In this document: positions 1-33,631 of the stretch, piece after piece
Layout of the letters: each line of letters opens with the position of its first letter
Position numbering within the stretch: position 1 is the stretch's first letter
Origin: Clostridiales bacterium
GTDB lineage: Bacteria > Bacillota > Clostridia > Christensenellales > Aristaeellaceae
Reading direction: 5' to 3'
DNA length: 33,631 nucleotides
Assembly: GCA_012523405.1 (NCBI GenBank)
Contig: JAAYIN010000109.1
Coordinates: 1-33,631 of the forward strand
The notes under the pieces: model-generated
What the model was told of the DNA's origin: nothing
Databases searched by the model: none
What the model saw: only the letters and a program-made list of their open reading frames with translations
Position numbers and translations under genes: made by a program

Positions 1-96
1 CGGAAAATGGATTGTTGCTTTTGCATGGAGGGGCGATAGCCCCAAACCCTTTCGGAAAATGGATTTGTTGCTTTAGTATGGAGGGGCGATAGCCCT
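1..96. repeat. Two-copy tandem intergenic repeat
   Basis: Two near-identical blocks of about 43 bases begin at 1 and 53. Each starts CGGAAAATGGA, continues TTGTTGCTTT, and ends with ATGGAGGGGCGATAGCCC. The ends fold as small GGGGC-GATA-GCCCC-type hairpins. No ORF runs through them. They lie beyond the left terminator and are probably the 3' non-coding tail of a gene outside the window. Confidence 0.6.
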
Positions 97-102
97 GAAT
101 AA

Positions 103-130
103 AAATGCCGCCCAGTGGGCGGTGTTTTTG
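103..130. terminator. Bidirectional intrinsic terminator
   Basis: The stem CCGCCC-AGT-GGGCGG is flanked by an A-run on the left and GTTTTT on the right, so it can end transcription in both directions. On the minus strand it closes the HTH gene at 149-409. Confidence 0.75.
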
Positions 131-148
131 ATTGGATCGTATATACTT

Positions 149-409
149 TTATTTCTTATTGCTTGGAAACGTTGCGTTTAGCAAATCACCCGCGGGAATG
201 TCAAGCGCGTCCGCTATATTATATAAAATCTCAACCGAAAACGGGCGAACCATATTAGGGGCTTCAATCGCACTTAAATGCGACCTGCTAATGCCCGCTT
301 TTTCAGCTAATTGCTCTTGCGACATTCCTTGTAGCTTACGCAATCCCGCTATCGTAATGCCTAGCTCAATAAAGCGATCTCTGTTCTTAAATACATTTGT
401 CTTGCTCAT
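149..409 (-). CDS. XRE-family helix-turn-helix regulator, 86 aa
   Basis: This is a small single-domain DNA-binding protein. Residues of about 15-75 form a Cro/C1-type helix-turn-helix: the segment GMSQEQLAEKAGISRSHLSA gives helices 2 and 3, followed by a helix typical of the family (ALDIPAGDLL). There is no sensor or catalytic domain. The ATG at 409 follows GGAGGG with 7-bp spacing. A TATAAT at 440-435 (minus) could be its -10. The gene is divergent from the SLOG gene at 584, and the regulator may control that promoter, whose elements lie in the shared 174-bp gap. It resembles small regulators found on mobile elements and next to accessory genes. The family call is firm, but the target is inference. 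Confidence 0.85.
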   Translation of the reverse strand: MSKTNVFKNRDRFIELGITIAGLRKLQGMSQEQLAEKAGISRSHLSAIEAPNMVRPFSVEILYNIADALDIPAGDLLNATFPSNKK

Positions 410-480
410 CTAATTCCCTCCAATTACGTATCTTATTATATAATTTCTCGTTTAAATACGCTGCCATCTATGTAGTGCTA

Positions 481-509
481 TTGACTAATAAATAATGCAA
501 TTGTATAAT
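481..509 (+). promoter_or_regulatory. Sigma-A-type promoter for the SLOG gene
   Basis: TTGACT at 481-486 is separated by exactly 17 bp from TATAAT at 504-509. This predicts a start near 516 and a leader of about 68 bases before the GTG start at 584. Confidence 0.75.
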
Positions 510-583
510 ATCAATGACTATTCACTTATATTTTGAGCAATAATACGATAACTATGCAAAACCACGATATGGAGGGAATCACC

Positions 584-1111
584 GTGAATGACATGGAACA
601 CATAAAAAACGCCTGTGCCTTTACAGGACACAGACCGACTCATTTTCACTTTCAATATAACGAAGAGCATCCTGACTGCATTGCTATTAAGCAAGCAATG
701 AACAAAGAAGTCTGCTCGCTCATAGAAAAAGGGGTCACAACATTTTATTCTGGCATGGCACAAGGCGTTGATATGTGGGGTGCAGAATTGATTTTAGCGC
801 TAAAAAGGCAAGTACCCAAATTAAAGCTCATAGCCGCACTTCCTTGCGAAACACAAGCAAACCGGTGGTCAATCAATCAGAGAGATCGCTACAATGCTAT
901 CTTATCATTGTGTGATGAAACGATTTATGTCAGCAGACCTTATACCCAAACTTGTATGTTCAAACGTAATCGTTACATGGTAGATCATGCTCAAAACTTA
1001 ATTGCTGTTTATGATAATCAAGACCATGGCGGAACTGCCTATACTATTAAATACGCTAAGAATCTTCAACGCAACTTAATCCTTCTACCATCCGCACATT
1101 TCATTCGATGA
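584..1111 (+). CDS. SLOG/DUF1273 (YpsA-like) family protein, 175 aa
   Basis: This is a Rossmann-like SLOG-superfamily protein, a fold used to bind or process nucleotide-derived ligands. Visible hallmarks are FTGHRP (about residues 13-18) after the first strand, SGMAQGVD (56-63), NRYMVDH (129-135) and GGTAYTI (149-155) near the end. The open frame extends upstream to a TTG at 533. The GTG at 584 is preferred because GGAGGG lies at 571-576 with 7-bp spacing, and the protein then begins just before the conserved strand. It has its own promoter (481-509) and terminator and is divergent from an XRE regulator. Family members include housekeeping YpsA and proteins encoded beside defence or phage genes. 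The AT-rich setting between two HTH genes favours an accessory role. The ligand is unknown. Confidence 0.85.
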   Translation: MNDMEHIKNACAFTGHRPTHFHFQYNEEHPDCIAIKQAMNKEVCSLIEKGVTTFYSGMAQGVDMWGAELILALKRQVPKLKLIAALPCETQANRWSINQRDRYNAILSLCDETIYVSRPYTQTCMFKRNRYMVDHAQNLIAVYDNQDHGGTAYTIKYAKNLQRNLILLPSAHFIR

Positions 1112-1118
1112 TATATTG

Positions 1119-1165
1119 AAAACAACTGGGGTGCATTTCATTCACGCATCACCAGTTGTTTTTTT
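1119..1165 (+). terminator. Intrinsic terminator after SLOG gene
   Basis: AAAACAACTGG (1119-1129) pairs with CCAGTTGTTTT (1152-1162), and the T-run continues. It begins 7 bases after the stop codon. Confidence 0.85.
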
Positions 1166-1185
1166 ATTACTTCTATTAAGTAGGT

Positions 1186-1386
1186 TTACTCTTTCACATA
1201 TTCCGCTATGTCCTGCAATGTGCAATCAAGAATCATGCAAAGGGCGTTCAGCGTGTCCGTCGTTGTATTTTCGTTTGCTTTCAGCCGCCTGATCGTACGA
1301 GTATCTATATTGTGTTTCTCACGAAGCGTATAAGTCGTAACGCCCTTTTCTCGCATGGTTTCCCACAGCTTATCAAATGAAATCAT
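1186..1386 (-). CDS. Small Cro/C1-type HTH regulator, 66 aa
   Basis: This is a minimal single-domain DNA-binding protein. It shows the helix-turn-helix pattern of the short Cro-like family: a first helix (DKLWETMREKG), then TTYTLREKHNIDTRTIRRLK as the turn and recognition helix, then a helix ending in LCMILDCTLQDIAEYV. Two in-frame ATGs are possible, at 1392 and 1386. The second is chosen because GGGGG at 1398-1394 is 7 bp from it but only 1 bp from the first. A perfect inverted repeat (1395-1436) overlaps the ribosome site and the promoter region, suggesting autoregulation. The 54-aa ORF at 1505 is divergent and may be under the same control. Confidence 0.8.
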   Translation of the reverse strand: MISFDKLWETMREKGVTTYTLREKHNIDTRTIRRLKANENTTTDTLNALCMILDCTLQDIAEYVKE

Positions 1387-1394
1387 GATCATAC

Positions 1395-1436
1395 CCCCAT
1401 AATAGAATTTGCTTATTGCATATTTCTATTATGGGG
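1395..1436. promoter_or_regulatory. Perfect 13-bp inverted repeat, candidate operator
   Basis: CCCCATAATAGAA (1395-1407) and its exact reverse complement (1424-1436) are separated by 16 bp, between divergent genes 1186-1386 and 1505-1669. A plus-strand TATAAT at 1439-1444 with a weak TTGCAT 17 bp upstream abuts the right arm. A dimeric HTH repressor site that controls both directions is the simplest reading. Confidence 0.6.
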
Positions 1437-1504
1437 ATTATAATCAACATCAATAAGGGGAATGCAATCCCCATATAATTTCATTCGACAAAGGGGGAAA
1501 GTAT

Positions 1505-1669
1505 ATGGATTACGCAAAAGCCTACGCTTTACTGGTGGTAACTATGTCAAATGCCATCGACGAAATGAGTAAGTCGCATGTCATCTCACAGGAAATGCAA
1601 AATACCATCGTCATGCTGAAAGAGGGACTGGAAAAAACCGAAGAAATGTATGTATCTTCAGAGCAGTAA
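1505..1669 (+). CDS. Small ORF of unknown function, 54 aa
   Basis: The ATG at 1505 follows AAGGGGG (1491-1497) with 7-bp spacing and opens a 54-codon frame ending in TAA. The product starts MDYAKAYALL, is mildly acidic and looks largely helical (segments around IDEMSKSH and IVMLKEGLEKTEEM). It has no signal peptide or recognised domain. It is divergent from the Cro-like regulator across the 13-bp inverted repeat, as expected for a gene under that repressor. It could be a short accessory protein or a phage-remnant protein. Existence as a gene is likely from the ribosome site and its placement; the function is unknown. Confidence 0.6.
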   Translation: MDYAKAYALLVVTMSNAIDEMSKSHVISQEMQNTIVMLKEGLEKTEEMYVSSEQ

Positions 1670-1726
1670 AAGACTAAAGATTATCGACACATTCCAACGC
1701 TAGCAGTCCTACCCAAAGTAAACAAG

Positions 1727-2539
1727 TCACATCCCCCGATCACGCCGTTCCAAGAACAAATACTGCTGGTAAATCCCTGCATGCTTGCCATACCCCTCAA
1801 ACGGCGATACGCCGCCATAGGATTCATCAATCACGCGCTGAATCCACACATCGATTGGCGAGCTATCCAGCCGATGATAGCCAAAAAGCATCACGCAGCT
1901 TGCGACCTTCACCCCCACGCCATGCACTGCCAAAAGCTCCTCCATCAGCTCGTCATTGGAACATTGCGTGATTTCCTCAAGTGCCAGTTCCCCTGATGCC
2001 ACTCGCTTGGCGGCATCCATCAGGTATGGCGCGCGGTAGCCAACCCCGCAGCTTCTAAGCCCCACCTCTCCTGCGCTAAGAAGCTGCACAGGGGTTGGGA
2101 ACGCATGGTAAGGATCATCGCCCTCGATTTTCTCGCCATATTTTTCGCAGAGCTGCTCAATGCAGGTTTGAATCGCCTTAATGCTCTTGCGCTGGGAGAT
2201 CAAAAAGCTGATCAGCATCTCCCACGGGTCTTGCTTCAAGATACGAAGCCCGCTGCATGCCTTGGTTGCATGGCAAAGCACGGCATCTGCACGCATCGCT
2301 TCTTCTTGGATTTGCGCATAATCACGCGCGATATCAAAGTATGCCATCCAGCGGTCTTCAAATTCCTTCTCGCTGCAATCCAGCACAAACAACGAAGGCG
2401 CTACCTGCTCCACCGTCACGCGGTCACGCCCCGCAATCGCCACAATGACGTTTTCATCCCCCGCATGCATGCGAAAGCACTGCCCGCTTCGCGATATCCG
2501 CTCAGGATCAAAGCATCGGATTATCCTCTCCACTGCCAT
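1727..2539 (-). CDS. 8-oxoguanine DNA glycosylase/AP lyase, OGG1 type, 270 aa
   Basis: This base-excision repair enzyme removes oxidised purines. The N-terminal 95 residues match the OGG N-terminal domain layout. From about 100 onward there is an HhH-GPD domain: WEMLISFLISQ opens the helical core, the hairpin is VHGVGVKVAS (about 205-214), and PIDVW (228-232) holds the catalytic Asp. By alignment with hOGG1 Lys249/Asp268, the nucleophile should be Lys211 and the acid Asp230; both are present. The length fits the clostridial branch of the family. The ATG at 2539 follows GGGAGGGG with close spacing. The gene is monocistronic and divergent from the YqeY-like gene. The exact damaged-base preference is inferred from family only. 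Confidence 0.85.
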   Translation of the reverse strand: MAVERIIRCFDPERISRSGQCFRMHAGDENVIVAIAGRDRVTVEQVAPSLFVLDCSEKEFEDRWMAYFDIARDYAQIQEEAMRADAVLCHATKACSGLRILKQDPWEMLISFLISQRKSIKAIQTCIEQLCEKYGEKIEGDDPYHAFPTPVQLLSAGEVGLRSCGVGYRAPYLMDAAKRVASGELALEEITQCSNDELMEELLAVHGVGVKVASCVMLFGYHRLDSSPIDVWIQRVIDESYGGVSPFEGYGKHAGIYQQYLFLERRDRGM

Positions 2540-2611
2540 CCTAACCCCTCCCCTTCACCATACAACGAAACTGCGATCCCTCATTCTTCCCGCTAGCGCA
2601 TGAAAAACAAT

Positions 2612-2622
2612 TGTGATATAAT
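2612..2622 (+). promoter_or_regulatory. Extended -10 promoter for yqeY-like gene
   Basis: TGATATAAT (TATAAT at 2617-2622 preceded by TGA) forms an extended -10 element. No good -35 is visible 17 bp upstream. Confidence 0.55.
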
Positions 2623-2654
2623 TTGAAGGAAATCAAATGAATGGGGTGAACCTG

Positions 2655-3101
2655 ATGAGCAAGATTGATATTGTTCGTACAGCCATGATGGACGCACTCA
2701 AGGCAGGGGATAAGCCGCGCAAGGAAGCCTTGTCGCTGCTGCTAGCCGCACTCAAGTCGAAGTTTATCGACAAGCGTGAGGATCTTACGCAGGAGGAAGA
2801 GAACGCCATCGTCTACAAGGAAATCAAAGAAGCACAGGAAACCATTGACACCACGCCCGCTGACCGCACCGCGGTGATTGAGGAATGCAAAAACCGTATC
2901 GCTATTTATACCGAGTTTGCACCCGCTCGCATGGACGAGGACGCAATCTCCGCCATCATCAAGGAAACCCTTGCGGAGCTTGGTCTGGATGCACCTTCCG
3001 GCAAGGATAAGGGCAAGCTCATGAAGAGCCTCATGCCCAAAGTCAAGGGGAAAGCTGACGGACAGATCGTTAACAAGCTCGTTGGTGAAATCCTTCAGTA
3101 A
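2655..3101 (+). CDS. GatB/YqeY domain protein, 148 aa
   Basis: This is a stand-alone YqeY-like protein related to the C-terminal tail domain of the amidotransferase subunit GatB. Its cellular role is poorly defined; a link to tRNA-dependent amidation is often assumed. Family signatures are the opening MSKIDIVRTAMMDALKAGD, the helix KEALSLLLAALKSK, the segment QEEENAIVYKEIKEAQETI, and a C-terminal half with KDKGKLMKSLMPKVKGKADG. Length matches the family. The frame opens at 2637, but ATG 2655 is preferred because GGGGTG (2642-2647) lies 7 bp upstream. A terminator follows directly, so it is monocistronic. Confidence 0.9.
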   Translation: MSKIDIVRTAMMDALKAGDKPRKEALSLLLAALKSKFIDKREDLTQEEENAIVYKEIKEAQETIDTTPADRTAVIEECKNRIAIYTEFAPARMDEDAISAIIKETLAELGLDAPSGKDKGKLMKSLMPKVKGKADGQIVNKLVGEILQ

Positions 3102-3120
3102 TTCATAATCAAGTAATGAA

Positions 3121-3168
3121 AAAGACCTGCTAAATCGTCTTTAACGCGACTTTGCAGGTCTTTTTGTT
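3121..3168. terminator. Intrinsic terminator between convergent genes
   Basis: AAAGACCTGC (3121-3130) pairs with GCAGGTCTTT (3154-3163), followed by TTTTTGTTTT. It ends the yqeY-like gene and, with its A-run on the left, may also serve the convergent gene at 3177-3728. Confidence 0.85.
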
Positions 3169-3176
3169 TTGAAATT

Positions 3177-3728
3177 TTACTTCAGGTCATCCGCATCATA
3201 GCAGAGGCGATTTGAGAAATCCACATTGAGATACTCGCCATACATGCGCCCCATCGACAAATTGATGCGCACATCAGCCTTTGCCCATGTTGCGGTTAGT
3301 CCGCCATATTCCACATAACCCTCCACTCCCGCTTCATCAAAAGGATCGCCGTCAGGCTCGCCATAGACGCTCGTCATTTCAGCAAGCGCATTGCGGAACG
3401 CTGCGATGCAGTCATCGCCAACGGGCAAAATCACTTCTACCAAACTCAGACGCGGGGTTCCTTGGCTATTGTTGCTATCTACTTGGTAGGACAGCGACTC
3501 TGCCGTGAGCGTTCCGATTACATTTTCCACATCCAATACGTAGAGGAAGCCTGTTTCGTCGCCCCATTCGTCCTCTTCCACCAGTTCTCCAAGCATCGTT
3601 TTCGCCGCTTGATAGTCCATTTCAAACGTTGCGCCCTTAGGCAGCTCCGTTGCACTCTCCTGCTGCGCAAACGCTAGGCTGGGAACGAGTAGCAGCATAA
3701 CCAGTAATACCGAAATCAATTTTTTCAT
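3177..3728 (-). CDS. Secreted protein of unknown function, 183 aa
   Basis: A classical signal peptide covers residues 1-21: positive start MKK, hydrophobic core ISVLLVMLLLVP, and an A-F-A cleavage site before QQES. The mature part is acidic and rich in beta-type segments, with FEMDYQAAKTMLGELVEEDE near its start and a GGLTATWAKADVRINLSMG stretch near the end. No known domain is recognised and there is no lipobox or anchor. The ATG at 3728 follows AGGAGGT. An extended -10 (TGATATAAA, at 3802-3794 on the minus strand) lies upstream, beside the tandem array. The gene appears monocistronic. Extracytoplasmic location is well supported; the role is not. Confidence 0.75.
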   Translation of the reverse strand: MKKLISVLLVMLLLVPSLAFAQQESATELPKGATFEMDYQAAKTMLGELVEEDEWGDETGFLYVLDVENVIGTLTAESLSYQVDSNNSQGTPRLSLVEVILPVGDDCIAAFRNALAEMTSVYGEPDGDPFDEAGVEGYVEYGGLTATWAKADVRINLSMGRMYGEYLNVDFSNRLCYDADDLK

Positions 3729-3820
3729 GTTATACCTCCTGATCTCCTCAAATGGAGATATGCTCTTTGTTCGACCCCATACTCGCCATGACCTTTATAT
3801 CAAGCATAATTTTACAACCG

Positions 3821-4340
3821 TGACATGCTTCGCATGCTTTATTGAAGAGTAGCATGCTTTCACCAGTGACATGCTTCGCATGTTTTATTGAACAGTAGCA
3901 TGTTTTCATCAGTGACATGCTTCGCATGCCTTATTGAAGAGCAGCGTGTTTTACTTGTGACATGCTTCGCATGTCTTATTGAACAGCAGCATGTTTTACT
4001 TGTGACATGCTTCGCATGCTTTATTGAAGAGCAGCGTGTTTTCATCAGTGACATGCTTTGCATGCTTTATTGAAGAGCAGCGTGTTTCACCAGTAACATG
4101 CTTCGCATGTTTTATTGAAGAGCAGCGTGTTTTCATCAGTGACATGCTTCGCATGTTTTATTGAAGAGCAGCGTGTTTTCATCAATGACATGCTTCGCAT
4201 GCTTTATTGAAGAGCAGCATGTTTTCATCAGTGACATGCTTCGCATGCCTTATTGAACAGCAGCATGTTTTACTTGTAACATGCTTCGCATGCCTTATTG
4301 AACAGCAGCATGTTTTACTTGTGACATGCTTCGCATGCCT
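3821..4340. repeat. Tandem array of 45-46 bp palindromic units (12 copies)
   Basis: Units begin at 3821, 3867, 3913, 3958, 4003, 4049, 4094, 4140, 4186, 4232, 4277 and 4322 (the last is truncated). Each starts TGACATGCTTCGCATG, a hairpin of CATGC-TTC-GCATG, with variants at the flanking base. A linker follows, containing TTATTGAA and AGCAGCRTGTTTT. The linker ends in CATCAG-like sequence in 46-bp units and ACTTG in most 45-bp units. The mixed period does not keep one reading frame, so the array is not coding. It lies between the transporter-operon terminator and the promoter of the 183-aa gene. It lacks the variable spacers of a CRISPR. Confidence 0.95.
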
Positions 4341-4350
4341 TCACCTCCAA

Positions 4351-4389
4351 TCAAAAACGCTCATGCCTCTCCATCGATGCATGAGCGTT
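4351..4389 (-). terminator. Terminator of the nucleoside transporter operon
   Basis: AACGCTCATGC (4356-4366) and its perfect complement (4379-4389) form an 11-bp stem. On the minus strand it is followed by a T-run (GCGTTTTTGA). It lies 25 bases after the last permease gene. Confidence 0.85.
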
Positions 4390-4413
4390 GGATGATTTTG
4401 ATCACATGAGGGA

Positions 4414-5373
4414 TTACCTGCCGCCCTTATCATAGGGCACGCCGCTTGCGCGCGGTGCTTGGGAACTCTTGGAGGAGAAGGCCAAAACCACGAGCGTTGC
4501 GATAAAGGGAACCATCTTATAAATATCGCTGGGGATGCCGAGATTCATCAGAATCGGAATGCCCGAGTACGCCGATGCGATGGTCTTCATCAGTCCAAAG
4601 AAGAACGCTGCAAACAAAATGCGGAGCGGCTTCCACTGACCGAAGATCAGCACTGCCAGCGCAAGGAAACCATAGCCGCTGACCGTTGCATTAAAGTTGG
4701 TGGAGGTCGGCACAACGAAGATCAAACCGCCGATGCCTCCAAGTGCGCCTGAGATCAGCACGCCTGCATAGCGAATGCGGTATACATTCACGCCCACGCT
4801 ATCCGCTGACTGCGGATGCTCGCCGCATGCACGAAGGCGAAGACCAAACCTCGTCTTATACAGCACAAACGCAGCCACCGCAAGGATCAGGAAGCCAAGA
4901 TAGGTCGTGATATAGGTGTTTTGAAACAGCAGCTTACCAATGACGGGGATATCGCCCAAGATCGGCACGCTTTCAATGCGAAAGGTATTGGTGAACTGAA
5001 TCTGCTGGATACCGTTATCCTGCAACGTTCTTGCCGCATAGATCGCAATCGCGGGCGCTGCCATGTTAAGGGCTGTACCGCTAATGGTCTGGTCTGCCTT
5101 GAGGTTAATCGCAGCATACGCATGAAGCAAAGAAAAGATCATGCCCGCAGCAGCCGCGATCAAAATCGCGAGGACGAGGAGCCATTGTCCGCTCATCACG
5201 CTTTCCATCTTACTGATAAACAGGAAGCTGCAAAAAGCGCCCATGACCATGATGCCTTCCAGTGCGATATTGACCACGCCGCTGCGCTCTGAAAACATGC
5301 CGCCAAGTGCAACAACCATCAGTGGAATAGAGAAGAACATCATCTGTTGAACTAAGAAATAAATCGTATCCAT
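4414..5373 (-). CDS. Nucleoside ABC transporter permease, NupQ type, 319 aa
   Basis: This is an inner-membrane permease of the BPD_transp_2 family, the second of two that form the channel of a BMP-type nucleoside importer. The family start is clear: a hydrophobic N-terminus, then GMFSERSGVVNIALEGIMV, the hallmark of the YufQ/NupQ side. RACGEHPQSADSVGVNV (about residue 180-200) is the cytoplasmic loop expected to contact the ATPase. The rest alternates hydrophobic spans, and the C-terminus is short and polar. Its ATG at 5373 overlaps the stop of the upstream permease by one base (TGATG), indicating translational coupling. It is the last gene of the operon and is followed by a terminator. Confidence 0.9.
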   Translation of the reverse strand: MDTIYFLVQQMMFFSIPLMVVALGGMFSERSGVVNIALEGIMVMGAFCSFLFISKMESVMSGQWLLVLAILIAAAAGMIFSLLHAYAAINLKADQTISGTALNMAAPAIAIYAARTLQDNGIQQIQFTNTFRIESVPILGDIPVIGKLLFQNTYITTYLGFLILAVAAFVLYKTRFGLRLRACGEHPQSADSVGVNVYRIRYAGVLISGALGGIGGLIFVVPTSTNFNATVSGYGFLALAVLIFGQWKPLRILFAAFFFGLMKTIASAYSGIPILMNLGIPSDIYKMVPFIATLVVLAFSSKSSQAPRASGVPYDKGGR

Positions 5374-6581
5374 CAGTCATCTGCTCCTTTCTCCTGCGTT
5401 GCCTGAACGGTCTGAGTGTTAAGCTTTGGAGCATCGTCTGCTTCTTCGTTTGCGTTCGCCGTCGCATGCTTGAGCTTCCTGCGTGCGAGCATATTTCTCA
5501 CAAAGAGCGAGAATGCACTGAAGTAGATGATGATGCTGATAATGACATCGATGATCTCCTTCATGTACTTCAGCGACTGCAAGTACGAGCCGCCCACCGT
5601 GATATAGCTGATGAACAGACCCGAGAAGATGATGCCGATGGGGTTGCTCATGCCAAGGAGCGCTACGGGGATGCCGTTGAAGCCCTGCGGCGACAGCACT
5701 TCTTCCACGTGAATATGAAGACCCGAGGAAGGTGCCAAATACATGAGCCCGCCCGCTGCGCCCGCAAGTGCACCTGCGATGACCATCGACAGGATCACCG
5801 AGCGGTTGCCGTTGATGCCGGCGTAGTTGCTCGCTTCTTTATTCAGACCGCAAGCCTTGAGCTCGTAGCCGAATGTGGTTTTATTCAGGATGATATACAC
5901 AGCAATCGCAAGGATAATCGCGATGATGATGCCGCCGTTCACCGACGACACGTCCACGTAATTGCCCTTCATGTTGTAAAACAGCTTATCCAATCCCCAT
6001 TTAGGGATCACAGCGGAGGTCGCTACGTTCATGCTCTGGTTCTTGAGCTTGTCGTATACAATGTAGCTGCCGTCTGCGTTCATCATGTTCTTGATCATGA
6101 AGTTAATGCCGTACATGCCGATGTAGTTCATCATAATCGAGGAGATAACTTCATTGACGTTGAGCAATGCCTTAAACAGTCCCGGCACAAGCCCCCACAG
6201 CGCGCCGGCGAGCATGCCGCCAATCAACGCGATTGCCCAGTGGAATATGCCAAGCTGCGGGCAGGTCACACCTATCACAACGCTCACAAAGCCGCCAATC
6301 ATCAGCTGACCCGGTGCACCGATGTTAAACAGTCCTGTCTTAAACGCAAAGCCAACCGACAAACCGGTTGCGATGATCGGAGTCGCGTAGTAGAGCACCT
6401 GACCGATACCCTTTGAGCCGTTGTTAAATCCGCCCTTGAGGATGATCAGCAGACCTTGAACAGCCTTTTCAGGGTTACTGATGAGCAGGATGATAAAGCC
6501 TGCCAAAAGCCCGACAACAATCGCAATCAGAGAGGAAGCGGCGCTTGAAAGTCCCTTTATTTGAAAACGCTTTTTCTTCAT
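5373..6581 (-). CDS. Nucleoside ABC transporter permease, NupP type, 402 aa
   Basis: This is the first permease of the importer. The N-terminus has a hydrophobic span (SLIAIVVGLLAGFIILLIS). Later come GLSVGFAFKTGLFNIGAPGQ, the NupP/YufP signature equivalent to the SGVVNIALEG region of the partner, and ELKACGLNKEASNYAGIN, the ATPase-contacting loop. A long C-terminal tail after about residue 365 is polar and acidic (ANEEADDAP) and probably cytoplasmic. The length of about 400 is larger than that of the partner permease. Its ATG overlaps the ATPase stop by four bases (ATGA), and its own stop overlaps the next start. One polycistronic mRNA is therefore very likely. Substrate is inferred as nucleosides from the family. 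Confidence 0.9.
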   Translation of the reverse strand: MKKKRFQIKGLSSAASSLIAIVVGLLAGFIILLISNPEKAVQGLLIILKGGFNNGSKGIGQVLYYATPIIATGLSVGFAFKTGLFNIGAPGQLMIGGFVSVVIGVTCPQLGIFHWAIALIGGMLAGALWGLVPGLFKALLNVNEVISSIMMNYIGMYGINFMIKNMMNADGSYIVYDKLKNQSMNVATSAVIPKWGLDKLFYNMKGNYVDVSSVNGGIIIAIILAIAVYIILNKTTFGYELKACGLNKEASNYAGINGNRSVILSMVIAGALAGAAGGLMYLAPSSGLHIHVEEVLSPQGFNGIPVALLGMSNPIGIIFSGLFISYITVGGSYLQSLKYMKEIIDVIISIIIYFSAFSLFVRNMLARRKLKHATANANEEADDAPKLNTQTVQATQEKGADD

Positions 6582-8104
6582 TCCACTTCACTCCTTTTCG
6601 AGCCAGCCATATACAGACCCAGTTCGTGAGGCGTAGCGTCCTTCGCATCGATATTCGCCACAATCTCGCCCTCGTAAATCACGAGGATTCGGTCGCTGAC
6701 ATTGAGCACCTCGTCCAGCTCGAGGCTGACCAGAAGCACCGCTCTGCCCGAGTCGCGTGCAGCGATCAGCTGCTTGTGGATGTACTCAATCGCGCCCACG
6801 TCAAGGCCGCGCGTAGGCTGAACGGCGATGAGAATCTCGGGCTCGAGATCCATTTCTCTGGCAACGATCGCCTTTTGCTGGTTACCGCCTGACATGCTGC
6901 GCGTCGGGGTTTCGGCGCCCTGACCCGACCTGATATCAAATTTCTCAATCAGCTCATCCGCATGGCGGTAGACTTCGCCAAAGTTCAAAAAACCATGGCT
7001 TTGAAATTCGGGCTTATAGTAGGATTTGAGGATTAAATTTTCTGCCAGCGAATAGTCCAGCACAAGTCCATGCTTGTGGCGATCCTCGGGGATATGGCTC
7101 ATGCCCATATCGTTGCGCGCACGAATGCCCGCATTTGTGATTTCCTTGTTGTTGAGGAACACCTTGCCCTTGTCCGTCTTCATCAGACCCGTCAGCGCAT
7201 AGACGAGCTCGGTCTGGCCATTGCCGTCAATGCCCGCGATGCAGACGATTTCGCCCTTGCGCACAGAGAACGACACGTTCTTCACCGCATGCTTGCCGTG
7301 ATGCTTGCCAATCACCGTGAGGTTTTGGACCGTGAGCACGGGCTCTTTGGGCTTGGCTTCATCTTTTTCGACCGCGAAGCTGACCTTACGTCCAACCATC
7401 ATCTCTGCCAGCTCGTCCTTATCGCTTGATGCGATATCCACCGTGCCGATATACTTGCCTTTGCGAAGCACGGAGCAGCAATCTGCCGCTTCCATGATCT
7501 CATTGAGTTTATGCGTAATGAAGAGAATAGACTTGCCCTCGGCTGCCAAATTCTTCATGATTTTGATCAATTCATCAATTTCCTGCGGCGTGAGTACCGC
7601 AGTCGGTTCATCGAAAATCAGAACCTCGTTTTCGCGGTAGAGCATCTTGAGGATCTCCACGCGCTGCTGCATGCCCACAGTGATCTCACTGATGAGCGAA
7701 TCAGGTTCAACCATCAAGCCATATTGCTTGGATAACTGAATAACGCGCTTGCGTGCGTCATCCATTTGAAGGACGCCTCTGCGCGTGGTTTCTACACCCA
7801 TGATGATGTTTTCCAGCACTGTGAAATTATGTACCAGCTTAAAATGCTGGTGAACCATACCGATTCCCAGTTTGTTTGCATCATTGGGGTTATTAATATC
7901 TGCTTTTTTTCCGTTTTTGCGGATCTCACCGCTTGTAGGTTGGTACAGACCGAACAATATGCTCATCAGCGTGGATTTACCCGCACCATTCTCGCCCAAG
8001 AGCGCATGTATTTCGCCTTTTTTCAGCCGAATCGTCACATCGTCATTTGCACGGATGCCCGGAAAATCCTTCGTGATGTGAAGCATCTCAATAATGTAGT
8101 CCAT
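6578..8104 (-). CDS. Nucleoside ABC transporter ATPase, NupO type, 508 aa
   Basis: This double-domain ATPase powers the importer. Domain 1 has Walker A GENGAGKST (37-45), signature ITVGMQQR, and Walker B with LIFDEPT. Domain 2 has the degenerate Walker A GIDGNGQTE, a signature MSGGNQQK, and AVQPTRGLDVG in place of the usual DEPT. This asymmetry is normal for the sugar/nucleoside (RbsA/YufO) class, where one site is weakened. Length is typical. The ATG at 8104 follows GAGGAG. Its stop overlaps the NupP start. It is separated from the upstream binding-protein gene by a 111-bp gap holding a strong hairpin, which may lower its expression relative to the binding protein. Confidence 0.95.
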   Translation of the reverse strand: MDYIIEMLHITKDFPGIRANDDVTIRLKKGEIHALLGENGAGKSTLMSILFGLYQPTSGEIRKNGKKADINNPNDANKLGIGMVHQHFKLVHNFTVLENIIMGVETTRRGVLQMDDARKRVIQLSKQYGLMVEPDSLISEITVGMQQRVEILKMLYRENEVLIFDEPTAVLTPQEIDELIKIMKNLAAEGKSILFITHKLNEIMEAADCCSVLRKGKYIGTVDIASSDKDELAEMMVGRKVSFAVEKDEAKPKEPVLTVQNLTVIGKHHGKHAVKNVSFSVRKGEIVCIAGIDGNGQTELVYALTGLMKTDKGKVFLNNKEITNAGIRARNDMGMSHIPEDRHKHGLVLDYSLAENLILKSYYKPEFQSHGFLNFGEVYRHADELIEKFDIRSGQGAETPTRSMSGGNQQKAIVAREMDLEPEILIAVQPTRGLDVGAIEYIHKQLIAARDSGRAVLLVSLELDEVLNVSDRILVIYEGEIVANIDAKDATPHELGLYMAGSKRSEVE

Positions 8105-8162
8105 CAGGTGCCACTCCTCTGCCTGTGTGGGAACTGCGTTTTCTCGTGTAAAATAATGAAGA

Positions 8163-8189
8163 GGGGCAGGCAGAAGCTCTGCCTGCCCC
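8163..8189 (-). terminator. Hairpin between binding protein and ATPase genes
   Basis: GGGGCAGGCAGA (8163-8174) and its perfect complement (8178-8189) form a 12-bp GC-rich stem with a 3-base loop. On the minus strand the sequence that follows (TCTTCATTATTTTA) is only moderately T-rich. It is best read as a partial terminator or mRNA 3'-end stabiliser inside the operon. Confidence 0.7.
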
Positions 8190-8215
8190 GCTTGGGTATT
8201 GAGTCGGTTTAAAAA

Positions 8216-9274
8216 TTACTGAACAACAGCAACCTTTACGATGGTGGTGCCAAGGCCGTCAGCCTGCTCAGCATCCGCATCGGTCTTGATGGCGACTTCG
8301 CCAGCTGCAAGCTTTGCATACAGTGCATCGTAGTCAGCCTGCGTGAAGGTAGCAAACTTAGAGTTTTCCATGGGCAGTGATACGCCGTTGTCAGCTGCAC
8401 CAAGGGTTAGGCTCTGTCCGCCCGGGAATTCGCCAGCGGCATAAGCAGCAAGAACCTTCTCAACGGAAGCAGCAAGGCCCTTCATTGCAGAAGTGATAAC
8501 GGTTTGGGATTCGCCGGACTGATCAACGTCAACGCCGATAACCTTGCCATTTGCTGCTTCTGCAGCTGCCATAGCAGAGTTACCAACAGCGCCGCCGCAT
8601 GCGAAGATGACTTCGATGCCGTCGTTGTACCATGCTGCTGCCAAAGCCTGTGCTTCGGGGGTTGCAGCAAAGCCGCCGGTGTAGTGATAGTTCATGGTGA
8701 TATCAGCAATGCCCATTTCAGCTGCTGCATCTTCTGCACCCAGAACAAATCCGTAGCCATAACGGATAACAGCAGGAACGGCCATACCGCCCATGAAACC
8801 TAGCTTGGTGTAGCCATCCTTCACAGCTGCATAGCCTGCCAAATAACCAACCTGCTCCTCAGCGAACACGATGCCAACAGCGTTGTCATTGGTGCGATAG
8901 GTGTAGTCAGCATCGTGGGGATTGCCGTCGATGAGGACGAACTTCACATCAGGATACATATCCTGAGCGATGAAGATGGGCTCTTCAAACAGGAAGCCGG
9001 GGGTAACGATGACCTTAGCGCCGTCGTTGACAGCCTTTTCGATCTCGTCCAGATACACTTCAGTGCCAGCAGCGCTGGGCTGATAGTAGTTGTAGGTCAG
9101 GCTATTTGCATCGCAGAAAGCGACGATGCCTTCCCATGTGCCTTGGTTAAAGGATTTGTCGTCAATGGTTCCGATGTCTGTGATCATAGCGATTTCATAG
9201 GTGTCAGCCAATGCAGCTGCACTCATGCCAAGAACCAGCGTCAGAGCCAATAGAATAGAAAGTACCTTCTTCAT
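8216..9274 (-). CDS. BMP-family nucleoside-binding protein, 352 aa
   Basis: This is the extracellular receptor of the importer (BmpA/PnrA/NupN family, PBP1 fold). A signal peptide covers about residues 1-23 (MKKVLSILLALTLVLGMSAAALA). The mature start carries the family motif ITDIGTIDDKSFNQGTWEG (31-49), and GVDVDQSGE (247-255) is the C-terminal-lobe ligand region. The frame extends upstream to 9403, but ATG 9274 is chosen because GGAGG sits just before it and the signal peptide starts there. There is no cysteine at the cleavage site, so it is not an obvious lipoprotein, unlike most Gram-positive relatives. It is the first gene of the operon. Ligand specificity (purine or other nucleoside) is inference. 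Confidence 0.93.
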   Translation of the reverse strand: MKKVLSILLALTLVLGMSAAALADTYEIAMITDIGTIDDKSFNQGTWEGIVAFCDANSLTYNYYQPSAAGTEVYLDEIEKAVNDGAKVIVTPGFLFEEPIFIAQDMYPDVKFVLIDGNPHDADYTYRTNDNAVGIVFAEEQVGYLAGYAAVKDGYTKLGFMGGMAVPAVIRYGYGFVLGAEDAAAEMGIADITMNYHYTGGFAATPEAQALAAAWYNDGIEVIFACGGAVGNSAMAAAEAANGKVIGVDVDQSGESQTVITSAMKGLAASVEKVLAAYAAGEFPGGQSLTLGAADNGVSLPMENSKFATFTQADYDALYAKLAAGEVAIKTDADAEQADGLGTTIVKVAVVQ

Positions 9275-9331
9275 GAATGGTTTCCTCCTCGCAGTTTTGC
9301 AATTTTTTGAACGTGCCATTTGCACACAATA

Positions 9332-9340
9332 ATTATAGCA
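9332..9340 (-). promoter_or_regulatory. Extended -10 promoter of the nucleoside importer operon
   Basis: On the minus strand TGCTATAAT (TATAAT at 9337-9332) is a perfect extended -10. It predicts a start near 9325 and a leader of about 50 bases, too short for a purine riboswitch plus expression platform. Confidence 0.6.
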
Positions 9341-9450
9341 GAAAAGGGCTAATAATGAAAGTATATTTCCTAAAATAGACAAACTATATGTCAACAAATA
9401 CATGCTTTGTGCATAGTTTCACAAAACCGTACCCCATGGGTCAACATTTC

Positions 9451-9479
9451 TTGACAAAATATTTCCACTACGCTATCAT
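9451..9479 (+). promoter_or_regulatory. Consensus promoter for the 615-aa membrane protein
   Basis: TTGACA (9451-9456), a 17-bp spacer and TATCAT (9474-9479) predict a start near 9486 and a leader of about 100 bases with no ORF of note. Confidence 0.7.
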
Positions 9480-9587
9480 TCAACATGACAAGAGGGTATG
9501 ATTACATAGAATTTCCCAAATAAATGTCCCATTACCCCCGCATATGTACGATGAAAAATACTCATAAGAACATAGGAGGAGACAACC

Positions 9588-11435
9588 TTGCTACTGCTTA
9601 TTTTATTGTTTCTGCTATTGATCCTGCTGTCCACGCTGCTCAAAAAGCGCTTTGAGCAAATGCTGCCTGCATTTGCCTGCGGCACGACTTTGCTGCTGTA
9701 CGTACTTGCCATGGGTCAAGGGTTGCTTATGGCGCAATGGGTTGTGCTCGCGGCTGTCATCGCCGCTGCGGGGTGCCTCCTCGCGCAGGTGATCAAAAAG
9801 CAAGGGCGCGGCCTGCTCGGTTCCTTTGCATCCAATGTATTAACGCCCGGGCTGCTTGCCTTCGCACTGCTTTGTGCGCTATTTTTCTTTGCCTCGCGCT
9901 GGCATGTCGTCCAGCACACTGACGACTATTACTACTGGGGCATTGAAGCACATGCCATTTTCGCAAACGACGGGCTTGTCAGTGCCTCCGCCCACCTCGC
10001 GCCCCGCTTCATGAGCTACACCCCCGGGATGCAGTTATTCCAGTGGCTTGGGCTCAACGCCATAGGCGAATGGTCTGAGGCGCAGGTGTTTTTCATGCTC
10101 TTTGCGAGCTACGCAGTCTTCACTTTGCCCCTCACAAGCCGCATTACATGGAAGAAAGTATACCTCCTGCCCATCTACCTGCTCATCGCCGTTGCTCTCC
10201 CCGCGCTCATCAGCAGCGATGCGTATGCCATGCTCCGCGTGGATACCGTCCTTGGGCTATGCTTTGGCTATGCGCTAATGGAAGCATGGATGATCTCCTC
10301 ATCAAAAGCCGACAGCAGCTTTCACCTCGTCAGCTTCGCCCTATCCCTTTGCATGCTGGTCTTGATCAAACAGGTCGGCATTGCATGGGCGCTGATCGCC
10401 GTTTCCATGCTGCTGTTTGTCCGCAATCCCGTCAAGCGCGTAGGGGTCAAGCGGCTTTCGCTGCTGGGGGCATGTGCTGCTCCGATTCTGGTTTTTGGCA
10501 GTTGGCTTCTTTTCACCAAGCTCAACGGTCTAAGCGGCGGGCAGTCCACCAGCGTATCTGCCTTGCTGTCAGGCAATTTGACCCTCGCCAACGGACGCGA
10601 CCAGCTCCCAAGCATGCTCCTTGGCATTTTTACCGGCACTGAGCAGTCCCTTGCCATAGAGAATGCGCGCAGCCTTGAGCTTCCGCTCATCGCTTGGGTG
10701 CTAATCCCCACGCTCGTGCCACTATTGTTGATTCGTTTTTATCCCGAGCATAAAAAAACCCTCAAGGCGCTCAGCCTATGGGGAATCGGATGCTTCCTCG
10801 TCTGTCTCATCGGATACGCGTTCAGCTTCCTCACCGTCTTTGCCAACGAGTGGAGCGAGCTGCAACCCAACAGCTTCTTCTTGTCCCTCACCAAGCGGTA
10901 TATCTGTCCCTATCTCATCGGGCTTGTGGTTGTGCTCCTATCAGCCGCCTCCGATGCGATTGCAAGCCTCAAATCAAAAACACCGATGCGCATTTTGCTC
11001 GCAGTGATCGCCGCGCTCGTTCTGGTCTTTACCAACTGGGCCTCCATCACCACAGAGCTAGCACCCAAGGCTTATGCAGGCTATGCGCAGGACAACCCGC
11101 TCTACGCCTATGAGTATGAAAGCGAGTGGACATACGGCATTGACGACCCCGAGGACATCATCGTTTTATACGGTTCAGAGTCACTCCCCTACGTGAGCGA
11201 GCGCCTGCAATACGTCCTCGCCCCCTCAAAGCTTGTGATCCTGCGCGAGGAATCCATCACAGAGGAGGAGTTCGTATCCTTCCTTCAGGAAAACAACATC
11301 ACCCATATCCTATGTACCGATGAGTACAACACCGTCTTTGAAAACGCAATCCTCTATGAGGAATATGAATGGCTTGACGCCTACAGCCTCTATGAAGTGC
11401 AGTGGGACGGCGACACCCCCGTCATCCTCTATTAA
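9588..11435 (+). CDS. Polytopic membrane protein, probable GT-C-type glycosyltransferase, 615 aa
   Basis: A hydrophobic protein with many predicted membrane spans through about residue 480, then a soluble C-terminal domain of about 130 residues ending in VQWDGDTPVILY. After the third span the first external loop contains HTDDYYYWGIEA. The paired acidic residues just after a transmembrane span match the usual position of the acidic motif in GT-C transferases that use lipid-linked sugars. The MSYTPGMQLFQW segment that follows fits the same fold. The start is TTG at 9588, supported by AGGAGGA (9574-9580) 7 bp upstream. It has its own promoter and terminator, so it is monocistronic. The donor and acceptor are unknown; a role in cell-surface glycan assembly is inference. 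Confidence 0.65.
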   Translation: MLLLILLFLLLILLSTLLKKRFEQMLPAFACGTTLLLYVLAMGQGLLMAQWVVLAAVIAAAGCLLAQVIKKQGRGLLGSFASNVLTPGLLAFALLCALFFFASRWHVVQHTDDYYYWGIEAHAIFANDGLVSASAHLAPRFMSYTPGMQLFQWLGLNAIGEWSEAQVFFMLFASYAVFTLPLTSRITWKKVYLLPIYLLIAVALPALISSDAYAMLRVDTVLGLCFGYALMEAWMISSSKADSSFHLVSFALSLCMLVLIKQVGIAWALIAVSMLLFVRNPVKRVGVKRLSLLGACAAPILVFGSWLLFTKLNGLSGGQSTSVSALLSGNLTLANGRDQLPSMLLGIFTGTEQSLAIENARSLELPLIAWVLIPTLVPLLLIRFYPEHKKTLKALSLWGIGCFLVCLIGYAFSFLTVFANEWSELQPNSFFLSLTKRYICPYLIGLVVVLLSAASDAIASLKSKTPMRILLAVIAALVLVFTNWASITTELAPKAYAGYAQDNPLYAYEYESEWTYGIDDPEDIIVLYGSESLPYVSERLQYVLAPSKLVILREESITEEEFVSFLQENNITHILCTDEYNTVFENAILYEEYEWLDAYSLYEVQWDGDTPVILY

Positions 11436-11441
11436 TCCGCT

Positions 11442-11485
11442 ATGCCGCTTGACGTATATCTGTCAAGCGGCATTTCTATCCTTTT
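11442..11485 (+). terminator. Intrinsic terminator
   Basis: ATGCCGCTTGAC (11442-11453) pairs perfectly with 11462-11473, followed by TTCTATCCTTTT. Confidence 0.8.
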
Positions 11486-11522
11486 CACAGCCCCGCAAAA
11501 ACCCGAAAAACATAATAGAAAC

Positions 11523-11551
11523 TTGACACTGCATATCCTGCATGTTATTCT
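11523..11551 (+). promoter_or_regulatory. Strong promoter for the XRE-cupin operon
   Basis: TTGACA (11523-11528), 17-bp spacer, TATTCT (11546-11551), with TGT directly before the -10 as an extended element. Confidence 0.75.
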
Positions 11552-11612
11552 CAAAAATGTACATATTTTTATCATTTAGGTGCCGCACGGCATCAATAAG
11601 GAGGGTCTTATT

Positions 11613-12191
11613 ATGGCAGAGAACACTGAACAAATCCGACTCATCGCACTGCGAATTCGTGACCTACGAGATATCGCCGGTTTATCCATTGCCGAGGTAG
11701 CACAACGCGCAGGCATTGATCAAATTGAATACGAAGCGTATGAGCAAGGCAGCACCGACTTTTCTTTTTCGCATCTGTTTAATATTGCAGAGGTTCTTGG
11801 CGTCGATATTAGTGACCTTCTCACAGGCGAAAGCCCCAAACTGCAAGGCTACATCCTCACCCGCAAGGGACAGGGGCTAAACTTCAACCGCCGCACACAA
11901 TACCACTATCAGCACCTTGCCTACAACTTCCGCGAAAAGCTATCCGAGCCTTTCATCGTCACCGTCGGTGAAGATCCGGCAGACGTTATCAAGCAGGCGC
12001 ACAGCCACGAAGGACAGGAATTTGACTACGTGCTCCAGGGCACCCTCAAAATCGTTCTTGGCGGCAATGAACTCTATCTCAAAGAAGGCGACAGCGTCTA
12101 CTACGACAGCTCTTTGCCTCATGCAATGTACGCAATCGAAGGTGAATGCCGTTTCATTGCCGTAGTTGTTAAGGAAGGGGCGAAAGCATAA
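11613..12191 (+). CDS. XRE helix-turn-helix regulator with C-terminal cupin domain, 192 aa
   Basis: This is a two-domain transcription factor. Residues of about 8-72 form the Cro/C1 helix-turn-helix (LRDIAGLSIAEVAQRAGI, ending VLGVDISDLLTGE). From about 120 onward there is a small-barrel cupin with HEGQEFDYVLQGTLKIVL, then LKEGDSVYYDSSLPHAMY, the usual cupin motifs 1 and 2, which bind a small effector. The frame opens with GTG at 11580, but ATG 11613 is preferred with AAGGAGGG at 11598-11605. Its stop overlaps the start of the acyl-CoA synthetase (TAATG). This regulator-ligase pairing recurs in Clostridia. The cupin probably senses a carboxylic acid or CoA ester handled by the enzyme, which is inference. 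Confidence 0.88.
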   Translation: MAENTEQIRLIALRIRDLRDIAGLSIAEVAQRAGIDQIEYEAYEQGSTDFSFSHLFNIAEVLGVDISDLLTGESPKLQGYILTRKGQGLNFNRRTQYHYQHLAYNFREKLSEPFIVTVGEDPADVIKQAHSHEGQEFDYVLQGTLKIVLGGNELYLKEGDSVYYDSSLPHAMYAIEGECRFIAVVVKEGAKA

Positions 12192-13864
12192 TGAAACCAC
12201 TATATCATGAGTACCTCAACTGTCCCACGGAATATGCTACCTACGATGATTTTAATAAAAAGTTCCGCATCGCGCGTCCTGAGAGCTTTAACTTCGCTTT
12301 TGATATCGCCGACAGGATCGCCAACGAAGCACCCGAGAAACTCGCTGTCCTATGGACGGATGAAAATGGTACTGCGATTCGTTATACTTTTGGAGAACTA
12401 AAAGAAGAGAGCAACCGCGCAGCGAACCTCCTCGTATCCAAAGGCATCAAAAAGGGCGACAAGGTCATGCTGATCCTGCGCCGTCACCTCGAGTTTTGGC
12501 CCATCATGATGGCTCTTCACAAGATCGGTGCTGTAGCGGTTCCCGCAACTCACCTCCTGACTGAAAAAGACGTACTCTACCGCGTGGAATGCGCTCAGAT
12601 TCAGATGATGATCATCTCTCACAAGGACGAAGGCGTACTCAAATCCGCCCAGATCACCAAAGAGAAATGCCCATGTCTTGAAAACATCATGGTTTTGCGC
12701 GGCGAGCGCGAAGGCTTTAGCAGCTACGGCGTGGAAATGCCGCTTCAAAGCGATGTATTTGACAAACCTCAGGGAGATGCGTATCCTCAAAATGAGGATT
12801 TACTCCTTCTTTACTTCACCAGCGGTACAACCGGCATGCCCAAGATGGTTGTTCACAACCACTACTACCCGCTCGGACATATCGCCACAAGCCTCTATTG
12901 GCAGCAGTGCATTGATGATGGTATCCACCTAACCATCAGTGAGACCGGCTGGGCAAAGAGCGTTTGGGGCAAGCTTTACGGACAATGGCTCACTGGCAGC
13001 GCCGTCTTTGTCTACGATTTTGAGCGTTTTATTGCTAAGGATGTTCTTCGTCAACTGGCTACCTTTGGCGTAACAACCTTCTGTGCACCGCCAACCATGT
13101 ACCGCTACATGCTCCAAGAGAATTTTGCAGGCTACGACCTATCCAAGCTCAAGCACTGCGCAGTTGCAGGCGAGCCCCTCAACCCCGATATGGCGGATGA
13201 GTGGGTTAAGCGCACAGGCATGCCGCTCCTTGAGGCATTCGGTCAGACCGAGCTGCAAGTAGCGCTCGCTACCTTCCCCTTCATGAAGGTCCGTCCGGGA
13301 AGCATGGGCAAGCCCAGCCCGATCTTTGACATTGACCTTGTGGACGAGAATGGCGTTAGCTGCGCTGCTGGTGTCACAGGCGAAATCGTTGTGAGAACCA
13401 ATGATGATTCACTACCCATCGGCATGTTCTCAGGCTACTACGAGCAGCCCGAGCTGACAAAGACCGTATGGAGCAACGACATCTATCACACCGGCGACGT
13501 CGCATGGCGCGATGAGTGGGGCTACTACTGGTACGTCGGCCGTACAGACGACGTGATCAAGTCCAGCGGCTACCGCATCGGACCGTTCGAGGTCGAAAGT
13601 GCATTGCTAGAGCATCCTGCCGTTCTTGAAACAGCCATCACCGCTGCACCTGACGAGCTTCGCGGCAACGTGGTAAAAGCCACCATTGTCCTAAAGCCCG
13701 GCTTCACAGCAGGCGACGAGCTCAAAAAAGAACTGCAAGAGCATGTCAAGCGCACCACCGCTCCCTACAAATACCCGCGCATCATCGAATTTGTCAGCGA
13801 GCTACCAAAGACCATCAGCGGAAAAATCCGCCGCGTAGAACTACGTGAAAGAGATAATCAATAA
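12191..13864 (+). CDS. AMP-forming acyl-CoA synthetase, 557 aa
   Basis: This is an ANL-superfamily enzyme that activates a carboxylic acid to an acyl-adenylate and then to acyl-CoA. Motifs are in order: the P-loop YFTSGTTGMPK (208-218), AFGQTE in the middle, YHTGDVAWRDEWGYYWYVGR with the hinge region, and the C-terminal KTISGKIRR, whose Lys545 is the adenylation lysine. The spacing and the WYVGRTDDVIKSSGYRIGP run resemble medium-chain or benzoate-type acyl-CoA synthetases (ACSM-like) more than acetyl-CoA synthetase. It is translationally coupled to the cupin regulator and followed after 28 bp by an L,D-transpeptidase. The actual acid substrate cannot be read from sequence. Confidence 0.92.
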   Translation: MKPLYHEYLNCPTEYATYDDFNKKFRIARPESFNFAFDIADRIANEAPEKLAVLWTDENGTAIRYTFGELKEESNRAANLLVSKGIKKGDKVMLILRRHLEFWPIMMALHKIGAVAVPATHLLTEKDVLYRVECAQIQMMIISHKDEGVLKSAQITKEKCPCLENIMVLRGEREGFSSYGVEMPLQSDVFDKPQGDAYPQNEDLLLLYFTSGTTGMPKMVVHNHYYPLGHIATSLYWQQCIDDGIHLTISETGWAKSVWGKLYGQWLTGSAVFVYDFERFIAKDVLRQLATFGVTTFCAPPTMYRYMLQENFAGYDLSKLKHCAVAGEPLNPDMADEWVKRTGMPLLEAFGQTELQVALATFPFMKVRPGSMGKPSPIFDIDLVDENGVSCAAGVTGEIVVRTNDDSLPIGMFSGYYEQPELTKTVWSNDIYHTGDVAWRDEWGYYWYVGRTDDVIKSSGYRIGPFEVESALLEHPAVLETAITAAPDELRGNVVKATIVLKPGFTAGDELKKELQEHVKRTTAPYKYPRIIEFVSELPKTISGKIRRVELRERDNQ

Positions 13865-13892
13865 CCAAAAACAATTGGAGGAAAAATACAAA

Positions 13893-15140
13893 ATGCTAAG
13901 GACGATTCAAAGAAAGACGGCGCTGCTACTCACCGCCTTGTTGCTTCTGTCCCTTCTACCGACCGCATCCCTTGCTACGTCTAGCTCAAAAAACGTGAAT
14001 AATCTACCCGTTGGAACCACAGAAGGCTACGAAAGCGGCGCAAACTGGTTCGGGGAGGATTTTTCATACGATGTCACGGACGAGGAGACCATGTGGGAGC
14101 TACTCACAAGGCCCATCACCGTGCTTGATATCGGCGGCGACGCACCTGAAAAAACGCGTGTGTATCCGCTTGATTCACCCGGCGGGGAAAAGGTACTGTA
14201 TGAATTTATGGGAGGCTCTTTCTTTGGAAACCTTGGCGGTGTGCATGTATTGGGCGAGGACGAGGACGGCTATACCTTGATTGAGGGCATCGATGATTAC
14301 GATCGCCTCATCACAGGCTACGTCAAGACCCGCCTCCTCAAGGAAGTCACACCCAACCAAAAGTATGGTATTATCATCGACAAGCTCACCCAGCGCCTAT
14401 ACGTCTATATCGACGGCAAGCTCTGGTCAAGCTGCGCAATCTCCACAGGCCTTGTCAACGACGCGCAGCCCTTTAACGAAACTGCCACAGGCGAATATCT
14501 CCTTGGCAGTTGGGTTGGGGGCTTTGACTCGGAGGGTATGTACTGCGATATGGCGATCCGCTTCAACGGCGGTGACCTTATCCACCAAGTCCCCTACGTG
14601 ACCCTCGGCGACGGCACAAAGCGCTTCTCCAAATACGAGGCGCTCCTTGGTCAAAAAGCAAGCCACGGCTGCGTGCGTACTGCACGTATCGCTAACGAAG
14701 AGGGACTTTGCATTCGTTGGCTATGGGAGAACGTGAAGAAAAAGACAAAGGTACTCGTCTGGGATGATGACGGTCGAACCCTTCCCTATCCCGATGACGC
14801 GCTTGATCTTTACTACAACGAAAACGGCGGCAGCTACTACCACAGCGTTGCAGATTGCAACTCCGTGCGTGACAAGTACCTGCCCCTCACAGGCTTTAAG
14901 TACAGCGAGCTAGATACCGCTGCTTATGCTGACCTTGAGCGTTGCCCCACCTGTCTCCCCGAGCTTCGCAAGTCCATCATCGACAAGGGGAATGCTGCTC
15001 GCGGCACATCTTCATTAGCGTCCGGCACCGCCGCATCCTCAACCGATGCTACCCCAACCATCCCGCCGTCATCCATTGATGGTACCATGGTCATCTCCAC
15101 CGACGATGATGTGCATATCAGCATCTCCGACGACGACTGA
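13893..15140 (+). CDS. Secreted L,D-transpeptidase (YkuD family), 415 aa
   Basis: This enzyme cross-links or edits peptidoglycan by an L,D-transpeptidase reaction outside the membrane. A signal peptide spans about residues 1-29 (ending TASLAT). An SH3-like region (about 75-150) is followed by the YkuD domain, starting KYGIIIDKLTQRLYVYIDG. The catalytic site is ASHGCVR with His258 and Cys260, plus His231 upstream. After the domain there is a conserved-looking tail: YYH (His317), Cys322, and CPTC (Cys351/Cys354), then a Ser/Thr/Ala-rich acidic end. The start at 13893 is chosen over the earlier in-frame 13845 because GGAGG (13877-13881) precedes it and the signal peptide begins there. It overlaps nothing but may be read through from the synthetase operon. 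Confidence 0.92.
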   Translation: MLRTIQRKTALLLTALLLLSLLPTASLATSSSKNVNNLPVGTTEGYESGANWFGEDFSYDVTDEETMWELLTRPITVLDIGGDAPEKTRVYPLDSPGGEKVLYEFMGGSFFGNLGGVHVLGEDEDGYTLIEGIDDYDRLITGYVKTRLLKEVTPNQKYGIIIDKLTQRLYVYIDGKLWSSCAISTGLVNDAQPFNETATGEYLLGSWVGGFDSEGMYCDMAIRFNGGDLIHQVPYVTLGDGTKRFSKYEALLGQKASHGCVRTARIANEEGLCIRWLWENVKKKTKVLVWDDDGRTLPYPDDALDLYYNENGGSYYHSVADCNSVRDKYLPLTGFKYSELDTAAYADLERCPTCLPELRKSIIDKGNAARGTSSLASGTAASSTDATPTIPPSSIDGTMVISTDDDVHISISDDD

Positions 15141-15161
15141 TCATTCCAGGAAAATGCAAAC

Positions 15162-15196
15162 AACCGGGCGATTCTTAGTCGTCCGGTTTTTGATTT
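15162..15196 (+). terminator. Intrinsic terminator after L,D-transpeptidase
   Basis: AACCGGGCGA (15162-15171) pairs with TCGTCCGGTT (15179-15188) with one G-T wobble, followed by TTTTTGATTTG. Confidence 0.8.
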
Positions 15197-15242
15197 GTTA
15201 CCTTTCCCCGCGAATATTCCTTCCTCACCCACCCATTGCCAA

Positions 15243-15272
15243 TTGCGCACCACCATCCATATGCTGTATAAT
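15243..15272 (+). promoter_or_regulatory. Probable promoter for the 182-aa membrane protein
   Basis: TTGCGC (15243-15248), 18-bp spacer, and perfect TATAAT (15267-15272). The -35 is weak. Confidence 0.5.
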
Positions 15273-15305
15273 AGACGCACCATAACGAAAGGGGAGCGAC
15301 ACGCG

Positions 15306-15854
15306 TTGAAAAAATTGCGCCGCTTTATCTGGTATCTCGCCTCACGATTGTTATTATTGATCGTATTGCTTGGACTTTTCACCGTCACCTTTTATTATGC
15401 GATGAATGCATCCAATATCTATATTGTTCTCAAAGACGGTATGGCCAAACGAGCTCAAGTCATCATGATGGACGAAAGCTCCACCGAACTGACCAAGTTT
15501 TTTCAAGGCACCTATCTCCAGCGCGATGAGAATTTGCAGCTCGCCATCGACGGCAAGAGCCCCTATATCTACTACACCGTGCGCGGCATCGACCACCGCT
15601 TATCCCTTACTTGGATGTGGTGCTGGCCATGGGAGAACACCGCTCGAGTTGAGTTCACCGAGACCATACCCCGCATCGACGGGCGCGTGAACGGCACCTA
15701 TGCCGACGCCGCTAAAACCCTCTACGGTGACACCTACGAAACTCCGCCCAAGTGGCAGGGCGGCAAATTTTCCGCAACCCTCGTCAAAGAAAACAATCAA
15801 TGGCATATCCGCAGCCTATCCCTCATCCAAGCGATAGCTGGGGATGCTGAGTAA
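15306..15854 (+). CDS. Single-pass membrane protein of unknown function, 182 aa
   Basis: The N-terminus is basic (KKLRR) and followed by one strong membrane span of about 25 residues (LASRLLLLIVLLGLFTVTFY). A mainly extracytoplasmic domain follows with NASNIYIVLKDGMAKRAQVI at its start and a Trp-rich middle (SLTWMWCWPWENT). The layout recalls clostridial proteins of unknown function with a conserved N-terminal NIYI-DGM-RA pattern (DUF6715-like), but I cannot confirm the match. The start is TTG at 15306, chosen because GGGGAG (15291-15296) precedes it; the open frame extends further upstream without support. It is monocistronic, with its own promoter and a shared terminator at 15981-16020. No catalytic motif is visible. 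Confidence 0.7.
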   Translation: MKKLRRFIWYLASRLLLLIVLLGLFTVTFYYAMNASNIYIVLKDGMAKRAQVIMMDESSTELTKFFQGTYLQRDENLQLAIDGKSPYIYYTVRGIDHRLSLTWMWCWPWENTARVEFTETIPRIDGRVNGTYADAAKTLYGDTYETPPKWQGGKFSATLVKENNQWHIRSLSLIQAIAGDAE

Positions 15855-15898
15855 CGTTGGGTTACGGCATGGGGCTTTGCCCCTGCACCCCCACAAGG

Positions 15899-15953
15899 TG
15901 AGCTTCGCTCATTTCAACGCCCTTGACCCATGATGTCCGTGCTCTGCACGGAC
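15899..15953. repeat. Dispersed two-hairpin intergenic repeat, copy A
   Basis: TGAGC-TTC-GCTCA (15899-15911), then CCCTTGACCCAT (15920-15931), then GTCCGTGC-TCT-GCACGGAC (15935-15953). The same order and spacing recurs without gaps at 30521-30575. It lies in a 171-bp non-coding gap that also holds a GGGGC-TTT-GCCCC hairpin and a terminator. Confidence 0.75.
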
Positions 15954-15980
15954 AGGGGGAGTGGGACGGTGAACTTAATC

Positions 15981-16020
15981 ATAACAAAAGCGCCAGCAGA
16001 TATACTGGCGCTTTTGTTAT
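15981..16020. terminator. Bidirectional terminator with perfect 16-bp stem
   Basis: ATAACAAAAGCGCCAG (15981-15996) and its exact complement (16005-16020) with an 8-base loop. A/T tracts inside the stem make it work in both directions, closing the 182-aa gene and the LCP operon. Confidence 0.9.
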
Positions 16021-16025
16021 GCCTA

Positions 16026-17141
16026 TTATTCTACGTCTTCATATAACTTCTGGTCGTAGATAAACTCGTGAATGGCATTGATGCTAATTTTCTTATTCTT
16101 TTCGTTTAAGTAGATCACGCTTGAGTTATTGATGGTTTTATAGCCATACCGTTTATCAAGCGGGATACGCAGCTGACCGATGATCTCGCCGTCCCCGCCG
16201 ATATTGGCGATCGTTTCGCCCGAGAGCACCGACAGCCCAAGCGTCATCAGCTCATCCGTTGCCAGATTGCTTTCCACATAGGGCAATGCCGTCTCAATCA
16301 AGCTCATAAAACCAAACAAATCGATATCACTCACCTGTTTGAACAGCGCCTCCAGCAGCCTGCGCTGCCGATGCGTGCGTTCAAGGTCGTTATCAAGCCC
16401 GCGGATACGAGCAAACGTCACCGCCTGCATACCATCCACATGCTGCAGCCCCTCAAACGCCTGCACATCCTCGCGCTCTACCTTATCCATCGGTTCTTTA
16501 ATCAGCTCGTAGTTGATGCGCCTTGCTTCCAATTCGCTCATTTCGATATCCACGCCGCCCAACGCATCAATCACATTCGCCAGCCCATGGATATTGACCA
16601 CCACATAGCGCTGTACATTGAGCTTGAAGTTGCGATTGATCGTCCTCATCGCCAGCTCAGGTCCGCCGTATTTATACGCGGCGTTAATGCGCCTTTGCGA
16701 GTTATACCCCGGTATGCTCACCGCTGTATCGCGCGCAAAGGACGTCAATTGAACGCGTCCTGTATTCTTGTTCACCGAGCAAATCATCACCGCATCGGAG
16801 AGCCCGCGCTGAAGTTTACTGCTTCGATTATCGATGCCAAGAAGCAGAATATTGGTCACATTATCAGGCAAATCCTGATTGATCTCTAGGTTTGTCAGGT
16901 CGACTTCTTCGGATGGCTCAGCATCCTCCATCGCCTCCATCAGCTCCGCAACCGCCTCTTCTTCCTGGGGCGTGAGTGCCTCTGCTTGGTTCTCTTCCTC
17001 CGATGTATCCTGCACTTGCGATGACACCATGTCGTCAATACCGTCGATTTCAATGGTGATTTCGCCATCCGCCGCTGCTAGTCCAGTCATCAGGCATATA
17101 CACATGCATAGCACTGCGATTCTTTTACTCAACTGTTTCAA
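16026..17141 (-). CDS. LytR-CpsA-Psr (LCP) family glycopolymer ligase, 371 aa
   Basis: LCP enzymes move glycopolymers from lipid carriers to peptidoglycan outside the membrane. The LCP domain covers roughly residues 94-300: NILLLGIDNR (the phosphate-binding entry), LSDAVMICSVNKNTGRVQL, SFARDTAVSIPG (with the Arg-Asp pair), RINAAYKYGG, IDALGGVDIEM and FARIRGLDNDLERTHRQ. These match the conserved Arg/Asp residues that hold the pyrophosphate. The N-terminus is a signal-like segment ending LAAADGE, then an acidic stretch before the domain. The start is TTG at 17141 with GGGGG 8 bp upstream. It starts 33 bp after the 1424-aa surface protein, so they share an operon. Ligation of a wall polymer is family-based inference. 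Confidence 0.92.
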   Translation of the reverse strand: MKQLSKRIAVLCMCICLMTGLAAADGEITIEIDGIDDMVSSQVQDTSEEENQAEALTPQEEEAVAELMEAMEDAEPSEEVDLTNLEINQDLPDNVTNILLLGIDNRSSKLQRGLSDAVMICSVNKNTGRVQLTSFARDTAVSIPGYNSQRRINAAYKYGGPELAMRTINRNFKLNVQRYVVVNIHGLANVIDALGGVDIEMSELEARRINYELIKEPMDKVEREDVQAFEGLQHVDGMQAVTFARIRGLDNDLERTHRQRRLLEALFKQVSDIDLFGFMSLIETALPYVESNLATDELMTLGLSVLSGETIANIGGDGEIIGQLRIPLDKRYGYKTINNSSVIYLNEKNKKISINAIHEFIYDQKLYEDVE

Positions 17142-17174
17142 TTCGTACGCCCCCTTAAGAAAGCCATTGATCAG

Positions 17175-20100
17175 TTACTGCACTTGCTCCAATATTCCGT
17201 ACAATCCACTAACGGTAAATTCCGATGCAAAATAGGGTCTTGTACGCATAACCGCCGTAAACATCATCGTCTTGCTCTCTGATTGGGTAAAGGGAACAAC
17301 CACTTTGGTATCCAGGGGCAATGCTTCCATGCCATAGCGCATCATGCTCAACCCTCGATCATCAAACTCATTGTGAATCAAGGTTTCTGCAAGTTCAAGC
17401 ATTTCATAGGATGTTTCAATTTCGCCTTTCACACCCGCAATCGCTTCTGCATTTCTGCGTTCTTCCAGCGATATTTGTTTGACCACGGGCTGACCGTTGA
17501 TCGATTCGGTCACGTCACCCACTTGGTTTTGCTGGGTTTCGGGAAGCAAATCGCCAATGTCAAACAGCACCTTTGCATCTCCTAACGCTGAGGCGATATC
17601 ATATTGCACATCGCCTTTTTGAAGCGTTACGCTCACGCGCATCATGGGCAGGTCTGCATACATCGCGCCGCCCGCTGACGCTTCATCCTCAAGAATGCTC
17701 GAGGTATCTGCGATGGGTTCAAGCGTGATATGGAAGGTCGTACCGATGCGTGTCGTCTCGTTCTTAGCCATCAGCTTTTGAAGCTCAAGACCGTCGTTGA
17801 TGTCATCAATCGATACCACAACCATTGTGCCGTCAAGCGCAAAGCCAATGTACTTGACGCGCTGGTTGGTCAGGTTATTGAGCATCGAATAGCTCATCTT
17901 CAGGTCCCTGCCGCGAATGATCTTGTTGCCGTCTGCGTCCGTTTCATAGCCGCCGTCCTTGTTCAGCTCAGCCTCCGCCGTGAGCACCAGCAGCGCTTCG
18001 TCATATCCGCCGCGGAGCCTCAGGGAGGTGGTGAACGGACGATCCTTACCATCGATCGTATCGGTGACAGGACAGCCGTAATAGGTTTCATTGAGGCGAA
18101 GCATGTCAATGGTTCTGATCTGAGTGCTCAGCATCTTGCCATCGCTGAAATGAATCTCGTCATATACGGGGTTGATGATGCCCAGCGGATCGTAGGGCTT
18201 CATGTTCTTTGGTGTGAGGTCGATGAAGAACAGAGGACTATCTTCCGCAAGTACCAGCAGATAGTATTCAGGTGCACTCAAGCCCTCCAGCAAATAGGCG
18301 TAGTTACCATATTCCTCGCCTTCCTCGCGCGAGAGAAAACCATCGATATAATCGTCACCCAGCATCAAGTCGTAGTCATAGATGAACTCCAGCAACGGAT
18401 CAGCCTCATCAATATACTTGAATGCGGGCATTGGGATAATTTCAATAATAATTCTTTTGATCTTGATCGCAACGTCATAGCTTCCCGCGAGGTATTTTTC
18501 GTTCCCCTCAGGAATGATGACGCGCGCTATATAATCCCCCACATCTGTGGGCGCTTTGGAAAGCTTCACGCCGTTTTCGTAGTATTCAATGCCTGCGCCG
18601 CTCGGAATGAGCGAGGACTTAAACGCAAACTTTTCATTGTCGTAGGTCTTTGATTGCTCCGAAAGCGTGAACTTCTCGCGCGTGTCCTTCACTTCGAAAT
18701 ACTGACGCTTACCAAACCCGAACGCATCCTGCGTTTGCTCGTTTAGCTTGGCATCGGGCATTATGCAGCCAAAGGCGCGGTAGGTCACAATATCGCCAGG
18801 ACGCAGATCAGGAATCACGACTTCGCCGTTTTTCATCATGGCGATCTTCGCATTGCTGTCATACGCATCGGGCATATCGTAGCGCGCGGTTGACACGTAA
18901 TACTGAATGCCCATCGTAGTCGCGTTGCTCGCCTTGAACTGGACAACCTTGCTATTAATGACCGTCTCGCCGCTAATCACGGGCAGAGCGTCAGGAACAG
19001 CTTCGCCGTTTTTAACGATAGTCGTGTAGGTATCGCGTCCGGCAAGGATCACTACGTCCACATCGTGCAGCGCTTTCTCGCGCCACAGGGTTACGCAGCC
19101 GGTATTGTCGGTCGTGGTTTCAAAGGGCTCTGCTGTGCCGATTTTGAGCGTTATTTTCTGATTGATCATCTGCACATTTTTGTTATTGCGCGCAACGATC
19201 ACCGTCTTCACAAAAGAGTTGCCGGGCAAGGAGCTGCCCTGCTGAATGACTAGGTTTGTGTCCTTATGCACCGTCACAACCCCGCCGCCCGATGCGCTGC
19301 CCGCAGACAACGCGCCTGTGCCCGTCACAAATACCTGTGCATTACTGCCAAGGCTCAGGCTGCCGACGGTGCTTGAACCCGACAGGTTGATCGTGACATT
19401 CGCATTCGCGCCAACATCGATCTTGCCCGCGGTGCTAACGCCGCTGATTGATAACGCAACAGTAGCGCCAGCCTGAATTATCAGGCTGCCGCTTGCGCTA
19501 GAGTCGCTTTTGATATTATATTCTCCATCGCGCAGCGTCAAATCAATGCCGCCAAGCTTTAAGTAGCTTCCGCTCAATGGCACTTCCGATACCACCAGCT
19601 CATTTCCATTCAGATTTCCGACATAGCTGAAGTCCTTGGACGCTTTCGCCAGCAGCACATAGGCTGTCTTTGCGTTTTGCGATGAATAGAGCAGCGGTAT
19701 ACTCTTACCATTGAATTGTGCTGTGGTATCAGCGCTGATATTTTGTCCCGCATCAAGCGTGACCCAGCCGCCGACCGCCTGCGTGCCAAGGGTATCGCAG
19801 GAAATATTCATCGAGCCCGCAGCCGTGATGCCCGCAATATCAGCCGTGCCGATTTGGAGCTTGCCGCTGCCTGACAGCTGCGCTGTGCCGCTTCCGCTCA
19901 GGGACGCGATGGCATTGCTGCCGCTGATGAAAATCGTTGTGTTCTTATTGATTTCAAAGGATGGCGCTGTCCCGCCTGTGCCCTTGCCGTCCATCACAAA
20001 GGATGTGTTGGCAGCGGAAACAATGATCTTTCGGCTTTGCTTTCCGCTATCGCTTGCGATGAGGTTATAAGCCTTTCCCGCTTCAGCTGTGAAGTCGCCG

Positions 20101-21449
20101 TCGCCGCTGAGATCAATCTCGGACACATCGGTTGTAGGGGGTTGACGATAGGTGGTGATGGCGAGCGTTGAGCCCTGCACATCCGCGAAATATTCCGCGT
20201 CCTGAGGCAAGGATGGAAGCCACAGATAGGCGTTCCCGTCGCCGCTATAGGGCTGAATGCTCGATAGCGCCTTGCCATCCAGCGTTACACTCGTTGCACC
20301 CTTTGCAGCAAATACATTTTGGAATCTGCCATTGCCGCTTGATGCACCAGACGGCAGATGAATGCTGCCGCCAAGGGCATTGAGGTCTGAGCAGTTGACA
20401 TTGTTCTCTACATATAAGCTGCCCGAGCCATCAATCGTGATGGATGAATCGCCGGCAGCGATGGTTGCGATGGTGTTTTGTCCCTGAAAGCCCAACGATG
20501 CGCGAACGCCCGAGCCAAGCTTGAGCATCCGAAGCTCCGCGCTTTGCAAAATAAGCGATACCACCAGACCGCTGCGAACATGGAAGGAAGCATTGCTTCC
20601 GCCGCCCGACAGCACGTAGGTTCCGCTGCGGTAGATCAGGTTCTCGCCGTCTTCAAGGGCGATACCCGTGGGGGCGCTTGCTGAGAAGAGCGCAATTTCT
20701 CCGCTGCTCTGCGCATCAGCCGCATCAAACAGCCACTGGCCAAGCGCGCAAAGCGCGACCACGTCGCCTGTTTCGTTCAATCCGATATGCTTGCAGCCTT
20801 CGACCAAACAATCCGGTGCCTGCTCGCAATCTGCCGTGGTATGATCGCACAGGGTTTCATCCCATGTGTTCTCAGGCGACGGCAGGGGGGTGATGGTTTC
20901 GGTAGGTTCAGCTGTTGGTACGTCGGTAGGCACATCCGTAGGCAGCTGCGAAGGTTCGCCTGTGGAAGGATCGGTGGGTTGACCTGTCGGCTCGTCCGTG
21001 GATGGATCGGTAGGCACGCCTGTCGGCTCGTCCGTGGATGGATCGGTAGGCTCGCCCGTTGGCTCGTCGGTGGACGGATCCGTGGGCACGCCTGTCGGCT
21101 CGTCGGTGGACGGATCCGCGGGCTCGCCTGTCGGTTCGTCGGTGGACGGATCCGTGGGCTCGCCTGCTGGCTCGTCCGTCGGTTCATCAGTGGTCACTTC
21201 CGTCGGCTTGCCAGATGCCGTTTCATTTGCTGGCGGCGTCGCAGGCTTGGTTGTGTCCTCTGATGCAGGCACTGTTGGTTCGGGTGTCGGCGTTGGCAAT
21301 GGCGCACTTGCAGTCGTTAGAATGCCAGACCAAAAGTCGGTCGCTTCATTGATAGGCGTCCCTGTCTCTGCCATTGCAGATGAAAGCATAGTGAAGCAAA
21401 GACATAAGCAAAGTATACGCGATAAATGTTTGACCCAACGGTTAGACAT
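17175..21449 (-). CDS. Large secreted repeat protein with Pro/Thr linker and beta-helix modules, 1424 aa
   Basis: A signal peptide (about 1-28) ends MAETG. Residues 89-170 form a Pro/Thr/Asp/Glu linker with five copies of the 12-residue unit PSTDEPTGxPTD. A Cys/His cluster follows (Cys201, His203, Cys208, Cys214, Cys219, His221), then a region ending ALCALGQWLF. From about 260 to 840, three related beta-rich modules carry runs such as GSGSLYVEN, SISGSGTAQL-like and LSGSSTVGSL segments, as in right-handed beta-helix carbohydrate-binding proteins. After about 930 comes an MBG-like Ig domain (SKTYDNEKFAF and DVGDYIARVIIPEG), then a long unassigned C-terminal part with few repeats. The ATG at 21449 follows GGAGGTAATATA. 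No sortase motif or anchor is visible. An adhesive or structural surface role is inference. Confidence 0.75.
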   Translation of the reverse strand: MSNRWVKHLSRILCLCLCFTMLSSAMAETGTPINEATDFWSGILTTASAPLPTPTPEPTVPASEDTTKPATPPANETASGKPTEVTTDEPTDEPAGEPTDPSTDEPTGEPADPSTDEPTGVPTDPSTDEPTGEPTDPSTDEPTGVPTDPSTDEPTGQPTDPSTGEPSQLPTDVPTDVPTAEPTETITPLPSPENTWDETLCDHTTADCEQAPDCLVEGCKHIGLNETGDVVALCALGQWLFDAADAQSSGEIALFSASAPTGIALEDGENLIYRSGTYVLSGGGSNASFHVRSGLVVSLILQSAELRMLKLGSGVRASLGFQGQNTIATIAAGDSSITIDGSGSLYVENNVNCSDLNALGGSIHLPSGASSGNGRFQNVFAAKGATSVTLDGKALSSIQPYSGDGNAYLWLPSLPQDAEYFADVQGSTLAITTYRQPPTTDVSEIDLSGDGDFTAEAGKAYNLIASDSGKQSRKIIVSAANTSFVMDGKGTGGTAPSFEINKNTTIFISGSNAIASLSGSGTAQLSGSGKLQIGTADIAGITAAGSMNISCDTLGTQAVGGWVTLDAGQNISADTTAQFNGKSIPLLYSSQNAKTAYVLLAKASKDFSYVGNLNGNELVVSEVPLSGSYLKLGGIDLTLRDGEYNIKSDSSASGSLIIQAGATVALSISGVSTAGKIDVGANANVTINLSGSSTVGSLSLGSNAQVFVTGTGALSAGSASGGGVVTVHKDTNLVIQQGSSLPGNSFVKTVIVARNNKNVQMINQKITLKIGTAEPFETTTDNTGCVTLWREKALHDVDVVILAGRDTYTTIVKNGEAVPDALPVISGETVINSKVVQFKASNATTMGIQYYVSTARYDMPDAYDSNAKIAMMKNGEVVIPDLRPGDIVTYRAFGCIMPDAKLNEQTQDAFGFGKRQYFEVKDTREKFTLSEQSKTYDNEKFAFKSSLIPSGAGIEYYENGVKLSKAPTDVGDYIARVIIPEGNEKYLAGSYDVAIKIKRIIIEIIPMPAFKYIDEADPLLEFIYDYDLMLGDDYIDGFLSREEGEEYGNYAYLLEGLSAPEYYLLVLAEDSPLFFIDLTPKNMKPYDPLGIINPVYDEIHFSDGKMLSTQIRTIDMLRLNETYYGCPVTDTIDGKDRPFTTSLRLRGGYDEALLVLTAEAELNKDGGYETDADGNKIIRGRDLKMSYSMLNNLTNQRVKYIGFALDGTMVVVSIDDINDGLELQKLMAKNETTRIGTTFHITLEPIADTSSILEDEASAGGAMYADLPMMRVSVTLQKGDVQYDIASALGDAKVLFDIGDLLPETQQNQVGDVTESINGQPVVKQISLEERRNAEAIAGVKGEIETSYEMLELAETLIHNEFDDRGLSMMRYGMEALPLDTKVVVPFTQSESKTMMFTAVMRTRPYFASEFTVSGLYGILEQVQ
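20934..21185 (-). repeat. 36-bp tandem coding repeat (PSTDEPTG units)
   Basis: Encodes the Pro/Thr/acidic linker of the 1424-aa protein. Five full 12-residue units are flanked by degenerate half units. DNA identity between units is high, so copy number may vary by slippage. All opposite-strand long frames here are shadows of this repeat. Confidence 0.9.
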
Positions 21450-21573
21450 TATATTACCTCCTTAGGCAGCATAACTTAGATCGTACATCGATTTTAACAT
21501 TTGTACACAAATACATAACGATCATACACACCTAATCGTTGCATTGCTGCGCCGATTTTACAATTATGTTGGT

Positions 21574-22065
21574 TTAATTTTTGCCGCCAATTTTTTCAAG
21601 CAAATTTTGCTTTTCAAGGAGCTTGACCATCGGCACGCCCAAAGCGAAGCAGACCACTGCTTGTCCAAGACCAACGGTAAGCATATTAAGCCATAGGGTA
21701 GGAACTCCATATGCATAGGTAATCACAAGACCGATGATCACGGCGTTGCACAGAACGGGCGGAAGTGCGCGCACCCAAACGCTGCCGCGAATGCGCCATG
21801 TCATGACAGCAGCCGTCATCGTGGCCAGTGTACCAAAAACGACATCATAGATATTAGCACCGGCTAAAAGATTGCTCAGCAAACAGCCGATGGCCAGACC
21901 AGGCACGGCCTGCGGGAGCACAACGGGCAAAAGGGTGAGCGCCTCTGAAATGCGAAATTGAACTGCGCCAAAGCTAATGGCTTGGAATGCGAGGGTCAGC
22001 GCGGTATAAAGCGCTGCAATGATGGCTGAAATACATAGGTTACGTGTCGTAAAAAACTTTTGCAT
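21574..22065 (-). CDS. queT: QueT-family queuosine-precursor transporter, 163 aa
   Basis: This is a membrane substrate-binding (S) component of an ECF-type importer, predicted to take up preQ1 or another queuosine precursor. Features are an N-terminal NLCISAIIAALYTALTLAF, then the family segment AVQFRISEALTLLPVVLPQAVPGLAIGC, then NLLAGANIYDVVFGTLAT, and several further hydrophobic spans. Length is typical. The frame opens at 22095, but ATG 22065 is chosen with TTGGAGGAA in front. There is no ECF energising module nearby, so it would need a shared one elsewhere. No preQ1 riboswitch is recognisable in its leader, which is only about 40 bases. The family assignment is strong. Confidence 0.9.
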   Translation of the reverse strand: MQKFFTTRNLCISAIIAALYTALTLAFQAISFGAVQFRISEALTLLPVVLPQAVPGLAIGCLLSNLLAGANIYDVVFGTLATMTAAVMTWRIRGSVWVRALPPVLCNAVIIGLVITYAYGVPTLWLNMLTVGLGQAVVCFALGVPMVKLLEKQNLLEKIGGKN

Positions 22066-22114
22066 GTGATGATTCCTCCAAACTAATTGCTCCACCTTTT
22101 GGCAAAGTCATGAC

Positions 22115-22130
22115 ATTATATCACATGTGA
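22115..22130 (-). promoter_or_regulatory. queT promoter with overlapping palindrome
   Basis: On the minus strand TGATATAAT (TATAAT at 22120-22115) is an extended -10. A perfect palindrome TCACATGTGA (22121-22130) abuts it inside the spacer, in the position of a repressor site. A weak -35 (TCGACT) lies 18 bp upstream. Confidence 0.55.
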
Positions 22131-22208
22131 AAATATTAGTCGATACGTGAATGCTCGCCTCGCATGCTGCACATAATAGGAGCATCATAGGAAAGGGAGG
22201 TGAACGCG

Positions 22209-22376
22209 ATGTCGTTCCCCGAACAGAATCAGACAATCAAGTGCGATGTGCACACCTGTCAGCATCACACCGGTGAGGGTAAATGCAATCTCGGTTCCAT
22301 CAAGGTCGCTCCTCGTCAGGGCTGCAACAGCGGCAAATGCGATGAAAGCGAATGCGCTAGCTACCACAACAAGTAA
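22209..22376 (+). CDS. DUF1540 family miniprotein, 55 aa
   Basis: The small Cys-rich protein has the DUF1540 pattern: IKCDVHTCQHH, then CNLGSIKV, then a second Cys cluster (GCNSGKC and SECASYHNK). The four to seven cysteines suggest metal binding. The function of the family is unknown, though members are common in Clostridia and Bacilli, often linked to sporulation-stage genes. ATG 22209 follows GGGAGGTGA (22195-22203). The gene was below the usual size cut. It is monocistronic with a terminator right after it. The minus-strand frame over the same bases lacks a ribosome site and is a shadow. Confidence 0.85.
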   Translation: MSFPEQNQTIKCDVHTCQHHTGEGKCNLGSIKVAPRQGCNSGKCDESECASYHNK

Positions 22377-22393
22377 TACGGTCTCGGTATAGA

Positions 22394-22447
22394 GGCTGTT
22401 GCAGAATGGTTCGCAAGAATCACTCTGCAGCAGCCCCTTTTTATTTG
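22394..22447 (+). terminator. Intrinsic terminator after DUF1540 gene
   Basis: GGCTGTTGCAGA (22394-22405) pairs with TCTGCAGCAGCC (22424-22435) with one G-T wobble, followed by CCTTTTTATTT. Its arms resemble those of the nested palindrome at 30379-30509. Confidence 0.85.
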
Positions 22448-22454
22448 TCAATTT

Positions 22455-24155
22455 TTATTCTATGTCAATGCCCGTCATCTGCTTCCACTTTTTGCGGATC
22501 GTCTTTTGATTGGTCACGCCGTAGCTGGGATCGTTCTTGGTTGCTTCGTCCATATCCCGTAGGAAATGCAAGCAAAGGTGACCATCAAAACCATTATCAG
22601 TGATGCTGCCCGACAGATGGGGCGTGTTATGCATCGTGCCCAGTGTCCACGTGCCGCTCGGCAGCTGGACGTATACGGGCATTGGTGTCCAAGTGGTCGT
22701 ATTGCCAAATGCCTTGTTCATGGTTTCGGTATCGCTCAGGGTCAAGGGTTCGCTATCTGCATGGCGGCCGAGGCTATAGAGTTTGAGCTTCCACTGCGTT
22801 CCTGATGCAGGATCGTAGATGGTCACCGTCTGTCCGCTTCGAACGCTGGGCTTGATATCATTAAACCAGTGCAAAAGCTTGATCTCGCCTACGCCTGGAA
22901 CGGTGGTTGAGCCGCCGCTTGACGATCCGCTTGATGAGCCGCCGCTCGATGAGCCGCCGCTGGAGGAGCCGCTGCCCGACGAACTCGAATCCGCCGCCTT
23001 GGCATTGCCGCTATACAGCAGCGTCTGAGTCTTTGCGCCTGCAACGCCGTCTATGGTGATGCTGTTGCGCGTTTGGAAGGCGATTACGGCCGCTTGGGTC
23101 AATGCACCAAATGTGCCGTCCGCCGAGACATTATAGTTGAGGTTTTTCAGTGCGCCCTGCATCGCCTTCACATCGCTGCCCTGATCGCCTAGGCGAAGGG
23201 AGATGTAAGTGCCGGAGCTTGACGAGCCGCTGGAGCTGCCGGAATTTTCACTTCCCGAGCTTGACGAGCTGCCAGAGCCGCTTGCAGAGGAGGAAAATAG
23301 TTTGTTGAAGGTTTGCAGACCGGCGAGGCCGTCCGCTTTGAGATTATTTTTGTTTTGAAAGCTCTTGACCGCAGCCACCGAGCCTGTCCCATATACGCCG
23401 TCCAGCAATCCGCTGTAAAGACCAAGTTCTTGCAGCTTGACCTGAAGCGCAAGCACATCATCGCCCGTATAGCCCTTGCGAAGGGTGCGGCTATAAACGC
23501 CAGAGTTTGAGGACGAGCTTGATCCGGAGGACGAGCCCGAAGAGGAACCAGAGGACGAACCCGAACCCGAGCTTGATGCCGAACTTGCCAAGGACGCGAG
23601 CAGCTGGAGTGTCTTTGTGCCAGCTAGACCATCAGCCTTTAGCCCTTGCGCCTTTTGAAAAGCGATGACTGCACGCTGAGTGCCTGCACCAAATCGTCCG
23701 TCTACGCCGTTTGTATCATAACCGATCGTCACAAGCGATGTTTGCAGTTCTGTCACCCTTGAGCCGTTATCGCCATACTTTAATGTATTGGGATTGGTGG
23801 TAGCGACGGACGATCCCGATGAACTGCTGCTCCCCGAGCTGTTATAATTGTCCAGATCGTCGTATAGTCTATTGAGTGTGAGCGTACCCGCTTTGCCATC
23901 ATCCTCAAGCCCAGCCGCTTTTTGGTACTGGGCAACCGCCGCTTCTGTGCCGCGGCCAAACTTGCCGTCCGTGCCATTGGGTTCGTAGCCTAAGGTAAGA
24001 AGCGCTTTTTGCAGCTTCAATACATCCGCTCCCTTTGAGCCAAATTCCAGCGTGCTGTATTTCTTTTCCGCAAACGCTACAGATGACATCATCAGGATCA
24101 AAGTCATCGTAAGCGCCAATATGCGCCTGATAACTCCGTACATGGATCGCTTCAT
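22455..24155 (-). CDS. Secreted protein with four peptidoglycan-binding repeats and a conserved His-rich C-terminal domain, 566 aa
   Basis: The signal peptide (about 1-29) ends SVAFAE. Four PG_binding_1 repeats follow at roughly 35-98, 126-192, 218-285 and 315-382. They are recognised by the LQKALLTLGYEPNGTDGKFG type of pattern and separated by Ser/Gly linkers of 20-30 residues. The C-terminal part (about 425-566) starts KLLHWFNDIKPSVRSGQ. It carries RHADSEPL, HNTPHLSGSI and DGHLCLHFLRDMDE, a conserved set of His and Asp residues. This domain recurs in clostridial wall proteins but has no function I can name. ATG 24155 follows GGGGG with 8-bp spacing and is preferred to TTG 24170. Cell-wall location is well supported; enzymatic activity of the last domain is a guess. 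Confidence 0.85.
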   Translation of the reverse strand: MKRSMYGVIRRILALTMTLILMMSSVAFAEKKYSTLEFGSKGADVLKLQKALLTLGYEPNGTDGKFGRGTEAAVAQYQKAAGLEDDGKAGTLTLNRLYDDLDNYNSSGSSSSSGSSVATTNPNTLKYGDNGSRVTELQTSLVTIGYDTNGVDGRFGAGTQRAVIAFQKAQGLKADGLAGTKTLQLLASLASSASSSGSGSSSGSSSGSSSGSSSSSNSGVYSRTLRKGYTGDDVLALQVKLQELGLYSGLLDGVYGTGSVAAVKSFQNKNNLKADGLAGLQTFNKLFSSSASGSGSSSSSGSENSGSSSGSSSSGTYISLRLGDQGSDVKAMQGALKNLNYNVSADGTFGALTQAAVIAFQTRNSITIDGVAGAKTQTLLYSGNAKAADSSSSGSGSSSGGSSSGGSSSGSSSGGSTTVPGVGEIKLLHWFNDIKPSVRSGQTVTIYDPASGTQWKLKLYSLGRHADSEPLTLSDTETMNKAFGNTTTWTPMPVYVQLPSGTWTLGTMHNTPHLSGSITDNGFDGHLCLHFLRDMDEATKNDPSYGVTNQKTIRKKWKQMTGIDIE

Positions 24156-24191
24156 ATCGTGTACCCCCAAGTAATTGTTATATTTGATGCG

Positions 24192-24253
24192 CCGTCACAC
24201 ATCGTTGCTCAAGTATAGCAAAGAATTTCTAAAAAGTAAATGGAATGTGACGG
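24192..24253. promoter_or_regulatory. Divergent promoter region with inverted repeat
   Basis: On the minus strand TGCTATACT (24219-24212) is an extended -10 with TTTACT 17 bp upstream (24240-24235). It is flanked by CCGTCACA (24192-24199) and its complement TGTGACGG (24246-24253). The pair could be a looped operator for the gene at 22455-24155. Confidence 0.5.
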
Positions 24254-24392
24254 TTTTGTTACGAATGTGTTTTTCTTTCGTCGGATTATTTGATTAATTT
24301 GAAGCACATATGATGCATGAAAATGGTAAACTAAGTCGTTGTCATTATTGGATAGATGTAAAACCGACAACTATCCTAAAGGAGTATTCACG

Positions 24393-25565
24393 ATGATTAA
24401 AAAGGCTTTTTCCACGTTACTGTCGGCAGTTTTCTGTTTAACGCTATTATTGGGCTGCTTCACATCTTCTCAAGCCGAAGATTATTTCAACATCAATATC
24501 GATGTGCTTGATATGGACAGCTTAAATAGCAACGAATACGTAACGCGCAATCTATCCTCTCAGTCCCAAGGCATCAGCGTAAGTAAATACATCAGCGATT
24601 CCAGCGAGCTTGCTGTACCTGTTAGGCTAACGCTTGTTCAAACGGACTCCAACACCTTGCTTTTTGACAAGGATTATGGCTATCAAAGCGGCACGTTTGA
24701 TAGCGGTGTTATCTATCTTCCTTATGTAGATAGCCGAACCATCCCTTATCTGGTCACGCTTTACGTGGCTGATTACACCTATGCCATGCCTTTCATGCAC
24801 CTCATGCCTCGCCTTGAGTACAACGGTGCAAGCACCTACGGGTTACGCCTTCGCGACATCGCCCCTGGTCTATACACAGACTGGCTGATGGGCACGATGA
24901 TCGATCTTGACTCGCTGCGCTCTGGCGCCAGCCAATCCATTGACATTTGCGCGAGCAACTCCTATATCATCGGTCAGGCAAATGTTTGGATGCAGGGCGA
25001 TTCAGTCTGCGTTGATACAAGCTTTTATGACTCGGCCAATGTCCAGATCAACACCTGTTCTCTCTATATGATTACCAATTGCTCAGAAGCGGGCAATGGC
25101 GCATCCGCCTCCCAGTTCTCCAACTATTCCCTTGGACAATCCATTGATGTGTCGGGCGCAAGCTCTGCACTCTTGTATATGCCCATGCAGGTGAGCTACA
25201 ACACAGACGGTTTGAGCACATTTAGCTACAGCGCTTCCTCCTCTCAGCAAGCCCTATGGCAAAGCAATATCGCATGCGGTGCATCCCAAGAATCCTATGC
25301 ACAGGATGACTACACCGCCGACATTCAGACCGACAGCAGCGGTTGGGATGATAATAGCGGCTGGGATACAGGCAGCGGCTGGGATACAGGCAGCGGCTGG
25401 GACGACAACAGTGGTTGGGATGATAACAGCGGCTGGGATACAGGCAATGGCGATGATTTCTTTGACAATGAGCCCATTGAGGCAAATCCCGATGACGGAA
25501 CCATCTACTATGACGATGGCTGGGACGATACCAGCGGTTCTGACGATTGGTCAAACGACTGGTAA
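24393..25565 (+). CDS. Secreted protein with Gly-Trp-Asp repeat tail, 390 aa
   Basis: A signal peptide covers about 1-28. It can be read two ways: cleavage at a possible lipobox LLGC (lipoprotein), or A-type cleavage at SSQAED. The body (30-315) has beta-type segments, with DYFNINIDVLDMDSLN at its start and CASNSYIIGQANVWMQGD near the middle, and no known domain. The tail carries six back-to-back copies of the six-residue unit SGWD(D/T)(N/G), followed by an acidic Trp-containing end (DGWDDTSGSDDWSNDW). ATG 24393 follows AAAGGAG (24378-24384). The gene has its own terminator. Function is unknown; the aromatic/acidic tail suggests calcium, glycan or wall binding, which is speculation. Confidence 0.7.
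   Translation: MIKKAFSTLLSAVFCLTLLLGCFTSSQAEDYFNINIDVLDMDSLNSNEYVTRNLSSQSQGISVSKYISDSSELAVPVRLTLVQTDSNTLLFDKDYGYQSGTFDSGVIYLPYVDSRTIPYLVTLYVADYTYAMPFMHLMPRLEYNGASTYGLRLRDIAPGLYTDWLMGTMIDLDSLRSGASQSIDICASNSYIIGQANVWMQGDSVCVDTSFYDSANVQINTCSLYMITNCSEAGNGASASQFSNYSLGQSIDVSGASSALLYMPMQVSYNTDGLSTFSYSASSSQQALWQSNIACGASQESYAQDDYTADIQTDSSGWDDNSGWDTGSGWDTGSGWDDNSGWDDNSGWDTGNGDDFFDNEPIEANPDDGTIYYDDGWDDTSGSDDWSNDW
25339..25446 (+). repeat. 18-bp tandem coding repeat, six copies
   Basis: Units of the form AGCGGCTGGGATRAYARC encode SGWDxx. Copies differ mainly at the last two codons (DN versus TG). Confidence 0.85.
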
Positions 25566-25588
25566 TCCTACAAATGCATAACAAAACA

Positions 25589-25624
25589 AAAGCCCTGCTT
25601 ACCAGCTGTAAGCAGGGCTTTCTA
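25589..25624 (+). terminator. Intrinsic terminator
   Basis: AAAGCCCTGCTTAC (25589-25602) pairs perfectly with 25608-25621 across a 5-base loop. The T-tract is short because it lies inside the stem. Confidence 0.8.
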
Positions 25625-25705
25625 GCGTCAAAAAAGCTCGCTGCTGCGATCTTTTTCACCGGGGCTATCGCCTCTTTTTTCTGCACTTCGTCCCTGCTCG
25701 CTAAC

Positions 25706-25763
25706 GCTCTGGGGCGGGACTACGTGTAGGGAACCGTTGCTTCGCAAAGTCTTGAAAGCACCG
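25706..25763 (+). repeat. Dispersed repeat R1 in a 240-bp non-coding gap
   Basis: These 58 bases match the reverse complement of 30805-30862 without gaps at 49 positions; the shared core is CTACGTGTAGGGAACC. Similarity continues more weakly on both sides. The rest of the gap 25622-25862 holds no supported gene. It contains one hairpin, CGAAGGAT-TTCG-ATCCTCCG (25807-25826), with a UUCG loop, which may end the minus-strand operon. Confidence 0.8.
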
Positions 25764-25862
25764 CGCAATAGACGAGCGAAGCTCCGCTGCTTTCGGATTA
25801 CAATCGAAGGATTTCGATCCTCCGATGCCTCCTTTAGGTTATCTGAACTTATGAACGTCCCC

Positions 25863-26579
25863 TTATTCTCCAAACCCGCCATTGATCCCTATGATCTGAC
25901 CCGTGATAAAGCCTGCGCTATCCCCGCAAAGAAAGACGAGTGCGCCCGCGATATCCTCAGGCGTTCCAAGCCTGCCAACGGGGGTTTCTTCTTTGAGCTG
26001 GGCAAGGGTCTGGGCATCATAGCACGAGAGCATATCGGTTTGAATCACGCCCGGGCAAATGCAATTGACCGTGATGCCGCTTGGTGCGACTTCCTTTGAA
26101 AGCGCCTTCGTCATGCCGATAAGCCCCGCCTTTGAGGCGGAGTAATGCACCTCGCAGCTCGCGCCCGCCTGCCCCCAAATGCTGGATACATTCACAATCC
26201 TGCCATCCTTTTGGGAGATCATCTGGGGGAGCACCGCTTTGGTGACATAAAATGCACTGCTAAGGTTTGTTTGCAGCATATGCTGCCACTGCTCGTCGGT
26301 GATATCCGTGAAGAGCATTTGCTGAGCGATCCCCGCATTATTGATCAGCACATCGATATGACGCAGCTGCAAAAGTGCTTCCTGGCAGCCAGCTCGTGCT
26401 GATTCGCCATCTGATACATCGCAGCAAATTGGGATGGCGCCTGTTTTCGCTGCCAGCGCCTGTGCTGCGTCTTCGCTCTTGAGATAAAAGAACGCCACTC
26501 GGTAGCCCGCCTTAGCAAACGCCAAAACCGCCGCCGCGCCAATGCCTCGGCTCCCGCCCGTAATCAATGCCGTCCTCAT
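25863..26579 (-). CDS. ymfI: SDR-family reductase, EF-P 5-aminopentanone reductase type (YmfI), 238 aa
   Basis: A NAD(P)H short-chain dehydrogenase with TGGSRGIG (7-14) for the cofactor, NNAG (80-83), a catalytic Ser in VSSIWG (131-136), and YxxxK at Tyr146/Lys150. The run SSIWGQAGASCEVHYSASK is the hallmark of YmfI, which reduces the 5-aminopentanone group on translation factor EF-P, rather than of FabG. A C-terminal GQIIGINGGFG is typical. The frame starts with GTG at 26591; ATG 26579 is preferred because it fits family starts and AAAGGAG lies 11 bp upstream. It follows corA after 31 bp, so both share a transcript and the corA leader. The EF-P role is a family inference, since a FabG-like role cannot be fully excluded. 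Confidence 0.8.
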   Translation of the reverse strand: MRTALITGGSRGIGAAAVLAFAKAGYRVAFFYLKSEDAAQALAAKTGAIPICCDVSDGESARAGCQEALLQLRHIDVLINNAGIAQQMLFTDITDEQWQHMLQTNLSSAFYVTKAVLPQMISQKDGRIVNVSSIWGQAGASCEVHYSASKAGLIGMTKALSKEVAPSGITVNCICPGVIQTDMLSCYDAQTLAQLKEETPVGRLGTPEDIAGALVFLCGDSAGFITGQIIGINGGFGE

Positions 26580-26610
26580 TTTCTCATTCACTCCTTTGCA
26601 CTGCCTGTTT

Positions 26611-27543
26611 TTAGAACATCTTCTTTTTAAAGAGCAATATCACTGCGCCTAGGCTTGCCACCAGCGAAATGCCGACCACAATCGCAAAGCCGACGGACGA
26701 TCCCTCAAACGGAACAGGCACGTTCATGCCCCACAGCGATGCAAAGATCGTCGGCACTGCCAGCACCACCGTAACGCTTGTGAGCACCTTCATGACGTTG
26801 TTGAGGTTATTGCTGATAATCGAAGCAAACGCGTCCATTGTGCCTGACATGATATCGCGGTAAATGGCGCACATCTCCATTGCCTGTTTGTTCTCGATGA
26901 TGACATCGTCCAGCAATTCGCTATCCTCTGGATATTTTCTCAGCATATCAAGGCGCATCAGCTTTTCAAGCACTAGCTCGTTGCCCTTAAGGCTTGTGGA
27001 GAAGAACACAAGGCTCTTTTCCAACTTCATCATTTGCAGCAGCTCTTGGTTGCGCATGCTCGCCTGCAAACGCTCCTGCACGAATATGCTCGCCTTATCG
27101 ATCTGCTTGAGGTAGGAGAGGTAACGGGAGGCATTTCGGTTGAGCATCTGGAGGATGAAGCGAGTGCGCTTGAATGTCCAAAATCCCCTCACGCGCTCCT
27201 CCGTGAAATCCGAAACAATCGAGCTATCTCGCGTTGACACGGTGATGATCACGTCATCCACCATGATGATGCCCATCGGGAACGTCGTGTAGCTATAGCC
27301 ATTGTCCTCCGCTTCCACATAAGGAACGTCAACAATGATCAGCGTTTGATCGTCATTTCTTTCGATACGTGCGCTTTCCTCTTCATCAAGCGCTGCCTGC
27401 AAGTAGGTCGGGTCAAGCGCAAACCGTGCGTTCAGGCCCTCGATCTCCTCGCGTGTTGGATTTTGAAGATGCACCCAGCAGCCCTTCTCAAGCGTGCTGA
27501 TTTCATTGAGGTGGTCATCCACCGTCAAATAGATTTTTTTCAT
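26611..27543 (-). CDS. corA: CorA-family magnesium channel, 310 aa
   Basis: This is a divalent-cation channel of the CorA type. The soluble N-terminal domain (1-245) is rich in acidic and helical segments. Two C-terminal membrane spans follow, with the essential pore signature GMN at 272-274 (LWGMNVPVPFEG in the external loop) and a basic tail KKKMF. Length matches bacterial CorA. The frame extends to 27606, but ATG 27543 is chosen because the protein then starts MKKIYLTV as in relatives. The ribosome site (AAAGGCAGG) lies inside the 3' arm of a terminator hairpin, which points to leader-controlled expression. Transport of Mg2+ (or Co2+/Ni2+) is from the family. Confidence 0.9.
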   Translation of the reverse strand: MKKIYLTVDDHLNEISTLEKGCWVHLQNPTREEIEGLNARFALDPTYLQAALDEEESARIERNDDQTLIIVDVPYVEAEDNGYSYTTFPMGIIMVDDVIITVSTRDSSIVSDFTEERVRGFWTFKRTRFILQMLNRNASRYLSYLKQIDKASIFVQERLQASMRNQELLQMMKLEKSLVFFSTSLKGNELVLEKLMRLDMLRKYPEDSELLDDVIIENKQAMEMCAIYRDIMSGTMDAFASIISNNLNNVMKVLTSVTVVLAVPTIFASLWGMNVPVPFEGSSVGFAIVVGISLVASLGAVILLFKKKMF

Positions 27544-27544
27544 A

Positions 27545-27597
27545 ACAAAAAACCTGCCTTTCTGCGTCCGCATAGCGGATATGCTCTCAGGCAGGTT
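27545..27597 (-). terminator. Attenuator hairpin overlapping the corA ribosome site
   Basis: On the minus strand AACCTGCCT (27597-27589) pairs with AGGCAGGTT (27559-27551), followed by a T-run (GGTTTTTTG) that ends four bases before the corA start. An inner hairpin TCCGC-ATA-GCGGA lies in the loop. The 3' arm contains the ribosome site, so folding would both stop transcription and hide the site. Confidence 0.8.
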
Positions 27598-27609
27598 CGA
27601 AAGCAAAGC

Positions 27610-27720
27610 TTACATACGGCTGATCAGAGCCGCTGCGATATTTGCCGAATGCCCGGAGCTACATGAAACTGTGGAAATGGTATCTTGAACTGTGTTTCGA
27701 CTATAAGGGTCCGCGTCCAC
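27610..27720 (-). CDS. 36-codon leader ORF upstream of corA
   Basis: GTG at 27720 follows AGGAGG (27733-27728) with 7-bp spacing and opens a frame to TAA at 27612-27610. The peptide begins MDADPYSRNT and ends in LISRM, with a Ser/Thr/Cys-rich middle (TVSCSSGHS). It lies in the 5' leader of corA, between the promoter (27789-27766) and the attenuator. The stop is 12 bases before the attenuator's first arm, so a ribosome at the stop would cover part of it. This is the layout of a translated regulatory uORF. The acidic-proline start resembles in kind the EPDP start of enterobacterial MgtL, but no homology is claimed. It could instead be a precursor peptide. Confidence 0.6.
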   Translation of the reverse strand: MDADPYSRNTVQDTISTVSCSSGHSANIAAALISRM

Positions 27721-27765
27721 TGTTGCTCCTCCTCTCGGCTTTGGGGTGATTTGATCCCTCTTGGT

Positions 27766-27794
27766 ATCATAGCTGTTTTGCCCTCAAGTGTCAA
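27766..27794 (-). promoter_or_regulatory. Consensus promoter for the corA-ymfI leader transcript
   Basis: On the minus strand TTGACA (27794-27789), exactly 17 bp, TATGAT (27771-27766). The start is predicted near 27759, giving a leader of about 215 bases before corA. Confidence 0.85.
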
Positions 27795-27864
27795 TGAATT
27801 TATCGCAGCATATTCGCAATTATTTGAGTCCAAGTCGAGTATCATTCGCTGCTTTTTAGGCAAA

Positions 27865-27904
27865 CAAAAAACGGGCATACCACCGCTTTGTGATCTGTCC
27901 GTTT
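27865..27904 (-). terminator. Intrinsic terminator after secG
   Basis: On the minus strand AAACGGACA (27904-27896) pairs with TGCCCGTTT (27877-27869) with one mismatch (A-C), followed by TTTTTTGTTTG. It ends transcription about 75 bases after secG. Another short stem with an A7/T7 loop lies at about 27922-27940. Confidence 0.7.
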
Positions 27905-27980
27905 TATGTTACATTCTGTTGTAAGGCTTTTTTTGCCTTATGCGCACTATTGGCAAAACTCTCGGGGATTGCTTTTCGCA

Positions 27981-28217
27981 TTAACCCAAGAACATCATCA
28001 CGATGGACAAGCCAACGAAAATACCAGCGCAAATTTTGGTTAGGAGTGCAAGCTTTGCATCCATGCCTCTTGCCTTGTTTTTTCCAAAGAATGTTTCAGC
28101 AGCACCACCAATAGCGCCCATGCCGCTTCTCTCGCTGCTCTGCAATAGAACAGTTACGATCATAACCAGTGACGCTATCAAAAGCAGGATGCCAACAATC
28201 CATTGTAACACGCTCAT
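27981..28217 (-). CDS. secG: Preprotein translocase subunit SecG, 78 aa
   Basis: This small membrane subunit of the Sec translocon assists protein export. It has two membrane spans (about 4-24 and 54-76) joined by a cytoplasmic loop with the family motif GGAAETFFGKNKARGMD (LLQSSERSGMG leads into it). The frame extends to 28247, but ATG 28217 follows GAGGAGGG and begins at the first span. It lies 104 bp downstream of mnmG. A possible -10 (TATAAT at 28253-28248, minus strand) may give it its own promoter. It ends with its own terminator. Length is normal for clostridial SecG. Confidence 0.9.
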   Translation of the reverse strand: MSVLQWIVGILLLIASLVMIVTVLLQSSERSGMGAIGGAAETFFGKNKARGMDAKLALLTKICAGIFVGLSIVMMFLG

Positions 28218-28321
28218 TAAGGTTCCCTCCTCGGTGAATATAGACATATTATATTAGCATTATTGATATGAAAAAGCAAGTGTTATTGCGGAAAACTGAA
28301 ATCTATGTACATGAAGCTGCT

Positions 28322-30241
28322 TCAAATCCGCTGCTCGATCTCCATCGCGCGCTTTGCTTCGTCCTGATGCTTCTTGAGCCAGACCATCAGCACCGCCACA
28401 TCCGCAGGATTGACTCCTGGGATTCTGCCTGCTTGGCTGAGGCTCTGGGGGCTTTTTGCCTTGAGCTTCTGCCTTGCCTCAATGCGCAGGCTTTGGATTT
28501 GGTCATAGTCCACATCGCTTGGAATCAGCCAGTTTTCCATCGCGCGTGCACGCGCTACCTGCGCCTGCTGTTTCTTGAGGTAGCCATCATACTTCACCGC
28601 AACCTCCACCTGTTGGCGGATATCTGCGCTAAACGCCTCAATCTCAGGACAGAGCTCGCTCAGCTCCTCTATGCTCACATCGGGGCGGCGAAGCAAATCT
28701 TCCGCCAAAAGCGTCGCATGGGTTTCAGGCTGCTGATGCGCGCCCAGCCACATGTCACGTTCCTGCGATGCGGGCAGCTTATGCCCAGCCAGCGCGTCAT
28801 GAAGTTCCTTCGTCTGCGCGATCTTCTTCTCCATCACCTGCATCCTGCGGTCATCCGCAAGTCCGCGTGCATGGCTCAGTTCCGTCAGCCTCAGGTCTGC
28901 ATTATCCTGACGAAGCAGCAGCCGATACTCGCAGCGGCTCGTCATCATGCGGTAAGGCTCGTCCGTGCCCTTTGTGCACAGGTCGTCCACCATCACGCCG
29001 ATGTAGCCCATATCCCTTGTGATGATGATCGGCTCTTGCTCCTTTAGGTAACACGCCGCGTTCATCCCCGCCAACAGCCCCTGCGCTGCTGCTTCCTCAT
29101 AGCCCGACGTACCGTTGATCTGCCCCGCAAAGTACAGCCCCTCAACCCGTCTGCTTCCAAGCGTGAGCCTCAGCTCCGTCGGGTCGATGCAGTCGTACTC
29201 AATCGCGTACGCCAGCCTTACCAGCTCCGCGCGTTCCATCCCGCGAACCGTGCGGTATATCTGCCACTGCACGCGCTCCGGCATGCTCGTGCTCAGCCCC
29301 TGCACATACCATTCAGGACTATATTCGCCCTCAGGCTCAAGGAACAGCTGATGCCGATCCTTATCCGCAAACCTCCGCACCTTATCCTCAATGCTCGGGC
29401 AATACCTCGCGCCCGTGCCCTTGATCTCGCCGCTGAACATCGGCGACAGGTGCATATTCTCCCTCAGGATACGGTGCGTTTCCTCATTCGTATACGTCAG
29501 GTAGCACGCCGAGCGATTCTCAAGCGGGTATTTCACCCCGATATCCTGCGCCTCAGCCACCGTCAAAAACGAAAACGGCACGATCGGGTCATCGCCCTCC
29601 TGCTTTTCCATTTTGTCAAAGTCGATGCTTCTCGCGTCCACGCGTGCAGGCGTCCCCGTCTTAAACCGACGCAGCTCAAACCCCAAATCCTCCAGCGACT
29701 TAGAAAGTCCCTCAGCCCTTAGCAGTCCCTGCGGGCCGCTATCCTTGGTATACTCGCCAATGATAATCCTGCTCTTTAGGTACACCCCGCTACAAATGAT
29801 GCACGCCCTACACAGTAGTTTCTCACCCGTCATCGTCACAATGCCGTTCACCGCGCCGCCGCTCGTCAGGATCTCTCTCGCTTCCCCTTGACGGATCGTC
29901 AAGTTCTCCGTCCCAAAAAGCGTTCTGAGCATATCATCTTGATAGCGCTTCTTATCCGCTTGTGCCCTCAAACTATGCACCGCTGGGCCCTTGCCGCTAT
30001 TGAGCATCCTACTCTGCAAAAAACTGCGGTCAATCGTCAGTCCCATCTCTCCGCCCAGCGCATCCACCTCGCGTACCAGATGACCCTTCCCCGTGCCGCC
30101 AATCGAAGGATTGCACGGCATCAGCGCAACGCTGCCTAAATCAAGCGTCACAAGGAGCGTCTTATTCCCCATCCTTGCTCCCGCCAGCGCTGCCTCGCAC
30201 CCCGCATGCCCTCCGCCTATCACAATCAAATCATATTGCAT
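28322..30241 (-). CDS. mnmG: tRNA uridine 5-carboxymethylaminomethyl modification enzyme MnmG, 639 aa
   Basis: This FAD enzyme, with MnmE, installs the cmnm5 group on wobble uridine of several tRNAs. The FAD-binding start is [22 protein letters not shown] (GGGHAG at 9-14). Family blocks follow: [25 protein letters not shown] and [20 protein letters not shown]. The length of 639 fits. The frame opens at 30307, but ATG 30241 follows GAAGGAGAG and starts directly at the nucleotide-binding strand. A promoter (TTGCTC, 17 bp, TATGAT at 30299-30294) fits this start. Its usual partner mnmE and the downstream rsmG are not here; secG follows instead. Confidence 0.97.
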
Positions 30242-30378
30242 TCCATATCTCTCCTTCGCAGCCACCACAAACCATGCACCAGCTGCGTTACCTATCATAC
30301 CGCACATTCACCCGCGGAGCAAGAAAAAAGTTGTGGGGGGACGGGAGACGGGGGACGAGGAGGACGAAGGGGGAACGG

Positions 30379-30509
30379 GGGGCTGTTGCAAAACAGCCGT
30401 TATCTTACAGAATAGTAGTAAACACACAAAAAAATCCACCTGCGAATCAAGTAATTCGCAGGTGGATTTTGTTGCTATTGCCTTTTGAAAAGACTTCTGC
30501 AACAGCCCC
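30379..30509. repeat. Nested inverted-repeat element with terminator core
   Basis: The outer arms GGGGCTGTTGCA (30379-30390) and its exact complement (30498-30509) enclose a perfect 17-bp hairpin (30431-30447 with 30454-30470, core ATCCACCTGCGAAT). A smaller hairpin GGCTGTT-GCAA-AACAGCC (30381-30398) competes with the left arm. The element is 131 bp and lies in the 620-bp non-coding gap upstream of mnmG. The inner hairpin would act as a terminator in either direction, with A4/T4 flanks. Confidence 0.75.
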
Positions 30510-30520
30510 ACCCCACAATA

Positions 30521-30575
30521 GGAGCTTCGCTCTCTAAATTGCCCTTGACCCATTGTTTCTGTGCTTTGCACGGAA
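30521..30575. repeat. Dispersed two-hairpin intergenic repeat, copy B
   Basis: GGAGC-TTC-GCTCT, then CCCTTGACCCAT (30542-30553), then TTCTGTGC-TTT-GCACGGAA (30557-30575). It aligns without gaps to copy A at 15899-15953, 42 of 55 positions identical. Confidence 0.75.
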
Positions 30576-30804
30576 ATCGTGAGGGAAATGGGGAGATGTT
30601 CTCATCCGAAGATGAAATGAAAACATAATAAAAAAGCTCCGCTTCCCTTTCGGGTGCGAAGCACTAACTTGGAGACACAAATCATATTTTAGTTTCGAAC
30701 AAATATGAAATAAAGACCAGCACGACACCACTCTCGAAGGTATCGAAGGGCTCACCCTCTGATTCTTGTTCCGAATGTCAGCGACATATAGAAGGGCGAA
30801 GCTC

Positions 30805-30862
30805 CGGTGGTTTCGGAACTTTGCGCAGCATGGGTTCCCTACACGTAGTCCCGACCGAGAGC
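30805..30862 (-). repeat. Dispersed repeat R2, inverted relative to R1
   Basis: Reverse complement matches 25706-25763 at 49 of 58 positions. The region 30600-30928 around it has no supported gene; frames through it exist only because of the repeat (for example a GSLHVVP-type read shared by both copies). Confidence 0.8.
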
Positions 30863-30889
30863 GCGGCGAACAAGGCGCTGGTGCGAAGC

Positions 30890-30926
30890 CGTCGGAAAAG
30901 ATCGCCAAAGGCGAGTTTTTCCGACG
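30890..30926 (-). terminator. Hairpin directly after the VanY-type gene
   Basis: CGTCGGAAAA (30890-30899) pairs with TTTTCCGACG (30917-30926), with an inner CGCC-AAA-GGCG. It starts three bases past the stop codon of the gene at 30929-32203. The T-run lies inside the stem, so it is an imperfect terminator, or part of R2. Confidence 0.5.
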
Positions 30927-30928
30927 AC

Positions 30929-32203
30929 CTAGGCTTGCCCCAGGTATTCTTCCAAGCATTGGTTCTTGTCCAGCATCGTGAGACTATGCTCCGTCCCTAC
31001 GTAGCGTACATGCCAACACTCCGCGATAATGCCTGTGATATCCTCTTTATCCTCTTGATAACGAATGATAAACCCATAGTCCCAGCAGTTTTTCGTCAGC
31101 CAAATCTGTTGCTTCGTGCCTTTGAAAGTCGTGCCAGCGACCGTGATATCAAATGCGAGCCCTGTATGGTGCTCGCTTGCGCCAGGGTCTGCTACCGTGA
31201 GCTTCGTGGCAGAGGTGGCTCTTGACTTGCTCATGCCCTCGCTCTGATACTCCGCTACCTGCTGATCAAAAAGCGTCTGCTGGTACTTAAAGCTACGATA
31301 GCCCGCGCTGACCTGCCAATCGGAGATGCCCTCCCCAATCGCAGCTTCAAACATCGTTTGCAGCGCTGCCACTGCCGTGCGGTCGCCTTCGATTGCATTT
31401 CCTTTGATATTCGCCGCAGAGGACGGGATGACGTTTTTGAGCGTCACCAAGTCCTCCGGCATATAATCCTTATCAACCGTATTCTTGCTATTGACCAGAA
31501 TCGGCAGTTCACTTGGGTCAAAGGCTTTTGGCTCGCTTGCTTTCTTTGCATCCGCTGCGTAGAGCGCGGCGAGCGTCATCTGTGCTGCGATGCCGTCCAC
31601 ATCAAGCCCGTTTTGCCGCTGAAAAAGGCGAACGGATTCCTGCGTCCCGCCGCCAAAATCACCATCCACCGCGCCGCTATAATAGCCGAGTTCCTTGAGA
31701 CGCGCCTGCATAAGGCTGACCGTCTCGTTTTTGTCGCCCTTGCTCAGGGACGACGGCGTTATATCGGGCGTAGGCGTTGGCACAAAGGTTTGCGCTAAGT
31801 CGCTATACAGTACATTCAGCGTATTTTCGCCCGCAACCCCATCGCTTTCAAGCTCGTGCTGCTCTTGGAACGCCTTCACCGACTCCGCTGTCCCCGTGCC
31901 GTATGCGCCGTCCACCTCACCGCTGTAGTACCCAAGATCCTTAAGCCGTTGCTGAGCCTTCTTGACCCCATCGCCCTTGATGCCGATTTTCAGCAATACC
32001 GCCGTTGGTGCAGGCGTATTGTATGGATCAATCGTAACGCTCATCATGCTTTGCACATTTGCGGTCGGCGTTGGCGTTGCGCTGCGCTCCGTTTGCAGCG
32101 TATTGTAATCGCTGATGGTTCTTGGTGCGAGTACCGCAACCACGATCACCAACGCAACAATCAGAGCAATCATTAGTATCGTCGTAATCTTTGGGATACG
32201 CAT
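30929..32203 (-). CDS. Membrane-anchored D,D-carboxypeptidase (VanY family) with two peptidoglycan-binding repeats, 424 aa
   Basis: This is a zinc peptidase that trims D-alanine ends of the wall peptide. An N-terminal membrane anchor spans about residues 8-27, followed by a Thr/Pro linker. Two PG_binding_1 repeats lie at about 72-134 and 153-215. The VanY domain follows from about 232. Active-site pattern: SAGYRS (299-304), PGASEHHTGLAFD with His345 and Asp352 as zinc ligands, and ECWHVRYVG with Glu395 (acid/base) and His398 (ligand). All expected residues are present. ATG 32203 follows GGGGTGA. The gene begins 8 bp after the nucleotidyltransferase stop, so it belongs to the same operon as the sugar-activation genes. 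Confidence 0.93.
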   Translation of the reverse strand: MRIPKITTILMIALIVALVIVVAVLAPRTISDYNTLQTERSATPTPTANVQSMMSVTIDPYNTPAPTAVLLKIGIKGDGVKKAQQRLKDLGYYSGEVDGAYGTGTAESVKAFQEQHELESDGVAGENTLNVLYSDLAQTFVPTPTPDITPSSLSKGDKNETVSLMQARLKELGYYSGAVDGDFGGGTQESVRLFQRQNGLDVDGIAAQMTLAALYAADAKKASEPKAFDPSELPILVNSKNTVDKDYMPEDLVTLKNVIPSSAANIKGNAIEGDRTAVAALQTMFEAAIGEGISDWQVSAGYRSFKYQQTLFDQQVAEYQSEGMSKSRATSATKLTVADPGASEHHTGLAFDITVAGTTFKGTKQQIWLTKNCWDYGFIIRYQEDKEDITGIIAECWHVRYVGTEHSLTMLDKNQCLEEYLGQA

Positions 32204-32211
32204 TCGTTATT

Positions 32212-33129
32212 TCACCCCTTTTGCCAAAGTGGCGCAGGATAATGCCCTTCCTCCGTCATTTGTCTAAGTGCATCCGACACCAGCTCCTTGTCCTCAAGGT
32301 AGGTGACGCCATGCCACTTATCAGACGTTGTATGAACCGTAACCACTGCATTGTTCGCGCGAAGCTGCTCATCCACAACCGTTGGGAGGTAGAATTCTGC
32401 CTTCCCTGTTTTGTCTGCCAGCCCCTTTACGAGGAATTTCTCAAAGCTATCTTGCAAAAGCTTCATCATCACGCTTGGGAAACCCCACATATTCATGCTG
32501 ACAATCGTCTCAGACGACAGCATCGTGTAATTTTCGCCGTCCTCCGTCATCAGCGGCCCGTCCACGCTTGAAATGATATGCGTGCGCTCCGTGATATCAA
32601 CCAGCTTGCTCTCCTCATTCAGGCTGCATACACCGCGCGACACATGCCCTGTTTCGCTTAGCGTGTTTTTGAGCAAATAACCCACCATCGTCATATCACG
32701 GTCATTTTCGAGGCTTACGAGGTGATCGTAGCAGAGCTTAAACGCATTTGCGCCATAGTAGTCATCCGCATTGATCGCACAGAACGGGCCATCCACCAAA
32801 TGCCTTGCAGCCAGCACCGCATGCCCTGTTCCCCACGGTCTCTGGCGGTCTTTGGGCGGCGGCGTGCCGTTTGGCAGGTCGCTCAGCTCCTGATAGGCAT
32901 AGTCAATCTGCATATGATGGCTCACGCGGTCACCCAGCACGTCCCTGAAATCCTTCTCATTCTCCTGCTTGATCACGATCACCGCGCGCTCAAAGCCTGC
33001 ACGCTTCGCATCAAACAATGAAAAATCCAGAATCAGCTCACCATTGGGTCCAATTGGATCCATCTGCTTGAGCCCGCCGTATCGGCTACCCATGCCTGCC
33101 GCCATAATGACCAAAACAGGTTTATTCAT
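32212..33129 (-). CDS. Sugar-phosphate nucleotidyltransferase, 305 aa
   Basis: The GT-A-fold nucleotidyltransferase has the NTP-binding start VIMAAGMGSRYGGLKQMDPI (residues 6-25), with the GxGxRxGG-type loop. A following NADDYYG segment (in CAINADDYYG) supplies the metal-binding Asp pair. It most likely converts a sugar 1-phosphate plus NTP to an NDP-sugar. The upstream overlapping gene looks like a NahK-type N-acetylhexosamine 1-kinase, so UDP-GlcNAc or UDP-GalNAc formation is a reasonable guess. The start ATG at 33129 lies inside the end of the kinase gene (8-bp overlap), implying translational coupling. The exact sugar and nucleotide are not readable from the sequence. Confidence 0.8.
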   Translation of the reverse strand: MNKPVLVIMAAGMGSRYGGLKQMDPIGPNGELILDFSLFDAKRAGFERAVIVIKQENEKDFRDVLGDRVSHHMQIDYAYQELSDLPNGTPPPKDRQRPWGTGHAVLAARHLVDGPFCAINADDYYGANAFKLCYDHLVSLENDRDMTMVGYLLKNTLSETGHVSRGVCSLNEESKLVDITERTHIISSVDGPLMTEDGENYTMLSSETIVSMNMWGFPSVMMKLLQDSFEKFLVKGLADKTGKAEFYLPTVVDEQLRANNAVVTVHTTSDKWHGVTYLEDKELVSDALRQMTEEGHYPAPLWQKG

Positions 33130-33631
33130 GTCCTGTAGTCCCTCCTGCTAGTGTTTTTATAATGCTGACCATCTCGTCCCAGTGTGCATCCATCTCCCGC
33201 AGCAGCTTGAGCTGCGTTTTGGCACGCACCAGATTATGATCGGGATAAGCCACCTTAAAATAAACATCACCATTGAGATAGTCTCCCAAAAAGCGAATCA
33301 TACATTCAAGCGTCATCATTTTTGCACCCACGGGCAAGGAATCGATCTCTGCCTCTGTCAGGCTTTCCTTCACCTCACCCAGGAATCCCTCGGCATATGC
33401 CTTGTACATCGGCAGGCTGAGCTCAACCAGATCAAGGTTTTGCTCGTCCTCCGCCGCCGTATTGGCACCGTAGCGAATCGCGTCCCCAAAATCGTACGCG
33501 GTAAGCCCGGGCATCACCGTATCAAGGTCGATCGCGCACAGGCCTTTGCCCGTCGCCTTATCGATCAGCACATTATTGAGCTTGGTATCATTATGCGTCA
33601 CGCGCAGCGGCAGCAGACCCGCTTCACAGCC
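33122..33631 (-). CDS. APH-family sugar kinase, NahK-like, 5' end outside window (partial)
   Basis: The frame remains open to the window edge, so the N-terminal half of the gene is missing. What is visible begins GCEAGLLPLRVTHNDTKLNN, containing the catalytic-loop HNDTKLNNVL of aminoglycoside-phosphotransferase-fold kinases, then AIDLDTVMPGL with the metal-binding Asp of the DLDT motif. This pair is characteristic of N-acetylhexosamine 1-kinases such as NahK. A helical C-terminus follows (FLGDYLNGDVYFKVAYPDHN). The apparent GTG at 33601 is internal, not a start. It overlaps the nucleotidyltransferase, and together they form a two-step sugar salvage route (sugar to sugar 1-P to NDP-sugar). Confidence 0.8.
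   Translation of the reverse strand, partial: GCEAGLLPLRVTHNDTKLNNVLIDKATGKGLCAIDLDTVMPGLTAYDFGDAIRYGANTAAEDEQNLDLVELSLPMYKAYAEGFLGEVKESLTEAEIDSLPVGAKMMTLECMIRFLGDYLNGDVYFKVAYPDHNLVRAKTQLKLLREMDAHWDEMVSIIKTLAGGTTGHE

Follow-up and report, generated by a model that had tools for sequence, protein, structure and literature searches.

The window analysed here is a contig of 33,631 nucleotides (JAAYIN010000109.1) from a Clostridiales bacterium. On its minus strand, a leader region stands between secG and corA. The corA gene (26611–27543, minus strand) encodes a CorA-family channel of 310 residues (PF01544, E = 2e-54). It contains the GMN motif, and the corresponding columns are unchanged throughout an alignment of 16 CorA sequences. 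Mg2+ is the probable ion of this channel; the assignment is taken from family membership because the NCBIfam corA equivalog model scores 109.3, below its cut-off of 200.75.

An SDR gene lies 3' of corA (25863–26591, minus strand). Its best NCBIfam match is the EF-P 5-aminopentanone reductase YmfI (NF047420, 251.8 bits with a cut-off of 238). The EF-P reductase proposed at this position in the initial annotation is thus plausible as far as the identity of the protein is concerned. Cotranscription with corA would be a guess from the 19-nt gap between the two genes. A similar SDR gene is found downstream of corA in 14 of 18 loci from the window genus and genus g14 (of the four loci without it, L010 and L015 end too early to judge). 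It is absent from all eight family- or order-level loci, and the reductase is therefore placed outside the core system. Two further features of the window were recorded. An ORF of 408 residues (24339–25565, plus strand) has a hydrophobic N-terminus and a tail of Trp-Asp-rich repeats (GWDDNSGWD...), with no NCBIfam match. An inverted repeat of 17–18 pairs (30431–30470), terminator-like on both strands, is located upstream of mnmG.

Architecture of the corA leader

All features of the leader are on the minus strand. Transcription would start from a sigma-A type promoter (27766–27794, TTGACA-17-TATGAT) that agrees with the consensus at 11 of 12 positions. The leader was compared with others of the same kind, giving a set of 19 (15 from the window genus and four from genus g14). 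The −35 element, the 17-nt spacer and TATNAT are present in 19/19, as are the uORF and both terminator arms.

The uORF (27610–27720) has a GTG start codon at 27720, a TAA stop codon at 27612–27610 and encodes the 36 residues MDADPYSRNTVQDTISTVSCSSGHSANIAAALISRM. Its ribosome site AGGAGG (27733–27728) is placed 7 nt 5' of the GTG. The product begins with MDADPYSR. Codons 1–5 (27706–27720) form an acidic-small-acidic-Pro head, which is a candidate pause or drop-off site according to the codon table across loci and the shuffle controls described below. The promoter, the uORF with its ribosome site and Met-Asp-Ala-Asp-Pro start, and the terminator beyond its stop codon had all been recognised in the initial annotation and are confirmed here.

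Four segments of the leader can engage in alternative pairing. Segment 1 (27723–27740) comprises the ribosome site of the uORF and its flanks and can pair with segment 2. Segment 2 (27644–27659, GCTCCGGGCATTCGGC) is an RNA element within the uORF that pairs with either segment 1 or segment 3. Segment 3 (27583–27598, GAACCTGCCTGAGAGC) is the 5' arm of the terminator and the alternative, antiterminating partner of segment 2. Segment 4 (27551–27560, AAGGCAGGTT) is the 3' arm of the terminator and carries AGGCAGG, the likely ribosome site of corA, which ends 9 nt before the ATG at 27543. The terminator hairpin (approximately 27598–27551) starts 11–12 nt past the uORF stop codon and is followed by a T-run (27547–27552). 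The run counts at least five T in 17/19 leaders; L008 and L165 have four. A Rho site may exist in addition to this intrinsic terminator.

The fold of the whole leader is only a little better than that of shuffled sequences (z = −1.73; 9 of 200 shuffles are equally good). Rfam holds an M-box model. A scan of the leader against Rfam at gathering and E-value thresholds gave no family at its gathering score (best match MEG8_3, E = 0.42), no covariance match to the M-box (ykoK) and none to the enterobacterial mgtA and corA leader RNA families. This agrees with the earlier statement that the leader belongs to no recognised riboswitch class.

Recurrence of the uORF head before Mg2+ transporter genes

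A close corA homologue is present in 15 of 17 genomes of the same genus, and a uORF beginning with MDADPYS is found upstream of all 15. For a wider comparison, 36 of 185 loci were removed for lack of a CorA match, 11 because their leaders were identical and L179 because its gene is partial, which leaves 137 non-redundant loci. Genome G012 also has a second, weak CorA-like match (L142). At 69 of the 137 loci, a ribosome site and the strict head M-[DE]-x-[DE]-P are found no more than 350 nt before corA; among the loci found by CorA identity alone, the figure is 55 of 123. The same search gave no match on the reverse strand, none downstream and a mean of 0.06 in dinucleotide shuffles (maximum 1 in 50 rounds). 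Comparing uORF peptides for D/E-P at positions 2–5, as had been proposed at the outset, thus yields a recurring pattern. By sample (non-redundant), the strict head is present at 25/30 loci, 17/77 named loci, 12/15 loci and 1/1 locus (L141).

Eleven distinct pentapeptides occur among the 69 strict heads: MDADP (42), MDGDP (8), MDTDP (6), MEGDP (3), MESEP, MDSDP and MDPEP (two each) and MEAEP, MEADP, MDCDP and MDPDP (one each). Asp and Glu exchange at positions 2 and 4. Position 3 is small in all 69; MDYDP (L263) and MDIDP (L305) were seen elsewhere. All four codons are used for Pro5 (CCT 33, CCG 24, CCA 9 and CCC 3), and the uORF comparison found no conservation of the peptide past codon 8. Judged from these codons, the first five residues of the uORF are under selection at the peptide level, because Asp and Glu are exchanged, four Pro codons are in use and the remainder is not conserved.

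With the relaxed head M[DE]x[DEGS]P the count rises to 85/137 (shuffles 0.23, reverse strand 0, downstream 0), and the loosest head M[DE]xxP is found at 87 loci (shuffles 1.33, reverse strand 3, downstream 4). In the 16 loci gained with the relaxed pattern, Gly or Ser replaces the second acidic residue, for example in L126 (MEGGP) and L134 (MDAGP); two acids are therefore not essential. By the same comparison, the firmest features of the head are the acid at position 2 and the Pro at position 5, and the second acid is less firm. The strict head is missing from 68/137 corA loci and from 60/77 named ones. Named loci with it include the cultured species Ruminiclostridium cellobioparum (DSM 1351, L092) and Anaerobacterium chartisolvens (DSM 27016, L122) and MAGs of Fournierella and Pygmaiobacter; it is missing from the Methanosarcina loci L102, L120 and L124 and from the loci named Clostridium or Lachnospiraceae, although L126 and L134 have the relaxed form given above.

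Two early codons vary less than the peptide would allow: 60/69 leaders have GAC at codon 4 and 43/69 have AGT at codon 7 (AGC once). Such uniformity points to a constraint on nucleotides or codons in addition to that on the peptide, and the switch model does not account for it.

Genomes were also scanned blindly with a pattern of a ribosome site followed by D-[AG]-D-P, with the reversed pattern as control. In the class (391 genomes), the pattern gave 20 loci in 20 genomes, and the control matched three genomes. The motif is placed directly before corA in 14 of the 20 loci (window included). Of the remainder, one precedes a PRC/MgtE_N/CBS protein (L186), one (L187) encodes the first residues of a CNNM/CorC protein and four are elsewhere. 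In L186, an MDGDP uORF (1515–1625) stands before the gene; the protein was not counted as MgtE as no MgtE membrane domain was found.

In the phylum, the pattern matched 37 of 348 genomes. The signal is noisier than in the class because the control pattern matched 17 genomes. In the 30 loci returned, corA lies within 320 nt in six (window included) and mgtE in eight (L319, L321, L322, L323, L326, L328, L331 and L342). All eight mgtE calls were made by tblastn; six were sent to Pfam and all six were confirmed. In L322 and L326 the head frame overlaps the chosen mgtE start. L320 is cut by a contig end and the other 15 heads are inside longer frames or before other genes. Genomes G826, G864, G899, G954 and G978 of family f161 have two motif types each, and one example per type was examined, L342 (mgtE) and L343 (corA). 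The recurrence before corA, together with the mgtE cases, strengthens by comparison the MgtL-like reading given in the initial annotation: within the peptide it is acidic-x-acidic-Pro that is conserved, and such a uORF also precedes mgtE in other genomes.

Loci selected by protein score within the class gave lower counts. Among the best-scoring 30 MgtE_N loci the strict head occurs once (L263, MDYDP), with L269 added by the relaxed head; the genome of L263 (G426) also has a corA with MDTDP (L312). Among the best-scoring 30 CorA loci it occurs in at least three, a lower bound for a sample dominated by divergent CorA proteins, since ORF picking took a neighbouring frame in a few. An order-level scan with loose spacing and D/E matched 99 of 297 genomes, and the reversed control also matched many; it was used solely to choose 20 regions, 15 with corA by tblastn and five without.

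Other genes near the motif were recorded separately. DUF3866 and ABC-permease neighbours (L188, L325 and L327) were set aside as possible chance neighbours. In L325 and L327, from related genomes, MDADPEPQ or MDADPGPQ frames (63 residues, minus strand) are located 223 nt before an ABC permease, which is BPD_transp_1 in L325 and was identified by likeness in L327. CNNM/CorC proteins starting with MDADPSS, MDADPDPD or MDADPLS occur in L152 (429–1517, minus strand), L153 (511–1599, plus strand), L238 (303–1100) and L187 (239–1567); the starts are ambiguous for L152, L153 and L242. From their sequences, these MDADP starts may possibly be an in-gene counterpart of the leader.

Alternative pairing and predicted direction of control

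The antiterminator consists of GCTCCGGGCA (27659–27650) in segment 2 and TGCCTGAGAGC (27593–27583) in segment 3, which form about ten pairs with one bulged A. This longer, covarying pairing replaces the GCTCT/AGAGC antiterminator suggested previously. Segment 2 begins at codons 13–23 among the 19 leaders and occurs in three reading frames relative to the uORF (13, 1 and 5 leaders). As its frame varies, it is therefore conserved as RNA.

Pairing of each segment with its partner from the same species was compared with pairing across species, in swap tests that do not remove shared ancestry. For 1:2 the values are −17.0 (own species) and −14.4 (cross-species), and for 2:3 they are −20.8 and −17.3. 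Both differences are significant (5,000 permutations, p = 0.0002; 20,000 permutations, p < 0.0001), and they remain so when the set is reduced to 12. Own and cross pairing are alike for 3:4 (p = 0.33, 19 leaders), the arms of which hardly vary. Compensatory changes were noted by eye in 2:3 (GGAC/GTCC in L141, GAG/CTC in L008 and L163–L165, AAG/CTT in L003) and in 1:2 (GGAGTC/GACTCC in L014).

Pairing of the uORF with the terminator arm exceeds that of shuffled uORFs (p < 0.05) in 16 of the 19 leaders of the window genus and g14, with the mis-segmented L164 (p = 0.83) counted as a miss. Over all 69 loci, pairing of the uORF with the hairpin is significant (Fisher 2e-11), and the signal is confined to the window genus and g14. 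Outside them it beats shuffles in 5/50 loci (48 evaluated, all but L085 and L149), and therefore no general antiterminator is claimed. Among the strict-head leaders, 24/69 have at least five T after the detected hairpin. Several leaders outside the window genus and g14 have a hairpin over the ribosome site of the transporter instead; such a hairpin without a T-run suggests a translational output. In the mgtE leaders L319, L321 and L323, GGGGCG inside the uORF can pair with a CGCCCC arm that covers the ribosome site of the transporter. Read by eye, this arrangement favours the same logic with a translational output, which would be ON when the uORF is unfinished.

The effect of ribosomes on the leader was modelled by constrained folding with a ribosome as a fixed unpaired block, which is a crude mask. 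A start-bound ribosome covers the region from the ribosome site to codon 9. In the window leader, the expected pairs of antiterminator, terminator and anti-SD helix are 0.0, 10.6 and 11.6 with no ribosome, 10.4, 2.6 and 0 with a ribosome at the start, and 0, 10.6 and 0 with a ribosome over segment 2, where the loss of the antiterminator follows from the masking itself. A start-bound ribosome leaves the antiterminator favoured in 15/19 leaders (window included; not in L003, L008, L011 and L012). Without a ribosome, the terminator prevails in 15/19 (window included; not in L002, L141, L163 and L164). When segment 2 is masked, the terminator keeps at least seven expected pairs in 15/19 leaders and 2.1–4.2 in L002, L004, L005 and L163.

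The uORF extends 15–43 nt past segment 2 in 19/19 leaders. In sequence terms, the position of its end fits a ribosome that must cover segment 2 and not segment 3. Together, folding and uORF extent imply that corA would be ON only if ribosomes load and then stall early. In this model, corA should be switched ON by a failure of translation as early as DADP. The direction of control, which the initial annotation had regarded as unreadable, is thus predicted by the four-segment switch.

The opposite sign would require that finished translation leaves a ribosome on the stop codon and that this opens the hairpin over the corA ribosome site and turns the gene ON, with poor translation leaving it off. 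Such an arrangement is conceivable where the stop codon is very near or overlaps the transporter start, as in L085 (−10), L149 (+26), L342 (3 nt) and L331 (9 nt). A terminating ribosome covers approximately 10 nt beyond the stop codon. In the window, however, the stop codon is 14 nt away from the CCTG of the terminator 5' arm, and the distance is 13–47 nt across the window and its 18 like leaders. These distances also speak against the earlier idea that a ribosome at the stop codon masks the first arm. Furthermore, the antiterminator requires a free segment 2, and the GGGGCG-CGCCCC pairing in L319, L321 and L323 favours ON if the uORF is unfinished. The opposite sign is thus very unlikely. Equally improbable is an Mg2+-binding RNA, a riboswitch, as the ion sensor with the uORF merely tuning its output. 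The Mg2+ transporter gene downstream, the conserved RNA segments 1–4 and the uniform codons within the head would be compatible with it. On the other hand, Rfam gave nothing at threshold, and the element is a short one that occupies different frames relative to the uORF. In addition, segment 2 is spanned by the uORF in all 19 leaders, and it is the peptide head that recurs across the phylum.

A different question is what delays the ribosome. The same attenuator could respond to slow decoding and not to drop-off, with Pro5 sensing m1G37 of tRNA-Pro, charged tRNA-Pro or the EF-P status. TrmD requires Mg2+, and any pause at codon 5 would yield the same RNA outcome. Pro5 is common to the strict (69), relaxed (85) and loosest (87) patterns by their very design, with few chance matches to set against these counts, and a YmfI-like EF-P reductase gene follows corA in the window. 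The acidic residue at position 2 is likewise kept, however, and there is one conserved Pro without a Pro-Pro. With all four codons in use for Pro5, the pattern points to no particular tRNA, and the SDR gene is not a neighbour beyond the area of the genus. The argument has been made likewise in enterobacteria for the Pro codons of MgtL and MgtP. MgtP is described as responding to charged tRNA-Pro, and the same source adds that ribosome stalling at a lone Pro codon is not known (PMC8092293). Pro5 as the sensor is therefore considered unlikely, although at the level of sequence pause and drop-off, or Mg2+ and the state of Pro-tRNA and EF-P, are indistinguishable.

Proposed mechanism and known Mg2+ leaders

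The leader is probably a translation-dependent transcription attenuator for the CorA Mg2+ channel, which applies the logic of MgtL to an intrinsic terminator. By analogy, Mg2+ would be sensed through ribosome drop-off at the head, and the sensor would be the ribosome itself. With no ribosome on the leader, 1:2 would pair, 3:4 would form and corA would be off. During normal translation with sufficient Mg2+, ribosomes would traverse segment 2, 3:4 would form and corA would again be off. At low Mg2+, ribosomes would load, and the destabilising DADP head would make them pause or detach. A ribosome held there would cover segment 1, and the free segment 2 could capture segment 3. With 2:3 paired there would be no terminator; corA would be transcribed and its ribosome site exposed.

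A wider reading is tentative. Ribosome instability on an acidic-x-acidic-Pro head may be a general Mg2+ gauge of the phylum that works in two directions. Failure within the uORF of an importer gene (CorA, MgtE) would turn the gene ON, and failure at the N-terminus of CNNM/CorC proteins would lower their synthesis. In the window genus, the gauge would drive a four-segment intrinsic terminator with the ribosome site of the leader itself as segment 1, and low Mg2+ would be signalled only by ribosomes that load and do not advance. The reading is tentative in part because of the ambiguous starts of some CNNM proteins and the 17 genomes matched by the control pattern in the phylum scan. The occurrence of a similar head before two unrelated families of Mg2+ transporters in a blind search suggests widespread use, perhaps through convergence, of ribosome stability as a sensor of Mg2+.

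The literature consulted reports control by Mg2+ through a leader peptide that destabilises ribosomes for enterobacteria only. A full-text search, judged by title and start of the abstract and with most subscription papers and preprints outside its scope, gave no acidic-Pro Mg2+ leader outside enterobacteria among the matches listed. Two catalogues with uORFs among their entries do not use the word corA in their main texts (PMC8632094, PMC11109978). PMC12810186 is described as an M-box case, and the corA RNA motif is reported from gamma-proteobacteria and metagenomes (PMC6429828).

An in-gene parallel is CorC/YbeX of E. coli, the N-terminal IRD sequence of which has been proposed to lower its own synthesis with unstable ribosomes (Chadani 2021, cited in PMC12421838). 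It resembles the few CNNM proteins that start with MDADP in the genomes scanned. Unlike the uORF, it is part of the gene with no leader, and MDADP starts of CNNM proteins occur in only few genomes. In Salmonella, Asp2 and Glu5 of MgtQ are reported to impede translation and to raise mgtB; this uORF in the mgtC-mgtB intergenic region frees the mgtB ribosome site through alternative stems (PMC8092293). MgtQ thereby resembles the variants outside the window genus with a hairpin over the ribosome site, but it has eight codons, is intercistronic, acts on translation and is restricted to one operon.

CorL of E. coli (Salmonella is also cited) is alike in being a uORF before corA with a response to Mg2+, and its translation is described as inversely related to corA expression (PMC11552253). 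Termination there is Rho-dependent, whereas the window leader has an intrinsic terminator, and the corA RNA motif was compared through Rfam only.

The pairing scheme has its counterpart elsewhere. Trp-type attenuators combine mutually exclusive 1:2, 2:3 and 3:4 pairing with an intrinsic terminator. The window leader has both in common with them: mutually exclusive helices are predicted, and the swap tests support 1:2 and 2:3. It differs in that segment 1 is the ribosome site itself and the signal lies at codons 2–5; a cluster of codons for a regulated amino acid was not found in the uORF, which is unconserved past codon 8.

The closest likeness in logic is to MgtL of mgtA (E. coli and Salmonella). 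In E. coli, low Mg2+ is reported to favour ribosome dissociation on EPDP so that mgtA is transcribed; early acidic residues that are adjacent or one apart pause or dissociate ribosomes, and two acidic residues by themselves are described as insufficient to destabilise them (PMC11282234). The known control of MgtL is Rho-dependent, whereas the window leader has an intrinsic terminator that overlaps the corA ribosome site and uses the ribosome site of the uORF as segment 1. It has no Rfam match and comes from unrelated bacteria, and nothing places it in the mgtL or corL RNA families. Nevertheless, the leader would work like MgtL. Both have an N-terminal head of acidic residues and Pro within the first five codons (MDADP in the window), both precede a gene of an Mg2+ transporter family (CorA by Pfam in the window, elsewhere also mgtE), and the window leader is predicted to share with MgtL the ON state that arises when ribosomes fail at the head.
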